Below, one piece after another: positions 1 to 64,000 of a DNA stretch of 64,000 nucleotides. The notes beneath the pieces are model-generated. The model was not told the DNA's origin and made no database searches. It worked only from the letters and a program-made list of their open reading frames with translations. Each line of letters starts with the position of its first letter. Position 1 is the first letter of the stretch. Location of the stretch: contig NZ_AP023183.1 in NCBI RefSeq assembly GCF_013426915.1, positions 186,001 to 250,000 on the forward strand. Reading direction: 5' to 3'. The position numbers and the translations under genes are program-made. This DNA comes from Paraburkholderia sp. PGU19. Lineage in GTDB: Bacteria; Pseudomonadota; Gammaproteobacteria; Burkholderiales; Burkholderiaceae.

Positions 1-384
1 CTGCTGTCGAGGGAGGGATACGAATTCAAAACGTTGTGGTGGAACCTGAATAACGTTTCCAGTTACCTGAGGAGCAATGCGCGCACGCTGGTCAACTGCG
101 GTGCCCGCCATCGCAAGGGCCTGCCGATTAGCAGCAGTATCGCGGAGTCAGCGGTGAACCACGTTGTCAGCTACCGCATGGCCAAGAAGCGACAGATGCG
201 CTGGACAGACGAAGGGGCGCATTGCCTGGCGCAGGTACGGGTTGCGGTTTTGAACGGCGAATTCTCACCTCGTCGCATCTCGGAGCTGAAGACTGCTGCC
301 CGGAGTTACGGCAAGTCCAACGGACCAGTGGCGGAAGGCTGGCGCCAGCCAGCGGACCGGGCTAAGTGCGCAACCATGCAGTAG
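1..384 (+). pseudogene. Transposase C-terminal remnant (ISKra4-like), open at window edge
   Basis: The frame is open from base 1, so the 5' part lies outside the window. The translation contains an SYLRSNA segment, then ISSSIAESAVNHVVSYRM, AKKRQMRW and VAVLNGEF. From memory this resembles the C-terminus of ISKra4-type transposases, which carry an ESAVN...KRMxKKxQMRW block close to their end. After LNGEF the sequence drifts into residues that do not look like the family (RRISELKTAARSYG and onward), so the true end is probably replaced. It lies beside other disrupted DNA (broken otsA, repeat pair at 751-792). The assignment is by motif memory only; a different DDE-family transposase is possible. 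Confidence 0.5.
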
Positions 385-964
385 AACGAGGAATCCTAAA
401 TAAATCGAGATTTCCCCACTTATTGCGCGCTCTTGTGATAAGCGTTTGAATTGTTGGTGCTTTTTTCCGGGCGATGGGTTGGACGCTCGTAGTGACACAA
501 TTCCAGGCGCAACGGAGACAGATTCCCTTCGTTATACGCTGGCCGGGGTGGCAGAGGCGGCAACCATCGGCTCGTGACACAGGCCCGGCGTCTGCGGCAC
601 CTGTCCTTCGGTCGCCATAGCCGTAGCGAACGGCCCGCAACGCCGCACGCAGGTACTTTTGGCCGGCCCGGTGTTGCGTGCCAGCCCTCTCTGGCTGAGA
701 CCCGCGGGCATTCTCGCGGAATGCGGTTTCTGGCCGATGCAATCAGGCTGTTATCACATAAAGCGGGACCCGTTCTCACGTAAAGTGCTCCCACTGCGTC
801 CCGATATTCTCAGCTAATGTGGTTCTACAGACCCCGATGTAATCGGTTCCCGCGTCGGAAGTTATTGAGCCGTTACACCTTGCCGTGGCAAGTCCGGGCG
901 ATGTTGCACCTTGTGTGGCTCCCGCCCGCTTCGCCTTCGCGGCCCACAACAGGAGGAATCATCC
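385..964. other. Gene-free stretch between transposase remnant and otsA remnant
   Basis: No convincing gene is visible on either strand; the open frames here lack recognisable motifs and ribosome sites. The stretch holds a TGTGATAA (434-441) matched by an inverted TTATCACA at 751-758, followed by the tandem repeat pair described separately. It looks like the edge of a mobile element. Confidence 0.5.
751..792 (+). repeat. Two tandem imperfect 20-bp repeats, element-end-like
   Basis: TTATCACATAAAGCGGGACC (751-770) and TTCTCACGTAAAGTGCTCCC (773-792) agree at 14 of 20 positions with a 22-bp period. An inverted copy of the first eight bases occurs at 434-441. Arrays like this are common at ends of mobile elements where a recombinase binds several times; that role is inference. 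Confidence 0.45.
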
Positions 965-1524
965 GTGAGCCGCCTTGTCGTCGTTTCCAACCGCATCGCC
1001 GATCCCCGCAAACCCGCTGCCGGTGGACTCGCGGTGGCCGTGCGGGAAAGCCTGCAGCAGACCGGGGGCTCTGGTTTGGCTGGAGCGGCAGGATTCAGGA
1101 CGAAGCGGTCACCGACCCTGCAAGGCAAGGCCAGCTTCACTTCCAGTCTGCCGGCGAAGTGACGCTGGCGACGCTGGATCTGAACCGGGAAGATCACGAC
1201 GCGTACTACCTCGGTTACGCCGACGGCGTGCTGTGGCCTGTGTTCCACTATCGCCTGGACCTGGCCAATTTTGATACCCGCTTCGCCGCGGGCTACCGGC
1301 GGGTGAACCGGTTGTTCGCGCAGAAGCTGCTGCTGTTGCTCAAGCCTGACGATCTGGTCTGGGTGCACGATTACCACCTGATCCCCCTCGCCGCCGAACT
1401 GCGCGCACTCGGATGTGGTAACCGCATCGGCTTCTTCCTGCATATTCCGATGCCGCCGCGCCTGATCATGGCGGCGATTCCGGAGCAGGGGCGATGCAAA
1501 CGGTATTGCCGACATGCAAGCTAG
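965..1524 (+). pseudogene. otsA: Truncated, frame-shifted trehalose-6-phosphate synthase
   Basis: OtsA makes trehalose-6-phosphate from UDP-glucose and glucose-6-phosphate in the cytoplasm. A GTG start at 965 follows AGGAGG (951-956) and gives MSRLVVVSNRIADP, the classic OtsA N-terminus, then AAGGLAVAVRESLQQTGG. At about 1065 the frame breaks in a run of five G; the continuation WFGWSGRIQDEA is one frame over. That frame runs through VWVHDYHLIPLA and GFFLHIPMPP and then loses similarity near 1480, with a stop at 1524. Only about 180 of the usual 450-plus residues remain, so the second Rossmann domain is absent. One more G at 1065 would repair the first defect, but the truncation cannot be repaired. 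Likely non-functional. Confidence 0.85.
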
Positions 1525-1564
1525 CTATCGCCACCCAGCCATGGGGGCATGAGCGACGCCGCAT

Positions 1565-2014
1565 TTACTTCGCTGTCGTTTCACTGCCAAGCATTGATCT
1601 GCGGCAGGCGGAATGGCCGCAATGACAAGCGTACTGGGCACGGATGTCTTCGGTCATCTCGCCGTCGATCGCGAGGCCGTAGTCGATGAAAAGTTCGTCG
1701 CCAGGCCTGATGCCGGTGAGTGCGTGGATGAAGACGCGATCGCCCGTCTCGATCGCCTCGCAGTTGGGTGTGCACGCATGGTTCAGGAAGCGGGCGCTGT
1801 TCCCGTCTCGACTGCCATCGATGACGCGGCCGTCAGACAGACCAAACACGAACGTATGGCCGGCCTCCGATCGCTGGCGTGCGGCGGCACGCCGCCAGCT
1901 GGTCAATTCACCCTTGTACTCGATGAGCCGCTCGCCTGCCGCGAGCGGCCGAAGCGCAAACAGTCCCTTGCCATGCACGGAGGAACGTCGCGCGGTGATA
2001 CGTCGCAGTCGCAT
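1565..2014 (-). CDS. SET-domain protein-lysine methyltransferase-like protein
   Basis: A 149-residue protein with a compact SET domain. Visible are the SAM-site start SSVHGKGLFALRPL (residues about 11-24), the core NSARFLNHACTPNCEA (about 72-87) corresponding to the NHxCxPN signature, and the tail motif DELFIDYGL (about 105-113) with the catalytic-region tyrosine. A post-SET-like CHCGHSAC cluster follows near the C-terminus and could bind zinc together with the NHAC cysteine. SET proteins transfer methyl groups from S-adenosylmethionine to lysines; bacterial substrates are mostly unknown. The HU gene lies divergently about 340 bp away, which is suggestive (an HU-type protein is a possible substrate) but unproven. 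Confidence 0.88.
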   Translation of the reverse strand: MRLRRITARRSSVHGKGLFALRPLAAGERLIEYKGELTSWRRAAARQRSEAGHTFVFGLSDGRVIDGSRDGNSARFLNHACTPNCEAIETGDRVFIHALTGIRPGDELFIDYGLAIDGEMTEDIRAQYACHCGHSACRRSMLGSETTAK

Positions 2015-2308
2015 TGTTTCGTTTCCCTTCGATACGTCTCTGTCTTCGTCATTCCCGTTAAGGTGCGAAGCATATCGCTGCCCTCGTGCGTATTCAACGA
2101 TTCACATCGCATTGTGTGCAATTATGTGCAACTAACGGTCTGGGATTTATCCCTGCCTGCCCGGCTTCGCCACAACCCGGCGGGCAGAGGCAGCCGGATG
2201 GATCGTCCGCGCGAGGAAGGGTGTGCGCGGCGCAGAAGACGCGGCGATGCCTTTCCAAAGCCTGGCGGGTTGCCGGATGCGGTACAGCTGCGATAGGGTA
2301 AGTGTCCT

Positions 2309-2332
2309 GTCCCGCAATGCGCGGGCATTTTT
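2309..2332 (+). promoter_or_regulatory. GC hairpin followed by T-run in the HU gene leader
   Basis: CCCGC (2311-2315) pairs with GCGGG (2321-2325), with flanking TG/CA able to extend the stem, followed by CATTTTTA. It resembles a small intrinsic terminator but sits about 20 bases before the HU start codon, so it could be a leader attenuator or simply end readthrough from upstream. Confidence 0.35.
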
Positions 2333-2350
2333 ATCAGGGAGAGCTCTTAC

Positions 2351-2629
2351 ATGAACAAACAGGAACTCATCGATGCGGTCGCCGCCGGCACGGGTGAAAG
2401 CAAGGCCAGCACGGGTGAAGCCATTGATGCCATCCTCGAGGCCGTGACGGCTGCCGTCACACGTGGCGATACCGTTCAGCTGATCGGCTTCGGTTCCTTT
2501 TCGACCGGCGCCCGTGCCGAACGCACGGGCCGTAATCCGTCGACAGGCGCGACCATCACGATTCCGGCAGCGAAAACCGTGAAGTTCACCGCGGGCAAGG
2601 GGTTCAAGGACGCCGTCAACGCTGCCTGA
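2351..2629 (+). CDS. hupB: HU family nucleoid-associated DNA-binding protein
   Basis: HU bends and compacts DNA as a dimer. The 92-residue product has the standard family length. It begins [20 protein letters not shown], has the helix-turn [17 protein letters not shown], the DNA-intercalating beta-arm [17 protein letters not shown] (about residues 57-73), and ends [16 protein letters not shown] ribosome site AGGGAG precedes the ATG. It is monocistronic here; the next gene is convergent. Organisms of this group usually carry several HU paralogues, so the symbol is by family resemblance only. Confidence 0.95.
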
Positions 2630-2655
2630 ACCATTGCTCATGCGCGCGGAGCCAG

Positions 2656-2898
2656 TCACTGGACCGAACCTGCCAGTTGCGTTCGCAACTCACGCGCTGC
2701 CTGCTCAAGCAGATCGGGCATAAGCAGCTGCGATTCAAGCGGTCCTGCCACGCAGTATTCACCATTGCCTGCGGCATTGATTACGACCATGGCTACACAC
2801 GCCGCACCCGTTGCATCCCGAACCAGGCCGGCAAGCATGCTGAACTGACCGGGGCTGCCTGGAGTGTGTGCGGTGACTTTCGGCTTTCCGTCACTCAT
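2656..2898 (-). CDS. Small hypothetical protein
   Basis: An 80-residue protein starting MSDGKPKVTAHTPGSPGQ. I chose this ATG rather than the ones upstream because GGAGG lies directly before it at proper spacing. The central part, GLVRDATGAACVAMVVINAAG, looks like beta-strands, and the C-terminal LLEQAARELRTQLAG is a probable amphipathic helix. No signal peptide or membrane helix. It faces the HU gene convergently and precedes no obvious operon partner. I do not recognise a family. Confidence 0.55.
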   Translation of the reverse strand: MSDGKPKVTAHTPGSPGQFSMLAGLVRDATGAACVAMVVINAAGNGEYCVAGPLESQLLMPDLLEQAARELRTQLAGSVQ

Positions 2899-2939
2899 GT
2901 TTCCCTCCATGATGCCTTTTGAAAAAGCGGCACCGGTCA

Positions 2940-3293
2940 TCACTTCACGTGACGCATGCGGGACGCGCTCATGTCATGAATCTCGCGAACGACTGCTTGC
3001 CGGTAATCAAGGCGCCACCCGTCGGTGGACAGGGGGGCCAGCATTTTTTCCGTTGCGAGTTTGAAGGCCGCCTGGGCCTCGGGCGCCAGGTCGGCCGCCG
3101 CGCGAACAATTGCGAGACGTTCCCGCCAGTCACATCGTGCGCTATTGGCACTCATCCGGATGCGAGCGAGTTCGACCAGGTGAACGGTCTTGAGCCAGTC
3201 TCCCGTTATCGCCATGGCCACGAGTTCGCCGACGACGAGATAGCAGAGCATCCCGGCGCGGGCGTCATCGTCGAAGTTTAGAAGTACTGACAT
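2940..3293 (-). CDS. Hypothetical protein
   Basis: About 117 residues starting MSVLLNFDDDARAGMLCYLV. Predicted mostly helical: LCYLVVGELVAMAITGDW, HLVELARIRMSA, RLAIVRAAADLAPEAQAAF. No signal peptide or known motif. It lies downstream of the DUF1488-like gene on the same strand and the two could form an operon. An upstream in-frame ATG would add 11 residues, but the shorter form starts at the beginning of the recognisable hydrophobic pattern. Function unknown. Confidence 0.5.
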   Translation of the reverse strand: MSVLLNFDDDARAGMLCYLVVGELVAMAITGDWLKTVHLVELARIRMSANSARCDWRERLAIVRAAADLAPEAQAAFKLATEKMLAPLSTDGWRLDYRQAVVREIHDMSASRMRHVK

Positions 3294-3387
3294 GATGTCA
3301 CCAGGACATGCGGACCTTCTGGCCACAATAAAGGCACCGTTTGTGCAGATTGTCGTCGAGCGGCTGGCCAGGCGTCGCTTTGAGCCG

Positions 3388-3657
3388 TCAGGGGCGCGCG
3401 AAATCGTCCGGCGTCAGTTCGAGGCGCGCGGCCGGATGGGCGAGCAGTTTGCGTTCGGCGATCGCCCGGATGCGACCGTACCCGTCGCGGAAGGTCTTCA
3501 TGATCCGCGCGTCACTGGCCCGGGGTTCGAGCCAGAAGTACGCTTCCAGCGTCGCGATCGTGATCACGCATTCGACCGTGCTGTTCCGGTGCACAAGGCC
3601 AAACGCCACGCCGCGGTGATTCGCCAGTACCTGCGGTTCAAGGTCGAGGGTTTCCAT
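3388..3657 (-). CDS. DUF1488-like small protein
   Basis: An 89-residue protein, METLDLEPQVLANHRGV onward. It carries the pattern typical of DUF1488 proteins: a strand pair (VAFGLVHRNSTVECVITI), then ATLEAYFWLEP, then a helix rich in arginine (DARIMKTFRDGYGRIRAIAERKL). DUF1488 proteins are short and uncharacterised and often sit near integrases and other accessory genes, as here beside the recombinase gene. The ATG start was preferred over an upstream TTG. The family call is from pattern memory. Confidence 0.6.
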   Translation of the reverse strand: METLDLEPQVLANHRGVAFGLVHRNSTVECVITIATLEAYFWLEPRASDARIMKTFRDGYGRIRAIAERKLLAHPAARLELTPDDFARP

Positions 3658-3785
3658 AAGCGGCAGGGGCAACACTTCAAGGTGCGTTGAACGGATTCTT
3701 GCATAGCCGATGCTGTTTGAATATCGGGTGGCCGTCCTGTGCTGCGCCGGGGCGCCGGAATTCCCGGTTCAAAAACATACTGGCC

Positions 3786-5030
3786 TCACCAGTCGATGCG
3801 GTGTTTCTCGTCGGTCTCATGATGCCGGCGATCGTCGTCGACATGCAAATACAGACTCGTGGTGCTCAGCGACGCATGGCCGAGGTTGTCGCGCACGAGC
3901 CGCAGATCCACCTGCTGGTCGGCCATGTGTGAACCGGCCGTATGCCGCAGCCAGTGCGCCGAGGCCTGCTGCAGCAGGTCCGCACGGGCCGCGAAGGCCT
4001 CGCCCCGTTCGCGCAATCGCCCGGCGGCGCCCGCGAACACGTCCTTGACGATCGTGTGCAGCGCGGCCCGGGTCAGCGGCCGGTGTGACGGGCCTTCCGT
4101 TTTCGTCCGGGGCGATGCCGTTGTGCTGCCGATCGGGAGGACGAGCGGCGTCGTCTCGTTGGGTGAGGGCAGGGCCGTCATCCCCAGGGACTGGCGGTAA
4201 CGCGACAGTTCCGTCATCAGTTCGCGCGTCGCCGGCACGAGGCGATCTTTGTCACCCTTGCCGTGCACCGTCAGCCACCAGCGCATCGTGCCATCGGCAT
4301 CGCGCCGCACGAAGAACTGGCCCATCGTGTTGCCGCCGGCCTCGGCGATGCGCAGCCCGCCCAGATACAGCAGCGTGAACAGCCACCGTACGCGCTGGTA
4401 GTGCGCACGCTCGCGCGCCGTGTCTTGCGGCATCGACGCGATGAAGTCCTTCACCTCCTGCCACAGGCCGGGCTCGAGATAACGGGTGATGCGCGGGGCG
4501 GCCTTGCGGGTGCGCTGGCGCGAGAGCGCGAGCGGGTTGCCGGCCAGATAGCCAGCCTGCACCAGCCACGAAAACAGCACGTTCAGGATCACCATCGCCT
4601 GCCGGAGGCTGGCCGGTGAGAGCGGGCCGTGAAAGGGCCGCCAGCGCGCGTCGTCGCGCGGATGCTTGCGGCCGCCGCCCGCGCCGGCGTTGGCAACCCA
4701 GGTGGCGGCGGGCTGCGGATCGGCGAGGAAGCGCTGGTAGCGCAGGCAGTCCTCGTGCGTGAGCGAGGAGAGCGGCTTGCCCAGCTGCACGAGCGACCAC
4801 AGGAGCAGCCGCTCGGCTTCCTTGCGGTAGCTGTCGAACGTGGTCTGTTTGTCGGCGAAACGCGCGAGCCACGCGCGGATCGCGTCGAGATCGTTCGCGG
4901 CGGCGAGCTGCGCGTGGCCGCCCGTCGCGCGGTTGGTCCCCGCGTGGCCGTCGAGTGCGGCCGGAACCACGAGCCTTTCCAGCGGGGTGGGGTGCACCAG
5001 GACCAGGTTGGCTGACGGCGGCGTGGACAT
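3786..5030 (-). CDS. Tyrosine-type site-specific recombinase/integrase
   Basis: A 414-residue recombinase starting MSTPPSANLVLVHPTP. The N-terminal SAM-like core-binding domain spans about residues 50-160 (KQTTFDSYRKEAERLLLW); the catalytic domain follows. Catalytic residues are all visible: Arg227 in YLGGLRIAEA, Lys258 in HGKGDKDRLVP, His359 and Arg362 in HWLRHTAGSH, His385 in NLGHASLSTT and the nucleophile Tyr394 in TSLYLHV. It should therefore be able to cut and rejoin DNA. It is transcribed divergently from the KfrA-like gene across a short AT-rich gap holding an inverted repeat. No integration site (tRNA or duplicated att) was found beside it, so this may be a resident recombinase of a module rather than a phage integrase. 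Confidence 0.93.
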   Translation of the reverse strand: MSTPPSANLVLVHPTPLERLVVPAALDGHAGTNRATGGHAQLAAANDLDAIRAWLARFADKQTTFDSYRKEAERLLLWSLVQLGKPLSSLTHEDCLRYQRFLADPQPAATWVANAGAGGGRKHPRDDARWRPFHGPLSPASLRQAMVILNVLFSWLVQAGYLAGNPLALSRQRTRKAAPRITRYLEPGLWQEVKDFIASMPQDTARERAHYQRVRWLFTLLYLGGLRIAEAGGNTMGQFFVRRDADGTMRWWLTVHGKGDKDRLVPATRELMTELSRYRQSLGMTALPSPNETTPLVLPIGSTTASPRTKTEGPSHRPLTRAALHTIVKDVFAGAAGRLRERGEAFAARADLLQQASAHWLRHTAGSHMADQQVDLRLVRDNLGHASLSTTSLYLHVDDDRRHHETDEKHRIDW

Positions 5031-5089
5031 GATGGTGAGCTTTTCCGGGAACGGTGAGCGTTTGCGGGAGCCGGACCGGCAGTGATTTG

Positions 5090-5142
5090 ACCCCATAAAT
5101 TTGCCGGACAGGGTATGGGTGATATTTACAACATTATGGGGT
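5090..5142. promoter_or_regulatory. Inverted repeat between recombinase and kfrA-like genes (putative operator or crossover site)
   Basis: ACCCCATAA at 5090-5098 is perfectly mirrored by TTATGGGGT at 5134-5142, and the flanks TTTGA (5086-5090) and GTCAAA (5147-5152) extend the symmetry with a short offset. The gap is AT-rich, unlike its surroundings. KfrA proteins are known to repress their own promoter through a palindromic operator, so this is a plausible autoregulatory site; recombinase binding is the alternative. Confidence 0.5.
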
Positions 5143-5227
5143 TAATGTCAAACTAATGCTCGCCAGTAATTGGATATGGTGTGTTTTACGTTGTATTATT
5201 GACTTATTAAAACGTCTTTCCATCTCC

Positions 5228-6331
5228 ATGTCCGGTGACCTGTCCGTTTCTGTTCCGTCCGCCATTCCACCCGGTCTGCCGTCCGATGAGGCGCGGCTCG
5301 CGGCCGACATCGGGCGCCTGAAGGCGGAATTCCCGAACACGCGCGCGCTGTACCGCGAGGTCTGCGCGCTGCTGTTCTTCCGCTTCGGGCAGGCGCCGAC
5401 CGCGAACCGCCTGTATCAGCTGGTGAGGCGTGGCAGCATGGGCACGCCCGCCGCGGTGCTCGGGGAGTTCTGGGCGGAACTCCGGGAAAAGAGCCGGGTG
5501 CGCATCGAGCACCCGGACCTGCCCACCGATCTGCGGGACGCCGCGGGGGAACTGGTCGCGACGCTGTGGACGCGCGCGACCGCTTCCGCGCAGGCGGAAC
5601 TCGACGCGCTGCGCACGGAAGTGGAGGGCGAGCGCACCGAGGCCGAACAGCGTGTCGAGGCCGCACGGGGCGAACTGGAACGGACGGAAATGGCACTCGA
5701 GCAGCGCACCGCGGCGCTGCTGGCCGCGCAGGTCGAGGTCCGCGAACTGGAGAAGGCGCAGGCCGAGGGCCATGCGGCACGGCAGGGGCTGGAGGCCGAA
5801 CTATCACGGTTGAAAAGCGAGGTGGCGGCGCGCGACCGCGAACTGGTCCAGGTGCGCGAAGGTTTCTCGCGCGATCTCGAGAAGTTGCGCGAGACCGCGG
5901 AGCGCGCCGAGGAGCGCCTGCGTGCGACCGAAAAGCGCGCACTGCTCGAGATCGATCGCGAACGGGGCGTCGCCGCGAAGCTGCAGAAGGAAGTCGACGA
6001 AACCACGAAGCGGGCCGACCGGCGCGAGGCCGACCATCGCCGCGCGGTCGAGGCGCTGCAGGCGCAACTCGGTGACGCACGCCATCAGGCGGGCGTCCTG
6101 CAGGGGCGGCTCGACGCCGCGCAGGCGACGAACGTGACGCTGCAGCAGCAGCTGGCGGCCCGGCGCGACGTGGATGACTCCGCAGGCCGGCCGGCCCGCG
6201 CGAAGTCCGCCGCGGCACGTCCGGCCGCGACCCGCCCGGCGCGGACACCGGGTCCGGCGCGCAAGATCCCGGCCGCCTCCATGCCATCCGGCAAGACGGC
6301 GGCACGCCGCAAGAAGCGGGGCCAGGCATGA
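5228..6331 (+). CDS. KfrA-like DNA-binding protein with long coiled coil
   Basis: A 367-residue protein beginning MSGDLSVSVPSAIPPG. Residues about 17-105 match the KfrA N-terminal DNA-binding domain (helices RALYREVCALLFFRFGQAP and TANRLYQLVRRGSMGTPAAV, a helix-turn-helix). From about residue 110 to 325 it is an almost uninterrupted Glu/Arg/Ala/Leu coiled coil, followed by an Ala/Arg/Pro-rich basic tail. KfrA of broad-host-range plasmids is an autorepressor and organiser of plasmid DNA. I chose the ATG at 5228 because the preceding 24 residues are hydrophobic and unlike the family. Its stop overlaps the next start (ATGA). Pairing with a recombinase suggests a role in a mobile or plasmid-derived unit. 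Confidence 0.85.
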   Translation: MSGDLSVSVPSAIPPGLPSDEARLAADIGRLKAEFPNTRALYREVCALLFFRFGQAPTANRLYQLVRRGSMGTPAAVLGEFWAELREKSRVRIEHPDLPTDLRDAAGELVATLWTRATASAQAELDALRTEVEGERTEAEQRVEAARGELERTEMALEQRTAALLAAQVEVRELEKAQAEGHAARQGLEAELSRLKSEVAARDRELVQVREGFSRDLEKLRETAERAEERLRATEKRALLEIDRERGVAAKLQKEVDETTKRADRREADHRRAVEALQAQLGDARHQAGVLQGRLDAAQATNVTLQQQLAARRDVDDSAGRPARAKSAAARPAATRPARTPGPARKIPAASMPSGKTAARRKKRGQA

Positions 6332-6570
6332 TGGAAAACAGCAGTCGCCCGCGGAAGGGACAAGCCGGGCGAGCAGGGCGAAACCGCCGCAATGCCCCGC
6401 CCTGTCCGCCGATCGGCGCGTTGATGCGCTACGGCGAGCGGACCGTGCGCGTCATCGCCGAAGCGAGCGGCCAGCGCGTGATCATCGAGTCGGTGGATGA
6501 AGACGGTCGCACCTTCCGCAGCACGGTGAAGTGGGCTAATCTGGCCCGTCTCGAAGGGCAACTTTTCTGA
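6328..6570 (+). CDS. Small basic hypothetical protein coupled to kfrA-like gene
   Basis: Eighty residues. The start overlaps the kfrA-like stop by four bases (ATGA), indicating translational coupling. Residues 1-30 are basic and disordered (SSRPRKGQAGRAGRNRRN); residues about 31-80 form a compact beta-rich unit: LMRYGERTVRVIAEASGQ, RVIIESVDEDGRTFRST, VKWANLARLEGQLF. The latter resembles a small SH3-like or beta-barrel fold, but I do not recognise a named family. It is almost certainly translated together with its neighbours. Confidence 0.65.
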   Translation: MMENSSRPRKGQAGRAGRNRRNAPPCPPIGALMRYGERTVRVIAEASGQRVIIESVDEDGRTFRSTVKWANLARLEGQLF

Positions 6571-6581
6571 AGGCGGTGACG

Positions 6582-7484
6582 ATGCAGCCGACCATGCAGC
6601 AGCTCGATATCTTTGCCGACAGCCGCGACGTGATGCTGCGCAATGATGTGCTGGAGCAGTTACAGCAGCGTAACGCGACGGCCGCGCGCACGGCACTGGA
6701 ACGGCTGGCCGCCGAATATCCGGGCGACGGCGCGCTGTCCGCGATGACCGCGCTGGTCCGGGATCTCGGAAGCGGATCGACAGCACCGTTTGCTGACCAC
6801 GCAGCGCTGGCCAGCGCGCGCCGTCACCTCGAGGACGAGGTGGTGCCGGCTGCCCGGCGGGTGCTGCCCGCCCAGACTGTTCACGCGTGGCTCGCACCGT
6901 GCTGGCGAGCGCTCGCCGCGCGCGCGGCGACCCTGGCGTTTCGGGGCACGGATGCGGTGAATCATGCTGCGCCGCTATGGCTGCTGGCCGGCGACTGGGC
7001 AGCAGCGCGCGAAGCGGTCGAGGGTATTGAATCGTGGTGGCGCATCCCGGCACCGCTCGCGTGGATGACCGAGGCGCGCTACCGGGCGGCCGGACTGGAT
7101 GCCGCGTGGCCACTACTCGCGGAGCTGGCGTGGCTGGCGCCGGCGCGGTTCGCGGCGTTGCTGTCCGCGCTGGGCGACGCTTCCCTCGACACTCTGCGCA
7201 GACGGTTCGATGCGGCGTTTCCCGGCACGGGCGAGGTCGACGACTATGCCTGGTTCCCGGCGTGGCTGCTGGTGGGCAAACCGGCGCTCGCGGGCCGGCT
7301 CGGCGAGGCGCGCGTGCAGCGTAACCGGGCGGCGTCGCGCGCGACGGCCCTGCTGGGCGAGATCCTGCGACGCGAGCACGAAGGCGACCAGCACGAACTG
7401 GTGAACCTGCGGCAGGAATTCAGCCGGCTGCACGCAGGCCTGTTCGACACCTATATGGCGACGCGGAAAGTGCAGCACCGGTGA
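6582..7484 (+). CDS. Hypothetical protein of the recombinase/KfrA module
   Basis: About 300 residues starting MQPTMQQLDIFADSRDVML; the ATG at 6582 has AAGG upstream and is preferred over the GTG six bases earlier. The protein is Ala/Leu/Arg/Trp-rich and predicted all-helical, with TPR-like helical pairs (LEQLQQRNATAARTALERL, AAPLWLLAGDWAAAREAVEG, LLAELAWLAPARFAALLSAL). No signal peptide. It follows the 80-residue gene by 11 bases, so it is the third gene of the kfrA-like operon. A repeat-type scaffold is my guess; I do not recognise the family. Confidence 0.65.
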   Translation: MQPTMQQLDIFADSRDVMLRNDVLEQLQQRNATAARTALERLAAEYPGDGALSAMTALVRDLGSGSTAPFADHAALASARRHLEDEVVPAARRVLPAQTVHAWLAPCWRALAARAATLAFRGTDAVNHAAPLWLLAGDWAAAREAVEGIESWWRIPAPLAWMTEARYRAAGLDAAWPLLAELAWLAPARFAALLSALGDASLDTLRRRFDAAFPGTGEVDDYAWFPAWLLVGKPALAGRLGEARVQRNRAASRATALLGEILRREHEGDQHELVNLRQEFSRLHAGLFDTYMATRKVQHR

Positions 7485-7559
7485 GCATGACGATCAGCGG
7501 CTGCGCTCGACGCTGACGTCGTCGTCGCAACGTACCGTCGGCCGGCGGGTGGAGGGGAT

Positions 7560-7949
7560 ATGACATTGAAGGCGCACTGGTACCGGGACAAGCTCCTTAA
7601 AAGAAGTCGGAAGGGCTATTGCGGCTACCCGGTCGCAACGGTTGCCTTCTATGGGCCCGACGACACGCGGGCAACGAAGGTGTCGGTCGCCATCATCGCT
7701 GACGAAGGTACGGACGCCGATCCCGTTGAGCGGTGGTTCTGTCAAACCGCCGATGCGAGAACCGATCCGGAAATCACTGAAGCCATTGTCCGGTTTATCG
7801 AACAGCAGGGCGCCCGATCGGTGGTCGCCGTCGATCGAATCATCGGGTGTCCGCATGAGGAAGGCATCGACTATCCGGAAGGCGAAACCTGTCCGCGGTG
7901 TCCGTTCTGGAGCAACCGCGACCGGTGGAGCGGCGAGATCATCAGATGA
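7560..7949 (+). CDS. Conserved hypothetical protein with C-terminal Cys/His cluster
   Basis: A 129-residue protein, MTLKAHWYRDKLLKRSRKGY onward. It is a recognisable conserved hypothetical of proteobacteria with hallmark segments GYPVATVAFYGPDD, VERWF and a C-terminal block VDRIIGCPHEEGIDYPEG then CPRCPFWSNRDRW. The GCPHE and CPRC residues could bind a metal, giving a zinc-ribbon-like end. No signal peptide. It lies alone between the KfrA module and the histidine kinase gene. Function not known. Confidence 0.75.
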   Translation: MTLKAHWYRDKLLKRSRKGYCGYPVATVAFYGPDDTRATKVSVAIIADEGTDADPVERWFCQTADARTDPEITEAIVRFIEQQGARSVVAVDRIIGCPHEEGIDYPEGETCPRCPFWSNRDRWSGEIIR

Positions 7950-8194
7950 GTCTGAATTGGGCGAGGTCGCGGCTCAAGGGGCAGGTAGCCACCGAATCCG
8001 GACAACCGTATTTCCCTCATGTGGCGCTTCGCGGCAGTGCGGGAGGCACCACTTTATCCACACCTTGCGGGGCCCGATAGTCCTGAATTCGTGTTCCTGG
8101 CGAATCCGGCCAATTGCGATGCCACGGGTTGGCGGCCACAATTCAGTCACAACATCAGGCACCTGGTGTCTTGTTCACTGACATTGGTGGACCT

Positions 8195-9595
8195 ATGGTT
8201 TCACTTCAGGATCTACGCGAGATACCGCTCTTTGCGGACCTGTCCGAACAGCGCCTGCAGTGGCTGCAGGCGAACCTCGAGGACATGCGCGTCGGGGCAG
8301 GTGCAGTCCTTCGCAGCGAAGGCGAGACGTTTCAGGGCTTCTTTGTCATCCTGGACGGCGAAATTGTGGCGAGCAGACTGCTCGACGGGCAGCAGATGCC
8401 GGTCCATCGATATGCTGCGCCAGGTTTCTGTGGTGCGGTGCCGTTGCTCGCGGGGACGCCCTCACTGACGACGCTCAACGCCGAAACCGACAGCCATCTG
8501 GTCCGGCTCTCCGAGCCGGTGTTCCGCGAGTTGCTTGCATGCTGCGACTCTTTCAGCAAAATCATCTTTCGCGCAACGGCCGAGCGCCTCACTAACCTTG
8601 AAGCATTGTTGCGCACGCGAGAGAAGATGGCCGCATTAGGGAAGCTGGCGGCCGGCCTTGCACACGAGTTGAACAATCCTGCCGCAGCACTGGCGCGCAC
8701 GACAGACCGCGCAAACGAGGTTCGCGAACTTCTGGATGAATCGCTTTACGCCCTCAGCCTCAGCGCGATTCCCCATGAGGCAATCAAAGTCATTCATGCC
8801 TTGAGCACGCGTGCGTGCGCCGCGGCGAGACAGACGCCTGGGGACGACCTGGCGAGAGGCATTGCGGAAAGCAGGCTGGGCGACTGGCTGGCTGCCCATG
8901 GGGTCGAAAAGCCATGGCTGGTGGCACCCGCCTTGATCGCGGGCGGGATTGTGCGTGAAGACATCGCACCACTTGGCGAAAGTCTCTCTCCGGACCAGTT
9001 TAACGTCAGCATCCGTTGGCTCGGTGCGACGATCGAACTGCGCGCGCTGCTGAAGGATGCGACCTGGAGCGCAACGCACATTTCTGGCATGGTCAAGGCG
9101 CTCAAGTCATACGCCTATATGGACCAGGCGCCGCAACAGGAGGTAGACATTCACGATGGCCTCGAGGATACGCTCGCCGTCATGCGCCACCGGCTCATCC
9201 AGTCGGTCGCTGTAAGACGCGAATACGATCGAAGCCTGCCCCGTCTTCAGGCGTACGGCAGCGAACTGAATCAGGTATGGACCAATATTATCGACAATGC
9301 GGTCGACGCCATGGAAGGCCGGGGCGACCTTGTCATCTCGACGCGCCGTGAGGGCGACTACGCGGTGGTTGAGTTCACTGACAGCGGTCCTGGTATCCCG
9401 CCGGAGAATCAGTCGCGGCTGTTTGAGCCGTTCTTTACCACCAAGCCGGTCGGCCAGGGTACGGGCCTGGGCCTCGACATTGCCTATCGCATTGTTGTCA
9501 ATCGGCATGGTGGAACGATTCTCGTCAGTTCGCAGCCGGGCGCGACAACGTTTCACGTACGCTTACCCCTTCCGGTGCAAGGAATTACCAGGTAG
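8195..9595 (+). CDS. Sensor histidine kinase with N-terminal cyclic-nucleotide-binding-like domain
   Basis: A 466-residue soluble kinase. The start MVSLQDLREIPLFADL has GGTGGA upstream; an earlier in-frame ATG adds non-family residues. Residues about 1-125 form a CNMP/CRP-type beta-roll (FFVILDGEIVASR, GFCGAVPLLAGTP). A HisKA-like helix carries the phospho-acceptor His157 in GLAHELNNPAAALA. The ATP domain has the N box (WTNIIDNAVDAM), G1 (DSGPGIP), F box (LFEPFFTTK) and G2 (GTGLGLDIA). No transmembrane segment, so it senses a cytoplasmic cue. No response regulator gene is adjacent, so it is an orphan. The arrangement is known in proteobacteria as CNMP-HATPase proteins; the ligand is unknown and need not be cAMP. 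Confidence 0.9.
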   Translation: MVSLQDLREIPLFADLSEQRLQWLQANLEDMRVGAGAVLRSEGETFQGFFVILDGEIVASRLLDGQQMPVHRYAAPGFCGAVPLLAGTPSLTTLNAETDSHLVRLSEPVFRELLACCDSFSKIIFRATAERLTNLEALLRTREKMAALGKLAAGLAHELNNPAAALARTTDRANEVRELLDESLYALSLSAIPHEAIKVIHALSTRACAAARQTPGDDLARGIAESRLGDWLAAHGVEKPWLVAPALIAGGIVREDIAPLGESLSPDQFNVSIRWLGATIELRALLKDATWSATHISGMVKALKSYAYMDQAPQQEVDIHDGLEDTLAVMRHRLIQSVAVRREYDRSLPRLQAYGSELNQVWTNIIDNAVDAMEGRGDLVISTRREGDYAVVEFTDSGPGIPPENQSRLFEPFFTTKPVGQGTGLGLDIAYRIVVNRHGGTILVSSQPGATTFHVRLPLPVQGITR

Positions 9596-9793
9596 AAGGG
9601 CCCGCCAGGGCGGGGGCTGAATCCGGGCCTGCGAATATGGCCGAAGAGAGTGTTTATAGTGTGTCGATGCGCTTCGACACTTCCGAAGCGACAGCCGCCC
9701 CAGAGATCGTTGGCGCGGTCGCATTCGAGCCGGAGCGGAGACAGAAGCGAGATAATCAACGTAGCTAATTCCCATCGAAACGTAGCAATCTGA

Positions 9794-11259
9794 ATGCAGG
9801 GGCTGCCCGTGAAGCTACAGTGCGCAAGTCTTTTCGAACAATCAGCATACGTTGGTGGTGCCTGGGTCGACAACACATCCCTGCCAAGGGTGCCGGTCAC
9901 CAATCCGTCGACTCACGAAGTCATTGGCTCGGTGCCCCAGGTGACGGACGGGCAGATCGACGAGGCGGTCGCCTGTGCAACCACAGCCTTCAACGACTGG
10001 CGCGAATGGAGTGGCCGCGAGCGTGCCCTGGTACTGCGCGAATGGGCGCGTCTGGTGGAAACTCATCGCGACGACCTGGCCATTATCCTGTGCAGCGAAC
10101 AGGGCAAGCCACTCCACGAGGCCCGCGCGGAAATCACGCAAGCCGCCAACTACCTCGACTGGTTCGCCGAAGAGGCGCGAAGGATTTACGGCGACAATCT
10201 TCCGGCACCTCGCCGCAACCAGCGAATCCGCGTGCTGCGGCAGCCGGTGGGGGTCTGCGCGGCGATGACCACCTGGACGTTTCCATCGTCAATGGTGGCA
10301 AGGCGTGTAGGGGCGGCTCTGGCCGCGGGGTGTGCTGTCGTACATCATCCTGATCCACAGACGCCCTTTTCGGCGCTGGCGCTTTGCGTGCTGGGTGAGA
10401 GCGCCGGATTGCCACGCGGAGTTCTGTCGGTTCTGACAGGAGAAAGCGATACCGTCAGAAGCGCGCTGGTCTCGCATGCGGACATCAGGAAGGTCTCCTT
10501 TACGGGCTCCATTGAAGAAGGCAAACGGCAGATGGCGCTATGTTCGGCTACGGTAAAGAAGGTGTCGCTGGAACTGGGCGCCAACTGCCCCTTCATCGTT
10601 TTCGATGATGCAGACATTGACCTGGCGGTCAAAGGTGCCATCGACGCGCGCTTTCGACATTCCGGGCAGGCGGCCATGTGCGCAAACCGGTTCTACGTGC
10701 ACACGGACGTGTATGAACGCTTTGTAGCCCGACTTGTGGCGAAAGTCTCAACACTCACCATGCGTGACGGGATGGCCGAGGGGGCGCAGATTGGCCCGCT
10801 CATCAGTGAGACAGCCGTTGCACGACTTGAAAGCCTGGTGGACGAGGCGGAGCAGGCGGGGGCAACTGTTGCCATTGGTGGCTCGCGCCTGACGATCGGG
10901 TCAAACTTCTTTCTACCAACTGTACTGACGGGCGTCCGTCCGGAAATGGGCGTGTGCGGGGACGAAGTCCTGGGACCAGTCGCGAGCGTGCTCCGGTTCA
11001 AGCATGAGGATGAGGCGATTGCCCTTGCGAACAACACGCGAACAGGCCTGGCGGCGTACTTTTACACAACGGACATCCGACGTGCGTTCAGGGTCATGGA
11101 GGCACTTGAATGTGGTGTGGTTGGTGTCAACGACAGTCTGGTCTTCAACGAAGTTGCCCCTTTGGCGGGATCAAGGAATCAGGAATCGGCCGGGAGGGGG
11201 CGCATTCGGGAATCGAAGAATATCTGGAACCAAAATATGTCTGCTTTGGGAATCTCTGA
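9794..11259 (+). pseudogene. Succinate-semialdehyde dehydrogenase-like protein lacking catalytic residues, C-terminal frameshift
   Basis: The protein aligns along its length with GabD-type NADP-dependent aldehyde dehydrogenases (about 488 residues if the frame is repaired). However, key positions are changed: the oxyanion Asn of the usual PWNFP is Thr162 (TTWTFP); the cofactor Lys of the VLKPA segment is His185 (VVHHPD); the nucleophile Cys of GQTCVCAN is Ala294 (GQAAMCAN). Glu260 (SLELGAN) is kept. Near 11155-11162 (GCCCCTTTGG) one base is missing; in the other frame the family tail continues [16 protein letters not shown] to a stop at 11257-11259, while the literal frame runs on to 11491. 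A GTG at 9809 with AGGGG before it is an alternative start. It is either a pseudoenzyme or a decaying gene. Confidence 0.85.
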
Positions 11260-11514
11260 CGGACGTTGGTGCTGCATTGTTTGGTCTTGCGAACAAGGGT
11301 GGGGTTCGATGGAATCGTTATTGAGGAATGCAGATGGTGCACGAACGGGGCAATGCGCGACGCTGTTATTCACATGTGTGAGTTTGCTTACAAAACCCGG
11401 GCGTTATCAAAAGAAAACTTATTGCAATAGCACGGTTTTGTTTCCTGTCTTCCAAAAAATTACGCTCGCGCTCACACAAGTAAAATTGTAGCTAAATTTC
11501 AACAAAAGTTGTAC

Positions 11515-11826
11515 CTACCCGCGAGCGTTATCGTCGTGCGCGTGCTTTTGCTGCATATATGTCAGAATTGGCCATCCGGCTTGCAAATTGAGACTGGCGA
11601 GCACCGGGTTGCCGAGATTGATCGACGCGCGCAGCCTGCCAGTCGGTGCCAGCGCCGCGACGATGGCGGGATCGACGGACGCCGTGCCAGTATCCGGTGC
11701 GCGCTTCTCCGCGAACGCCGCGGGGGATGACGTGCACGCCGTGAGCATCGGGAGCGCTGCGAGTGCGAGCGTGATTGCGCTGAGTCGCAGCGCACGGCCG
11801 CCACGCGTGAAAAAAGCCATCACCAT
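11515..11826 (-). pseudogene. Lipoprotein stub, N-terminus of a periplasmic solute-binding protein
   Basis: A 103-residue product with a signal peptide ending in a lipobox (ALPMLTAC, Cys about 31). The mature part reads VDPAIVAALAPTGRLRASIN then LGNPVLASLN, which matches the first strand of family-3 amino-acid-type ABC binding proteins (APTGxLRVAINxGNPVLA). The similarity stops there, and the last 25 residues look random. The remaining 200-plus residues of the binding fold are missing, so this is most likely a broken gene. The flanking DNA is AT-rich and gene-free. Confidence 0.55.
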
Positions 11827-12385
11827 GTTTCTTCCTGAAAGATGACCGTTGCCTCGCGTCGGGTCGGATCACGACGCTGCACGCAGCGATGAGAGTGAAC
11901 GACAAGTAGCTTATCGTGTCGATCGCGTTCCGGCCTGTGAACGGGATTGCCGTGAAGCCTCGCCGAGGGACGATCAACGTTTTTATGTGGCACAGCGCAC
12001 ATACGGAACCGGAATCCTGTTTGCCGTTTCTTTTATCAGATATTCAAGTTGGCGATATCAGACAGTGCCTTCTAAAATAAAAAGTGACTGCCGAATACGC
12101 GTAATTATCGTTGTGCCGTAATCCGCCAATAATTAGCTCAGTTCGCCAGTGCAGCAAATAATTTCTTCGTAAAGCGCATGCATATTGGGAGAGTAGCTCC
12201 TATACTCATTCACGAGATTACGAAAGTTGCACATGCATCGATTTTGGATTTGACATATTGCCGGTGATATTTTGAGTTCAGCGTTTCAATTCAGGTCATC
12301 CGGATAATCGACAGATCAATTGACATAATCAACCTGTCGATGCGAAGCACAGGAAGCACTGCGGTAAGGTCGTAAGGAATAAACG
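11827..12385. other. AT-rich intergenic stretch upstream of the penicillin-recognising lipoprotein genes
   Basis: No gene is supported. It is clearly poorer in G+C than its surroundings, especially 12000-12330, and probably holds divergent promoters for the stub at 11826 and the hydrolase at 12386. No clear operator was found. Confidence 0.4.
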
Positions 12386-13624
12386 ATGGCTCTCGTCCGC
12401 CTGTTTTCGCAATCGCGATCGATGTTCGCGATTGGCGCTGCTGTTTCTGGCTTGCTGATTGTCCTGTCGCTTTCCGCGTGTGGTGGCTCTTCGTCTGGCG
12501 AGCCGGCGTACGTCACCGCGTCACGCATGCAGATCAACCAGTTTCTCGACACGACCTTGACGCCTGGCGCCGTGGTGTATGTGCAATCACCACAGGGCAA
12601 CTGGCTCGAATCGTTTGGCACCGCGCAGCGCGGCACCAGCACGCCGATTCCAGTGAATGCGCACTTCCGCGTCGGCAGCGTCACCAAAACGTGGACGGGC
12701 ACCGTCATCCTGCAACTCATACAGGAAGGCAAGCTGAATCTGAGCGACCCCGTCAGCAAGTTCGTGCCGAACGTGCCCAATGGCGACGCAATCACGATCC
12801 AGCAACTGCTGGCAATGCGCAGCGGTCTTTTCAACTACACGCGCGACCTCGGCTTCAACCAGACGCTCGACGCGCAGCCGGACAAGATTTGGACAACAGC
12901 CGAAATGCTGGCCATCGCGTTCAGTCATCCCGTGGATTTCGATCCCGACACCTCGTTCGGCTACTCGAATACGAACACCGTGCTGCTCGGCATGATCATC
13001 GAGCAACTGACGGGCATCAGCGCTGCCGATGCCATCCGGACGCGGCTCTTCGCGCCGCTCGCCACGACCGATACGTACCTGCCCGCGCAGACGGATTCGT
13101 CGCTGCCCGTACCGTCGCCGCACAGCTATCTGTGGGGCACCAATGCGGAGACGGCTACCAATCCCTCGCTATCTCCCGCGCGCCAGGCCGCTGCGAAGGA
13201 CGGCACGTTGCAGCCGACGGACGTGACGAACGCGAGCCCGTCGTGGGGCTGGACAGCGGGCTCCGGCATTTCGACCATCAAGGAACTGGCTGCGTTCGTG
13301 CAGCGCATGGTCGGCGGCGCCTATCTGAATGCCGATCTCCAGTCGAAGCGCCTGTCCACCTGTACCGCGCTCACGCCGTCCGATCCGAACTCACCGGCCT
13401 ACTGTCTTGGCGTCGCGAAGTTCGGCACGTTCTACGGGCACAACGGCCAGATCAACGGCTTCAACACCTTCATGGTGTACGACCCGACTACGAATACGAC
13501 AGTCGTGACGTGGGCGACGACGGCGGACACACCCGATGGCCGCGGGCCCGCCGATGCGATCGCGCGCATCGTGATCACGGAGCTGGGCAAGGCGGTGGAC
13601 GTGGTGGACGAAGACCAGCCTTGA
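12386..13624 (+). CDS. Lipoprotein serine hydrolase of the beta-lactamase / DD-peptidase (class C-like) family
   Basis: A 412-residue exported lipoprotein: signal peptide with lipobox LSLSAC (Cys32) followed by a Ser/Gly linker. Active-site motifs are present: SxxK as Ser98-Val-Thr-Lys101 (HFRVGSVTKTW), YxN as Tyr193-Ser-Asn195 (FGYSNTNTVLLG), and an HxG-type third motif in FYGHNGQINGFN. This is the layout of D-Ala-D-Ala carboxypeptidase R61-like and EstB-like enzymes, which act on peptidoglycan D-alanine ends or on esters. It heads a run of three same-strand genes, all lipoproteins with penicillin-recognising folds, which suggests periplasmic cell-wall work. Substrate is not determined from sequence; beta-lactam hydrolysis is possible but not implied. 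Confidence 0.88.
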   Translation: MALVRLFSQSRSMFAIGAAVSGLLIVLSLSACGGSSSGEPAYVTASRMQINQFLDTTLTPGAVVYVQSPQGNWLESFGTAQRGTSTPIPVNAHFRVGSVTKTWTGTVILQLIQEGKLNLSDPVSKFVPNVPNGDAITIQQLLAMRSGLFNYTRDLGFNQTLDAQPDKIWTTAEMLAIAFSHPVDFDPDTSFGYSNTNTVLLGMIIEQLTGISAADAIRTRLFAPLATTDTYLPAQTDSSLPVPSPHSYLWGTNAETATNPSLSPARQAAAKDGTLQPTDVTNASPSWGWTAGSGISTIKELAAFVQRMVGGAYLNADLQSKRLSTCTALTPSDPNSPAYCLGVAKFGTFYGHNGQINGFNTFMVYDPTTNTTVVTWATTADTPDGRGPADAIARIVITELGKAVDVVDEDQP

Positions 13625-13673
13625 GCGGCGCCTTTCATTCGCAATATACATAACCAGCCGGGAGACCTCTGGG

Positions 13674-15329
13674 ATGAACGCGACAATCGATCGGAAGCAC
13701 ACACGCTGGAGCATCATCGCGTCGGCGTTGATGCTGGTCTCGTGCGGCGGCTCGGATCATCCGAGTACGGCCGTTCCCGACGCGATCACACAGATCATGC
13801 AAAAGCCTGCTTACTCGAATGCCACGTGGGCGATGCAGGTTGTCGATCTGGATACGGGCCGCGTGATCTACGATCTGAATTCGGGTTCGCAGGTGTTCAT
13901 CGCTTCAGTGCGCAAGCTCTTTTCGACGGGCAACGCGCTCGACATGCTCGGCGCGCAGTACAAACACGTAACGCCTGTCTACAAGCAGGGCGCCGTCGAT
14001 GCCAATGGCGTGCTCACCGGCAACCTGATCATGGTGGCGAGCGGCGATCTGACGATGGGCGGTCGCGCCAATGCGGACGGCACCATCGCGCTGAGCGCGT
14101 TCGATCACAACGAAGCCGACGGTCTCGGCAACGCCATCCTGACTACGCCCGATCCGTTGGCAGGATTCGATGCGCTTGCGGCACAGGTGGCGGCCGCGGG
14201 CATCAAGACCGTCAACGGCGATGTCGTGATCGACGATCGTCTTTTCGACGCGTTTCCCTTCCGCGAAGAAACGGGTTTCAACGTCACGCCAATGCTGGTC
14301 AACGACGACGTCGTCGATATGTCGTTCAGTTCGAGCGCGGACGGAACTGTGCTTCCGTTCACCTACCGGCCGGTCTCCGCAGCCTTCTCGGTACAGTCGA
14401 CATTGAAAACGGACTCGACGACCACGGCATTCGCCGTCGAATTGACGCCCGATGCGACGAAAAACGAAGTGCCACAATGTTTCGGCCAGTCGAACTGTTC
14501 CGGCGAGGTGTCGGGCACGGTGCCCACCGTCGTGCAGCCTCCGCTGACCAACGCCTATCCGCTGATACGCACGTTCCGCGTCAGCGCGCCGTCTACCTAT
14601 GCGCGTACGGTATTTATCGAGGCGCTGGCGCGCTCAGGCGTGGCGGTTAGTGCGGCCGCCGTCGGCACGAACGACGTGAGTTCGCTGCCCGCGCAGGGTT
14701 CGTATTCGAGCGCCCAACAAGTGGCCCAGCTCACCTCCGCGCCGTATGCGCAGGACATCCGCTTCGTCAATAAGGTCAGCTATAACATCGGCGCGGACGT
14801 GACGCTGATGCTGTACGGACTCGCGAAGAACGGCTCGCGAACCATGGCCAGTTCGCTGGCGACGGAACAGCAGGAACTGTCAACGACCTTCAAGATCGCA
14901 CCAAACCAGTATCACTTCATCGATGGAAGCGGCGGCGGCGACACGACCGCGAACGCCACCGCCGTCATCGCGTTGCTTCGCGGCATGCGCCTGATGCCCG
15001 ACTACGCAGCGTACGTCGATTCGCTGCCTTTCCTCGGTGTGGATGGTTCACTCACCACCGTCACCAACTTTGAAGCGGACCCGACGCTCGCAGGCGCGAA
15101 GGGCAAGGTGTACGCGAAGACGGGTACCTATGTCGGCCTGAGCACGACGACACCGGCCGTGCCGCTACTCAAGGCACAGGCGCTCGCCGGGTATGTCGAC
15201 GCGACGAGCGGCCATCGTCTCGCGTTCTTCCTGTCAGTGAACAACGTGGCATTCGAGGGTTTCGACACGGTGCTGAACGCGTTCCAGGACGAAGGCATGA
15301 TCGCGGCGCAGATCTGGAAGCTGCAATGA
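13674..15329 (+). CDS. Lipoprotein D-alanyl-D-alanine carboxypeptidase/endopeptidase (PBP4/DacB, peptidase S13)
   Basis: A 551-residue protein, 50 bp downstream of the serine hydrolase, with GGGAG before the start. Signal peptide with lipobox LMLVSC (Cys24). S13 motifs: SxxK as Ser78-Val-Arg-Lys81 (FIASVRKLFSTGNAL), SxN in KVSYNIGADVTLML and KTG in YAKTGTYVGLST. Between the first and second motifs is the long insert typical of DacB (VNGDVVIDDRLFDAF). DacB enzymes trim or cleave peptide cross-links in the periplasm. It carries a membrane anchor unlike the soluble E. coli PBP4. It is followed after 45 bp by a close paralogue. Confidence 0.9.
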   Translation: MNATIDRKHTRWSIIASALMLVSCGGSDHPSTAVPDAITQIMQKPAYSNATWAMQVVDLDTGRVIYDLNSGSQVFIASVRKLFSTGNALDMLGAQYKHVTPVYKQGAVDANGVLTGNLIMVASGDLTMGGRANADGTIALSAFDHNEADGLGNAILTTPDPLAGFDALAAQVAAAGIKTVNGDVVIDDRLFDAFPFREETGFNVTPMLVNDDVVDMSFSSSADGTVLPFTYRPVSAAFSVQSTLKTDSTTTAFAVELTPDATKNEVPQCFGQSNCSGEVSGTVPTVVQPPLTNAYPLIRTFRVSAPSTYARTVFIEALARSGVAVSAAAVGTNDVSSLPAQGSYSSAQQVAQLTSAPYAQDIRFVNKVSYNIGADVTLMLYGLAKNGSRTMASSLATEQQELSTTFKIAPNQYHFIDGSGGGDTTANATAVIALLRGMRLMPDYAAYVDSLPFLGVDGSLTTVTNFEADPTLAGAKGKVYAKTGTYVGLSTTTPAVPLLKAQALAGYVDATSGHRLAFFLSVNNVAFEGFDTVLNAFQDEGMIAAQIWKLQ

Positions 15330-15374
15330 TGTCAAGGCCCGCTCCATTTGCCTGAACCTGTCGAAAGGAATGCC

Positions 15375-17003
15375 ATGCGTGCAACGCTTACGGTTCTTCT
15401 GGCATCGGTCGCCTGCTGTGTGCTCGTCGCGAGCTGCGGGAGCAGCGACGACGGCGATCCGATTGCGCAGATCATGAGCAAGCCGCGATATACGAGCGCG
15501 AAATCGCAATGGTCGATGGTCGTCATGGACGCGAACACGGGGCAGGTGCTCGACGCGCTCGACCCCGACATGCTCGTGCTGACGGCATCGGTGCGCAAGC
15601 TGTATTCGGTGGCGACGGCGCTGAACGTGATCGGCGCGGATCACCGCTTCGTCACACCCGTCTACCGTACCGGCACGGTCGACAGGTCCGGCAAGCTGAC
15701 GGGCAATCTGATCCTGCAGGCATCCGGCGATCTGACGTTCGGTGGCCGGCAGAAGCCCGACGGCACCGTCGACTTCACCGATTTCGACCACAACGACGCG
15801 CGCGGTTTCGGCGGCGCGATTCTCACGCCCGAAGATCCGCTCACTGCGTTAAACGATCTGGCGCAACAGGTGAGGGCGTCGGGTATCACGGCCGTGGATG
15901 GCGACGTGATCATCGACGACCGGTTGTTCGACGCGTTTCGCGTGCCGAATGGCAATGTGCTGATCTCGCCGATCGTCATCAACGAGAACGTGATCGACGT
16001 GACGCTGACACCGGGCGCATCCGTTGGCGCAGCGGGCGTGCTCGACTGGCGGCCGCGCACCAGCGCGATGACGATGCAAGGCACGTCCGTGACGACGGCG
16101 GCGAACAGCACGAGTGACATCATGGTCTCCGGCGATGCGCTGAACGAGGCGCCGCTCTCGTGCCTCGCGGCGCCCGGCTGCATGGGCACGCTGTCGAGCA
16201 AGGAGAGTCTCGATGCACCCGCAACGATACCGCTCGGCTTCGTGTCGCCGCTCGTCGGCAATGGCCTCTACGTGAGCATTCTGCGCGTCGAGGATCCGCC
16301 TTCATTCGCGCGCACTGCGTTTATCGACGCACTGGCACGCGCGGGCGTCAGCGTGTCTGCGCTCGCCGTGCAGCCGAACCAGACGGCCGCCTTGCCGCCA
16401 TCGCAGGACTACTCGGGCGCGACACAGGTCGCGAGCTATACCTCGATGTCGTACTCCGAATTCGCGAAGCTCGTGCTGAAGGTCAGTCTGAACACGGGTG
16501 CGAATCTGAGCCTGATGTACCAGGGGCTTGCGCAAGGCGTGCGCACTGTCGGCGATGCACTGGCCACCGAACGTCGCTATCTGACGGGCACGCTCGGCCT
16601 CGACGGTGCGGGCTTCAACTTCCCCACCAACGGCAGCGGCACGCCGGATAGCCAAGCGACCGCTCGCACGACTGCCACGCTGTTGACTGCCATGAGCCGT
16701 TTGCCCGTTTATCCCGTGTATCACGACGCGCTGTCGATTCTCGGCGTCGATGGATCGCTTGCGGCTGTGGGCAAGAACGTGGTGGGCAAGGAGCATATCT
16801 TTGTGAAGAGCGGCGCGACCATCAACAGCGCGGGCGAGATGGTCGCGATGAACATGGCGGGCTACATCGACGCGAAGAGCGGCCGGCGGCTCGCTTATGC
16901 GCTGTTCGTCAATAACGCGGGGCCGCTGACTGCACTGTCGGACACGCTCGACGTGTTTGACGATGAAGCGATGATATTGGGGATTCTTTACGCGAGGTAT
17001 TGA
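15375..17003 (+). CDS. Second lipoprotein DacB-type D-Ala-D-Ala carboxypeptidase (paralogue)
   Basis: A 542-residue paralogue of the preceding gene. I start it at ATG 15375, which has GAAAGGA before it and gives a compact signal peptide with lipobox VLVASC (Cys21). Motifs: Ser72-Val-Arg-Lys75 (LTASVRKLYSVATAL), SxN in KVSLNTGANLSLM, and KSG (FVKSGATINSAGE) where most relatives have KTG. Shared blocks with its neighbour include DGDVIIDDRLFDAF and SILGVDGSL. The tandem pair plus the preceding hydrolase probably form one transcription unit. The KSG variant should still be active, since Ser replaces Thr in some penicillin-binding proteins. Confidence 0.9.
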   Translation: MRATLTVLLASVACCVLVASCGSSDDGDPIAQIMSKPRYTSAKSQWSMVVMDANTGQVLDALDPDMLVLTASVRKLYSVATALNVIGADHRFVTPVYRTGTVDRSGKLTGNLILQASGDLTFGGRQKPDGTVDFTDFDHNDARGFGGAILTPEDPLTALNDLAQQVRASGITAVDGDVIIDDRLFDAFRVPNGNVLISPIVINENVIDVTLTPGASVGAAGVLDWRPRTSAMTMQGTSVTTAANSTSDIMVSGDALNEAPLSCLAAPGCMGTLSSKESLDAPATIPLGFVSPLVGNGLYVSILRVEDPPSFARTAFIDALARAGVSVSALAVQPNQTAALPPSQDYSGATQVASYTSMSYSEFAKLVLKVSLNTGANLSLMYQGLAQGVRTVGDALATERRYLTGTLGLDGAGFNFPTNGSGTPDSQATARTTATLLTAMSRLPVYPVYHDALSILGVDGSLAAVGKNVVGKEHIFVKSGATINSAGEMVAMNMAGYIDAKSGRRLAYALFVNNAGPLTALSDTLDVFDDEAMILGILYARY

Positions 17004-17879
17004 GGGTATGGTTGGCATTAACCTGAGTGGAACCAGTGGCTGCTCGTCACGGCTCCTGATGCCAGTTCATGCGCCGCACGCCTGGTCTTTCAGATTGGCG
17101 ACCTGTCAAACATCCGCCGCCTGTTCTTCGCGAGCATTGAGAAGGCGGTCGCCCGACCTGCGCCCGAAAAAATCTTCCGTGCGATCGGATGCGAGCCAGT
17201 AAGGGGTATTCGTCCTTTTCATGGTGCAACACGTGTCGCACCACGGATCGAACGAATACCTCAACAAGCACCTTGACAGACTGAGCAATGCGCTGAATGT
17301 TGCCGCAGTTGACGAAGTTCCACCCGCGCTTGCCGGCGATACCAGCGCGACCCTGACTACATCATTCAATGGTCTTTTGAAGGCGGGACCATCCGAATCA
17401 AATCAGGGTTTTCATGCGGTAGCACTGCAGGTCGCTCGAGATCACACCTTTTGACGTCGCCGCAGTGGGCTGATCTGGCGCAGTATGTCGCCACCTATGA
17501 AAGGCATTGAATATGTCGGAAGTCAATCTATGGTGCCAACCGTTGACGGGGCAGGTCGTCGGCCATTCCCGTCATTCGGGTGTCCACATTGGTAAGGCGG
17601 CTACGGGCCGCTTTCCCGACATTGGCATATCGGCGGTCGCAAATGCCTTATGCGCCGAAACCGAACGCGTACTCACGACCCACTCCGGCCATTGGGACTA
17701 GCGCGGGGCTAACGGCGGCTTGCAAGTGGCCAACGGTCGTTCGTGCGCCGAAGGGGTGGCCTTTATGGGTCTGCGTTATTGTTCTCGACGATAAGGCCTG
17801 CCAGGCGCAATGACAGGAAACGCGAGCGCCGAGCGAGCCCGCAACGTCGCAGGGCCACGCCCCCCGTGACAGAGGCCGT
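17004..17879. other. Gene-free region
   Basis: About 875 bases without a supportable gene. Short frames exist on both strands but lack ribosome sites, codon bias and motifs. The stretch around 17680-17760 (CACGACCCACTCCGGCCATT and a following TTGCAAGTGGCCAACGG) resembles sequence I associate with recurring intergenic debris in Burkholderia genomes; I cannot confirm this. Confidence 0.35.
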
Positions 17880-18809
17880 CTAATACACGCCTGGTACGCC
17901 CGGTGGACGGTTCTTGAAGCGTCGATGCACCCAGTAGTATTGCTCTGGAAACCTACGTATCTGCGTTTCAAGAAATTCGTTGATTCGACGTGCATCGAGC
18001 GTGTCGCTCGCCGATGGAAAGTCGCCCAGCGGCTCGAAGATGGTGAGCTTATATCCCTGGTAATCTGGTAGCACCTCGGTCACGAATGGTACAACCCGTG
18101 CCTGGGCGAGCCTGGCAAGGCGCGATACCGACGTGAGCGTGCACGCGGGAACGCCAAAGAACGGCACAAAAACAGAGTTGTGTACGCCGTGATCCATGTC
18201 CGCAGCGAGCATGACCGGCTTGCCTGAGCGTAGCAACCCAACGATCTTCTTGGCACTCGTTGACCGTTCAATCATCTCCGCGCCAAATCTGCCGCGTTGT
18301 CGCTTCGCCAGGTCGCATAGACGCGCGTTTGACATCCGCGTGTACAGTGAAGCTGCGGGCAACTGCGTAGAGTAGAGTATGCAGCCCACCTCGATGCTCA
18401 CAAAGTGAAAGCCCAGAAAGATGGTCGGTGGAGCATTCCTGTCTTCCAGATCGATTCGACTTTCGATGCGCACCAGCTTCAGTAGCGACTCCGCGCTGCC
18501 AAACCATTGAATGCCTCGTTCGACATAGCTTCGAATGACATGGCGAAAGTGGTTTCTCGCAAGCTCATCGTAGTCGGCTTCCGACTTGCCCGGAAAGCAC
18601 AGACGCAGATTGACAAGCACGATATGTTTCCGGGAGCTTGGAAGCGTGTACAGCATTGCACCGAGCGCGCTGCCAAGCCGCGCGACCAAGCCATAGGGAA
18701 GAACCGCAAAGAGGCGCAGCAGCGCGACAATGGCAACAAAGCCTGATCGCTCCAGGATAGTTCCCTGCTTGCGAGCGTCGTCGGCCGCAATTCGGATAGT
18801 TTTCGGCAT
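17880..18809 (-). CDS. LpxL/HtrB-family lipid A acyltransferase
   Basis: A 309-residue acyltransferase. LpxL enzymes add a secondary acyl chain to lipid A at the inner membrane. The protein shows the Burkholderia-type pattern: LFAVLPYGLVARLGSALG (membrane-associated N-terminal helix), HIVLVNLRLCFPGKS, HFRHVIRSYVERGIQWFGS, the catalytic H-x4-E motif in FLGFHFVSIEVG, the substrate loop PVMLAADMDHGVHNSVFVPF and the C-terminal YWVHRRFKNRPPG. The start MPKTIRIA is the nearest plausible ATG; no strong ribosome site is visible and a further upstream ATG adds 41 residues without family character. No other lipid A gene is nearby, so it is an isolated, perhaps accessory, copy. Confidence 0.9.
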   Translation of the reverse strand: MPKTIRIAADDARKQGTILERSGFVAIVALLRLFAVLPYGLVARLGSALGAMLYTLPSSRKHIVLVNLRLCFPGKSEADYDELARNHFRHVIRSYVERGIQWFGSAESLLKLVRIESRIDLEDRNAPPTIFLGFHFVSIEVGCILYSTQLPAASLYTRMSNARLCDLAKRQRGRFGAEMIERSTSAKKIVGLLRSGKPVMLAADMDHGVHNSVFVPFFGVPACTLTSVSRLARLAQARVVPFVTEVLPDYQGYKLTIFEPLGDFPSASDTLDARRINEFLETQIRRFPEQYYWVHRRFKNRPPGVPGVY

Positions 18810-19653
18810 TGATGGCCAATGATGTTTGCTGGACGACGTACCGTGGACGGCAGAAGGAGCGAAAACGTCAAGATCGCATCGCCATCGTATTGTCTGCGTT
18901 CGTGGCGCAGCGATTTCAAACAAGGACCGCACGCGCTACTTTTTGACAGGCTAGCTACCCTGGCACCATAGGTGTTTCTCCCGGGTGAAGCCAATTGTGC
19001 AAGCGATAGGTTGTAAGTAGGCACGCGATACGGGCCCCACTCGCGCCTCAAGGCGAAGCATCGGCACGCGAAGCATAAACTCTGGCGGGACGGTGCTTCG
19101 AGCTCGAATGGAGCCGAATGTGACTGACTGGGGCGCGCTAGGCTCGTGGATGTATCACGAGCGATAGCCGGACAGGAAAGCGCGCCCCCTTTTTCCGAAG
19201 GACGATGCGGAGCTGCACCGGCTTTTCTACCTGCGGACCGGCTGGTTTCTCGATTACAGGTCGCCGGTCGTTTAGCGTGTCCACGCACTTTGCGCTGCAT
19301 ATCTAAACGCGTGATAGTTGCGCAGTCGAACCGGGCGTCGATCCACATCTGGCTGGAAACTGAAAGCAGCCGTTCTGCTGACTGTAATTCTTGGGCGCCA
19401 GACCGATGGCGATAAAGCCGGCCGCGGGGATGATGACCGGAACGAGCCCGAGATGACGAGAAGAACTGTCTCGGTGAACTGGTTCAGCAGCGAACCGCCA
19501 TGTCCGAAAGACTGTCGTAGCCCGGGGCGTATGCGAGCCCATGCTCAGTTTTTGGAACTCCTTCCGGTGAAGGGGGCTTCTGCCCATGCCCTCGGCGGCG
19601 GCCGTCGTCTATGCTTCTTGCATTGATCACGTCATACGGCAACGGAGGGGACC
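18810..19653. other. Gene-free region
   Basis: Over 800 bases with no supportable gene. The long minus-strand frame here only continues out of the lpxL shadow and has no family pattern. Nothing recognisable. Confidence 0.4.
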
Positions 19654-19920
19654 ATGAGCCGCTGCTTTGCATGTGAAACCTTGGTAGGCATGCCTTCTTC
19701 TGTCGCCCCACACGCGTCACTGCAGCGGATCAAGGCGCCTATCATCGGCGCGCCTGGGAACGCTGTTACCCACTATCTTCAATACCGCTGTAGCGTTTGC
19801 GGCTCGTGGTTCCATCAGAACGATCTCGAAGGCTCTCCACCGGGTCTTTGGTCAGCCTGCGAAAGCGAGGCGAGTGTTGAAAACCAGGCAACTCAACTCG
19901 CCCCCCGGCGCGAGCGATAG
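19654..19920 (+). CDS. Small zinc-ribbon-like protein
   Basis: An 88-residue protein with a strong ribosome site (GGAGGGGACC directly before ATG). Two CxxC knuckles, CFAC at residues 4-7 and CSVC at about 45-48, are spaced as in a small zinc ribbon, with aromatic HYLQYRCSVCGSWFHQ around the second. The region between is Pro/Ala/Ile-rich and the C-terminus is charged (LAPRRER). No neighbours form an operon with it. Function unknown. Confidence 0.55.
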   Translation: MSRCFACETLVGMPSSVAPHASLQRIKAPIIGAPGNAVTHYLQYRCSVCGSWFHQNDLEGSPPGLWSACESEASVENQATQLAPRRER

Positions 19921-20026
19921 ATGCCGATCACCCAATTGCCGATCGATCGCGAACCCTTTCGCTCCATGCAGTGCAGCTTCTGGGTCTGTTGCAAAAACAC
20001 GGGTTCGACAACAAAGGAACGGCTCG

Positions 20027-20656
20027 CTACCTGAGACGCACAATGGCGTGAATAGCGGTTGTTAAAACGGGATCTGCTGGTGGCCATGACGTGAATGATT
20101 CAGGAGTTTCTGACCGGGCGGCGGGCGTGTTTGTGCATGCAAAAACACGCGCTCCACGGCCACCGTGCGCCGACGCAATGTACCGTGTGACCTGCAGTGT
20201 GTCATCGGCAAGCATTCCGCGTTTGGCAATGAGCACATCATTCCGACTCTTGTCCAGCCGTTCGGCCAGTTCTATCGCGGTAAGTTCGCTTCCATCCGCT
20301 AGGAGTGCGACGATGCGCTGCGGGAGTAGGCCAAACATACGCGGGGTCCGGTCCCGAGGCGAGGCCTTCGTTGGTTTTCGAGGCGTGGATGTCCTGCCTC
20401 TCATGGCGGTCAGGTCGTCTGCCCACTCCGTTTTGCCGTCCGATGGATTTCGCGCCCGATAACACCTTTGGTCGATATCGATTCGGCAAAGAGGGCTTTC
20501 GAAAATCGTCGATAACTGCTCAACGGTGAACCGTAGGCGCAGCGCACGCCATACCTCTTGCCATCCTTCGAACAGGCCGCTGCGGGCGATCTCATAAGCC
20601 GATTGCCTGATCGATTCACGTCTATCAACGACGTCCCAGTCCTTCGTCCGTTTCAT
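20027..20656 (-). CDS. Hypothetical protein with probable winged-helix segment
   Basis: A 209-residue protein starting MKRTKDWDVVDRRESIRQSA. The N-terminal 70 residues are helical (YEIARSGLFEGWQEVWRALR) and end CRIDIDQRCYRARNP, a pattern I associate with Burkholderiaceae hypotheticals. Residues about 105-160 (RIVALLADGSELTAIELAER then LDKSRNDVLIAKRGML) read as a winged helix: two helices with a turn followed by strands, QVTRYIAS and ARVFACTN. A DNA-binding role is inference. It stands alone amid gene fragments. Confidence 0.6.
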   Translation of the reverse strand: MKRTKDWDVVDRRESIRQSAYEIARSGLFEGWQEVWRALRLRFTVEQLSTIFESPLCRIDIDQRCYRARNPSDGKTEWADDLTAMRGRTSTPRKPTKASPRDRTPRMFGLLPQRIVALLADGSELTAIELAERLDKSRNDVLIAKRGMLADDTLQVTRYIASAHGGRGARVFACTNTPAARSETPESFTSWPPADPVLTTAIHAIVRLR

Positions 20657-21042
20657 GGCTGTGTCCGCGGCATATTGACAGACCGTCCTCTGCCCGGCAT
20701 ACGGGCCGTGTGCCCTTGGACCGGCTTCGCAGGATGTACCCGCGCGGCGATATGAAGCCTGCTACCGCCCAGGCGCGCGACCACTCCATTACGTGAGCCG
20801 CCACCGCCCATGACCTGGTGCGCATTTTCGATCCCGAATAAATGTACCTACGGCGAAACATATCGCGGGCGCGCACTTCGGCATATTGGACCAAAGTCCC
20901 ATTTCCTGCAAAAACACCCTGGATTCTGCGAATGTCGGTAACGCTTACCTTTACGTGGCAGCGAGATGCGTTTTCTATAAATCGATGCATCAGGGACATG
21001 CGAATGCCCAGCTCAACAGCCAAGCCGGAGCGGATGCGATTC
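20657..21042. other. Gene-free stretch before lysR remnant
   Basis: No supportable gene. It likely includes the former promoter region of the lysR fragment and the start region of the minus-strand hypothetical gene at 20656. Confidence 0.35.
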
Positions 21043-21276
21043 ATGGATCAGGTCGACGTGATGCGCGTCTTCATGCTAGCTGCCGAGAGTGGCAGCTTCC
21101 GGCGAGGGGCTGATGAGTCGCACGTGAGCAAGGCGCAGCTATGCCGCGCCGTTGCCTCGCTAGATGCACGTATGCAAACGCAATTGTTCACATGTGCCAC
21201 CCGGAAGATCTCGCTTAGGGGGCCGGCTTGCGCTACCTGGAGGGTATCCGAGAGTTTCTCGAAAGGCTTGACCTGC
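21043..21276 (+). pseudogene. LysR-family regulator, N-terminal fragment with frameshift
   Basis: Starts MDQVDVMRVFMLAAESGSF and continues as a LysR HTH (SHVSKAQLCRAVASLDARM, then TRKISLRG). Near 21218, in a run of five G, the frame shifts; the next frame gives AGLRYLEGIREFLERLD, the normal continuation of LysR linker helices. After about 21276 the similarity ends and a piece of kdpB begins. Only about 78 of roughly 300 residues remain, without the effector domain. Confidence 0.75.
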
Positions 21277-21297
21277 GCGGCGACAATGACTACGTCC

Positions 21298-21358
21298 GGC
21301 TGATCATCGTGGCGCTGATCCCGCTCGCATTGAAGGGCGTGAAGTATCGCCCGCTCGG
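21298..21358 (+). pseudogene. kdpB: kdpB fragment
   Basis: Twenty codons read [20 protein letters not shown], which is characteristic of the transmembrane part near the C-terminus of KdpB, the ATPase subunit of the high-affinity potassium pump. The fragment abuts lysR debris on one side and a kdpC piece on the other, consistent with an internal deletion of a former kdpBC unit. Confidence 0.75.
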
Positions 21359-21361
21359 CGC

Positions 21362-21597
21362 TACTTCCGGGGCCGGCTGTCTGCCACGACGCCGAACCCG
21401 TATAACGCTCAAGGCTTGGGCGGCTCGAACCTGGGACCGACCAACCCGGCGCTCGCCGATGAGGTCAAGGGGCGTCTCGCCGCGCTGCACGACGCAGACC
21501 CGTCGAACACGACGCCCGTACCGGTCGATCTTGTCACGTCGTCGGGCAGTGGCCTCGACCCGGATATTTCGCCGGCAGCGGCAGCGGCAGCGGCAGC
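21362..21597 (+). pseudogene. kdpC: kdpC fragment
   Basis: In the frame of base 21362 the translation reads [47 protein letters not shown], the diagnostic periplasmic part of KdpC, the assembly subunit of the potassium-transporting ATPase. The beginning (membrane helix) is missing, and the end dissolves into a short (CGGCAG)n repeat at about 21573-21597 where the family would read AAYQAARVA. With the kdpB piece it marks a deleted kdp operon. Confidence 0.85.
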
Positions 21598-21689
21598 GAA
21601 AAGCGATATCGGTGAGTCTTGCAAAAGCGGGGGGCGCGTTCCAGCACACAACGCCTGATCTAGGAGCGTACGGCTTCCGGGGCGAAGCC

Positions 21690-21904
21690 AAGCGGCACCA
21701 TCGGCCGCGCGGTGACAGTCATGGCGGACGTCGTGTCCGTTGATCCCAAGGCGAGAAGCATTGCGTTAAAAGGTCGTGCAGGCAGCGACGTTGACATCAA
21801 CGTCGAAAATCCCGACCGACTGAAAAATATCCGAAAGGGGGGATCACGTCGAGGGGGTTTATACCGAAGCCATTGCCATTTCCGTCACGCCCGGCACGAG
21901 ATAG
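21690..21904 (+). pseudogene. Fragment of a small periplasmic-type protein, frame-shifted
   Basis: Translation GRAVTVMADVVSVDPKARSI then LKGRAGSDVDINVENPDRL resembles the beta-rich C-terminal half of a family of small exported proteins in Burkholderiales. At about 21836, in a run of six G, the frame must shift by one to continue KGDHVEGVYTEAIAISVTPG to the stop at 21902-21904. The N-terminus with its signal peptide is absent. The family identity is by pattern memory only. Confidence 0.5.
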
Positions 21905-22032
21905 AAGCAGACGGATCTGGTTCTGCCCGATTGGGCAGATACTGAATCAGCGTGTAGGACCGCATGATCGACACGGTCGAGTCGGGTGGGCTCGCGGCGG
22001 CGGACGGAGCGAGCGAAAATGACGCTTCAATT

Positions 22033-22497
22033 TCAAGTTGCGGCTTGTTGACTCTCGTCGTCACGCATCAGTAGTACAGGACGCTTCGAAAGTCGCAGGA
22101 AACGTTCCGCGACACTGCCGAGCACCAGACGTCTCACGCCCCTGCGCCCGTGCGTACCCATTACAACGAGGTCCGCATGAAGCCGATCCGCCTGGCACTC
22201 GACAATGGAGGCGACATCGTCCGACAAGGCGGCGGGTTCAAGCAGCTCGGCGTGACACTCCACGCCAGCCGCGGCGCAGGCCTGCGCCGCTTCAACGAGC
22301 GCCGATCTTCCTTCCCTTCGCATGGCGTCCACGAATTCAGTGAGATCACGTTCGGGGTGCGAGAAAATGGGTGCATCATGCACGACGTGAACTGCATGCA
22401 CGACGCCATGGGCCGAGGCGGCGAGGCACACGGCTTCCCTGAGCGCCAGTCTAGACGACCCGCTTCCGTCGACGGCAACAAGAATGGTCCTGTACAT
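22033..22497 (-). CDS. Universal stress protein (UspA family)
   Basis: A 154-residue single-domain Usp protein, [20 protein letters not shown]. The ATP-binding signature G-2x-G-9x-G-S is present in [20 protein letters not shown], and the last strand PVLLMRD is typical. Length fits the family. Upstream ATGs add residues without family character. USPs of this type are induced by growth arrest or oxygen limitation in relatives; the sequence here does not reveal the regulator. It lies among gene remnants and a small unknown gene, so no operon partner is visible. Confidence 0.93.
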
Positions 22498-22676
22498 CGC
22501 ACACATCTCCAATGTCAGCGTCCTTGATATCCCATCGACAGGCAACATGCGGAAGTCGTCGGGTCGGGCGCGACCAGCCGATTGCCGAAGCGTCGGCCTG
22601 ACTTCACTTCACATTACGTCAGTTGGTGAAATCCAGTAAGGAACTTTGCTCCGGTCAGGTCCCGGGGCGAACGACA

Positions 22677-22877
22677 TCATTGTTCCGATTGTTGTTGAAC
22701 GGCTTCGAGTGCAACGCATGATTGGTCCCGGCCGGCCGCGCGTTTGAGTCGAGGGGCTCCGGTTTTCTGATTTACCAGCCGCTCCTCCATGATCAATACC
22801 AATTCCACTTGCGATGCCTTCCCGTGAGTCCGACTGATTACCATGTCCAGATGCGTTTCGTCGCGATGTTTGAGCAT
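22677..22877 (-). CDS. Small hypothetical protein
   Basis: Sixty-six residues, MLKHRDETHLDMVISRTHGK onward, with GGAGG six bases before the ATG. The middle QVELVLIMEERLVNQKTG looks like strand-helix; the end is Gln/Glu-rich. No signal, no membrane helix, no family recognised. It lies upstream of and on the same strand as the stress protein gene (gap about 180 bp). Confidence 0.45.
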   Translation of the reverse strand: MLKHRDETHLDMVISRTHGKASQVELVLIMEERLVNQKTGAPRLKRAAGRDQSCVALEAVQQQSEQ

Positions 22878-23592
22878 TGCTGCCTCCATACGAGTGGTGA
22901 GTCTCGCCCCGATCCTGTGTGGTTCTATGTGCCTGAAAATCGTCGAAGATCCGGTTGAGGTGCTGTGTCGATCATAACGATGATTGTAAGATGTATGTAA
23001 GCTACGCAGCGTCGCCAATGAACGCTTAATTGCGTGTGCACACTCTGCAACGCTGGGAGGCCCTCGATAGCCTGGTCGTCGGCAACCCGCGCGTGGCGTC
23101 GTTTGTCTGGAGGATGCGACTGGCCATTGTCGGCAAGATGCGCCGGGCTGCAAGACTTTTGGCGCGGCGCATATTCCCGCTCAGCCATTTCGTAACAGCC
23201 AGCAAGCGTCCCGCCTCCAGCGACTCATTGGACCAAAGTCCAATACAACATCCAATTCAACGCGTATAGGCTGGAAACTGTCGGTTTTTCACCGGTAGTT
23301 CGAGACTCGACGTGAGACATGACTTCGAGGGATTCGAGCGGGCTGCGTTCTGGCTACATATCATTGTTGCCTGCGTTTTTCTGATGTTCCTTATCCGCGG
23401 TAAGGAACCCACGACTGGTGACTGGTTCGGAGTCGGATGGGAGAGACTTGCGATTGAGTTCCCCCCAGACTCTTTGCTTCCCGAGTCGACGCCCGGATCA
23501 TCCGGGCAGCCAGGCACGCAGGCACCAGCGACTTCTATGACCGGCAGGGACGCCTCGTTGTCTGCGACAGGAACCTGCCGGACGGAGTGGCC
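22878..23592. other. Region without a confident gene
   Basis: A frame from 23312 to 23596 encodes one hydrophobic helix (FWLHIIVACVFLMFLIRG) followed by a Pro/Ser-rich tail overlapping the next gene; it has no clear ribosome site and I do not call it. The rest shows nothing. A short TTGGACCAAAGTCCAA palindrome lies at about 23228-23243, and related TGGACTTTGGTCC occurs at about 32081-32093. Confidence 0.35.
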
Positions 23593-24975
23593 ATGATCAA
23601 TTGGAAGGCCCGATGGGCTAGAGCCTACTTGTTATGGCTGGTTCTGCCGGCCGCCATCCCCTCGTGCGCGGACCACGGTCCGGCGAGTCCCCCGCCATCA
23701 GGCCCCGCGTCATTGAGCACTGCGCCTAGCCCGGCTCAATCGGGCCCGGCGTCATTGAACACCGCGCCATCGGGCCCCGCACCATCAGGCCCGGCGGCGT
23801 CGGGCCCAGCGCCATTCAAGCCAGAGGAGATCGAAGCCCTCGTTGCGCCAATCGCACTTTACCCGGACTCCGTGCTGGCGCAGGTATTGATGGCGTCGAC
23901 CTATCCGCTGGAGATCGTACACGCTGCGCGTTGGGTGAAAGCGAATCCGAATGTCAAGGGCGACGCCGCCGTGAAGGCCGTAGAGAACCAGCCGTGGGAC
24001 ACGAGTGTGAAATCGCTGGTGGCATTCCCGCAGATACTTGAGCCGATGAATGACAAGATCGACTGGACCCAGAAGCTCGGCGACGCCTTTCTTGCGCAGC
24101 AAAAGGACGTCTTCGCCGCTGTGCAGCGCTTGCGGGCACACGCGAAGGAGTCGGGCAACCTCAAGTCGAACGAACAGCAGAACGTGATCGTCGAACAGGC
24201 ACCTGCTGGCAGCGCGCAGACCATCGTGAAGATCGAGCCCGCGAACCCGCAGGTGATCTATGTGCCCGCCTATGATCCGACTGTCGTGTATGGCGCGTGG
24301 AGCTATCCAGCCTATCCGCCTTACTACTGGCCGCCGTATCCCGCCTATTACCCCGGTTACTATCCAGGCGCAGCGCTCGCGACGGGCTTCGCCTTTGGCA
24401 TTGGCATAGCTGCCGCCGGTGCAATCTTCAGCGACTGCAACTCGTGTTGGGGTGGAGGCGACGTCAACATCAACGTCGACAAGGCCGCAAACATCAACCG
24501 CAACTTTGATCGCAGCAAGGTCCAGGGGCAAGGCGGTCGCTGGCAGCATGATGCGAGCCATCGCCAGGGCGTCGCCTATCGCGACAATGCCACGCGCGAT
24601 AAATTCGCCGGGCAGTCGCCGCGTGCCAGCACACGTGACCAGTATCGCGGCCGAGGCGACGCGGGTAACCGTCCCGGCACCAATGACCGGGCAGGGGCAG
24701 GCAATCGCGCAGCGACGGCAGACCGTTCTGCTGGCGCGAACCGGGGCGCGTCGAATCGCGCAGGAGGTGACGTGAATCGTGTCAGCAGTGGCGATCGCCG
24801 GGGCGGTTACAGCGGCGGACGCGACAACGCTTTCAACGGCGTGGGCACGAGCGGCCGCACCACGCAACGCAACTTCGACAGAGGCAGCTCGAGCATGCGG
24901 GGTTCAGGCGTTAACCGGCCCTCCGGTGGTGGAGGCATGCGTGGCGGCGGTGGATTCCGCGGCGGCCGGCGCTAA
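23593..24975 (+). CDS. DUF3300 domain-containing exported protein
   Basis: About 460 residues. I start at ATG 23593 (GGAG upstream). A signal-peptide-like N-terminus ends near PSCADHG. Residues about 30-75 are a Pro/Ala/Ser repeat with SGPAS-like units. The DUF3300 core follows (PEEIEALVAPIALYPDSVLA, YPLEIVHAARWVKANP, then NPQVIYVPAYDPTVVYG). A Tyr/Pro-rich segment and a hydrophobic Gly/Ala helix (FAFGIGIAAAGAIFSDCN) come next. The last 170 residues are Arg/Gly/Asn-rich low complexity. DUF3300 is uncharacterised and frequently sits directly before a DUF2950 gene, exactly as here (14 bp gap), so the two probably work together at the cell envelope. Confidence 0.9.
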   Translation: MINWKARWARAYLLWLVLPAAIPSCADHGPASPPPSGPASLSTAPSPAQSGPASLNTAPSGPAPSGPAASGPAPFKPEEIEALVAPIALYPDSVLAQVLMASTYPLEIVHAARWVKANPNVKGDAAVKAVENQPWDTSVKSLVAFPQILEPMNDKIDWTQKLGDAFLAQQKDVFAAVQRLRAHAKESGNLKSNEQQNVIVEQAPAGSAQTIVKIEPANPQVIYVPAYDPTVVYGAWSYPAYPPYYWPPYPAYYPGYYPGAALATGFAFGIGIAAAGAIFSDCNSCWGGGDVNINVDKAANINRNFDRSKVQGQGGRWQHDASHRQGVAYRDNATRDKFAGQSPRASTRDQYRGRGDAGNRPGTNDRAGAGNRAATADRSAGANRGASNRAGGDVNRVSSGDRRGGYSGGRDNAFNGVGTSGRTTQRNFDRGSSSMRGSGVNRPSGGGGMRGGGGFRGGRR

Positions 24976-24989
24976 GGAGAGGGGGAATC

Positions 24990-25919
24990 ATGGCTTTCCG
25001 TTCATGCGTCTTCCAGCAGTGGCTGACGCCCACACTCGCGAACCTTGCGGCCGCAGCCGTCCTGTCGGTCGCGATGGCGCCAGCGGTGCACGCTCAAATG
25101 AACTTCAGTTCGCCGGAAGCGGCGATGAACGCCTTTGGAGACGCTGTCGTGAAAGACCGCGAGGACGCGTTGCGCAAGATCTTCGGCAACGACTTCCGTG
25201 ATCTGATACCACCGGTTGGTGGCGAGCTGCGAGATACGTTTGTCGCGGAATGGGCAAGGTCCCACACTATCGGGCCGACGGTTAAGGGGCGCGCGCACAT
25301 CGTCGTGGGCGACAACGGCTGGACGTTCCCGATACCACTCGTGAAGAGCAGTAAAGGTTGGCACTTCGATACCAGCGCCGGCGCTGAAGAAATGCGATTG
25401 CGGCGCATCGGACGCAACGAACTGGCCGTCATTCAGACGATGCTCGCAATCTACGATGCGCAGCGCGAGTACGCGCAGACTAATCACGATGGCGAGGGTG
25501 TCCTTGCCTATGCATCAAGGATGGTTAGTTCGCCCGGCAAGCATGATGGTTTGTACTGGCCTACTGGGCCGGATGGCACTCCAAGTCCGCTAGGTGATGC
25601 CTTCGTTGATGCCAGTTCGCGCAACGCGAAGAATGCGGGCTACTACGGGTACCACTACAATCTGCTCGAGTCACAAGGATCCCACGCGCCCGGCGGTGCC
25701 TATGACTACGTTGTGCGGGACAAGCTCTTCGGCGGGTTTGCCGTCATTGCATGGCCGGTGAAATACGGCGACACGGGGATCAAAAGTTTCATGGTGAGCC
25801 ACGCCGGACAGGTCTATCAGCGCGACCTTGGGCCGGAGAGTGCCGCCAAGGCTGAGGACACGAAGTCGTTTGACCCGGGCCCCGGCTGGAGCAAAGTGCC
25901 CGATGCCGATCTTCAGTAA
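24990..25919 (+). CDS. DUF2950 domain-containing exported protein
   Basis: A 309-residue protein with ribosome site GGAGAGGGGG before ATG. Signal peptide with AxA cleavage site (MAPAVHAQ). The DUF2950 pattern is clear: FSSPEAAMNAFGDAVVKDR, LVKSSKGWHFDTSAGAEEM, RRIGRNELAVIQTMLAIYDA, DGLYWPTGPDGTPSPLGDAF, then GYYGYHYNLLESQG and a C-terminal VPDADLQ. Most likely co-transcribed with the preceding DUF3300 gene. The fold resembles a lumazine-like pilin-type periplasmic protein in my reading, but that is uncertain; the biochemical role is unknown. Confidence 0.92.
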   Translation: MAFRSCVFQQWLTPTLANLAAAAVLSVAMAPAVHAQMNFSSPEAAMNAFGDAVVKDREDALRKIFGNDFRDLIPPVGGELRDTFVAEWARSHTIGPTVKGRAHIVVGDNGWTFPIPLVKSSKGWHFDTSAGAEEMRLRRIGRNELAVIQTMLAIYDAQREYAQTNHDGEGVLAYASRMVSSPGKHDGLYWPTGPDGTPSPLGDAFVDASSRNAKNAGYYGYHYNLLESQGSHAPGGAYDYVVRDKLFGGFAVIAWPVKYGDTGIKSFMVSHAGQVYQRDLGPESAAKAEDTKSFDPGPGWSKVPDADLQ

Positions 25920-25945
25920 TGCAGGCTAGCGTCCAGGGCCCTGCC

Positions 25946-26070
25946 ATGCGTGTTCTGTCCGTGAGCCTGCGCGCGGCCGAGGGCGTGGATGTGTCGGTAA
26001 TGGCCGAGCAATTTGGCGGCGGCGGGCATCTTGGCGCGGCCGCGTTCCGCTGCCGCTGGGCACCGCGCGA
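25946..26070 (+). pseudogene. DHHA1-domain fragment of a DHH-family phosphoesterase
   Basis: The translation VLSVSLRAAEGVDVSVMAEQ then FGGGGHLGAAAFRCR matches the end of DHHA1 domains, whose substrate loop is GGGGHxxAAG. Nothing upstream encodes the DHH catalytic half; the DUF2950 gene ends just before. The fragment is therefore a leftover, although it is still in an open frame ending at 26119. Confidence 0.65.
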
Positions 26071-26142
26071 GCGGACAGGTTCTTCGAACATAGGAGCGCG
26101 GGTGCATACGATGCCGTGATGCTGTTCGCCGCAAGCATCAAC

Positions 26143-26631
26143 TCAACACATTCGACCTGACGAGTGGGTTTCATCTTTAGAGGTATGCGTAAGCGACGGC
26201 GAAAATTGCTGGTCCTTCAGAAGCGCAATCGCCTCGGGACACGGTCCGTCGAGCAGCGTTATCTTGGCGGCGATCTGGTCGATTTTCACATCGAGCGCCT
26301 TGGCAAGCCGCAGGGGCGGTATGCCACGCTCGATCGCCCTTCGAATCATTAAATGTTCCTGGACGGACGCAAGCCGGTTAAGCCTGTTGTTGTATGTATA
26401 TGCCTCGTCATCGGTAGCGACCAGACACATGACCTTCACTTGCCCAAGTTCCCGGAGAGCAACGAGCCGTAGGTGGCCGTCAAGCAAAGTATATTTGCGT
26501 GATCGCTCGTCCGCGGCAGTCACGGACAGCAGTTCAATCCGACCGCTATCGCGAGATGCTGCTGGATGCGGCGCCATGGCGGCGCATGGCTGGATCGTGA
26601 AGCGGCTCTGCAAAGGACTGACGTTGGACAT
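26143..26631 (-). pseudogene. Truncated RepB/ParB-like partition protein
   Basis: The translation reads SRKYTLLDGHLRLVALRELG, CLVATDDEAYTYNNRLNRLA, SVQEHLMIRRAIERGIPPLR, AAKITLLDGPCPEAIALLKD. This is the ParB-like nuclease fold plus HTH of the RepB_C-type family, usually found as tandem genes on plasmids and islands. The reading ends 20 residues after LLKD with unrelated sequence, where the family continues for about 100 more residues. I place the start at MSNVSPLQSRF (26631); an upstream extension is possible. Probably not functional for partition. Confidence 0.65.
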
Positions 26632-26740
26632 GGATGCTGAAGCTATCGTCCGGCCGAACGGAAGACGCACGCCAGCCTTAGGTGCACCTAACCGGAAACA
26701 TGCATGAAAGTCAAAGTCCCCCATTACCGAGGAAAAGTGC

Positions 26741-27457
26741 ATGGGCAGCATTGAGCATCCGCCGCCAAAGGACACGCGAGCACAACGCTCCGCTCGGTGG
26801 TTGTTCTCATGCGTTTGCCTCACTGCGATTTTATTTCCCGGAATGGCACCGGCGATGGATTTCAAGATTTACGCCCAACCACAAGTCCAGCGCAAAATTG
26901 TGATCGCCGAAGGGAGGATCCAGGATGGCGATGCTGAGAAGTTCAAGGCGTTTGCCAAAATGGCCGACCGCGATGACGAAGCACTCGTCGTCCTCGTTTT
27001 GAGTAGTCCGGGAGGTAACGTCGAGGCCGCCTTTCGGGTCGTCGACGCGATGGACAAGGTGCGCGTCTACACCGTCGTCCCTGATAACGCGACGTGCGCG
27101 TCCGCTTGCGCTTCGATCCTGTTCGCGTCGGGGGAACGCCGAAGCATCGTCGGTACCGGGATGCTCGGTTTTCACAGCTGCTACCAGCGCCATGGGAGAA
27201 GCTACGTCGAGGACTCGCTTTGCAACGAAATAATCGCTGCAAATGCAATGCAAAGAGGGATAAGCCAGGTCGCCATCAATCGTTTCGTCAAACGCTATGG
27301 TGCACAAAACATGGCATGGGTCGGGCGCGACATCGCTTGCAAGTCGCTGCCGGGACTATGCAAGCCCGGTCTGCTCGAAACCCGATACGAAACGAAGACT
27401 TCGCTGACGCAAAGTTGGAGGGAAGCGGGCACTCAACATCAGATCTTTACGCGCTAG
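26741..27457 (+). CDS. Secreted ClpP/crotonase-like protein (COG3904-type)
   Basis: A 238-residue protein with a hydrophobic export segment (WLFSCVCLTAILFPGMAPAM). The ClpP-like fold is indicated by a strand followed by LVVLVLSSPGGNVEAAFRVV (oxyanion-type Gly-Gly) and TVVPDNATCASACASILFAS, where the serine of CASAC occupies the nucleophile position. GMLGFHSCYQRHG provides the histidine region. Two cysteine pairs (CASAC; CNEI and CKSLPGLCKP) suggest disulfides in the periplasm. These proteins are predicted periplasmic peptidases or inactive relatives; none is well characterised. Start is the ATG at 26741; an ATG inside (MAPAMDF) is too late for export. Confidence 0.75.
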   Translation: MGSIEHPPPKDTRAQRSARWLFSCVCLTAILFPGMAPAMDFKIYAQPQVQRKIVIAEGRIQDGDAEKFKAFAKMADRDDEALVVLVLSSPGGNVEAAFRVVDAMDKVRVYTVVPDNATCASACASILFASGERRSIVGTGMLGFHSCYQRHGRSYVEDSLCNEIIAANAMQRGISQVAINRFVKRYGAQNMAWVGRDIACKSLPGLCKPGLLETRYETKTSLTQSWREAGTQHQIFTR

Positions 27458-27877
27458 CATACGATCTTGACACAGCGCGATTTCACAGAAACGGACGTGA
27501 ATGCGTCAGCTCTAGAAGGTGCGTCTCGTTGAGGGTGGTCAGCTCGAAGCAGTGTTTGCTGATATAGAGCCCGCATGTGCCTACATTGCCAGCCGTGGCG
27601 CGGAGATCGACAGCACGATGGTCCAGGTGGCGCCGGGGGCGGGCGATAGTGGCAAACCTGACATGCTCGATCGATGCACAGATGCGAGGTCGAGCGGCCG
27701 GACCATATGTCGCATCGTCAAAATCGCCAACCCGAAGACAAAATACATAAAAGGCAAGTGCCGCGATCGGCGATGATCAGAATAGTCGCGTCGCACGGGA
27801 ACGGATCCAGCAAACACCTGACATACCGAGGATTTCCGTTGGCGCGGAAATCCTCGGAGCCGCGTGAGAGGTGTGGC
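27458..27877. other. Intergenic region downstream of potE
   Basis: No gene is supported; a frame 27519-27776 has no ribosome site or family. The segment ends with the strong hairpin described separately. Confidence 0.4.
27826..27857 (-). terminator. 13-bp perfect hairpin downstream of potE
   Basis: CCGAGGATTTCCG (27826-27838) and CGGAAATCCTCGG (27845-27857) form a 13-bp perfect stem with a six-base loop, starting 21 bases past the potE stop. There is no T-run on the potE strand, so it may stabilise the mRNA end or act as a Rho-type boundary. Confidence 0.5.
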
Positions 27878-29230
27878 TCAGGCCTGCAACGATTTCCCCG
27901 ACTCGGCTGCGTGTTCTTGCACGTCCACCGTGTAAAACCTTGGCGCACTAACAAAGCCGAAGATCGTCCAGCCGGCGAAAATGCAAAGGCCGCCGAGCAT
28001 CAAGGCCTGCGTGCCTGAACTGATGAGCGCGTAAAAGCTGTAGATTGTCGCAATCATTGCCACGGCGCCAGTCATCATTGCGCGACCTGGCGGGACGGCG
28101 GAGACTTTCTGAATGGTGATGAGCGCGGCCATTGACATCACGTAAGGCACGAGATTGGTCACGACGGCGAGGTCCACCACTTTCTGGAATTGGCTGCTCA
28201 ATTGTGGACTGATTGTCATCAGCGACAGCCCGACCTGCACGGCCAGCAGGATCACCATGCATACGATCGGCGTGCCGGATTTTGTCGCGATCTTGAAGAC
28301 GGGAAGGAAATAGCCGACGTCGGCCGAGCTTTTGTACACCTGTGCCACGGTGAACTGCCAGCCCAGTAGAGAGCCGATGCATGCAATCACCATCAGCGCG
28401 GTCACGACGCTGCCAATTGCCGGGCTGAACATCGTGGCGAACGCAAGGCCGAAGGGTGCACTCGATTTCGCGAGCTCGGCATTGGGAATAATGCCGGAAA
28501 TGACATTAGTTGAGGTGATGTAGATGATCGCACAACCGATCGTACCGGCGAGCACGGCGATCGGTACATCGCGCTCAGGATTTTCTACGGCATCGGCATT
28601 CGCGCAAGCCGATTCGAGCCCGAGAAACGCCCACAGCGTAATCGAAATCGAACCGCCGACCGCCGGTATGAACGCCTGACTGTGCGGGTTCCACGCCGCG
28701 ATCCAGGTACTGCCTTTGAACCAGAACCAGCCTAGGACCGAGACCAGAACGACGGGGATAATGACGCCCCATACCGTCACGGTGCTGATGCGGCCGGTAA
28801 TCCGGGAGCCCCAAAAATTGGCCACGGTTGTGATGACTAGCAGGAATATGGTCCACAGGCAGTTTTGCAGTGGCGTCAGCGTTGCATTGAAAAGGACCTT
28901 GCCGTAGCCAACCGCAGTGATGGCGATCGCCACGTTGGCGATGACGAGCGAAAGCCCGTACGTGTAGTTCGCCATGTAATTGCCGCCCTTGCCGAACGCA
29001 TATTCCGCGTAGCCGCCCATACCGCCTGGTTTGCGGCTAAGCATGCCGCATCGGGCGAACGCATAAGCGAGAGCGAGGGACCCACCGGCAGTGATCACCC
29101 ATGAGAATATGGAAATCGTGCCGACCTCGGCAAGCTTGGCGGGCAGAAGGATGATCCCCGAGCCCATCATGTTCACGGCCGTCAGGATGGTCAGTTGCCA
29201 TACATTCATTTTGTTTCTCGACGCGCTCAT
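27878..29230 (-). CDS. potE: Putrescine:ornithine antiporter-type APC permease
   Basis: A 450-residue inner-membrane amino acid/polyamine antiporter with about 12 hydrophobic helices. The opening MNVWQLTILTAVNMMGSGII and LLPAKLAEVGTISIFSW, the substrate-region GGMGGYAEYAFGKGGNYMAN, and WAFLGLESACANADAVENPE are typical of PotE/CadB/AdiC antiporters, closest to PotE by memory. PotE exchanges ornithine for putrescine and, with ornithine decarboxylase, consumes protons under acid stress. The decarboxylase gene lies upstream on the same strand, matching the speF-potE arrangement, but an orphan decarboxylase tail and about 220 bp separate them. The start could be MSAS (29230) or the MNVW seven codons later. 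Confidence 0.9.
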   Translation of the reverse strand: MSASRNKMNVWQLTILTAVNMMGSGIILLPAKLAEVGTISIFSWVITAGGSLALAYAFARCGMLSRKPGGMGGYAEYAFGKGGNYMANYTYGLSLVIANVAIAITAVGYGKVLFNATLTPLQNCLWTIFLLVITTVANFWGSRITGRISTVTVWGVIIPVVLVSVLGWFWFKGSTWIAAWNPHSQAFIPAVGGSISITLWAFLGLESACANADAVENPERDVPIAVLAGTIGCAIIYITSTNVISGIIPNAELAKSSAPFGLAFATMFSPAIGSVVTALMVIACIGSLLGWQFTVAQVYKSSADVGYFLPVFKIATKSGTPIVCMVILLAVQVGLSLMTISPQLSSQFQKVVDLAVVTNLVPYVMSMAALITIQKVSAVPPGRAMMTGAVAMIATIYSFYALISSGTQALMLGGLCIFAGWTIFGFVSAPRFYTVDVQEHAAESGKSLQA

Positions 29231-29449
29231 GTCAACCTCTTAGCAAGGAGAAATCAATCTGCATTTGCGACGGTACGGGACTGTCGACCGCACGAAGCCC
29301 GACCAGTCGTTGGCGTAACGAGCCAGGGTCTTCTCGTACGTCTCGCGAATCAATACGGCTCGCCCTCAAACAAACACAGTGACACTTCCCCGGTTACTGA
29401 TTTCTGTACCCGGCCTTGAGTCACGTCTAGCAGAGTTGCTGGCTTGTCT

Positions 29450-29720
29450 TCATTGCGTCAAACAATAGACGTGGTACACGCCTTCCTCGACCTCAACACC
29501 ATGAGTGTCGTGAGTAAATCCAGGGAAGCGCAGGTCATAGGCTTCGAGCGCTTTCAGATAACCGAGTATTGGACCATCGGCAGGTCCAGCATTTTCACCA
29601 GGCATCAGCAACGGAATGCCGGGCGGATAAGGGACCACACCCGTCGCGACAGCACGCTCTGCCAGATCATCGAGCGTCACCTGTTCGACTTCGCCTCGTA
29701 CCAGGCGACAGTCGTTGAAC
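29450..29720 (-). pseudogene. Orphan C-terminal segment of a second amino acid decarboxylase
   Basis: Immediately after the TAG of the ornithine decarboxylase, and in the same frame, the sequence continues FNDCRLVRGEVEQVTLDDLA, VVPYPPGIPLLMPGENAG, YLKALEAYDLRFPGF and THDTHGVE, ending VYHVYCLTQ. This is the C-terminal domain of Orn/Lys/Arg decarboxylases, different from the C-terminus of the upstream gene (which has its own YPPGVLCVVPGE). About 90 residues remain. It probably derives from a deleted tandem decarboxylase gene. Readthrough of the single TAG would append it to the first enzyme. Confidence 0.75.
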
Positions 29721-29722
29721 GG

Positions 29723-31882
29723 CTACCTGGTGACAACGTGTCCGTACGCATGCTTTTTCCCATCGGGACCAACTTGCAAATAGACGCCCTGAATCTCGGG
29801 CTCGAAGCCAGGCAAGCTGTTGATGCCTTCTTCAAGTGCCCGAAAATACTTCAGGGCTGGACCGCCCCAAACCTCGCCGGGTACCACGCACAACACACCG
29901 GGTGGATAAGGTAGAGCGCCTTCTGCAGCGATCCTCCCCTCAATGTCGGCGAGCGAAATCAACTCAACGTTGTTGCGAACGAGTTCTGTATTTGCTTGCG
30001 CGGGCGACATGGCTTGCGTGGGAAAATGCACCTTGCGAAACATTTCCTTTTGCAGACGCTTCATGTCGTGGCTCTTGTAGAAATCGTGCATCTGGCGGCA
30101 GAGCCCGCGAATTGTCTTGCCCTCGTAATAGTCGTGATACCGCTCGTAGATGGACGGCAATACGTCTCGCATCGGGCTGTCGTTGTCGATGTGCTTTTCG
30201 AACCGGCAGATGTAAGAAATCAGATGCTGGAGTTTGGCCAGGTTTTCCGAAGGTGTGAGCAGGAACAAGATCGAATTGAGGTCAGCCTTCTCAGGGATCA
30301 AGCCGTTTTCACGCAGATAATTCGCGAGGATCGACGCGGGGATGCCATATGGACCGTACTCTCCTGTTAGCATGTCGATGCCGGGCGTCGTGAGCAGCAG
30401 CTTGCACGGATCGACGAAGTACTGATCCTCCGCGTAGCCCTCGAAGGCGTGCCACGGATCCTTCGGATTGAACTTGAAGAAGCGAAGATCATCGACGATC
30501 ATTTCTGTCGGATAGTCGTCCCATGGGCGTCCATCCACCATCTGCGGAATAAAGGGCTTGATGTATTTGCATGAGCGCAGTATTAACTTACGCGCCTCGA
30601 CGCCGGTATGCACGCAGTCGCGCCAAAGCTTTCTGCCAGCCGCGCCCGCGTGCATTTGCGCATTTACGTCGAGTGCGGCGAAGAGTGGATAAAACGGGCT
30701 GGTGGAAGCGTGCATCATGTATGCGTTGTTCAGTCGCTTGTGACTGATGTATCGCTTTTGCCCCTTGATGTGCCGGTCCTTCTTGTGAATCTGGGACGTC
30801 TGCGAAAAGCCCGCCTGCTGCTTGTGCACGGACTGCGTCACAAAGATGCCAGGATCGTTCTCGCCCAGTTCGAGAAGCAAGGGCGAACTCGCCTGCATCA
30901 TCGGTATGAACTGCTCGTATCCCACCCATGCCGAGTCGAACAGAATGTAATCGCACAGGTGACCAATTCGCCGAATGACCTGCTGTGCGTTATAGATTGT
31001 CCCGTCGTAGGTGCCGAGTTGAATGATCGCAAGGCGCAGAGGCCGCGTCTCGTCAGCCCGTTCCGGCGCAACCTCACGGATCGCCTCGCGTAAATATGCT
31101 TCGTCAAAGCAATGTGAGTCGATCCCGCCGATGAATCCGTAACCGTTGCGCGCGGTCTCCAGGTAGATAGGGATGGCCCCTGAGAGGACCATCGCGCCCA
31201 GATGATTCGATTTATGGTTGTTGCGGTCGAAGAGTACGAGATCGTCCTTTGCCAGCGTCGCACTCGTCACAACCTTGTTGGAAGTCGATGTTCCATTCAG
31301 TACGAAGTAGGTCTTGTCGGCGTTGTAGATACGCGCAGCATTCTTTTGTGCGTCGGCGGCAGGCCCTTCGTGGATGAGCAGATCGCCAAGCTTGACGTCG
31401 GCATTGCACAGATCCGAACGGAACAGGGTCTCGCCGTAGAAATCAAAGAACTGTCGGCCTAACGGATGACGCGAAAAAAACTGACCACCTTGATGTCCTG
31501 GGCAATCGAACGCTACGTAACCGCGCTTCACATAGTCCGCCAACATCTTGAAAAAAGGTGGGAAGAGCCCTTCCGTATATTTCTCAGCAGCCGTAGCGAT
31601 CTGCTTGCCGTAGTAGTGTCGATTGCCTCGACCAATTTCAAAAACACCGCTCAGTTGAGCCACGATGCCGCCGGGAATACCCTCACCAGGGTTTAGCGCA
31701 AGGAAAAAGGGGATGTTGAAACCCGTATCGTGGATCTTCATGAGAACTGCCGGCGCTTCGCCAGCGGTTGCTACCACTGCGGCGACATTCGTGAAGTCCG
31801 TTCCATGAACATTCACTGTTTCATAGTCAAAAATGAAACACTCGGCGAGCGATGGTGATATGGCTACATTTAGCTTTTTCAT
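29723..31882 (-). CDS. speF: Inducible-type ornithine decarboxylase (PLP-dependent, fold III)
   Basis: A 719-residue enzyme converting ornithine to putrescine and CO2. The start MKKLNVAISPSLAECF at 31882 has GGAG before it. The N-terminal wing domain is followed by the PLP domain: GYVAFDCPGHQGGQFF, FVLNGTSTSNKVV, LFDRNNHKSNHLG, the aspartate region DYILFDSAWVGYEQF and the Schiff-base Lys in TQSVHKQQAGFSQTSQIH. The C-terminal domain ends GPDGKKHAYGHVVTR. Length and motifs match SpeC/SpeF; speF is chosen because of the neighbouring potE. Pathway: polyamine synthesis and acid resistance. An in-frame upstream extension exists but lacks family character. Confidence 0.92.
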   Translation of the reverse strand: MKKLNVAISPSLAECFIFDYETVNVHGTDFTNVAAVVATAGEAPAVLMKIHDTGFNIPFFLALNPGEGIPGGIVAQLSGVFEIGRGNRHYYGKQIATAAEKYTEGLFPPFFKMLADYVKRGYVAFDCPGHQGGQFFSRHPLGRQFFDFYGETLFRSDLCNADVKLGDLLIHEGPAADAQKNAARIYNADKTYFVLNGTSTSNKVVTSATLAKDDLVLFDRNNHKSNHLGAMVLSGAIPIYLETARNGYGFIGGIDSHCFDEAYLREAIREVAPERADETRPLRLAIIQLGTYDGTIYNAQQVIRRIGHLCDYILFDSAWVGYEQFIPMMQASSPLLLELGENDPGIFVTQSVHKQQAGFSQTSQIHKKDRHIKGQKRYISHKRLNNAYMMHASTSPFYPLFAALDVNAQMHAGAAGRKLWRDCVHTGVEARKLILRSCKYIKPFIPQMVDGRPWDDYPTEMIVDDLRFFKFNPKDPWHAFEGYAEDQYFVDPCKLLLTTPGIDMLTGEYGPYGIPASILANYLRENGLIPEKADLNSILFLLTPSENLAKLQHLISYICRFEKHIDNDSPMRDVLPSIYERYHDYYEGKTIRGLCRQMHDFYKSHDMKRLQKEMFRKVHFPTQAMSPAQANTELVRNNVELISLADIEGRIAAEGALPYPPGVLCVVPGEVWGGPALKYFRALEEGINSLPGFEPEIQGVYLQVGPDGKKHAYGHVVTR

Positions 31883-32545
31883 CGTATCTCCGAACGGATG
31901 TGTGAATCGCTCCGGGGGTCGCTGAGTCAACACACACAGGCGCGCCTCTCCGCTCGAGAGACTGCGGCGGTGCGCATGGCCCGGGGTTAGTAACTGATTT
32001 TCGAAGGCGACTCCGGAAATCCGCAATCAAATGCTCGTACCCGAATAACAGATTAGACGGCCTTGTGCGGATATCGGTATTGGACTTTGGTCCTATTCAG
32101 CCCGCAGAACACATCGCATTCAGTAAATGATTATTTTCATGTGCCGACCGCGACTTCCCTGCGGGGCACTGGCATGGCAAACGTAAGGGATCGCGGGCGA
32201 GATGGTCGTCGAACATGCGACCTTGCCCTATTCAGTGCTTCGATATAAAGGCGGCCCGCCTGACAAATTGTGGATCGCCCTCGCATCGCCAAATGGCAAC
32301 GCGTCGCTCGTCAACAGCCATTCATCGAACTGACAGTGAAGGACGTTTTTTGGCCGATCTTTGCCCGATGCCCGGCACGTCCGGACTCCCCAAGCCCACA
32401 TCAGCTTTCCAGGTATCAACAGCCATGCGCCACGTTAAGTTTGACCGTCTATCAGTCGGCGACAGTAATATGTCGGGGACGGTCTTTAACGCACTACCGG
32501 TTGGGCGCTGCCACTAACGGGACGCCGCGCAATTGCACTAGGGCA
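31883..32545. other. Divergent intergenic region between ornithine decarboxylase and an outer-membrane protein gene
   Basis: No gene is supported. The 32060-32160 part is relatively AT-rich and likely holds the decarboxylase promoter; TGGACTTTGGTCC at about 32081-32093 is a partial palindrome similar to one at 23228-23243. Confidence 0.35.
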
Positions 32546-33703
32546 ATGACAATGCACAGTCGTCCAACATTCGCAAGAGTGACCGCCGTGATCATTGCGA
32601 TAATCGCAGCGCCGTGCGTTGCCGTGCATGGCGAGGAGAAAGAACCGCTCAGCTTCATTGATCAGACAGACGGGCAACTGGACATGAGCGATTTCCTGCT
32701 CAAGCACAAGGGGGCGCTGCCCGTACCCATCGTGATCACTGAGCCGGCCGTGGGCTATGGCGTTGGTCTCGGCCTACTGTTCTTCTCCGGGCCGGTCGCG
32801 AAGGAGGCGGCAAATTCAACAGGCGATGAGCGCAACCGGACTCCGCCGAACGTCACGGCGCTCGGGGGCATCTACACACAGAACGGCACCTGGGCCGCAG
32901 CAGCCGCCCACTTTCACACATGGGAAGACGACCGGTATCGTTACCTCGGTGCGGTCGCAAAGGTCGATGCTCACCTCGACTACTTCGGACTGACGAGTCA
33001 GCCCCGCGCCTATACCCTGATGGGTGATGCGCTTCTTCAGCAGTTCCTGGTGCGGTTCGGGCACAGCCGCTGGTATGGAGGTGTGCGGTATGTATTCTTC
33101 GACTCAACGTCCAGTTTCACAGGCGGCAACGTGCCGGCCAGCATTTCCAACTTCGAGCGGAACCAGCGCATCGGCGCCGGCAGCCTCATTCTGGACTACG
33201 ATTCGCGCGACAACGTTTTTTATCCGGCCTCCGGCAGCTTCGCCGAATTTGAGGCGCAGTTCGCCCGAAGCGGCTTCGGCGGGACCCAGAACTACGACGT
33301 CTACGCCGCACGCGGCTTTAAATGGATTCCGCTCACACATGCGCTGATTTTGGGCCTACGCGTCGACACGAAGTTCTCGACGGGGGACATTCCATTCTAC
33401 GCGCAGCCGTATGTGGATCTGCGCGGGGTTCAGAAGGGACGATACCAAGACCGCAATGCCATCTCGACGGAAGTGGAGTTGCGCTGGGACGTGACGCCAC
33501 GCTGGTCGCTACTCAGCTTCACAGGCCTTGGTAAGGCATATGGACGGCTAGAAAGCTTTTCCCAAGCACAGAACGTAACAAGTGTCGGCGCTGGGTTCCG
33601 TTACCTGATCGCACGCAAGCTGGGGGTGTCCATTGGTATCGATGTCGCACACAGCAAGGACCAGAATGCGTTTTACATACAGGTCGGCAGTGCGTGGCGG
33701 TGA
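32546..33703 (+). CDS. BamA/Omp85-superfamily outer-membrane beta-barrel protein
   Basis: A 385-residue exported protein: MTMHSRPTFARVTAVIIAII and a cleavage near VAVHGEE. The mature part begins LSFIDQTDGQLDMSDFLLKH and GALPVPIVITEPAVGYGVGL, then alternating amphipathic strands (FLVRFGHSRWYGGVRYVFF; DYDSRDNVFYPASGSFAEFE, an Omp85 signature-like DxRD..fxP..G motif) and a C-terminal VSIGIDVAHSKDQNAFYIQV. No POTRA domain fits in the short N-terminus, so it is a barrel-only member (surface-antigen D15-like). Barrel-only Omp85 proteins are common and mostly uncharacterised. It is followed on the same strand by another outer-membrane barrel gene after a 730-bp gap. Confidence 0.82.
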   Translation: MTMHSRPTFARVTAVIIAIIAAPCVAVHGEEKEPLSFIDQTDGQLDMSDFLLKHKGALPVPIVITEPAVGYGVGLGLLFFSGPVAKEAANSTGDERNRTPPNVTALGGIYTQNGTWAAAAAHFHTWEDDRYRYLGAVAKVDAHLDYFGLTSQPRAYTLMGDALLQQFLVRFGHSRWYGGVRYVFFDSTSSFTGGNVPASISNFERNQRIGAGSLILDYDSRDNVFYPASGSFAEFEAQFARSGFGGTQNYDVYAARGFKWIPLTHALILGLRVDTKFSTGDIPFYAQPYVDLRGVQKGRYQDRNAISTEVELRWDVTPRWSLLSFTGLGKAYGRLESFSQAQNVTSVGAGFRYLIARKLGVSIGIDVAHSKDQNAFYIQVGSAWR

Positions 33704-34435
33704 GCCCGCGAGCCGAACACACGGTGGACTGATCGGTTCAGAAGCCAACTTCCCTAGCTCTGCTCGATTTAGCGACCGGCACTTGCATCCATGAGGCTAC
33801 GGACTGTTATTCGCAACAGCGATGGTCCGGACGGCAGGCAACCTACCTGTAGCTGCGTCAATAGGGACGGCGCTGAAACGTCAGCAATCGCCGAATCGGG
33901 ACATCAACGTTGCGAATCGAATGGCCGCTTCTGAGCCGAACCCTGCCCGATGCCTCGCACGCATGAATTCCCATGCCGCCCATCGCACGTCGGACCGTAG
34001 CCGACCCCGAACGGCGTATCATGTTGTGTCAATGAACGACTGCCGCACATCCGATCCTGTTGAAAAAATCGCTGACTGTCTTTCGCGTGTGGTTTTCAGG
34101 GGTCCTCACCCTTGACCGATATTCGCGAGCGGTTTGTGGCCGATCTGAGAGGTTGATTTTTTACAAGCGGATTGGAAACGCCGCGCAGCGACTTCAACAG
34201 CATCGATCCGCGAACAGCCATTCGTGACCAACAGGTTTCCGAGCAGAAGGGCACTAGCGGATTGCATCTGACCTTGACTGTGGTCTGCACGCCCCGACAT
34301 GATATAGCCGCGAGTCTCTTCCGGAGGTTCGATGGCTTACATGCGGGCAAGGACCATTTCCGGGAACTTCATGTTCACGCCTGCGTTGAAAGAATGAAGT
34401 GGGCTTGCAGGTCAATCGACGTATTGAGGCTTGTT
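33704..34435. other. Gene-free stretch between two outer-membrane protein genes
   Basis: About 730 bases without a supportable gene on either strand; the open frame running into the next gene has no signal or family character before 34436. Nothing else seen. Confidence 0.4.
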
Positions 34436-35260
34436 ATGTCCAGTCGTCTGCTTCAAGCCGCGCTTTTGAGCGCCCCATTCATAAGTTCGCCGTCGTGGGC
34501 GGATGCGCCTCCTTTTGTGAACGCCAGTACTCAATGGCAATTCGCGGTGACGCCTTATATCTGGTTGCCGAGCGTCGACGGGTCGCTACGTTTTTCGTTG
34601 CCGGGCAACGGCGAAGCCGATGCATCGACCGGTCCGTATAACTATTGGCAGAACCTCCGATTCGCCGCGATGCTGCAGGGCGAAGCGCGTAAGGGCAACT
34701 GGAGCATCTTCGCCGACGCAATCTTTCTGGACTTCGGAAGTCACTCCACGTCCGTGCAGACAAAGGGCAGTGGTGTTCTCCAGCGCCAGTCAGAGGGCAG
34801 CGGCGAAACCAGCTTCAAGGGTGGACTGGTTCAGTTGGGTGGCGGCTACACGATCGTACAGTTGTCGCGGGTGACACTCGATGCGGTTACCGGCATCCGC
34901 TATCTTGCCGTACGTAGTTCGCTCGACGCGTCGCTTCACGCTACTATTGGAGGCCCAGGACCGAATTTCAACCCGGAAATTCACGTGTCGCAGAACGCGG
35001 ATATCTATGACGGTTTTGCGGGCGTGCGCGGTCGTGTGTCGCTGACTGACGACGGCAGATGGTACGTTCCGTTCTACCTCGATTTGGGCACCGGCACATC
35101 AGACTTTACGTGGCAGGCAATGTCGGGTATCGCGTACGCGATGAAGTGGGGAGACGTCACCCTGTCATATCGCTATCTCGCGTTCTACGGTTCCGGCGAT
35201 CAACTCGTTCAATCGCTACGTTTTAAGGGGCCAGCCTTGAGCGTAACGTTTCGATTCTAG
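34436..35260 (+). CDS. Outer-membrane beta-barrel protein
   Basis: A 274-residue exported protein. MSSRLLQAALLSAPFISSPS with cleavage after SWADA gives a clean signal peptide, which is why I start here. The mature protein shows alternating strands typical of a small barrel: WQFAVTPYIWLPSVDGSLRF, NLRFAAMLQGEARKGNWSIF, DAVTGIRYLAVRSSLDAS, GDVTLSYRYLAFYGSGD, and ends with aromatic-terminated VTFRF, the usual outer-membrane targeting signature. Similar proteins are annotated only as hypothetical outer-membrane proteins. Probably no operon partner. Confidence 0.78.
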   Translation: MSSRLLQAALLSAPFISSPSWADAPPFVNASTQWQFAVTPYIWLPSVDGSLRFSLPGNGEADASTGPYNYWQNLRFAAMLQGEARKGNWSIFADAIFLDFGSHSTSVQTKGSGVLQRQSEGSGETSFKGGLVQLGGGYTIVQLSRVTLDAVTGIRYLAVRSSLDASLHATIGGPGPNFNPEIHVSQNADIYDGFAGVRGRVSLTDDGRWYVPFYLDLGTGTSDFTWQAMSGIAYAMKWGDVTLSYRYLAFYGSGDQLVQSLRFKGPALSVTFRF

Positions 35261-35876
35261 GTTCGATTCAGAACGATCTGGGGACTCTCTTTGGCGTATG
35301 GCCTCGTGTTCCATCGCAGCCAGCCGGTTTTTGAAGCCACTCCCAGCGACGGTCATCGCAAGAAGCAATTCCGTGGCTACTGCTGCATCGACAGGCAGCT
35401 TGCAACTGACCAACGGACATTAGAGGCGGAACGGCCAAAGACCGTTTTTGTTAAGCGTTGTTCGATGCCTGCCCGTGTCCGCTGCCCTGTGAGTGCACGA
35501 TGACGCGTGCGGGCAGGCATCGAACAACGCTGACAAGAGCACCCGTTCAATGAAGGTACCGTAGGGCAGCCGTTGAAATCTTCAACGGCTGCTTTCGGGC
35601 GACTTCCGTGAATGAGTACAGTCGGCCAATCTCAGTCATCCGCTGCGGCCGACGGATGGTCATTCGCGTGACCGTTCGACTCTGGTTCAAGACATTCAGA
35701 CGGTCGAGTATCGAACGTCTGACAAGGGTGGCGTACCCGGCCGACCACGTCGGAGTCCAGTCGGCAGTTGCAGCCATTAGGTGTCCATTTATTCCCGTCG
35801 TCGGGGTGACGGCGCTATTCTGGGAGCCACCGAACGGGTCTTGGCGAAAACACATCGATGGCTGCTTCGGATTCGC
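35261..35876. other. Gene-free stretch with long inverted repeat, before mhpR
   Basis: No supportable gene. It contains a 21-bp perfect inverted repeat (listed separately). Around 35395-35420, CAGCTTGCAACTGACCAACG resembles debris also seen near 17715-17740. Confidence 0.4.
35455..35530. repeat. 21-bp perfect inverted repeat with 34-base loop
   Basis: Left arm 35455-35475 begins GCGTTGTTCGATGCC; right arm 35510-35530 is its exact reverse complement, ending GGCATCGAACAACGC. Partial symmetry continues outward (TTGT/ACAA). No T-run follows on either strand. It could be the ends of a very short element, a recombinase site or an RNA stem. Confidence 0.7.
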
Positions 35877-36689
35877 TTACACCGATGGAAGGGGATGAGT
35901 TGCTGGTTCTTGCTTCAATGCTGCGGCAATTTCTATCGCCGCTTTTTGCAACTCGGGTACATAGCGGCGCGTGGCATCTGCGAGGCTCACGGCACGCGAC
36001 AGGAAGACGACATTGAGGCTCGCGAGCACGCGCTCGTCCACGCTGATCGCGACCGCCACCGCACCGATCTTCGCCTGCGCGGTCCAGTCTCCGTGATTCG
36101 ATCCGAAACCATCCTCGCGCACGCGCCGGATCAGCTTGCGCACGAGCGCATCGTTCTTCGCGAGTGCCTGCTGCTCTTCGCCGCCCGCGCCGGAGCGTAG
36201 TAATTCGAGGATGTCTTCGCGCTCCTCGTCGGGGCACATCGCGAAGTAGGCGCGGCCCGCCGCCGTCAGCATGATCGGCAAACGCCGCCCGACCATCGCG
36301 CGATGAAACGACAACTGGCTGAAGCGATGCGTCGTCTCGCGGATGATCATCGCGTCCCCGTCGGGCGTGGTCAGATCGGATGGCCACGCGACGCGCTGCA
36401 AGAGCTGCCCCATGATCGGCGGCGCCACGGTCGCGATGCGCTCGGTATCGGTGAAGCCCTCGCTCAACGAACGCACAGCGAGGGTCAGACGAAAACTGTC
36501 GTCAGACGTGCTGCGGCGCACGAACCCTTCCTCCATCAGCGTTTCGAGCAGACGGCGCACCGTCGTGCGATGCAGGCCGGTCAAGTCGGCAATCTGCTGG
36601 CTTGTCGCGCGTCCGCCTTCCATCGCGTTCAGCGCCCGCAATACCTGAAGGCCGCGCGCCAGTCCGCGTACGTTCGTATAGGTCGTCAC
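35877..36689 (-). CDS. mhpR: IclR-family regulator of the mhp operon
   Basis: A 270-residue regulator starting with GTG (VTTYTNVRGLARGLQVLRAL). N-terminal winged HTH (TSQQIADLTGLHRTTVRRLL, residues about 29-48), followed by the IclR effector-binding domain (SQLSFHRAMVGRRLPIMLTA, AGRAYFAMCPDEERED, then VAVAISVDERVLASLNVVFL). Divergent position next to mhpA and the family match to MhpR indicate the activator that responds to 3-(3-hydroxyphenyl)propionate and related compounds. Its start is 26 bases from a perfect palindrome that is the likely MhpR operator. Confidence 0.93.
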   Translation of the reverse strand: MTTYTNVRGLARGLQVLRALNAMEGGRATSQQIADLTGLHRTTVRRLLETLMEEGFVRRSTSDDSFRLTLAVRSLSEGFTDTERIATVAPPIMGQLLQRVAWPSDLTTPDGDAMIIRETTHRFSQLSFHRAMVGRRLPIMLTAAGRAYFAMCPDEEREDILELLRSGAGGEEQQALAKNDALVRKLIRRVREDGFGSNHGDWTAQAKIGAVAVAISVDERVLASLNVVFLSRAVSLADATRRYVPELQKAAIEIAAALKQEPATHPLPSV

Positions 36690-36714
36690 GCCAGAAAATC
36701 CCTGTTAATTCAAC

Positions 36715-36735
36715 AATGTGCATTCTATGCACATT
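36715..36735. promoter_or_regulatory. Putative MhpR operator palindrome
   Basis: AATGTGCAT (36715-36723) and ATGCACATT (36727-36735) form a perfect 9-bp inverted repeat with spacer TCT. The E. coli MhpR operator has GTGCAC-type half sites, so the TGTGCAT/ATGCACA arms fit. It lies between the divergent mhpR and mhpA, 129 bases before the mhpA start. Confidence 0.75.
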
Positions 36736-36863
36736 TCAGAGATTTTGTTGAGGGGGCTTTCTGCCGCCCATAGACTGCACTCACAATTTGAACGAGTGAG
36801 AGCCATGCAAGAGGCAGGCGCCGCTCGTTCAGCACATCGGACAAGCCCATCCAGGAGACAAGC

Positions 36864-38714
36864 ATGCGCCCCGCCTTTGAACCGGCGGCCGGCAACGGCC
36901 GCGCTCATCCTCGCGAAACGACACATCACTCGATCGAGGCCGATGTCGCCATCATCGGCGCGGGCCCGGTCGGGCTGATGATCGCGAACATCCTCGGCCT
37001 GCAGGGCGTGCGCGTCGTCGTGATCGAGAAGCTCGCGCAGATCATCGACTATCCGCGCGCCATCGGGCTCGACGACGAAGCGCTGCGCGTCTTCCAGTCG
37101 GTCGGGCTCGTCGACGAGCTGCTGCCGCACACCACGCCGAATCACTGGATGCGGTTCACGCTGAAAGGGAAATGCTTCGCGTCGATCGAGCCGCGCACCG
37201 ACGAGTTCGGCTGGCCGCGCCGCAATGCGTTCATCCAGCCGCTCGCCGATCAGATCCTGTATCGCGGTCTCGCTCGCTTTCCGCATGTGCACACGCTGCT
37301 CGGCCATAGCGTCGACGGCTTCGCGCAGGACGAGCGCGGCGTGACGATCGAGGCAGCCGACGCGCACTGCGCGAAGACGACGATCCGCGCCGCGTACATG
37401 GTCGGCGCGGACGGTGGCAACAGCTTCGTGCGCCGCACGCTCGACGTGCCGTTCGAAGGCCGCACGAAGCCGAATCAATGGATCGTGATCGACGTGCGCA
37501 ACGATCCGATCGGCTCGCCGCATGTCTATCTGCATTGCGATGCGCAGCGTCCCTACGTGTCGGCGGCACTGCCGCACGGCATCCGGCGCTTCGAGTTCAT
37601 GGTGATGCCCGGCGAGACGGAGGAGGAACTCTCGAAGCCGGAGAACATGGAAGCGCTGGTGCGTGGCGTGGTCGCCGATCCGGGCAAGGTCGACTACATC
37701 CGTCAGCGGGTCTATACGCACAACGCGCGGCTCGCGAGCACGTTCCGCGTGAAGCGCGTCCTGCTCGCGGGGGACGCGGCGCACATCATGCCGGTATGGC
37801 AGGGTCAGGGCTATAACAGCGGCATTCGCGACGCGAGCAACCTCGGCTGGAAGCTCGCGATGGTCGTGAAGGGCACGGCGCAGGATGCGCTGCTCGATAC
37901 CTACACGATGGAACGGCGTGCCCACGCGCGCTCGATGATCCACCTTTCCGAAGTCGCCGGAGATATCTTCGCGCCGACGAGCTTCTTTGGATCGAAAGTG
38001 CGCGACGCGTTCGTGCGCAGCTTCAACGTGCTGCCCTCCATGAAGCGCTATTTCGTCGAGATGCGCTTCAAGCCGATGCCGCGCTACGAAGAGGGCGTCG
38101 TGCTGTCGACGCGGCGCGAGCGGCGCGACGGCCTGCTCGCACGCATGATCGCGAAGCGCGGGCACGGCGCGTTCGGACGCCTCGTCGGCCTGTTGAGCGA
38201 GAAGCGCGAATCGCTGATCGGGCGCGTGGTGCATGGCCGTGATGCGCAGGCGGGCACGCCCGTGGGCCGCATGTTTATTCAGCCGCGCGTGCGTCTCGCG
38301 GACGGCGGCATCGTCCGGCTCGACGACGCGATCGGCAACCGCTTCGCGATCGTCGGCTGGGGCGCGGACCCGACCTTCGGCCTGACGCCCGAGGCGCGCC
38401 GCATCTGGCGCGCGCTCGGCGGATGCTTCGTGATCGCGAAGCCCGACCCGCAGCTCGCGTTCCACGACGACGTGCCCGAAGACGTGATCGCCATCGGCGA
38501 CGTCGATTCACGCCTGCGCGAATGGTTCGCGCGCGTGCCGGAATCGGTCGTGCTGCTGCGGCCGGACCGCTTCGTGGCCGGCATGTGCTCGCCGCAATGC
38601 GTATCGGATTGCGTTGCGCAGCTCGGGCAAAAGCTGGCGCTTGCCATGACATTGGACGCGGCCGAGACAAACGACGCGACGTACGCGCACGCTGCCGACA
38701 TGGTGGAAGCCTGA
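36864..38714 (+). CDS. mhpA: 3-(3-hydroxyphenyl)propionate / 3-hydroxycinnamate hydroxylase
   Basis: A 616-residue FAD monooxygenase that hydroxylates 3-(3-hydroxyphenyl)propionate at C2, giving 2,3-dihydroxyphenylpropionate with NADH and O2. Features: FAD dinucleotide motif [19 protein letters not shown] (about residues 31-49), [19 protein letters not shown], the DG-type motif [18 protein letters not shown] and the second FAD motif [17 protein letters not shown], followed by [15 protein letters not shown]. The length is slightly above the E. coli MhpA, with an N-terminal extension of about 28 residues. AGGAGA precedes the ATG. First gene of the mhp operon; mhpB starts one base after its stop. 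Confidence 0.95.
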
Positions 38715-38715
38715 C

Positions 38716-39669
38716 ATGCCGATCCATCTCGAATGCATGTCGCACACGCCTTTGCACGGCTATTTCGATCCCGCGCCGGAAATCGTCGCGGAAGTGGAGC
38801 GGATTCAGCGCGCGGCGCGCGAGCGCGTCGAGGCGTTCGATCCGGAGTTGGTGATCGTATTCGCGCCGGACCACTACAACGGCTTCTTCTACGACGTGAT
38901 GCCGCAGTTCTGTATCGGTGTGAGCGCGACGGCCATCGGCGATTTCAACAGCGCGGCCGGTCCCTTGCCCGTCGCGCGGGATTCGGCGCTCGCGCTCGCC
39001 GATGCCGCGCTCGCGAGCGATATCGATGTCGCCGTGTCGTATTGCATGCAGGTCGATCATGGCTGCGCACAGGCACTCGACGTGCTCACGGGCGGCATCG
39101 ACCGCTATCCGGTGGTGCCCGTCTTCATCAACTCGGTCGCGCCGCCGATGGCGTCGTGCCGCCGCGCCCGACTGCTCGGCGATGCGATCGGCCGTGCCGT
39201 CGCGCGCATGAACCGGCGCGTGCTGCTGATCGGCTCGGGCGGCATTTCGCATGAGCCGCCGGTGCCGGAAATCGCCGGCGCGGACGATGTCGTCGCGGAA
39301 CGGCTGATCGCGGGGCGCAACCCGTCGCCGGAATCGCGTGATGCGCGGCAGTCGCGCACCGTCGCGGCGGCGAAAGCGTTCGCGGCGGGCGACAGCCGGC
39401 TGCATCCGCTCAACCCGGCGTGGGACCGCGCGTTTCTCGAACTGCTCGAACGCGGCGAGCTCGCCGCCGCCGATGGCCTCACGAACGAGGCGATCACGCG
39501 CGATGCGGGCAAGTCCGCGCACGAGATCCGCACATGGGTCGCGGCATTCGGTGCGCTCGCGGCGAGCGGCCCTTATGCGGCATCGATCGATTACTACCGC
39601 GCGATTCCCGAATGGATCGCGGGCTTCGGCGCGATGCACGCGCACGAACGGACCCTTTCCAGGAGATAG
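38716..39669 (+). CDS. mhpB: 2,3-dihydroxyphenylpropionate 1,2-dioxygenase
   Basis: A 317-residue class III extradiol dioxygenase (LigB fold) cleaving the catecholic ring meta to give 2-hydroxy-6-ketononadienedioate. Visible: ECMSHTPLHGYFDPAPEI, the Fe-ligand region FAPDHYNGFFYDVMPQFCIG with the DH pair, CMQVDHGCAQALDVL, and LLIGSGGISHEPPVPEIAG. Length equals that of MhpB. It follows mhpA by a single base, indicating coupled translation. Confidence 0.95.
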   Translation: MPIHLECMSHTPLHGYFDPAPEIVAEVERIQRAARERVEAFDPELVIVFAPDHYNGFFYDVMPQFCIGVSATAIGDFNSAAGPLPVARDSALALADAALASDIDVAVSYCMQVDHGCAQALDVLTGGIDRYPVVPVFINSVAPPMASCRRARLLGDAIGRAVARMNRRVLLIGSGGISHEPPVPEIAGADDVVAERLIAGRNPSPESRDARQSRTVAAAKAFAAGDSRLHPLNPAWDRAFLELLERGELAAADGLTNEAITRDAGKSAHEIRTWVAAFGALAASGPYAASIDYYRAIPEWIAGFGAMHAHERTLSRR

Positions 39670-39673
39670 AACC

Positions 39674-40462
39674 ATGTCGAATGATGACAGCATCCAGTCG
39701 ATGGCCGCGCGCCTGCGTGAAGCGCAGTCCTCGCGTACGACGATCGCGCCCTTGCGCGATACGTGTCCCGATGGCGACGCGACGCTCGCCTACGCGATCC
39801 AGCAGATCAACAACGATGTGCGCGCGGCGAATGGCGAGCGCATCGTCGGCAGGAAGATCGGGCTGACGTCGCCCGCAGTGCAGAAGCAGCTCGGCGTGGA
39901 TCAGCCGGACTTCGGCGCGCTGTTCGCGTCGATGGCGTACGGCGACAGCCAGCCGATGCCGCTCGCCTCGCTGATCCAGCCGAAGGTCGAAGCGGAGATC
40001 GCGCTCGTGCTCGAACGCGATCTGACGGTCGAAAAACACACCTTCGCGGATCTGATCGGCGCGACCGCGTACGCGGTGGCCGCGATCGAGGTCGTCGACA
40101 GCCGCATTCGCGAGTGGGACATCCGCTTTTTCGACACCGTCGCGGACAACGCGTCGAGCGCGCTGTTCGTGCTCGGCAGCCGCCCTGTCCTGCTGCGCGA
40201 CATCGACCTCAACGCCTGCGCGATGACGCTCACGCAGGACGGTGAAGTCTTGTCGCGCGGCAACGGCGCGGCATGCCTCGGCAATCCGCTCAACGCGGCC
40301 GCGTGGCTCGCGGACCGCATGGTTCAGCTCGGCACGCCGCTGCGCGCGGGCGACATCGTGCTGACGGGCGCGCTCGGCCCGATGGTCGCGGTGAATGCGG
40401 CCGGCACCTTTACTGCAGATATCGAAGGGCTCGGCAGCGTGCGCGCCCGTTTCAGCGAATGA
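39674..40462 (+). CDS. mhpD: 2-hydroxypenta-2,4-dienoate hydratase
   Basis: A 262-residue hydratase converting 2-hydroxypenta-2,4-dienoate to 4-hydroxy-2-oxovalerate. The start [16 protein letters not shown] has AGGAGAT upstream and sits four bases after the mhpB stop. Family segments: [52 protein letters not shown], the metal-site [13 protein letters not shown], and [13 protein letters not shown]. Length agrees with MhpD. The protein needs a divalent metal. Confidence 0.94.
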
Positions 40463-40479
40463 CAGACGGAGACATCCAC

Positions 40480-41427
40480 ATGGCAACAGACAACCCAAAA
40501 TGCAAGGCCGCGATCATCGGGTCCGGCAATATCGGAACGGACCTGATGATCAAGATCATGCGGCGCAGCCGGCATCTCGAAGTCGCGGCGATGGTCGGCA
40601 TCGACCCCGCGTCGGACGGCCTCGCGCGCGCCGCGAAGCTCGGCGTGGCGACGACCCATGAAGGCGTGGAAGGCCTCACGCGCCTACCCGTGTTCGACGA
40701 GATCGACTTCGTGTTCGATGCGACGTCCGCCGGCGCGCACGTGAAGAACGACGCGTTCCTGCGCAAGCTCAAGCCCGGCATCCGCGTGATCGATCTGACG
40801 CCCGCCGCGATCGGCCCGTACTGCGTGCCGGTGGTGAACCTCGACGCGCATCTCGATGCACCGAACGTGAACATGGTCACGTGCGGCGGACAGGCCACGA
40901 TCCCGATGGTCGCGGCCGTATCGCGCGTCGCGAAGGTGCATTACGCGGAGATCGTCGCGTCGATCAGCAGCAAGTCGGCGGGACCGGGTACGCGCGCCAA
41001 CATCGACGAGTTCACGGAGACCACGTCGAAGGCGATCGAAGCGGTCGGCGGCGCGGCGAGAGGCAAGGCGATCATCGTGCTCAATCCGGCCGAGCCGCCG
41101 CTCATGATGCGCGACACGGTCTATGTGCTGTCCGAAGCGGCGGACCGCGCGCAGATCGAAGCGTCGGTCGAACGGATGGCGGCGGCCGTGCAGGCCTATG
41201 TGCCCGGCTATCGGCTCAAGCAGTCCGTGCAGTTCGACGACATTCCCGCCGCTACGCCGCTGCACATTCCCGGCCTCGGCCGTTTCAGCGGACTCAAGAT
41301 CTCGATCTTCATCGAAGTGGAAGGCGCTGCGCACTATCTGCCGGCCTACGCGGGCAATCTCGACATCATGACTTCCGCCGCGCTGGCGACGGCCGAGCGC
41401 ATGGCCGCGTCGCTCGTGAACGCCTGA
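40480..41427 (+). CDS. mhpF: Acetaldehyde dehydrogenase (acylating)
   Basis: A 315-residue enzyme making acetyl-CoA from acetaldehyde, CoA and NAD+, channelled from the aldolase MhpE. NAD motif [17 protein letters not shown] at the N-terminus; catalytic Cys in [38 protein letters not shown] and the C-terminal [20 protein letters not shown] are typical. The ATG at 40480 follows a GGAGA site; it lies 17 bases after mhpD. Confidence 0.95.
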
Positions 41428-41445
41428 AGCAAGGAGCACTCGATC

Positions 41446-42465
41446 ATGGACAAGAAACTCTATATCTCCGATGTGACGCTGCGCGACGGCATGCACGCGA
41501 TCCGTCATCAATATTCGATTCAGAACGTGCAGGACATCGCCCGCGCGCTGGACGAAGCGAACGTCGACAGCATCGAGGTCGCGCATGGCGACGGCCTGCA
41601 GGGCTCGAGCTTCAACTACGGCTTCGGCGCGCACAGCGATCTCGAATGGATCGAGGCAGTCGCCGATGTGGTGAAGCACGCGAAGATCGCGACGCTGCTG
41701 CTGCCCGGAATCGGCACGATTCACGATCTGAAGGCCGCGTACGACGCGGGAGCGCGTGTCGTGCGTGTCGCGACCCATTGCACGGAAGCAGACATCTCGA
41801 AGCAGCACATCGAGCATGCACGCAGCCTCGGCATGGACACTGTCGGCTTTCTGATGATGAGCCACATGACGACGCCCGAGAACCTCGCCCTCGAAGCGAA
41901 GAAGATGGAAACCTACGGCGCGACCTGCGTCTACGTAGTCGATTCCGGCGGCGCGATGAACATGAACGACATCCGCGCGCGCTTCAGGGCGCTCAAGGCG
42001 GCGCTCGATCCCGCGACGCAAACGGGCATGCACGCGCATCACAACCTGAGCCTCGGCGTTGCGAACTCGATGGTCGCGGTCGAGGAGGGCTGTGACCGCA
42101 TCGATGCGAGTCTCGCGGGCATGGGCGCGGGCGCGGGCAATGCGCCGCTCGAAGTGTTCATCGCGGCGGCCGAGCGCATGGGCTGGCATCACGGCACCGA
42201 TCTGTACCGGCTGCTCGATGCGGCCGACGATATCGTGCGCCCCTTGCAGGACCGGCCGGTGCGCGTGGACCGCGAGACGCTCGCGCTCGGTTACGCGGGC
42301 GTGTATTCGAGCTTCCTGCGGCATTCGGAAATCGCGGCAAAGAAGTACGGCCTGAAAGCCGTCGACATTCTCGTCGAGCTGGGCAAGCGGCGCATGGTGG
42401 GCGGTCAGGAAGACATGATCGTCGACGTCGCGCTCGATCTGAAGAAGCGTGAAGCGCACGCCTGA
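41446..42465 (+). CDS. mhpE: 4-hydroxy-2-oxovalerate aldolase
   Basis: A 339-residue Mn2+-dependent class II aldolase (TIM barrel) splitting 4-hydroxy-2-oxovalerate to pyruvate and acetaldehyde. The signature [19 protein letters not shown] contains the metal and catalytic residues (Arg-Asp, His), [20 protein letters not shown] carries the two metal histidines, and [20 protein letters not shown] is characteristic. AAGGAG precedes the start. It should form a complex with the MhpF dehydrogenase. Confidence 0.95.
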
Positions 42466-42525
42466 ACCATCCGATACGCGAAGCGCCGTGAAGAGCGCCG
42501 CATCGTTCAACCTGGAGACACATCA

Positions 42526-43779
42526 ATGAAGACGTCAACGGCTTCATCCGCGCGCGCCGGCGGGGCGCTCACCATCGGCCTGTGCCTCACGGTCGCGCTG
42601 CTCGAAGGGCTCGATTTGCAATCCACCGGCGTCGCCGCGCCGCGCATGGCGCGCGAGTTTCAACTTGCTGTCGCGCAACTCGGCTGGGCGTTCGGCATCG
42701 GCGCGCTCGGTCTGTTACCGGGCGCGGCGATCGGCGGCAGGCTCGCGGACCGCATCGGCCGCAAGCGCGTGCTGATGATGTCGGTCGCGCTGTTCGGGAT
42801 ATTTTCAATTGCAACTACTCAGGTGTGGGATCTGCAAAGCCTGCTCGCCATGCGCTTCCTGACGGGCCTGGGTCTCGGCGCGGCGATGCCGAACCTGATC
42901 GCCCTGTGCGCGGAAGCAGCGCCGCCCGGACAGCGTGGCACGGCGGTCGGCGCGATGTACTGCGGCATGCCCTTCGGCGCGGCGTTCGCGGCGGTGATCG
43001 GCATGCTCAGCCCGGGCGATGAAGGCTGGCGGCATATCTTCTATGTCGGCGGCATCGGGCCGCTTTTGACGTTGCCGCTGCTCGCGCTCTTCCTGAAGGA
43101 GTCGACGCATTTCATCGCGGCGAGCCAGCGTGTGACGCGCGAGGCGAAGGACGGCATCGTGCGCGCGCTCTTCAGCGACGGCCGCGCTGGCACGACCGCC
43201 GCGCTGTGGATCAGCTATCTGGGCACGCTGATCGTGCTGTATTTCCTGATGAACTGGCTCCCGTCGATGGTGCTCTCGCGCGGCCTCACGCCCGTGCAGG
43301 CGAGCATCGTGCAGATGATGTTCAACATCGGCGGCGGCATCGGCGCGATCGTGATCGCGGGGCTGATGGATCGTATCGGCAAGCGGCCAGTCGTGGTCGG
43401 CATGTATGCGGGTATCGCGGCCGCGTTGCTTGCGCTCGCCAGCGCGACGGGCAGCGTGTCGATGGCGTGTGGCGGCCTGCTGGCGGGTCTCTTTCTCGTT
43501 GGCGCGCAGTCCGTGCTGTATGCGCTCGCGGGCGGCGCGTATCCGACGCAGGTGCGCGGCACGGGCGTCGGCGCGGCGGTGGCCGTGGGCCGCGTGGGCT
43601 CGATGGTCGGTCCGCTGATCGCCGGGCAGTTGCTGGCGCTCGGCCAGAGCGCGTCGATGCTCGTGATTTCGAGTATCCCGCTCATCGTGATCGCGGCGCT
43701 CGGCGCGCTCGCGGTAGTCTCGAAATTTCCGCGCGAGTCGGGCGACGGCTCGCGCACGCTTGGAACCGAATCGATCTGA
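42526..43779 (+). CDS. mhpT: MFS transporter, aromatic acid:H+ symporter type (MhpT-like)
   Basis: A 417-residue major facilitator with about 12 transmembrane helices. The AAHS signature regions are present: [40 protein letters not shown] (loop 2-3 motif), [20 protein letters not shown], and the second-half repeat [18 protein letters not shown]. Its place between mhpE and mhpC inside the operon argues for import of 3-(3-hydroxyphenyl)propionate or a close analogue. The exact substrate is inferred from context. Confidence 0.9.
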
Positions 43780-43793
43780 CGAAGGATATCGAC

Positions 43794-44660
43794 ATGACTG
43801 AAACTATGATTCAAACCGAGGCCGCGACCAGCAGGTTCGTGAACGTGATGGAAGGCGGCACGGAACTGCGCGTGCACTACAACGACACCGGCGTGGGCAA
43901 GGAGACGCTCGTGCTGGTGCACGGCTCCGGTCCGGGCGCGAGCGGCTGGGCAAACTTTTATCGCAATGTGGACGCGTTCGTGAACGCAGGTTATCGCGTG
44001 ATCCTCGTCGACTGTCCCGGCTGGGGCAAGAGCGATTCGATCGTCTGCACGGGCTCGCGCTCCGACCTCAACGCGCGCGTGCTGAAGGGCGTACTGCATA
44101 CGCTCGGCATCGAGCGCGCGCATCTCGTGGGCAACTCGATGGGCGGACATAGCGCAGTGGCGTTCGCGCTGTCTTATCCGGAGCGCGTCGGCAAGTTGGT
44201 GCTGATGGGGGGAGGCACGGGCGGTCCGAGCCAGTTCGTGCCGATGCCGACTGAAGGCATCAAGCTGCTGCAAGGACTGTATCGCGATCCGACGCTCGAG
44301 AACCTGAAGAAGATGCTCAACGTCTTCGTCTACGATGCGAGCACGATGACGGAAGAGCTGATGCAGACGCGGCTCGATAACATGCTCGCGCGGCGCGATC
44401 ATCTCGAGAACTTCGTGAAAAGTCTGGCGGCCAATCCAAAGCAGTTTCCGGACTATGGTCACCGGCTGAACGAGATCAAGGCACCGGCGCTCGTGATCTG
44501 GGGGCGTGACGATCGATTCGTGCCGATGGATGTCGGGTTGCGCCTCGTCTGGGGTTTGCCGAATGCCGATTTGCATGTGTTCGGGCGCTGCGGGCATTGG
44601 GCGCAGTGGGAGCATGCAGAGCGATTCAATCGGATGCTGCTGGACTTCCTCGGGCAATAA
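43794..44660 (+). CDS. mhpC: 2-hydroxy-6-ketonona-2,4-dienedioate hydrolase
   Basis: A 288-residue alpha/beta-hydrolase that cleaves the C-C bond of the ring-fission product to succinate and 2-hydroxypentadienoate. Oxyanion region [20 protein letters not shown], nucleophile Ser in [20 protein letters not shown], Asp in [16 protein letters not shown], and His in [17 protein letters not shown]. It ends the operon here, whereas mhpC is third in E. coli, so the gene order is rearranged. The start at 43794 follows AAGGA. Confidence 0.94.
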
Positions 44661-45177
44661 GGAGCTGGTTGGACCGAACAGGGGTGCGGTGGCGGTGCTG
44701 TTAGTCTGCCTTCAGCAACCCTTCCGACGGGCGGCTCCCGCTCAAAAACGGCCATCGACGGCCGTCGACATCGTACGTCAGAGATGGGCCGTGAAGACTC
44801 ATTCGTCGGTAGAGAGAAAAGACATTCGTCGGCACGGATTTGCGAATGTCAGTGAAGCGACCTTCAACCGTCGCACAGCGGCTGACCGTTGACCGTCGGC
44901 TTTGGCCGATCCGCGGGCATAGCGGGCGGGGCAGGTTGGGGCAGGGAAGCTGAGTCGGATGCCGCCGCTTGACATAAAAGCCGTTGCACACGGATCCAGA
45001 CAACAGGAACTGCAACAATCGAGCGGTCTCTGGCGTTGAGTGGCGATCAAAAACTACCAGGAGACACCTTGCCTGCAGAAGGCGGAATCGCTCATCGGGC
45101 GACTGAACAAGTAGTACTCGGCGGCGGATCGGTTGGCGCCAACTTGCACCGACTCATATTGACATTTGCGCGTGCGG
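44661..45177. other. Intergenic region between mhpC and the Lrp gene
   Basis: About 515 bases without a supportable gene. A frame on the minus strand has no start signal or family. The sequence around 44840-44900 (GAAGCGACCTTCAACCGTCG, TGACCGTTGACCGTCGGC) is reminiscent of recurring Burkholderia intergenic sequence; not confirmed. Confidence 0.35.
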
Positions 45178-45651
45178 CTAGGTCGCCAGTGGAACGGCGC
45201 TGGAACATTTGAGTTCGTCAAGACAAACGCTGGACTTGACGCCGCTCACGCCAGGAATCCGCATGAGCGTATCGAGCAGGAATTCCGACAGCGCCTTCAG
45301 GTCGCGTGCCACCACCTTGAGCATGTAGTCGATATCGCCGGTTACGGCGAAGCATTCCTGAATCTCGGCAAGTTCCGCGACCATCCCCTTGAATTTCGCC
45401 AGGTCGCGGATATGACCGCGCTCCATCGTCACCTGGATGAAAGCCACCACGCCAAAGCCGAGCGCCTGCGCTTCAAGCCGCGCTTCGTAACACCTGATCA
45501 CCCCTAGTTCCTCGAGCCGGCGATGACGCCTTAGCGTCTGCGCCGGTGACAACCTGATCGCCTCCGCCAGTTCGAGATTTGAGATGCGTCCCTGGGACTG
45601 CAGGATCTCCAGCAAACGCGTGTCAATACGGTCGATCTCAATAATCTGCAC
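45178..45651 (-). CDS. Lrp/AsnC-family transcriptional regulator
   Basis: A 157-residue regulator with N-terminal HTH (DTRLLEILQSQGRISNLELA then IRLSPAQTLRRHRRLEELGV) and a C-terminal RAM ligand-binding domain (FGVVAFIQVTMERGH; ECFAVTGDIDYMLKVVARDL; LMRIPGVSGVKSSVCLDEL). Divergent from hppD, it is the likely regulator of the tyrosine/phenylalanine genes 45.9-49.9 kb, probably binding an aromatic amino acid. A perfect inverted repeat sits just before its start. Confidence 0.92.
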   Translation of the reverse strand: MQIIEIDRIDTRLLEILQSQGRISNLELAEAIRLSPAQTLRRHRRLEELGVIRCYEARLEAQALGFGVVAFIQVTMERGHIRDLAKFKGMVAELAEIQECFAVTGDIDYMLKVVARDLKALSEFLLDTLMRIPGVSGVKSSVCLDELKCSSAVPLAT

Positions 45652-45656
45652 TTTTC

Positions 45657-45682
45657 TTTCTCCCGTTGGCTATAGGGAGAAA
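45657..45682. promoter_or_regulatory. Inverted repeat upstream of the Lrp-family gene
   Basis: TTTCTCCC (45657-45664) and GGGAGAAA (45675-45682) are perfectly inverted with a ten-base spacer, followed by ATTTTAAT. It begins five bases before the regulator start and may be its autoregulatory site; part of it also supplies the ribosome-binding sequence of that gene. Confidence 0.5.
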
Positions 45683-45945
45683 TTTTAATGTGCAAATTAG
45701 GGTTTGTCTGCGGTTTTAAGGAAATCCAATTGCACCGGGTTGAATTTACACTGACCTTCGAAATTGCGGCGATGTCACCGCATGATTTGCGCGATTCTGG
45801 GAGTCGCCCGGACCGTGGGGCGACCCGATGTCCGGCAGTCTTTACGAAATTTTCTTTCCTTGCGCAGGGCACCGGGCATCACCCACCATGCCGCGCGCTG
45901 CGCAACCAACGAACCATCCACTTTCTGCCAAACGCAAAAACGACC

Positions 45946-47019
45946 ATGGCCGACCTGTTTGACAATCCGATGCAACTGATGGGCTTCGAATTCGTGGAAT
46001 TCGCTTCGCCTACGCCCAACGTGCTCGAACCATTCTTCGAGCAGATGGGCTTCACGCTGGTGGCGCGCCATCGCTCGAAGGACGTACTGCTCTACCGTCA
46101 GGGCGAGATCAACTTTATCGTCAACCGCGAGCCGAACTGCGAAGCCGCGTACTTCGCCGCCGAGCATGGTCCGAGTGCGTGCGGAATGGCGTTTCGCGTG
46201 AAGGATTCGCACAAGGCCTACGCCCGCGCGCTGTCGCTGGGCGCCCAGCCGATCGAGATTGCCACCGGTCCGATGGAGTTGCGTTTGCCCGCGATCAAAG
46301 GCATTGGCGGCGCACCGCTTTACCTGATCGACCGCTTCGAAGAAGGCAAGTCGATCTACGACATCGATTTCGAGTTCATCGAAGGTGTCGGGCGGCGGCC
46401 GGCCGGTCACGGCCTGCGCCTTGTCGACCATCTGACCCACAACGTCTACCGAGGGCGCATGACGTACTGGGCGAACTTCTATGAGAAGCTGTTCAACTTC
46501 CGCGAGTTGCGCTACTTCGACATCGAGGGCGAATACACGGGGCTCACGTCCAGGGCGATGACGGCGCCGGACGGCAAGATCCGCATTCCGCTGAACGAGG
46601 AATCGGGCAAGGGGAGCGGCCAGATTGAAGAGTTCCTGATGGCCTTCAACGGCGAAGGCATTCAGCACATCGCGTTCCTCACGGACGATCTGATCCAGGT
46701 CATCGACAATCTGCAGATGGCAGGCGTGCCGCTGATGACGGGACCGAACAGCTACTACTACGGGGCGCTCGAGACGCGCCTGCCGGGCCACGGACAGCTG
46801 GTTGGCGAACTGCAGTCGCGAGGCATCCTCCTTGACGGTACGACGGCAGACGGCACGCCCCGCCTGTTGCTGCAGATCTTTTCAAAACCCCTCCTTGGCC
46901 CCGTGTTCTTCGAATTCATCCAGCGCAAGGGCGACGAAGGCTTCGGCGAAGGCAATTTCAAGGCGCTGTTCGAGTCGCTCGAACGCGATCAGATCGAACG
47001 GGGCACGCTCAAGGTCTGA
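45946..47019 (+). CDS. hppD: 4-hydroxyphenylpyruvate dioxygenase
   Basis: A 357-residue Fe(II) dioxygenase converting 4-hydroxyphenylpyruvate to homogentisate in tyrosine catabolism. Iron ligands: His in [17 protein letters not shown], His in [14 protein letters not shown], Glu in [20 protein letters not shown]. The C-terminal [18 protein letters not shown] is the family end. Start [16 protein letters not shown] chosen because upstream in-frame sequence overlaps the regulator's promoter region. Homogentisate dioxygenase and later enzymes are not in the window. Confidence 0.96.
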
Positions 47020-47192
47020 CGCGCTCGCAACCGACCATAGGCCGCGTCAACAATACAGATCCCAGCAGGATACGGCGCCGGCGTTACGAGCGCCGGCCGT
47101 GACGCCCCGGCACTTTTTGCTTGCCTGACCAGGGCAGGCGGGAAGCGAGGCGTGGCGTCCGGAATCAACCGCAGGACACAGGAGAAGACATC

Positions 47193-48575
47193 GTGGCACA
47201 CCAGGGACAGGGCACGCTCAAGCGCGGCCTGAAGAATCGTCACATTCAGTTGATCGCACTCGGCGGCGCGATCGGGACAGGGCTGTTTCTCGGCGTCGCC
47301 CAAACCATCAAGTCGGCGGGGCCATCGGTATTGCTCGGATACGCGATTGCCGGCATCGTCGCCTTTTTCATCATGCGGCAGCTTGGCGAAATGGTGGTCG
47401 ACGAGCCGGTCGCCGGCTCCTTCAGTTATTTCGCGGGCAAGTACTGCGGGCAATACGCGGGCTTCCTGTCGGGCTGGAACTATTGGGTGCTGTACATTCT
47501 CGTGTCGATGGCGGAGTTGTCGGCGGTCGGTATCTACATGCAGTACTGGTGGCCGGGTCTGCCGACGTGGGTCTCCGCGCTCGTGTGCTTCTGCGTGATC
47601 AACGCGATCAACCTGACCAGCGTGAAGTCGTACGGCGAACTGGAATTCTGGTTTTCGATCGTCAAGGTCGTAGCCATTGTCGGCATGATCGGCTTCGGCG
47701 GCTATCTGCTGGTCTCGGGCCACGCCGGGCCTGAGGCGAGCGTGGCCAACCTCTGGCGTCACGGCGGTTTCTTCCCCAACGGCGTTTCGGGTCTCGTGAT
47801 GGCCATGGCCGTCATCATGTTCTCATTCGGCGGACTCGAACTCGTCGGCATCACCGCCGCCGAGGCGGATGATCCGTCACGTACCATCCCGCGCGCGACC
47901 AACCAGGTGATTTACCGCATTCTCATCTTCTACGTCGGCGCACTCGGCGTGCTGCTTTCGCTGTATCCGTGGGAAAAGGTCGTCGCGGGAGGCAGTCCGT
48001 TCGTGCTGATCTTTCACGCGATGAACAGCAACTTCGTGGCTAATGTGCTCAATGCCGTGGTGCTCACGGCCGCGCTGTCGGTCTACAACAGCGGCGTGTA
48101 CTGCAACAGCCGCATGCTCTACGGCCTTGCGGGCCAGGGTAACGCGCCGCGTGCGCTACTGAAGGTCAATGCCCGGGGCATTCCGCTCGTCGCACTCGGT
48201 GTCTCCGCGCTCGCGACGGCAGCGTGCGTGGTCATCAACTACCTGATGCCCGGCAAGGCATTCGAGCTCCTCATGGGCCTCGTCGTCTCCGCGCTCATCA
48301 TCAACTGGGCAATGATCAGCATCATCCATCTGCAATTCCGCCGTGCGAAGGCACGCGCCGGCGACACGACCCTGTTCCGCAGCTTCGGCTATCCGCTCAC
48401 AAACTACCTGTGTCTCGCATTCCTCGGCGGTATTCTGGTAGTGATGTGCCTGATTCCGGACCTGCGCATTTCCGTCTACCTGATCCCGGTCTGGCTCGTC
48501 GTGCTGGGCGTAGGCTATCGGCTGAGCAACCGTCGCGCGGGCGCCTCGGTACCGGCCGGCGTGTCGATTCGCTAG
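47193..48575 (+). CDS. aroP: Aromatic amino acid permease (AroP-like APC transporter)
   Basis: A 460-residue inner-membrane permease with about 12 helices. Start is GTG (VAHQGQGTLKRGLKNRHIQL) after CAGGAGAAG. Family signature: IALGGAIGTGLFLGVAQTIK, then QLGEMVVDEPVAGSFSYFA and AELSAVGIYMQYWWPGLPTW. Lies between hppD and the aromatic aminotransferase, so phenylalanine, tyrosine or both are the likely substrates; related members also carry proline or GABA. Confidence 0.88.
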   Translation: MAHQGQGTLKRGLKNRHIQLIALGGAIGTGLFLGVAQTIKSAGPSVLLGYAIAGIVAFFIMRQLGEMVVDEPVAGSFSYFAGKYCGQYAGFLSGWNYWVLYILVSMAELSAVGIYMQYWWPGLPTWVSALVCFCVINAINLTSVKSYGELEFWFSIVKVVAIVGMIGFGGYLLVSGHAGPEASVANLWRHGGFFPNGVSGLVMAMAVIMFSFGGLELVGITAAEADDPSRTIPRATNQVIYRILIFYVGALGVLLSLYPWEKVVAGGSPFVLIFHAMNSNFVANVLNAVVLTAALSVYNSGVYCNSRMLYGLAGQGNAPRALLKVNARGIPLVALGVSALATAACVVINYLMPGKAFELLMGLVVSALIINWAMISIIHLQFRRAKARAGDTTLFRSFGYPLTNYLCLAFLGGILVVMCLIPDLRISVYLIPVWLVVLGVGYRLSNRRAGASVPAGVSIR

Positions 48576-48698
48576 CCGCGCTACTGGCTGCGGGACGGCG
48601 CCAACGAGCTTTCCCGCCATCACATCTGATTGATGCGAGCCGATCAGGCTCGCTCGATCATCCACTGCTTTTTCGCTTTGGCTTCCCCAGGAACTGTC

Positions 48699-49904
48699 AT
48701 GTTCGAACACATCGATGCCTATCCCGGCGACCCGATCCTCACGTTGAATGAGAACTTCGCGAAGGATCTGCGCGACAACAAGGTCAACCTGAGCATCGGC
48801 ATCTACTACGATGACGAAGGCCGCTTGCCCGTCATGCAAGCCGTGCGCGAGGCCGAAGGACAATTGCTCGCGGAACTCGGCCCAAAGCCATACCTGCCCA
48901 TGGCGGGCTTCGCGCAGTATCGCGACGCCGTGCAGTCGCTGGTGTTCGGCGACGACTCGCCGGCGCGTGTCGATGGCCGCATCGCGACCGTGCAGACGCT
49001 GGGCGGCTCGGGGGCGCTCAAGATTGGCGCAGATTTCATCAAGCGCTACTTTCCGGGCTCACAGGTCTGGGTGAGCGATCCGACGTGGGAAAACCACCGT
49101 TTCATTTTCGAGCGCGCCGGGTTCACCGTCAGCACCTATCCGTACTATGACGAGGCCAGCGGCGGCCTGAAGTTCGAAGCGATGCTCACGGCCATCGACG
49201 CGTTGCCTGCACGCAGCGTCGTGCTATTGCATGCGTGCTGTCACAATCCGACCGGTGTGGACCTGAACGACGCGCAGTGGGTACAGTTGATCGAGATTCT
49301 CAAGAAACGTGACCTGCTGCCGTTTATCGACATGGCCTATCAGGGCTTCGGCGCGGGTATCGAGGCGGACGCATTCGCGATTCGCGAACTCGTGCACCAG
49401 AACGTGCCGGCCTTCGTGGCCAACTCGTTCTCGAAGAACTTCTCGCTGTATGGCGAGCGCTGCGGCGGTCTGTCGGTGATCTGCGAGTCGCCGGATGTGG
49501 CCGCTCGGGTATTGGGTCAACTGACGAGCGCGGTGCGTGCGAACTATAGCAACCCGCCGACGCACGGCGCGAAGATCGTCGCGCGAGTGCTCACGACACC
49601 GGAGCTGCGGCAATCGTGGGAAGATGAGCTTACTTCGATGTGCCGGCGCATCATGCGCATGCGTGCCGAGATCCATGACTGCCTGCGGGGCAATGTACCG
49701 GACACGATGCTCGCACGATATCTCGAGCAACGCGGGATGTTCACGTACACGGGGCTGTTAGCCGGCCAGGTTGACGTGCTCCGCGAGCGTCACGGCGTCT
49801 ATCTGATCCGGTCCGGTCGCATGTGCGTCGCTGCTCTGAATGAGAGAAACCTTGCAATCACTGCCCGGGCGATCGCGGAAGTCCTCTCACACGCAACGGA
49901 TTGA
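48699..49904 (+). CDS. tyrB: Aromatic amino acid aminotransferase (class I, PLP)
   Basis: A 401-residue transaminase: MFEHIDAYPGDPILTLNENF, VNLSIGIYYDDEGRLPVM, VQTLGGSGALKIGADFIKR, LLHACCHNPTGVDLNDAQW (Asn-Pro-Thr-Gly), the Schiff-base Lys in NSFSKNFSLYGERCGGLS and the substrate Arg in VYLIRSGRMCVAALN. It converts tyrosine or phenylalanine to the keto acid that HppD consumes. Third gene of the tyrosine unit after hppD and the permease. Confidence 0.93.
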   Translation: MFEHIDAYPGDPILTLNENFAKDLRDNKVNLSIGIYYDDEGRLPVMQAVREAEGQLLAELGPKPYLPMAGFAQYRDAVQSLVFGDDSPARVDGRIATVQTLGGSGALKIGADFIKRYFPGSQVWVSDPTWENHRFIFERAGFTVSTYPYYDEASGGLKFEAMLTAIDALPARSVVLLHACCHNPTGVDLNDAQWVQLIEILKKRDLLPFIDMAYQGFGAGIEADAFAIRELVHQNVPAFVANSFSKNFSLYGERCGGLSVICESPDVAARVLGQLTSAVRANYSNPPTHGAKIVARVLTTPELRQSWEDELTSMCRRIMRMRAEIHDCLRGNVPDTMLARYLEQRGMFTYTGLLAGQVDVLRERHGVYLIRSGRMCVAALNERNLAITARAIAEVLSHATD

Positions 49905-50319
49905 GGGAATCTGCGGATATTGCGTTTGTGTGTTTTCAGGGAAATCGTTCTTTTCCGGCAAGCGCATCCAAGGCCGCGCGGGGCATGGTCGCCAAGCGGG
50001 CCGAGCCTGTATGCGTGGCAGGCGGGCCGCTGCGTTGGCCTGCCCGTAGCGCGCAGCGAGTCTGCCCTGGTTCGGGCGGTCACCCAATCCCCACGGCATC
50101 ATTTCGATCTGTGTACTTTGACATCAACCGGATTCACATTGGTTGGCCCCGACAGACAGACAGATAGACAGACGTCGAAGCGGTCGTGCCCGAGGCACGC
50201 GGCGAGACCGGTCGTCGATCGTCGACCCGAAACGAGGCGATTTTTCGCACTCCAGGCGCAAGCCACCTCGATGCGGTTTATGCATCATGGCAAGAGGGGC
50301 CTCACACGCTACCACCGAC
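49905..50319. other. Intergenic region with a GACA microsatellite
   Basis: No gene supported; a hypothetical reading frame is not supported by a ribosome site. Contains the short GACA repeat listed separately. The flanking genes converge, so both transcripts end here. Confidence 0.4.
50151..50173. repeat. GACA tetranucleotide repeat
   Basis: Three perfect GACA units, one GATA and then GACAGAC make about 5.7 copies. It lies in intergenic DNA, so phase variation of a reading frame is unlikely. Confidence 0.8.
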
Positions 50320-51705
50320 TCACAACAGGACCGCTTGCTGCAAAAGCTCGAGCGCTTTCAATTCGTCCAGTCGACCCGTGCGTGCCTTACCTGCCAGCGT
50401 CTTGATCAATGCTTCTGCTATCGGTTCAATACCATGAAAATCGTCCAGGCTGGTCACGGAAGCGAAGGGCAGCGGTACCGGGTTTTGCTGCGGTGTGGCG
50501 GAGGTAGGAAGCGACGCAGGGGTTGCCGGTGTGACCACCGGGCTCTCGCCATCACTTTGTTCCAGTGAGCGACCGGCGAGGTCGTCGGGGAAATCACTTG
50601 TATGATCCTGCGGGCTGACGACGATCACCTCATTCTCTGCTGCGACATCGGCCGAGACAGGTGAGGGGCTTTCCGAATCGATCAGGTCGCCCGCCCGCGT
50701 GTGCGCCTTGCGCACCCTCGCATTGGCTCGCTGCCCTTGCGCGCCATCATGTGCTGCGGCCGCAAGCGGCTCCTGTTGTTGAACGGATCCGCGACCGCGT
50801 GGAGCAGGGGTCAGCATGCGCGACACCGATTCTGGAATCTCGGCTTCGGAGCGCGGCGTGTCCAGCCAGCCAACTGGCAACCCCAATCGCTCCGTGAACC
50901 GGTTTGCTTCGACATCGTCCATGCGTTTCTTGCCATGTAGCCGATCGGCTATGTTGAAACCACTCATCTCCATGACCACGCCAAGTCTTACTTTCGATCC
51001 GTTGCGACTTGTGAGAACGTGAAGATTAGCGCGTCGGATGTTTTCTACCTCGGCGCTGTCGCTTAATGCCAGCGGTCGCTGTTGGGGCGTCTTGGGAGAC
51101 GTCTTGTTTTTCGAAGGCGAAGCGTTGAGCGGCGCATGAGGTTCAGGCTGTGCAGCCATTTCGCTTCGATTATTCTTGACGGCTCTGGGCGACCTGCCTG
51201 TTGCTTTCTTCGGCATTTGCGCTTCCTCGGACACACTATCTTTAAGTAACGGTTGCTGATCGGCGTTCAGGGCAGAAGCCGAGTTAAGTGCATCCGACTC
51301 TACGTCGGGTCCGTCGTCAGTCTGAATGAAGTCGAGTGGGGACTTCAGGCGAGCGATGGTCTCGGCGGCAAGGGCAGGATTGGGGTTGTCAAAAAAACCA
51401 TGCGGCAACCCAAGCGTGGTTTCCATGTGAAAGGCAGTCTCGGGTGTGAACCTCTCGCCCTTCATCAGTTCGGCCACGCGCGTCAGGTTCGATTCAAGAG
51501 CTATCGCGATATTCTCTGCGCCTACCGTCTCGACCAGAAACTGAAATGACCGTGTTTTGAAAACGGAGCCAGTCTGGGCGGGGTCTCGAGGAGGTGCCTT
51601 CACATAAGGTTGTCCCTGCGGGTTGGATGGGGATTTATTTACGTGGCGAGGTTGGCGTTGGCCGTTGTCCCGGGATCCCGCATATCGCCCGCGGGCTTGA
51701 CTCAT
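50320..51705 (-). CDS. Hypothetical protein with two divergent HTH-like repeats
   Basis: A 461-residue soluble protein starting MSQARGRYAGSRDNGQRQPR; this ATG has GGAG before it. Two units look alike: residues about 49-108 (AENIAIALESNLTRVAELMK ... FHMETTLGLPHGFFDNP) and about 224-285 (RLGVVMEMSGFNIADRLHGK ... NRFTERLGLPVGWLDTP). Both resemble XRE/lambda-repressor-like helices ending in the LGLPxG(F/W) element common in XRE regulators. The linkers and the C-terminal half are Pro/Ser/Ala/Gln-rich and disordered; the extreme C-terminus is helical (ELKALELLQQAVLL). DNA binding is inference. Monocistronic. Confidence 0.7.
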   Translation of the reverse strand: MSQARGRYAGSRDNGQRQPRHVNKSPSNPQGQPYVKAPPRDPAQTGSVFKTRSFQFLVETVGAENIAIALESNLTRVAELMKGERFTPETAFHMETTLGLPHGFFDNPNPALAAETIARLKSPLDFIQTDDGPDVESDALNSASALNADQQPLLKDSVSEEAQMPKKATGRSPRAVKNNRSEMAAQPEPHAPLNASPSKNKTSPKTPQQRPLALSDSAEVENIRRANLHVLTSRNGSKVRLGVVMEMSGFNIADRLHGKKRMDDVEANRFTERLGLPVGWLDTPRSEAEIPESVSRMLTPAPRGRGSVQQQEPLAAAAHDGAQGQRANARVRKAHTRAGDLIDSESPSPVSADVAAENEVIVVSPQDHTSDFPDDLAGRSLEQSDGESPVVTPATPASLPTSATPQQNPVPLPFASVTSLDDFHGIEPIAEALIKTLAGKARTGRLDELKALELLQQAVLL

Positions 51706-51846
51706 AAAGTAGGGCTCCATGCGATCGTTGATACGCTGAATATTTTAATCATAGACGAGGGCGATGTGGGCGTTTGATGATGGGTCAGCTCCTTGGGTCG
51801 AAGAGAGCCACAATCAAGGTCGAAATCCCAATTGCCGGGCCGCGAC

Positions 51847-52287
51847 GTGATCCAAGCCGCGCCGGCAACGCTACCATATAGTAGAGGTCAGTCACCAAAG
51901 GGCTTGCAGCATGGAAGCATACAACCCCAGAGCGCGCCCGAGCCTGGTTCATGGCTCGAACTGGACGAACAGGAGCGCATTGATCTTGTCGAATCCTGGC
52001 ATCGCGCGGCACACGTCAAACTTCCGAATGTCACCGCGCATGCCGCGTTGCACACCGTCGTCGAAAACCAGATTGCGATGAATCTCGAACCGGTGGTCCG
52101 AGCCGTGCATCGCCTGACGAATGGAGGACTGACGCGACATGATGCGATTCACGCAATCGGTTCGGTGGTCGCCGAGCAGTTCTTCGATATTTTGACCACG
52201 GAGCAGAGGGACGAGGTTGATGCTTCGCAAGCGCACTACCTCGCCGCAGTGGAGCGCCTAACCGTCACGAGCTGGCGTCAAGGATAG
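51847..52287 (+). CDS. Conserved hypothetical protein with His-rich core
   Basis: The conserved core reads DLVESWHRAAHVKLPNVTAH, AALHTVVENQIAMNLEPVVR, LTNGGLTRHDAIHAIGSVVA. It is a small helical family known to me only as conserved hypotheticals of proteobacteria; the regularly spaced His and Glu residues could bind metal. The start is uncertain: GTG at 51847 was chosen, but TTG codons at 51793 and 51904 are possible and the conserved part begins only around ELDEQERIDL. No signal peptide. It stands alone, divergent from the preceding gene. Confidence 0.6.
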   Translation: MIQAAPATLPYSRGQSPKGLQHGSIQPQSAPEPGSWLELDEQERIDLVESWHRAAHVKLPNVTAHAALHTVVENQIAMNLEPVVRAVHRLTNGGLTRHDAIHAIGSVVAEQFFDILTTEQRDEVDASQAHYLAAVERLTVTSWRQG

Positions 52288-52866
52288 CTACTTAAACTTC
52301 ATCTGTGATTCGAAGCAAGTCGGCGTTTCGCGCGGAGCCGTGTTGGTATCCAGACGACCACGAAGAAAGAAGTTCAGGCGCAGTCTGGCATGCCGATCTC
52401 GGACTCGATAATGGTATGTTCTTGCGCCGTGAAAACTTGTGGCGATCACGTTGACAGGTAGGGGGCGCAGCGGAGAAATAGTACGTAGTAGTCCAAAAAG
52501 CACACTGCAATTCGGCTGCGATCAAGTTGTGCCACGAAATCGTGCAATTGATGTCGGGTATCAGAAAACTTATCCTAATAGCACGATTTGTGGTGACGGT
52601 TTTTTGAAAAATCCCGCTCGCGGGTGAGTTCACGGTTGTCACAAAAAACGCAGGCGCAGGGCCTGCTAGGGCGCACAATCAAGGTCGGAGGGCGTCAGCA
52701 CTCCCTCAGATCACGTCCATTCCCACAATTAACAAACGTCAACACCCGCGGACTCGCCTTGCGAGTCGGGACTTACCCCGACTTCCCTCGAAATTCAGCT
52801 TTCGTTCAGGTTTGCCTACAAAGATGGTGGTCACGTGAACCCGTCGTCGCTTAAGGCAGCCACGTC
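52288..52866. other. Gene-free stretch before the PepSY-reductase gene
   Basis: No gene is supported on either strand. The segment 52560-52640 is AT-rich and likely contains promoters. The 14-mer CACAATCAAGGTCG occurs both at about 52675 and at about 51809 in direct orientation. Confidence 0.35.
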
Positions 52867-54684
52867 ATGAAATTCGCGTTTCGTCCTCTCGTTCTGCAAA
52901 TCCATCGTTGGTGCGGCTTGACCACCGGACTCGTGACTCTCGTGACTGCGATCACGGGCGCATCGATCGTGTTTCGTCCCGATCTCGAGCCTGCGCTCAA
53001 TCGTGACCTGCTGACGGTGCCGACCTGCGCGGAACGCTTGTCGCTCGACACGCTGGTCGCGAATGCCGCCGCGTCGCGGCCTCGCGCGACCCTCAATTAC
53101 GTCCGGATCATTGCGGGCAAAGTGGGCGCGCCGCGCATACCGTCCACGATGATCCGTTTCACCGATCAGTATTTCGTCTTTGTTGATCCGTGCACAGGCC
53201 GGGTATTAGGCGAGCGCTCGCGCTACGGCGGCCTGCTCGGCACGCTCGAGCAAATTCATCGTTTTCGCTTCATGAAGCATGGCAGCCTGATTACCGGTAC
53301 TAGCGCGATCATATTCGGGTTGCTGATCATTGTCGGCGGAGTCGCGCTCTGGTGGCCGCGCACGCGTCGCGGCTGGCGGCACGCTTTCACGCTCAGGTCT
53401 GACTCGCGAAGCCCCATGTCCACCTATCGCCTGCATCGGACCGCCGGCGCCTATGCGAGCGCAATTCTGCTGTCAATGGTGCTGACGGGACTGCCGTGGG
53501 CCTTCGACTGGTACGCGCACTGCATCTATACGATCGTTGGGTCCCCACAACCGATGAAGCCGCCGAAGTCGACCGCGCCTGCGAACGGGGCAACGCGCCT
53601 GTCGCTCGATTCGTTCTTGCGCACAGCGCAGTCGCTATCGCCTGATCCCCAGGACGCACTTCTTCACATCCCTGAGAAGTTACGCGATCCGGTCGAGATG
53701 TACTTGATCGAGCGTGACGCGCCGCATGCGAATGCACGCACGATGCTGTTTATGGACGCCTACACGGGCAAGGTGCTGCGCTTCATTCCGTATTCGAAGA
53801 GCAGCCTCGGACACAAGGCGTACTTCTGGGCGTTGTCGTGGCATACGGGCGCGCTCGGTGGAATATTCGGGCAACTGCTCCTGCTGTTCGGCGCGTTCGC
53901 CGTACCCGCGCTCGCGTACACGGGCATCCGCAACTTCCTGCGCCGAGGGCAGGGCACGGCATTGGCAAAGGCCCGTATGATGGTGCGCGTCGCGAAGACG
54001 ACAGTCGAGGCCGACGGCGTGCGTGCGTTCGAACTGACCGATCGGAAGGGACGCAAGCTACCGCCGTTCGCGGCCGGCGCCCATATCGACGTGCACCTCG
54101 GCGACGGCCTCGTGCGCCAATATTCGCTGTGCAACGATGCGCGGGAGCGGCATCGTTATCTAATTGCAGTGCTGCGCGTTGAACGCTCGCGAGGCGGATC
54201 GGCAGCGATGCACGAGCGCATCCGCGAAGGCGACCTGCTCGAGATCGGCCTGCCGAGCAATAACTTCGCGCTCGACGAGTCCGCACCGCACTCGTTGTTG
54301 CTTGCAGGCGGCATTGGGATCACCCCAATTCTTGCCATGGCGGAGCGGCTCGCGCGGCGACGAGCCGTTTTCGAGATGCACTACTGCGCGCGTTCGCGCT
54401 CGCGCGCGGCATTCCTGCGACGGCTCGCGCAAGCGCCGCTCGCGGGCCGCGTGCGGTACCACTTCAGCGATGAGCGTGCTGACCAGCGATTCGACATCGA
54501 TCGCGTGCTCGACAGTCAGTCGTCGAGCACGCATCTGTACGTCTGCGGCCCCACCGGCTTCATTGACGCGGTGCTATACGCGGCGCGCCACCGCGGCTGG
54601 CCCGAGCGGCAGTTGCATTGCGAGCGTTTCGGGTCAAATGCACAAAAGCCCCCACGACGCGTGCGTTCGACGTCAAGCTCGTGA
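52867..54684 (+). CDS. PepSY-TM protein fused to a ferredoxin-reductase-type FAD/NAD module
   Basis: A 605-residue inner-membrane protein. Residues 1-370 form a PepSY-associated TM protein: LQIHRWCGLTTGLVTLVTAI, IHRFRFMKHGSLITGTSAII with FGLLIIVGGVALWWPRTRRG, a third segment TAGAYASAILLSMVLTGLPW and a last helix GQLLLLFGAFAVPALAYTGI. Histidines in the helices could bind haem. Residues about 375-590 are a phthalate/vanillate-reductase-like domain: HIDVHLGDGLVRQYSLCND (FMN/FAD), LLLAGGIGITPILAMAERL (NAD) and YVCGPTGFIDAVLYAARHR. The usual C-terminal 2Fe-2S domain lies in the next frame over after a CCCCC run. Such proteins are linked to reduction of imported ferric complexes in several bacteria. 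Here it opens the TonB-receptor region. Confidence 0.88.
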   Translation: MKFAFRPLVLQIHRWCGLTTGLVTLVTAITGASIVFRPDLEPALNRDLLTVPTCAERLSLDTLVANAAASRPRATLNYVRIIAGKVGAPRIPSTMIRFTDQYFVFVDPCTGRVLGERSRYGGLLGTLEQIHRFRFMKHGSLITGTSAIIFGLLIIVGGVALWWPRTRRGWRHAFTLRSDSRSPMSTYRLHRTAGAYASAILLSMVLTGLPWAFDWYAHCIYTIVGSPQPMKPPKSTAPANGATRLSLDSFLRTAQSLSPDPQDALLHIPEKLRDPVEMYLIERDAPHANARTMLFMDAYTGKVLRFIPYSKSSLGHKAYFWALSWHTGALGGIFGQLLLLFGAFAVPALAYTGIRNFLRRGQGTALAKARMMVRVAKTTVEADGVRAFELTDRKGRKLPPFAAGAHIDVHLGDGLVRQYSLCNDARERHRYLIAVLRVERSRGGSAAMHERIREGDLLEIGLPSNNFALDESAPHSLLLAGGIGITPILAMAERLARRRAVFEMHYCARSRSRAAFLRRLAQAPLAGRVRYHFSDERADQRFDIDRVLDSQSSSTHLYVCGPTGFIDAVLYAARHRGWPERQLHCERFGSNAQKPPRRVRSTSSS

Positions 54685-54926
54685 GTACGGGCAAGGTGTA
54701 CAGGATTTCAGAGCACAAGACCGTCACCGCGTCGCTGGCCGAGTACGGCGTCAGGATCCCGACGTCTTGCGATCAGGGCATTTGCGGTACGTGCGTCACT
54801 CGTGTGATTGCAGGCAAAGTCGAGCATTTCGACTGCGTGTTGACGGACGCCGAGCGTGAGCAACACGGGTATTTCACGCCATGCTGCTCGCGCGCGAAGG
54901 GCGATCTGCTCGTGCTGGACATCTGA
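54618..54926 (+). CDS. 2Fe-2S ferredoxin domain, out of frame with the preceding reductase
   Basis: From about 54660 on, this frame reads TRAFDVKLVSTGKVYRISEH, SCDQGICGTCVTRVIAG and FTPCCSRAKGDLLVLDI, the plant-type 2Fe-2S domain (C-x4-C-x2-C plus distal Cys) that normally ends reductases of the VanB type. It overlaps the reductase by 67 bases and is displaced by one base at CCCCC (about 54651-54655). The first 14 residues, from a TTG codon, have no family match, so independent translation is doubtful. Restoring one base would give a single protein of about 685 residues. A frameshift by mutation, by sequence error or by recoding cannot be told apart from sequence alone. Confidence 0.8.
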   Translation: MRAFRVKCTKAPTTRAFDVKLVSTGKVYRISEHKTVTASLAEYGVRIPTSCDQGICGTCVTRVIAGKVEHFDCVLTDAEREQHGYFTPCCSRAKGDLLVLDI

Positions 54927-55336
54927 TCCGGCGGCAAACGCGCGCCTTACGCAGGGTGGGACCCGATGCGCGTCGAGGCCGGACCCGATCGGAAAAAGAG
55001 ATTCCAAAACTTGGAAGACACCGTGATAAAAAAGCGATGACGATGATGGCTGTCATGTCTATGTTTTCACCTCTCTCTACGCGCAGGCCGACGGTGACGC
55101 CTGGCGAATGCGGCGTGGCAGCAGCCCGGATACGCGAAGAACTATGCTCCGCAGGTCTTGAGTTGGATGTCCGCATGTGTCGTCCGAATCGGGCGACAAG
55201 CGTGATCGTCGCTGCGGAATCGGGCAGCCGGATCGGCGGCACGAAATCGGACCCGCGATCGCGAAGTGATCAAGGCCAGCATGCCGTTCTTTCTGATCAG
55301 GCAGCCCTTATTCAACGCACCCTTGACGGAACATCT
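54927..55336. other. Intergenic region with TTCCAA/TTGGAA palindrome
   Basis: No gene is called. TTCCAA (55002-55007) and TTGGAA (55011-55016) form a perfect inverted repeat with spacer AAC, a possible regulator site upstream of the secreted tandem-repeat protein. Confidence 0.4.
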
Positions 55337-56131
55337 ATGAAACCCATTTCGATTCGAGCATTTGGCCACAACTTGGCCATCGCCGCGGTGCTGGCAGGCG
55401 CGCTGCACACCAGCGCCGCGAGCGCCGTCGAGCCGTCGGACAACGACGCACTGTCACTGATCATCACGTACCAGACTGCACCCGCGAACAGGCCGGCGCT
55501 GCGCCGCGAACTGGAGCAGTCAACCGCACGCGAGCTCGCGCGCTGGAAGCATGACGGGCGGATCAAGCAATACAACCTCCTGTTCAATCGCTACGCCGAT
55601 TCGGACAACTGGGATGCAATGGCTGTGCTGGCGTTCGCGACGCCGGACGACCTATCCCGCTGGCGGACGGTAGAGCTGACGCGGCCAGCGGCGCTGTCCG
55701 GAAAGGCGCTCTCCGTGACGACCACCATTCATACGACGCCCGTCGACACCAAGCGTGCGGAGACGCTCGGCACGAAATCACGGAATGCGGTCTACGTCGT
55801 TATTCCGTACAAAACGCTCGTTCCGATGGACGAATATGAGAAGTACGCTGACGGCTATGTCATTCCGCAGTTCAAAGGATGGATGGAGGAAGGCGTGCTG
55901 TCCGGGTATTCGCTCTATACGAGCCAGTTTCCGGCCGGCCGTCCCTGGTCCGCAATGGTGATGCTGCAGTACAAGGACGAGGCCGCGCTTAGCGCGCGGG
56001 AGGCGGTAGTCGCGAAGGTGCGCGAGCGTCTGAAGAACAACCCGGAATGGAAGGCCATCAGCGACAGCAAGAAGAACGTGCGGTCCGAGGAGCAGGTCGT
56101 GATCGCCGACTCCGTCGCCGTGAATCAATAG
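55337..56131 (+). CDS. Exported hypothetical protein with internal tandem repeat
   Basis: A 264-residue exported protein; signal peptide MKPISIRAFGHNLAIAAVLA, cleavage near ASAVE. Two repeats align: residues 39-110 (LSLIITYQTAPANRPALRRE ... KQYNLLFNRYADSDNWDAMA) and 151-225 (AVYVVIPYKTLVPMDEYEKY ... SGYSLYTSQFPAGRPWSAMV). Each has strand-helix-strand-strand character with a hydrophobic V-MA-V / VM-LQY strand, suggesting a tandem dimeric alpha/beta (ferredoxin-like) barrel. No catalytic motif recognised. It precedes the binding-protein gene by 19 bases, so the two are probably co-transcribed. A role in handling an imported ligand is inference from context. Confidence 0.75.
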   Translation: MKPISIRAFGHNLAIAAVLAGALHTSAASAVEPSDNDALSLIITYQTAPANRPALRRELEQSTARELARWKHDGRIKQYNLLFNRYADSDNWDAMAVLAFATPDDLSRWRTVELTRPAALSGKALSVTTTIHTTPVDTKRAETLGTKSRNAVYVVIPYKTLVPMDEYEKYADGYVIPQFKGWMEEGVLSGYSLYTSQFPAGRPWSAMVMLQYKDEAALSAREAVVAKVRERLKNNPEWKAISDSKKNVRSEEQVVIADSVAVNQ

Positions 56132-56150
56132 TGAACCTCGTGGAGTACAT

Positions 56151-57184
56151 ATGATGAAAAAGGTCGCAGTCGCCTTGGTATCCGCGTGCCTCGTCGGCGG
56201 CTACGCGTCGGCCGTCGAACCGGCCATAGCACCCGCAACGGGAGCGGTACCCCAACGTATCGTCTTGCTCGTTGACGAGATCAAGGCGATCCGCAATTTC
56301 CCAGTCGTGTTGGCTGAGCGTCTAGGCTACCTGAACGACGGCCGGATGGCCGTCACGGTGATGAACATACGCGACGACGTTTCGACTGCCGATATGCTAA
56401 CGGACGGGCGCGTCGACGCGGTGGTCGCCTACTACCATCACAACGTTGTCAATCAGGCGCACGGCATCGACACGGAGGCTGTAGTCACGCTTGGCGTGAC
56501 GCCGGGCGCGAAGGTGCTCGTGGCGAATCAGGCCAAAGAAAAATACAAGAGCGTGGCCGACCTCAAGGGCGCGCGCTTTATCGCGGGCGGCACGGGGTCG
56601 TCGAAAAGCACCGTCGCGAATGCGCTCATACTCGCGGGCGGTCACGGGATCGGGGAATATATACGGCTCGGCACCGACGGCAAAGAGAAGAACGTCGATG
56701 CGCTGCGCGATGGCGCAGCCGATTTCGTCGTCGCGCCGACGCCTGACGGCGACGTTTACGAGTCGAAAGGGTGGCCACGGTGTTCGCGGATCTGACATCG
56801 GTGGAAGGCACGCGCCGGAATTTGGGGGCGCTGTTCCCGTCGAGTGCAGTCTATATGTCGAAAACGCGCGTCGACGGGCATCCGGAGATCGCGCGGTATC
56901 TTGCGGGCGCGTTTGTACGAACGCTGCAGTACATCAACTCGCATACCCCGGAGCAGATCATGGCAGTCATTCCGCCGGAGATCAGCGGCAAGGATCGCGC
57001 CGCCTATCTTAAGATGTTGAAGGAGGAGATTCCGATGTTCGCCAACGACGGTCGCATGCCCGACGACGGCGCGACGAAGGAGTGTCGGGTTCTTGCTGCG
57101 GCGAATCCGGCATATGAATCGGTGAAGGTCGACCGCACTTACACGAACGCGTTCGTCGAGGAAGCGCTGCGCACGCTGCGCTGA
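56151..57184 (+). pseudogene. NMT1/SsuA-like ABC substrate-binding protein interrupted by a frameshift
   Basis: The first part, MMKKVAVALVSACLVGGYAS with a signal peptide, continues AIRNFPVVLAERLGYLND, ADMLTDGRVDAVVAYYHH, KSVADLKGARFIAGGTGSSK, then VVAPTPDGDVYESKGW and a stop at 56795. The second part, from about 56770 in another frame, resumes TVFADLTSVEGTRRNLGALF, YMSKTRVDGHPEIARYLAGA and ends VDRTYTNAFVEEALRTLR at 57184. Joined, they form a normal 344-residue type-II binding protein of the NMT1/sulfonate/thiamine-precursor superfamily. The break is at GGG (about 56768-56770), one base missing. GGAG precedes the start. No permease or ATPase gene accompanies it. Confidence 0.8.
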
Positions 57185-57305
57185 GTGGGTGCATTATGCG
57201 ATGCCTCGTCTTCGCTACCGCTGGAGACCTTGGGCCAGCAGCCGTTGAAATGGAGAGTCGTTCAAGGTGGTGATCGGAGGAGCATAGATAAATATTTATG
57301 AAACG

Positions 57306-57323
57306 TTCAGGTTGCTTTTAGCA
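57306..57323 (+). promoter_or_regulatory. Shared motif TTCAGGTT + GCTTTTAGCA upstream of first PstS-like gene
   Basis: TTCAGGTT (57306-57313) is followed directly by GCTTTTAGCA (57314-57323). Both elements recur, in reversed order, at 59281-59302 upstream of the second PstS-like gene. The extended form AAACKTTCAGGTT matches at 12 of 13 positions between the sites. A common regulator is plausible. Confidence 0.45.
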
Positions 57324-57460
57324 TTTCTCGCTATCGTCAATACAATCGGCGCACGCCGTACGGCCACACAGTACATCCCATATGCGGGCTGAGCGGCTCT
57401 TTGTTGCAGTATTTACCAGAAGAATCGGCATCTCGCTGCCGTTAATCAGAGGAGACGTAC

Positions 57461-58681
57461 GTGCCAGATCCCGCATTGCATTCTTCAAAAAGGTCCGTGG
57501 CCCGCACGGAGCCCGTTCGTATGCGCTTTTACAGCCTGTCGATGGCGGTCGGCTTATCAATTACCGCACTCGCGGTGTCGGGCGCGACAGCGGCCCAGGT
57601 CAGCGACGCCCAGACTCCGATGGTCGAATGGGTCGTACCCGCGCTTCCGACGGTTATGCCGCAGACAAAAGAGCAGGCGGACGAAGGTATGAAACTCGGC
57701 CGCGCGCTCGTCGAGCCGGAGGTTCTGCAGCCGACGCTTGATCCCGGTCTGCCCCGTTATCAGCCCCGCACCGACATCAAGCTCTCCGGAAGCTTCAAGG
57801 GTGCAGCCTCCGACGTGCTGCCGGCGCTCGTCAAGCGCTGGATCGCAGGATTCCAGCATTACTACCCGGATGTCAAGATTGAGGTGGCACCACCCTATGC
57901 CGGAAGCCTGGGTGCGAAGGAGTTGGTCAAACAAAATCTCGACTTCGTTTTCGTTTCGCGTGAGTTGAAACCGGATGACGTGACTGACTTCAAAGTCAAG
58001 TTTGGTTACGCTCCGCTGAGCGTACCAATATCGGGCGGCTCGTATCGCCATTTCGGTTTCCTCGATGCCATCGGATTCTTCGTTAATAAGGATAATCCCT
58101 TGCAGTCGCTGACCTATGAGCAGATCGATGAGCTATTTTCGAAGAGCCATCTTCGAGGCGACAAGCCACTTAAAACCTGGGGCGATCTTGGATTGACAGG
58201 CGAATGGGCCGACAAGCCTATTCACGTCTACGCGATCAAGCCGTGGAATGGGTTCGAGGAGTTCTTGCGACAGAAGATCCTGAGTGTTGATGGCAAACGC
58301 GGAGAGTGGCGAGACGATATTCATTACGACAAGCTCGTTTTTCCTCTCGCAAAACGCGTCGCCGATGATCGCTACGGAATCGGATACTCGGGGATCGCGT
58401 ATATCGATGCACCCGTAAAAATGCTACCGCTCAGCGAGAAGGCAAACGGTCCGTTCGTTGCGCCGACCTATGAGAATGTTGCGCTGGCCACCTATCCCCT
58501 TAGCCGGTTGATTTACTTCAATACGAACAAGGCGCCTGAAAAGCCACTTGATCCCGCGCTCGCCGAATTCCTTCGATACGTCCTGAGCCGGGAAGGTCAG
58601 CAGGCGGTCATCGACCACGCCATGTACGTGCCCCTGCGCGCGCAGCAGGTCGAGAATTCGCGCGCGCTAATTGCCAATTGA
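57461..58681 (+). CDS. PstS-like periplasmic substrate-binding protein (first of two)
   Basis: A 406-residue exported protein; GTG start at 57461 has a strong GAGGAGAC site, and an internal ATG at 57521 is an alternative that would give a more compact signal peptide. Mature features of the PstS/PBP-like-2 fold: DIKLSGSFKGAASDVLPALV, FVFVSRELKPDDVTDFKVKF (the SR element of phosphate-binding folds), GFFVNKDNPLQSLTYEQIDE, KTWGDLGLTGEWADKPIHVY, and ATYPLSRLIYFNTNKAP then EFLRYVLSREGQQAVID. It resembles the second copy at 59.5-60.6 kb. No pstCAB genes lie near. Phosphate or another oxyanion ligand is possible but not shown. Confidence 0.85.
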   Translation: MPDPALHSSKRSVARTEPVRMRFYSLSMAVGLSITALAVSGATAAQVSDAQTPMVEWVVPALPTVMPQTKEQADEGMKLGRALVEPEVLQPTLDPGLPRYQPRTDIKLSGSFKGAASDVLPALVKRWIAGFQHYYPDVKIEVAPPYAGSLGAKELVKQNLDFVFVSRELKPDDVTDFKVKFGYAPLSVPISGGSYRHFGFLDAIGFFVNKDNPLQSLTYEQIDELFSKSHLRGDKPLKTWGDLGLTGEWADKPIHVYAIKPWNGFEEFLRQKILSVDGKRGEWRDDIHYDKLVFPLAKRVADDRYGIGYSGIAYIDAPVKMLPLSEKANGPFVAPTYENVALATYPLSRLIYFNTNKAPEKPLDPALAEFLRYVLSREGQQAVIDHAMYVPLRAQQVENSRALIAN

Positions 58682-58779
58682 AGCTCGTTTGCCCTCCACT
58701 CCACGCACTTGTTGCCCGCGCAATGCCACCCTAAACTTACCAGCACGCGCGGGCGAGTCACGATACCCCGGAACCTTCC

Positions 58780-59157
58780 ATGAGAATCTCGCTTCGCGCC
58801 GCGGTCTTTTTGCTGGTGGCTGGGTCCGTGTTGGCCCAGCCGTCTGAGCGCAACTACGCACAATCCCTGGTCGAGAAAACGCTGACCGCACATCCTGAGT
58901 TGACGGTGCTGGCGCTGCACGTTAAGCCGCCGGCGTCACAGGACAACATCATCATCGCATCAAACATCGGCCGTATCGGCAAGAAAGCCGACACCGATGA
59001 CCTCTCTGTTCTGCAATCAGGGAAACCACGCATGGAAATGACGAAGGCCGGCGACCTGTCAGTCGAGCTTGTCATGCGGGACGCAAATGGGCGGCCGATT
59101 GGGGTGATCGGCTCAACGTTCCGGTTCCACCCGGGGACGATGAGTCAATGGTTCTGA
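58780..59157 (+). CDS. Small exported single-domain protein, copy A of the domain in the adjacent TonB receptor
   Basis: A 125-residue protein: signal peptide MRISLRAAVFLLVAGSVLAQ, then one domain, NYAQSLVEKTLTAHPELTVL, LHVKPPASQDNIIIASNIGR, GKKADTDDLSVLQSGKPRME, DANGRPIGVIGSTFRFHPG. The same pattern occurs twice in the N-terminus of the TonB-dependent receptor at 60.8-63.7 kb (RIGKPxDxDD, LxVNR and GxxIG(S/A) stretches). The strand-rich core with a helical start and a D.nG..IG... strand suggests a small PDC/Cache-like sensor domain; the fold call is inference. It lies 98 bp after the first PstS-like gene. Confidence 0.8.
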   Translation: MRISLRAAVFLLVAGSVLAQPSERNYAQSLVEKTLTAHPELTVLALHVKPPASQDNIIIASNIGRIGKKADTDDLSVLQSGKPRMEMTKAGDLSVELVMRDANGRPIGVIGSTFRFHPGTMSQWF

Positions 59158-59465
59158 GGCAAGCCGAACGTGTGTGCGATGAACTGAGCGCTCAGACACC
59201 CTCCCTGGAGGCGCTATTTTTACCTTCGCGCTAACCATATTGCATGTTGCTGCACTGGTCTGATAGCTGGACCTGAAAACGCTTTTAGCAAACTTTCAGG
59301 TTTTGTTTAACGAGATGGCCCACGATATGAGTAGGTCAAAAGGATGCAGGGGGCGCGATCGGTGGCGAAGTCCGGAGCACCCTTCGAGCACCGACTAAAA
59401 AAGAGCCTGTTTAGGGCAAGAGCTTCGTTCAAGAGCCATTCATTGAATCAATCAGGAGACGTTCC
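59158..59465. other. Regulatory intergenic region before the second PstS-like gene
   Basis: Contains the 12-bp palindrome CTGAGCGCTCAG (59184-59195), a weak hairpin with ATTTTTA near 59187-59225, and the ACCTGAAA/TTTCAGGT inverted repeat with the shared motif at 59271-59302. No gene. Confidence 0.5.
59271..59302. promoter_or_regulatory. ACCTGAAA/TTTCAGGT inverted repeat containing the shared GCTTTTAGCA motif
   Basis: ACCTGAAA (59271-59278) and TTTCAGGT (59294-59301) are perfect 8-bp arms; between them is GCTTTTAGCA (59281-59290). A half-site plus the same decamer occurs at 57306-57323. Likely an operator for the binding-protein genes. Confidence 0.5.
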
Positions 59466-60566
59466 ATGAAGCAAGCGAAGTGGGCTGGAGCATTGCGCAA
59501 GACGACGGTTGCATCGGTCACCGCGATGATTGGGATGACAGCGTTGACCGCACTGATGTCGTCGCCAGCGTCTGCGTTGAAATATGCAGCGGTAGAACAT
59601 CATCTCAATGTCGATCCCTCCATTCCGAAATGGCAACCGGGCGAAGTGCAGTCGCAGCCTGAAGAGGAATTGCGTCTGGTGGGCGCGGACGTGATGGACG
59701 AAATCACGCTGGGCTGGATAAAGATTTATCGAAAGGCTTATCCCCGATTGAGCCTGACCATGGAGGCGAAAGCATCGGGTTCGGGTGGCCCGGCGTTAAC
59801 GGAAGGGAAAGCCGACCTGGCACCGGTCGGCCGCGAATTGCTGCCAGCCGAAGAGAAGGGGTTCGTCGACAAGTTCGGCTACAAGCCGATGGCGATCCGC
59901 GTGGCAACCGGCAGCGTAGGTTCACTCGGCAAGACGGCTACGTCGGTCGTACTGGTTGACAAGGATAATCCGCTCAAGGGACTGACGCTATCCCAGCTCG
60001 ACGCAATCTACTCCAAAACCCGCAATCGAGGCCATGCAGACATCACCACATGGGGCGACCTTGGTCTCGGAGGGGCGTGGGCTGATCGGCCGATCCATCT
60101 GTACGGCCTGAAGCCGGTTAACGGCATCGAATATTTTCTGAAATTGAACGTGCTTGAAGGCGGTGAGTACAAAGACAACATCCAGTTCGTCAAAGGCAAG
60201 GGCTTCACGCACGCGTTCACGGTGGCGGCGGAGGACATGGCAACGCACCCTGGCGGGCTAACCTATGCGTTGTTGGCGAACGTGACGCCGAATGTGAAAG
60301 TGTTGCCGCTGGCAGAAAATGATGGCGGCCCGTTCATTGCGCCGACCTTGCAGAACGTCTATTCGCACCGGTACCCGTTGTCCCGTTACGTCTACATCTT
60401 CGTCAACAAGAAGCCCGGCCAGCCGCTGGAGCCCAAGGTCAAGGAATTCCTGAAGCTGGTGCTGAGCCGCGAGGGGCAGGATGTCGTCGCCAAAGAGGGG
60501 GTGTACATTCCACTCACACCTGACGTGGTGCACCAAGAGTTGGCGAAGCTCGACGAGGCAAATTAA
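59466..60566 (+). CDS. PstS-like periplasmic substrate-binding protein (second copy)
   Basis: A 366-residue exported protein after CAGGAGAC. The signal peptide MKQAKWAGALRKTTVASVTA ends near SPASALK. Common blocks with the first copy: LAPVGRELLPAEEKGFVDKF, VVLVDKDNPLKGLTLSQLDA, ITTWGDLGLGGAWADRPIHL, GLKPVNGIEYFLKLNVLEGG, GPFIAPTLQNVYSHRYPLSR, EFLKLVLSREGQDVVAKEGV. The PVGRE element replaces the usual phosphate-binding serine context, so the ligand could differ. It is followed by the TonB-receptor gene about 210 bp downstream on the same strand. Confidence 0.86.
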   Translation: MKQAKWAGALRKTTVASVTAMIGMTALTALMSSPASALKYAAVEHHLNVDPSIPKWQPGEVQSQPEEELRLVGADVMDEITLGWIKIYRKAYPRLSLTMEAKASGSGGPALTEGKADLAPVGRELLPAEEKGFVDKFGYKPMAIRVATGSVGSLGKTATSVVLVDKDNPLKGLTLSQLDAIYSKTRNRGHADITTWGDLGLGGAWADRPIHLYGLKPVNGIEYFLKLNVLEGGEYKDNIQFVKGKGFTHAFTVAAEDMATHPGGLTYALLANVTPNVKVLPLAENDGGPFIAPTLQNVYSHRYPLSRYVYIFVNKKPGQPLEPKVKEFLKLVLSREGQDVVAKEGVYIPLTPDVVHQELAKLDEAN

Positions 60567-60780
60567 TGCCAGGATGACCCGGGACGGCTGGCGGGCCCTC
60601 GATTGCGCGATCACCTGAGGTCTTGCCGACGTTGCGACTCGCACAAGGAAGTACGCGGCCCTGACCGCCGTTGAACTTTCGGCACACCCACCAAATAGCC
60701 AGATCGCACTGAAGGGGATGGTGTCTTCGGAGACCCTCCCCTGGAAAATAAATAGATGGGCGGGCATAACTGGAGGAGAC

Positions 60781-63696
60781 ATGTTCAGGAAATCCGTGCT
60801 TGCCATGGCGGTTGCGGCTACGTTGCCCATCGCGCTTTTTGCGCAGACGCCGGCGACATCTGCGCAAAGTATGCAGGGACCGACCACGCAAGTGCAGGAG
60901 AAGAGCTATGCGCAGGAGCTGGTTGACACCACCGTCGCAAGGTATCCCGCGCTGCTTGAACTAGACGTGCACGTGACGCCGCCAGATTCAGCTCGCAGCG
61001 TCATCATTGCCGCGAAGTCGCGTCAACGCATCGGCAAACCGACCGATGCGGACGATTTGGCTGTATTCAAGTCGGGTGAGCCGTTCGTCGAGGTCAACCG
61101 GTCCGGCAATCAGAACGTAGAAGCGCATGTACCGTTGTTCGACGCGCATGGAACGATCATCGGCAGCGTCGAAATGACCTTTCCGTACCCGGCCGGGTCG
61201 GGTTTTGACCAGATCGCGCTGATCAAGACGGCCGGACAGATCCGCGATGAAATGAGCCGGCGTATTGCGCATGCGCCGAATCTTTTCGAACCAGCCCGAT
61301 TCGATGTGCGGATTCCGCTCAACACCTATGCCCAAACGTTGATCGATGAGACGCTGGCCAAGTACCCCGACGTGGTGGTGATTGCGATGCATGTCAAGCC
61401 CCCAGGAGGCGGCACCGATTACCCGATCATCGCTTCGAACATCGGTCGGATTGGTAAACCGGCGGACGAAGATGACATGCAGGTGATCACTACCGGAAAG
61501 ACCAGCCTCGAGGTCAATCGCGAGGAGGACCGCTTCGAAGTCAAATTGCCGTTGCAGGATATGAACGGCAACACGATCGGGGCGCTCGGCGTGATCTTTC
61601 CATACAAGAGAAGCGTCAGACAGGCCGGGCTGCAACGGCAGGCAGAAGCAATTCGGGACGAGTTGCGCGCGCGCATTCCGAGTAGCGCAAAGTTGTTCGA
61701 AGCGGCTGCGTTGCAGCCTGCGCAACCGGCGCCGGCTGTCGTGGCAGCCGAATTGGACAAATCGGCATTGGGGAACAAGACATCGCTGCCGATGACGAAA
61801 CAGGAAGTCTCAAGTGCGGCGCTCCAGGGCACACAGGATGGACTGTCCGATGCGGTCAAAGACCAGGCCGGGGTCGCCCCGACGAATTCAAAAGGCAGCC
61901 CAGCCGACGCACAGAGTATTCGCGGCATCAAGCTCAACCTGTTTTCGAACTATCGACTCAATGGCGGCCTTCCGATTGCCGGGGTGGTGACGACGCCGAC
62001 CGACGACAAGGCGCGCATCGAAACGCTCAAGGGCGCCAACGCACTGATGTTCGGTGTTGCCAGTCCGGCCGGCATCATCAACCTGGTGACCAAGCGCGCC
62101 ATCGATCGAGACGTCACTTCATTGATCCTGTCTGGCAACTCGTTCGGGCAATACGGAGCGGGCATCGACATCGGCCGGCGCTTTGGCAGCGAGAAGCAGT
62201 TTGGGCTTCGCGCCAATCTATCCGGCGCACATCTGGAGAACGGTGTGCGCGGCGCAAATGGGCACGGTTGGTTTGCGAGTCTGGGCGCGGACTGGCAAGT
62301 GACAGACCGGCTCACTTTCCAGTTCGATTTCGAGGAGTACAAGAAGGAGGTGGTGGAGCAGGCATCCCTCAGCCTGCCGACAGCCGTCAAGGGACACATA
62401 ACCGTGCCTCGGGTGCCGGACCCGAGAAACCTGTTGTCTGGCCCATGGGCCGTGTATTCACCGACGACGACCAACGTTCAGGGACGCGTCGACTACGTTT
62501 TCAACGAGAACTGGAAAGGACTTGTCGAGATCGGGCGTTCCTACGCGGATCGCTCGCGCCTCACAGGTCGCATTGCGGGCTATGACCTCGTCACCGGGGC
62601 AGGCGGCGTGGAAACGGTCAACACGGTCACCCAGGACTACATCAACAAGTTCGAGCGGGCCGAGTTGCTCGGCAAGTTCTCGACCGGGCCATTCAGGCAT
62701 GACCTGACATTGGGTCTTTCGCGCAGTGAACGCAACGCGGAGACACCGGCGCAAAACAGCATCGTTCTGCCGGGGACGATCAACATCTATGATCCGACGC
62801 CCTTTCCGGCGCCGGTCCCGACTCATCCGTCGACCTCTTTGCCGCTGCAAACCAGCAGCGACAGCGGGCTCTACGCTTACGACAATGTTGGCATCGGGCA
62901 AAAATGGAAAGTGCTGGCCGGCTTTCGAGAAACTCGCTCGGTGTCGAGCGACGGGAGGGAGTCACAGGGAACCTATCTGCCGCTGCCTGCGTTCGGCATT
63001 CTTTACGATGTGCTGCCCACCACCACCTTGTTCGCCAGTTACATGAAGGGGCTGGAAGATGGCGGCGTCGCGCCGGTTAATGCGGTCAATGCCTATCAGA
63101 TTCTGGCGCCGGCTGTATCGACGCAGAAGGAGATCGGGATTCGCGACTCGTATTTCGAGGGACTGTCGGTCACGGCGTCGTACTTCATCATCGACCGCGT
63201 CAACGCCGTGACCAACTCGGTGACGAAGGTGTTTTCCAACGATGGCATGATCAAATACCAAGGCGCCGAGGCAGTTGTCACCAAGCAGTTCGGCCGTCAA
63301 TGGAGCGTGACCACGGCCGTACAGTGGCTCAATGCGGTGCAGCATCCGGTGTCGGACATGACGATCGCGGGCAAGACGCCTGAGAACACACCGAAGTGGA
63401 TCGGAAACGTATCGGTGACGCACCGGCCGTCGTATGTGCCGGGACTTGCGCTGACAGTCGGCGCGTCGTTTGTGTCACAGCGACCGGTGAATCCGCAGGA
63501 CCAGGGCTACATTTCGGGTTATGTCATTTATTCGGCTGGGGCGGCGTATGCCACGGTGATCGGCGGTCATCGCACTTCGTTTGTCATGAGTATCGACAAC
63601 CTGACCAACCGAAGGTACTGGAATTCAGTGCAAACCGGCACGTTGGGGACTGGCATGGACCGCAGCGTACGCCTCAACGCAAAAATCGATTTCTAA
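60781..63696 (+). CDS. TonB-dependent receptor with two N-terminal PDC/Cache-like domains
   Basis: A 971-residue outer-membrane receptor. Start MFRKSVLAMAVAATLPIALF has GGAGGA upstream; the signal peptide ends near FAQ. Residues about 42-136 and 182-275 are two copies of one domain (SYAQELVDTTVARYPALLEL ... IGSVEMTFPYP; TYAQTLIDETLAKYPDVVVI ... IGALGVIFPYK), each followed by a helix (IRDEMSRRIAHAPNLFE; IRDELRARIPSSAKLFE). A linker leads to a short plug domain at about 330-440 (LSDAVKDQAGVAPTN, IETLKGANALMFGVASPAGI with INLVTKRA) and a barrel at about 445-971 ending VRLNAKIDF. Plug and barrel are of the siderophore-receptor type. Standard receptors have a signalling STN domain or nothing at this place; two PDC-like domains are unusual. 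Confidence 0.88.
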   Translation: MFRKSVLAMAVAATLPIALFAQTPATSAQSMQGPTTQVQEKSYAQELVDTTVARYPALLELDVHVTPPDSARSVIIAAKSRQRIGKPTDADDLAVFKSGEPFVEVNRSGNQNVEAHVPLFDAHGTIIGSVEMTFPYPAGSGFDQIALIKTAGQIRDEMSRRIAHAPNLFEPARFDVRIPLNTYAQTLIDETLAKYPDVVVIAMHVKPPGGGTDYPIIASNIGRIGKPADEDDMQVITTGKTSLEVNREEDRFEVKLPLQDMNGNTIGALGVIFPYKRSVRQAGLQRQAEAIRDELRARIPSSAKLFEAAALQPAQPAPAVVAAELDKSALGNKTSLPMTKQEVSSAALQGTQDGLSDAVKDQAGVAPTNSKGSPADAQSIRGIKLNLFSNYRLNGGLPIAGVVTTPTDDKARIETLKGANALMFGVASPAGIINLVTKRAIDRDVTSLILSGNSFGQYGAGIDIGRRFGSEKQFGLRANLSGAHLENGVRGANGHGWFASLGADWQVTDRLTFQFDFEEYKKEVVEQASLSLPTAVKGHITVPRVPDPRNLLSGPWAVYSPTTTNVQGRVDYVFNENWKGLVEIGRSYADRSRLTGRIAGYDLVTGAGGVETVNTVTQDYINKFERAELLGKFSTGPFRHDLTLGLSRSERNAETPAQNSIVLPGTINIYDPTPFPAPVPTHPSTSLPLQTSSDSGLYAYDNVGIGQKWKVLAGFRETRSVSSDGRESQGTYLPLPAFGILYDVLPTTTLFASYMKGLEDGGVAPVNAVNAYQILAPAVSTQKEIGIRDSYFEGLSVTASYFIIDRVNAVTNSVTKVFSNDGMIKYQGAEAVVTKQFGRQWSVTTAVQWLNAVQHPVSDMTIAGKTPENTPKWIGNVSVTHRPSYVPGLALTVGASFVSQRPVNPQDQGYISGYVIYSAGAAYATVIGGHRTSFVMSIDNLTNRRYWNSVQTGTLGTGMDRSVRLNAKIDF

Positions 63697-64000
63697 TTCG
63701 ACTATCGGGGCGGGCGAATATAGCACCGCCCTTGATTCATTGCATTCGCTTCACGCGGACGCCAACCTCGTGAAGCGGAACCGAAATCCCATTCTCGAAC
63801 TACGAATCAGGCTTTGCCTCTCAGGCGCTTAGGCTGGCGGAGGAATTTGCCTCGCTTGTGCGAGGTGTCGCGCGCTGGATTGTTTGGTTCCGTTACGGAA
63901 ATTGGCTGAATACATATTTAAGCCCCATTCATCTCCGTTCAAGGTACCGAATCTAGACTCGTTCCTACACCCACTTTCATACACTGCCCGCCGGGCAAGA
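63697..64000. other. Downstream region with a stem-loop
   Basis: No gene. GCTTCACG (63748-63755) and CGTGAAGC (63769-63776) form an 8-bp perfect stem with a 13-base loop; GGGCGG/CCGCCC near 63708-63731 offers a second short stem. Either may end the receptor transcript, although no T-run follows. Confidence 0.4.

Follow-up and report, generated by a model that had tools for sequence, protein, structure and literature searches.

What might a TonB-dependent receptor do with two extra domains set between its signal peptide and its plug? This question is raised by a receptor gene in the window, the whole 64-kb stretch of DNA that was analyzed. To our knowledge, how cargo leaves TonB-dependent receptors and which periplasmic recipient takes it up are poorly known outside a few cases. 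The initial annotation had described a duplicated N-terminal domain at receptor residues 42 to 136 and 182 to 275, with a similar helix after each copy, ahead of a plug and barrel. All of these parts were recovered (Table 1). A domain profile placed the copies at exactly those residues, the two being 41% identical over 95 residues (E = 7e-26, single comparison); the helices were seen in the AF2 model; and the plug and barrel, C-terminal to the domains, scored above their Pfam cut-offs (PF07715, 27.5 bits against 23.9; PF00593, 107 bits against 27). As listed, the reading frame opens further upstream, at position 60718 (ATG); the start codon at 60781 (also ATG) is closely preceded by GGAGGA and, by inspection, is the start of the signal peptide.

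Table 1. Receptor parts and neighboring cluster genes within the window
Feature	Coordinates	Strand	Basis
PepSY-TM/NAD-binding reductase fusion	52867..54684	+	PF03929 2.4e-50, PF00175 3.3e-6
Protein without Pfam or NCBIfam match (cluster c15)	54881..56131	+	Family searches
NMT1-like binding protein, two overlapping frames (56151-56795, 56771-57184)	56151..57184	+	PF09084 6.6e-8, first half
PstS-like binding protein, KPWNGFEEF replaces phosphate SGT	57461..58681	+	PF12849 3.5e-18
Standalone domain copy (type A), 125 aa, signal peptide by inspection	58780..59157	+	ORF and domain profile
PstS-like binding protein, KPVNGIEYF replaces SGT	59466..60566	+	PF12849 2.3e-20; alignment to 4omb
TonB-dependent receptor, 971 aa, two N-terminal PAS/GAF/Cache-class domains	60781..63696	+	ORF and Pfam
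Receptor signal peptide	60781..60846	+	Inspection; top hydropathy window among residues 1-335
Receptor domain copy 1 (diverged)	60904..61188	+	Domain-profile match 8e-35; AF2 model
C-terminal helix, receptor domain 1	61210..61257	+	AF2 model residues 109-124
Receptor domain copy 2	61324..61605	+	Domain-profile match 2e-40; AF2 model
C-terminal helix, receptor domain 2	61621..61674	+	AF2 model residues 246-263
Receptor plug, residues 334-432	61780..62076	+	PF07715 4.7e-6
Receptor beta-barrel, residues 547-941	62419..63603	+	PF00593 2.7e-30

The receptor belongs to the siderophore/metal-chelate type of the TonB-dependent family. It scored 219.7 bits against the NCBIfam siderophore receptor model TIGR01783, just below the cut-off of 223.5, and the solved structures nearest to it by sequence were FemA (E = 2.8e-40) and BauA. 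By eye, no clear TonB box consensus was seen between the second domain and the plug, and the full-length AF2 model was too poor to place the tandem (pLDDT 61.8, plug region not resolved). Because the alignment to FemA begins at FemA residue 116, which corresponds to query residue 313, the tandem occupies the place of FemA's N-terminal part. FecA, FpvA, and FemA-type receptors presumably carry an STN domain at that terminus. The segments matched no such known receptor domain: no Pfam or NCBIfam model reached its cut-off on them, and STN (PF07660) gave no match at E ≤ 0.1 in the receptor. The receptor's contig (C5) held no STN match, with four elsewhere in the genome, and no FecR match. Both FecR matches of the genome lie on contig C2, where a FecR match and an STN match adjoin each other, so no FecR route exists close by. 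The position of the tandem and the distance of that route both speak for the main rival of the explanation that we favor, namely, that the tandem would substitute for STN and report receptor occupancy to the adjacent histidine kinase and response regulator, with standalone copies of the domain as soluble relays. PAS/GAF/Cache folds are also typical sensors.

The initial annotation had called the domains PDC/Cache-like, which fits the predicted fold class and is unproven for the family. Structure prediction gave the domain a confident PAS/GAF/Cache-class fold (AF2, pLDDT 90.7), and its best structural alignments in the fold search were with small GAF domains, those of NLH1/NLH2 from A. aeolicus (4g3w/4g3v). 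The 50 matches listed for the domain included no CitA or DcuS chain, which excludes nothing. The sequence signal was weak and pointed towards sCache_3/DcuS, with DcuS as the top PDB sequence match (E = 0.14, a weak likeness over the second half). On this receptor, Pfam sCache_3 stayed below cut-off (16.6 against 28.8 bits and 14.9 against 28.4 bits); at E ≤ 0.1, it matched 3 and 2 of 13 receptors (best E, 0.0023). Among 26 single domains at E ≤ 1, two matched sCache_3_2, one sCache_3_3, and two dCache_1. Profile-profile probabilities, from small home-made sets (15 of 16, 19 of 22, and 8 of 13 loci, with 2, 7, and 2 dropped for stops), were 11.7 for sCache_3, 17.6 for GAF_2, and 0.4 for dCache_1. 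The domain, which also occurs in standalone copies, makes up a separate family, and this unnamed family could receive its own model. The architecture had also been put forward as undescribed. That claim stands in part: the receptor type is already known, and the appended module, which no family model searched names, appears to be new. Among open-licence PMC papers, we recognized none on this domain-receptor combination.

Across 64 domains, a histidine (62), an arginine (61), and D residues at three positions (62, 59, and 64) were invariant or nearly so. Such conservation, together with the small-ligand binding frequent in this fold class, is consistent with each domain binding a small ligand, such as a released chelator or metal, and regulating the plug. 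We regard such a ligand store or gate as rather improbable. PMC12772337 names R107, H110, and R147 as pocket residues of DcuS; none of the three has an equivalent in the domain alignment anchored on RIG and P..D, which leaves no known ligand to assign to the domain by analogy, and the conserved residues may be structural. No flanking transmembrane helix was found in receptor residues 23 to 335 (highest 19-residue hydropathy mean, 0.94), and no hydropathy window of 1.6 or above lay outside the signal peptide in the five domain-bearing proteins scanned. A membrane helix is thus not part of the design.

The domain system is rare and patchy. In its own genome, all four domain matches at E ≤ 1 fell within the receptor cluster. 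The system was present in 1 of 34 genomes of the same genus and in 0 of 24 other genomes of the order. Order- and class-wide searches, which scored no more than 10 or 11 candidates from each genome and may thus have missed members, gave matches in at least 3 of 399 and at least 1 of 369 genomes, respectively. The class-wide match was the own genome, and the order-wide matches were the own genome and two PAS regions that, by eye, belong to hybrid kinases and were rejected as members. A plasmid collection contributed three records of 0.7 to 0.9 Mb, from Azoarcus KH32C and two Polymorphobacter; presence on plasmids is compatible with transfer. Annotation in the plasmid records goes no further than "TonB-dependent receptor" or "hypothetical protein" and does not name the domain. 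A scan of an 84,980-species collection with only two peptide patterns returned 57 stretches, of which 25 loci in 22 genomes were confirmed. These 22 genomes, the window, the Azoarcus plasmid, and one of the two Polymorphobacter plasmids make up the 25-genome set analyzed below.

Fusion of the domain to a receptor was found in nine proteins from eight genomes: the window, Paraburkholderia lacunae, P. podalyriae, P. rhynchosiae, Burkholderia Bp8963, Pandoraea terrae, Ralstonia H2Cu5, and Azoarcus. Eight of the nine receptors carry two copies and one carries a single copy; this recurrence indicates that the fusion is not an assembly accident. Pandoraea terrae has two adjacent receptors (L016, 9860-12790 and 14256-17153), the second with one domain only. 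In eight other genomes (two Dyella, five Rhodanobacter, and one Eremiobacterota MAG), the domain is instead fused to a propeller, in nine proteins, one Rhodanobacter having a second, single-copy gene. In the remaining 9 of 25 genomes, the copies found were all in proteins other than the receptor or the propeller, and the relatives' proteins showed no fusion to a kinase. The fusion is not essential, since it is missing from two Collimonas receptors that share 51% identity with the window receptor; both have two standalone copies nearby. These receptors, like the single-domain receptor of Pandoraea, would fit a neighboring secreted gene having joined the receptor by chance and doing little there. 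We consider so passive a fusion very improbable, given its retention, with conserved motifs, in nine receptors across five genera and the joining of the same domain to a propeller.

In a tree of 64 domains and 93 columns, built without the rows of loci L009, L011, and L012 and without identical domains, the receptor domains formed two groups, one of first copies (98/92) and one of second copies (94/78). Neither group paired with the first or second propeller copies, and one shared tandem ancestor did not emerge from this tree of few columns and long branches.

The window receptor lies in a cluster that extends past the window end. The standalone copy in the window sits between the two PstS-like genes and lacks the C-terminal part of its 151-residue P. 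lacunae counterpart. A second standalone copy starts 11 bases beyond the window (L009, 2011-2562), with a YncE-like propeller directly after it. The second half of the NMT1-like gene has no Pfam match, and both halves cluster with NMT1-type proteins. The cluster c15 protein appears by inspection to be secreted, its true start lying downstream of the listed one. The regulator pair scored best against heavy-metal two-component models, below cut-off. Relative to relatives, three cluster genes look interrupted or shortened (the NMT1-like gene, the standalone copy in the window, and an ATP-citrate-lyase-like small subunit at L009, 4199-5110), through either assembly indels or early decay. Protein clusters c11, c13, and c14, which had no family match and may be antisense shadow frames, were ignored.

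Similar neighbors recur across the 25 genomes. In the fetched DNA, which was of unequal lengths and for the window comprised all 64 kb plus the stretch beyond, we found a propeller in 23 genomes, a histidine kinase in 21, a regulator in 20, PstS-like proteins in 15, NMT1-like proteins in 10, and a PepSY reductase in 9; TonB receptors of cluster a occurred in 14 and of cluster b in 9, two genomes having both, for 21 with any receptor. We then compared one locus per genome with 40 control stretches of 20 kb from only two of the genomes, using family profiles trained on the case loci themselves and a set in which several genomes are close relatives and not independent: the frequencies were 20/25 versus 0/40 for the propeller, 21/25 versus 1/40 for any TonB receptor, 15/25 versus 0/40 for PstS-like, 9/25 versus 0/40 for NMT1-like, and 9/25 versus 2/40 for the PepSY reductase. 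Kinase and regulator genes were each present at 19/25 loci, against 9/40 and 5/40 control stretches. The last two counts favor signalling to the two-component system. Case-trained profiles also gave the counts in the fetched DNA, and p-values for the comparison with the controls should not be read at face value. Kinase genes are, however, common in the controls, no kinase fusion was seen, and the domain is also propeller-fused and made as separate proteins; overall, we judge it unlikely that the tandem stands in for STN.

A type B standalone copy, with a long insert, adjoined the propeller in all eight receptor-fusion genomes, and a TonB receptor gene lay in the fetched DNA of seven of the eight propeller-fusion genomes. 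Most of these receptors belong to cluster b, and the receptor type served may therefore differ between the two fusions. Among 37 distinct PstS-like members, 17 had a KPxNG[IF]E-like motif, 8 PNAMS, and 1 SGT, with 11 not classified. SGT, which we take to be the phosphate-binding motif of PstS-like proteins, is thus missing in 25 of 26 classified sequences, including both window genes. Paraburkholderia piptadeniae shows an unusual expansion (L038, 1899-8772 and 13414-15806), with a PstS-like run of nine profile matches, a receptor, and two domain copies. Citrate was an attractive ligand, given that CitA and DcuS belong to one sensor family. We rejected it, keeping it as a lead only: the DcuS pocket residues are absent and citrate-related genes are too patchy near the cluster (ATP-citrate-lyase-like large subunit in 3 of 25 genomes, small subunit in 4, CitS-type symporter in 2). 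An ATP-citrate-lyase-like pair (Citrate_bind, Succ_CoA_lig) lies in Paraburkholderia clusters (L009, 4199-7856; L012, 1800-5891), and both Polymorphobacter clusters have a citrate/cation symporter-like gene (L014, 6319-7647; L029, 4339-5679; TIGR00783, 412.7 bits against a cut-off of 549).

We tentatively favor, at a little short of even confidence, the explanation that the tandem is a periplasmic docking and hand-off module of a metal-chelate uptake system. The tandem would lie on the periplasmic side, at the position of STN in FecA/FemA-type receptors, and would hold released cargo, or the periplasmic carriers of that cargo, at the barrel exit. It may thereby link the receptor with a periplasmic set reserved to it, made up of standalone copies, the YncE-like propeller, PstS-like proteins that lack the phosphate motif, the NMT1-type binding protein, and the PepSY-type reductase, the whole system being putatively under two-component control. 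That one domain occurs on the receptor, on the propeller, and alone suggests a shared role in docking or hand-off, and the two fusions, with a receptor gene near most of the propeller fusions, form a Rosetta-stone pattern that argues for docking. The cargo is probably a metal chelate, judging from the sequence proximity to FemA and BauA, the PepSY reductase, and regulators closest to, though below the cut-offs of, heavy-metal models. Against docking stand the tree, in which receptor and propeller copies do not pair, the cluster b receptors near the propeller fusions, the Collimonas receptors without fusion, and the nearby kinase and regulator genes, which leave room for signalling. A broader idea is possible, and we hold it with more reserve: the domain would represent a soluble PAS-fold module of the periplasm, new as a class, that can be swapped between receptor and propeller and physically relays cargo from the exit of the barrel to carriers in the periplasm. 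If such a relay exists, extracytoplasmic sensor-fold domains can work without any membrane helix. Because some bacteria have the domain fused to the receptor and others to a secreted propeller, candidate partners can be named, and the sharing of the domain between the receptor and its neighbors suggests a private relay for the receptor's import.

Alongside STN, the domain is a candidate for a further type of periplasmic domain. Like the STN transducers FecA, FpvA, and FemA, the receptor is of siderophore type and has an N-terminal extension before its plug; it differs from them in carrying two PAS/GAF/Cache-class domains instead of STN and in having no FecR on its contig. The domain shares its predicted fold class and a weak second-half sequence similarity with sCache_3/PDC sensors such as DcuS and CitA. 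Unlike those, it scores below the Pfam cut-off, lacks a flanking hydrophobic helix, and occurs outside kinases and chemoreceptors. GAF domains are mostly cytoplasmic, and Pfam GAF matched only 1 of the 26 single domains, at E = 0.076 and not over the cut-off; both points set the domain apart from small GAF domains such as NLH1/NLH2. In E. coli, the YncE gene presumably pairs with the TonB receptor PqqU (YncD). The propeller beyond the window differs from YncE in scoring 61 bits against that model, far under the cut-off of 400, whereas the arrangement is alike: in both, a TonB receptor stands beside a YncE-like propeller.
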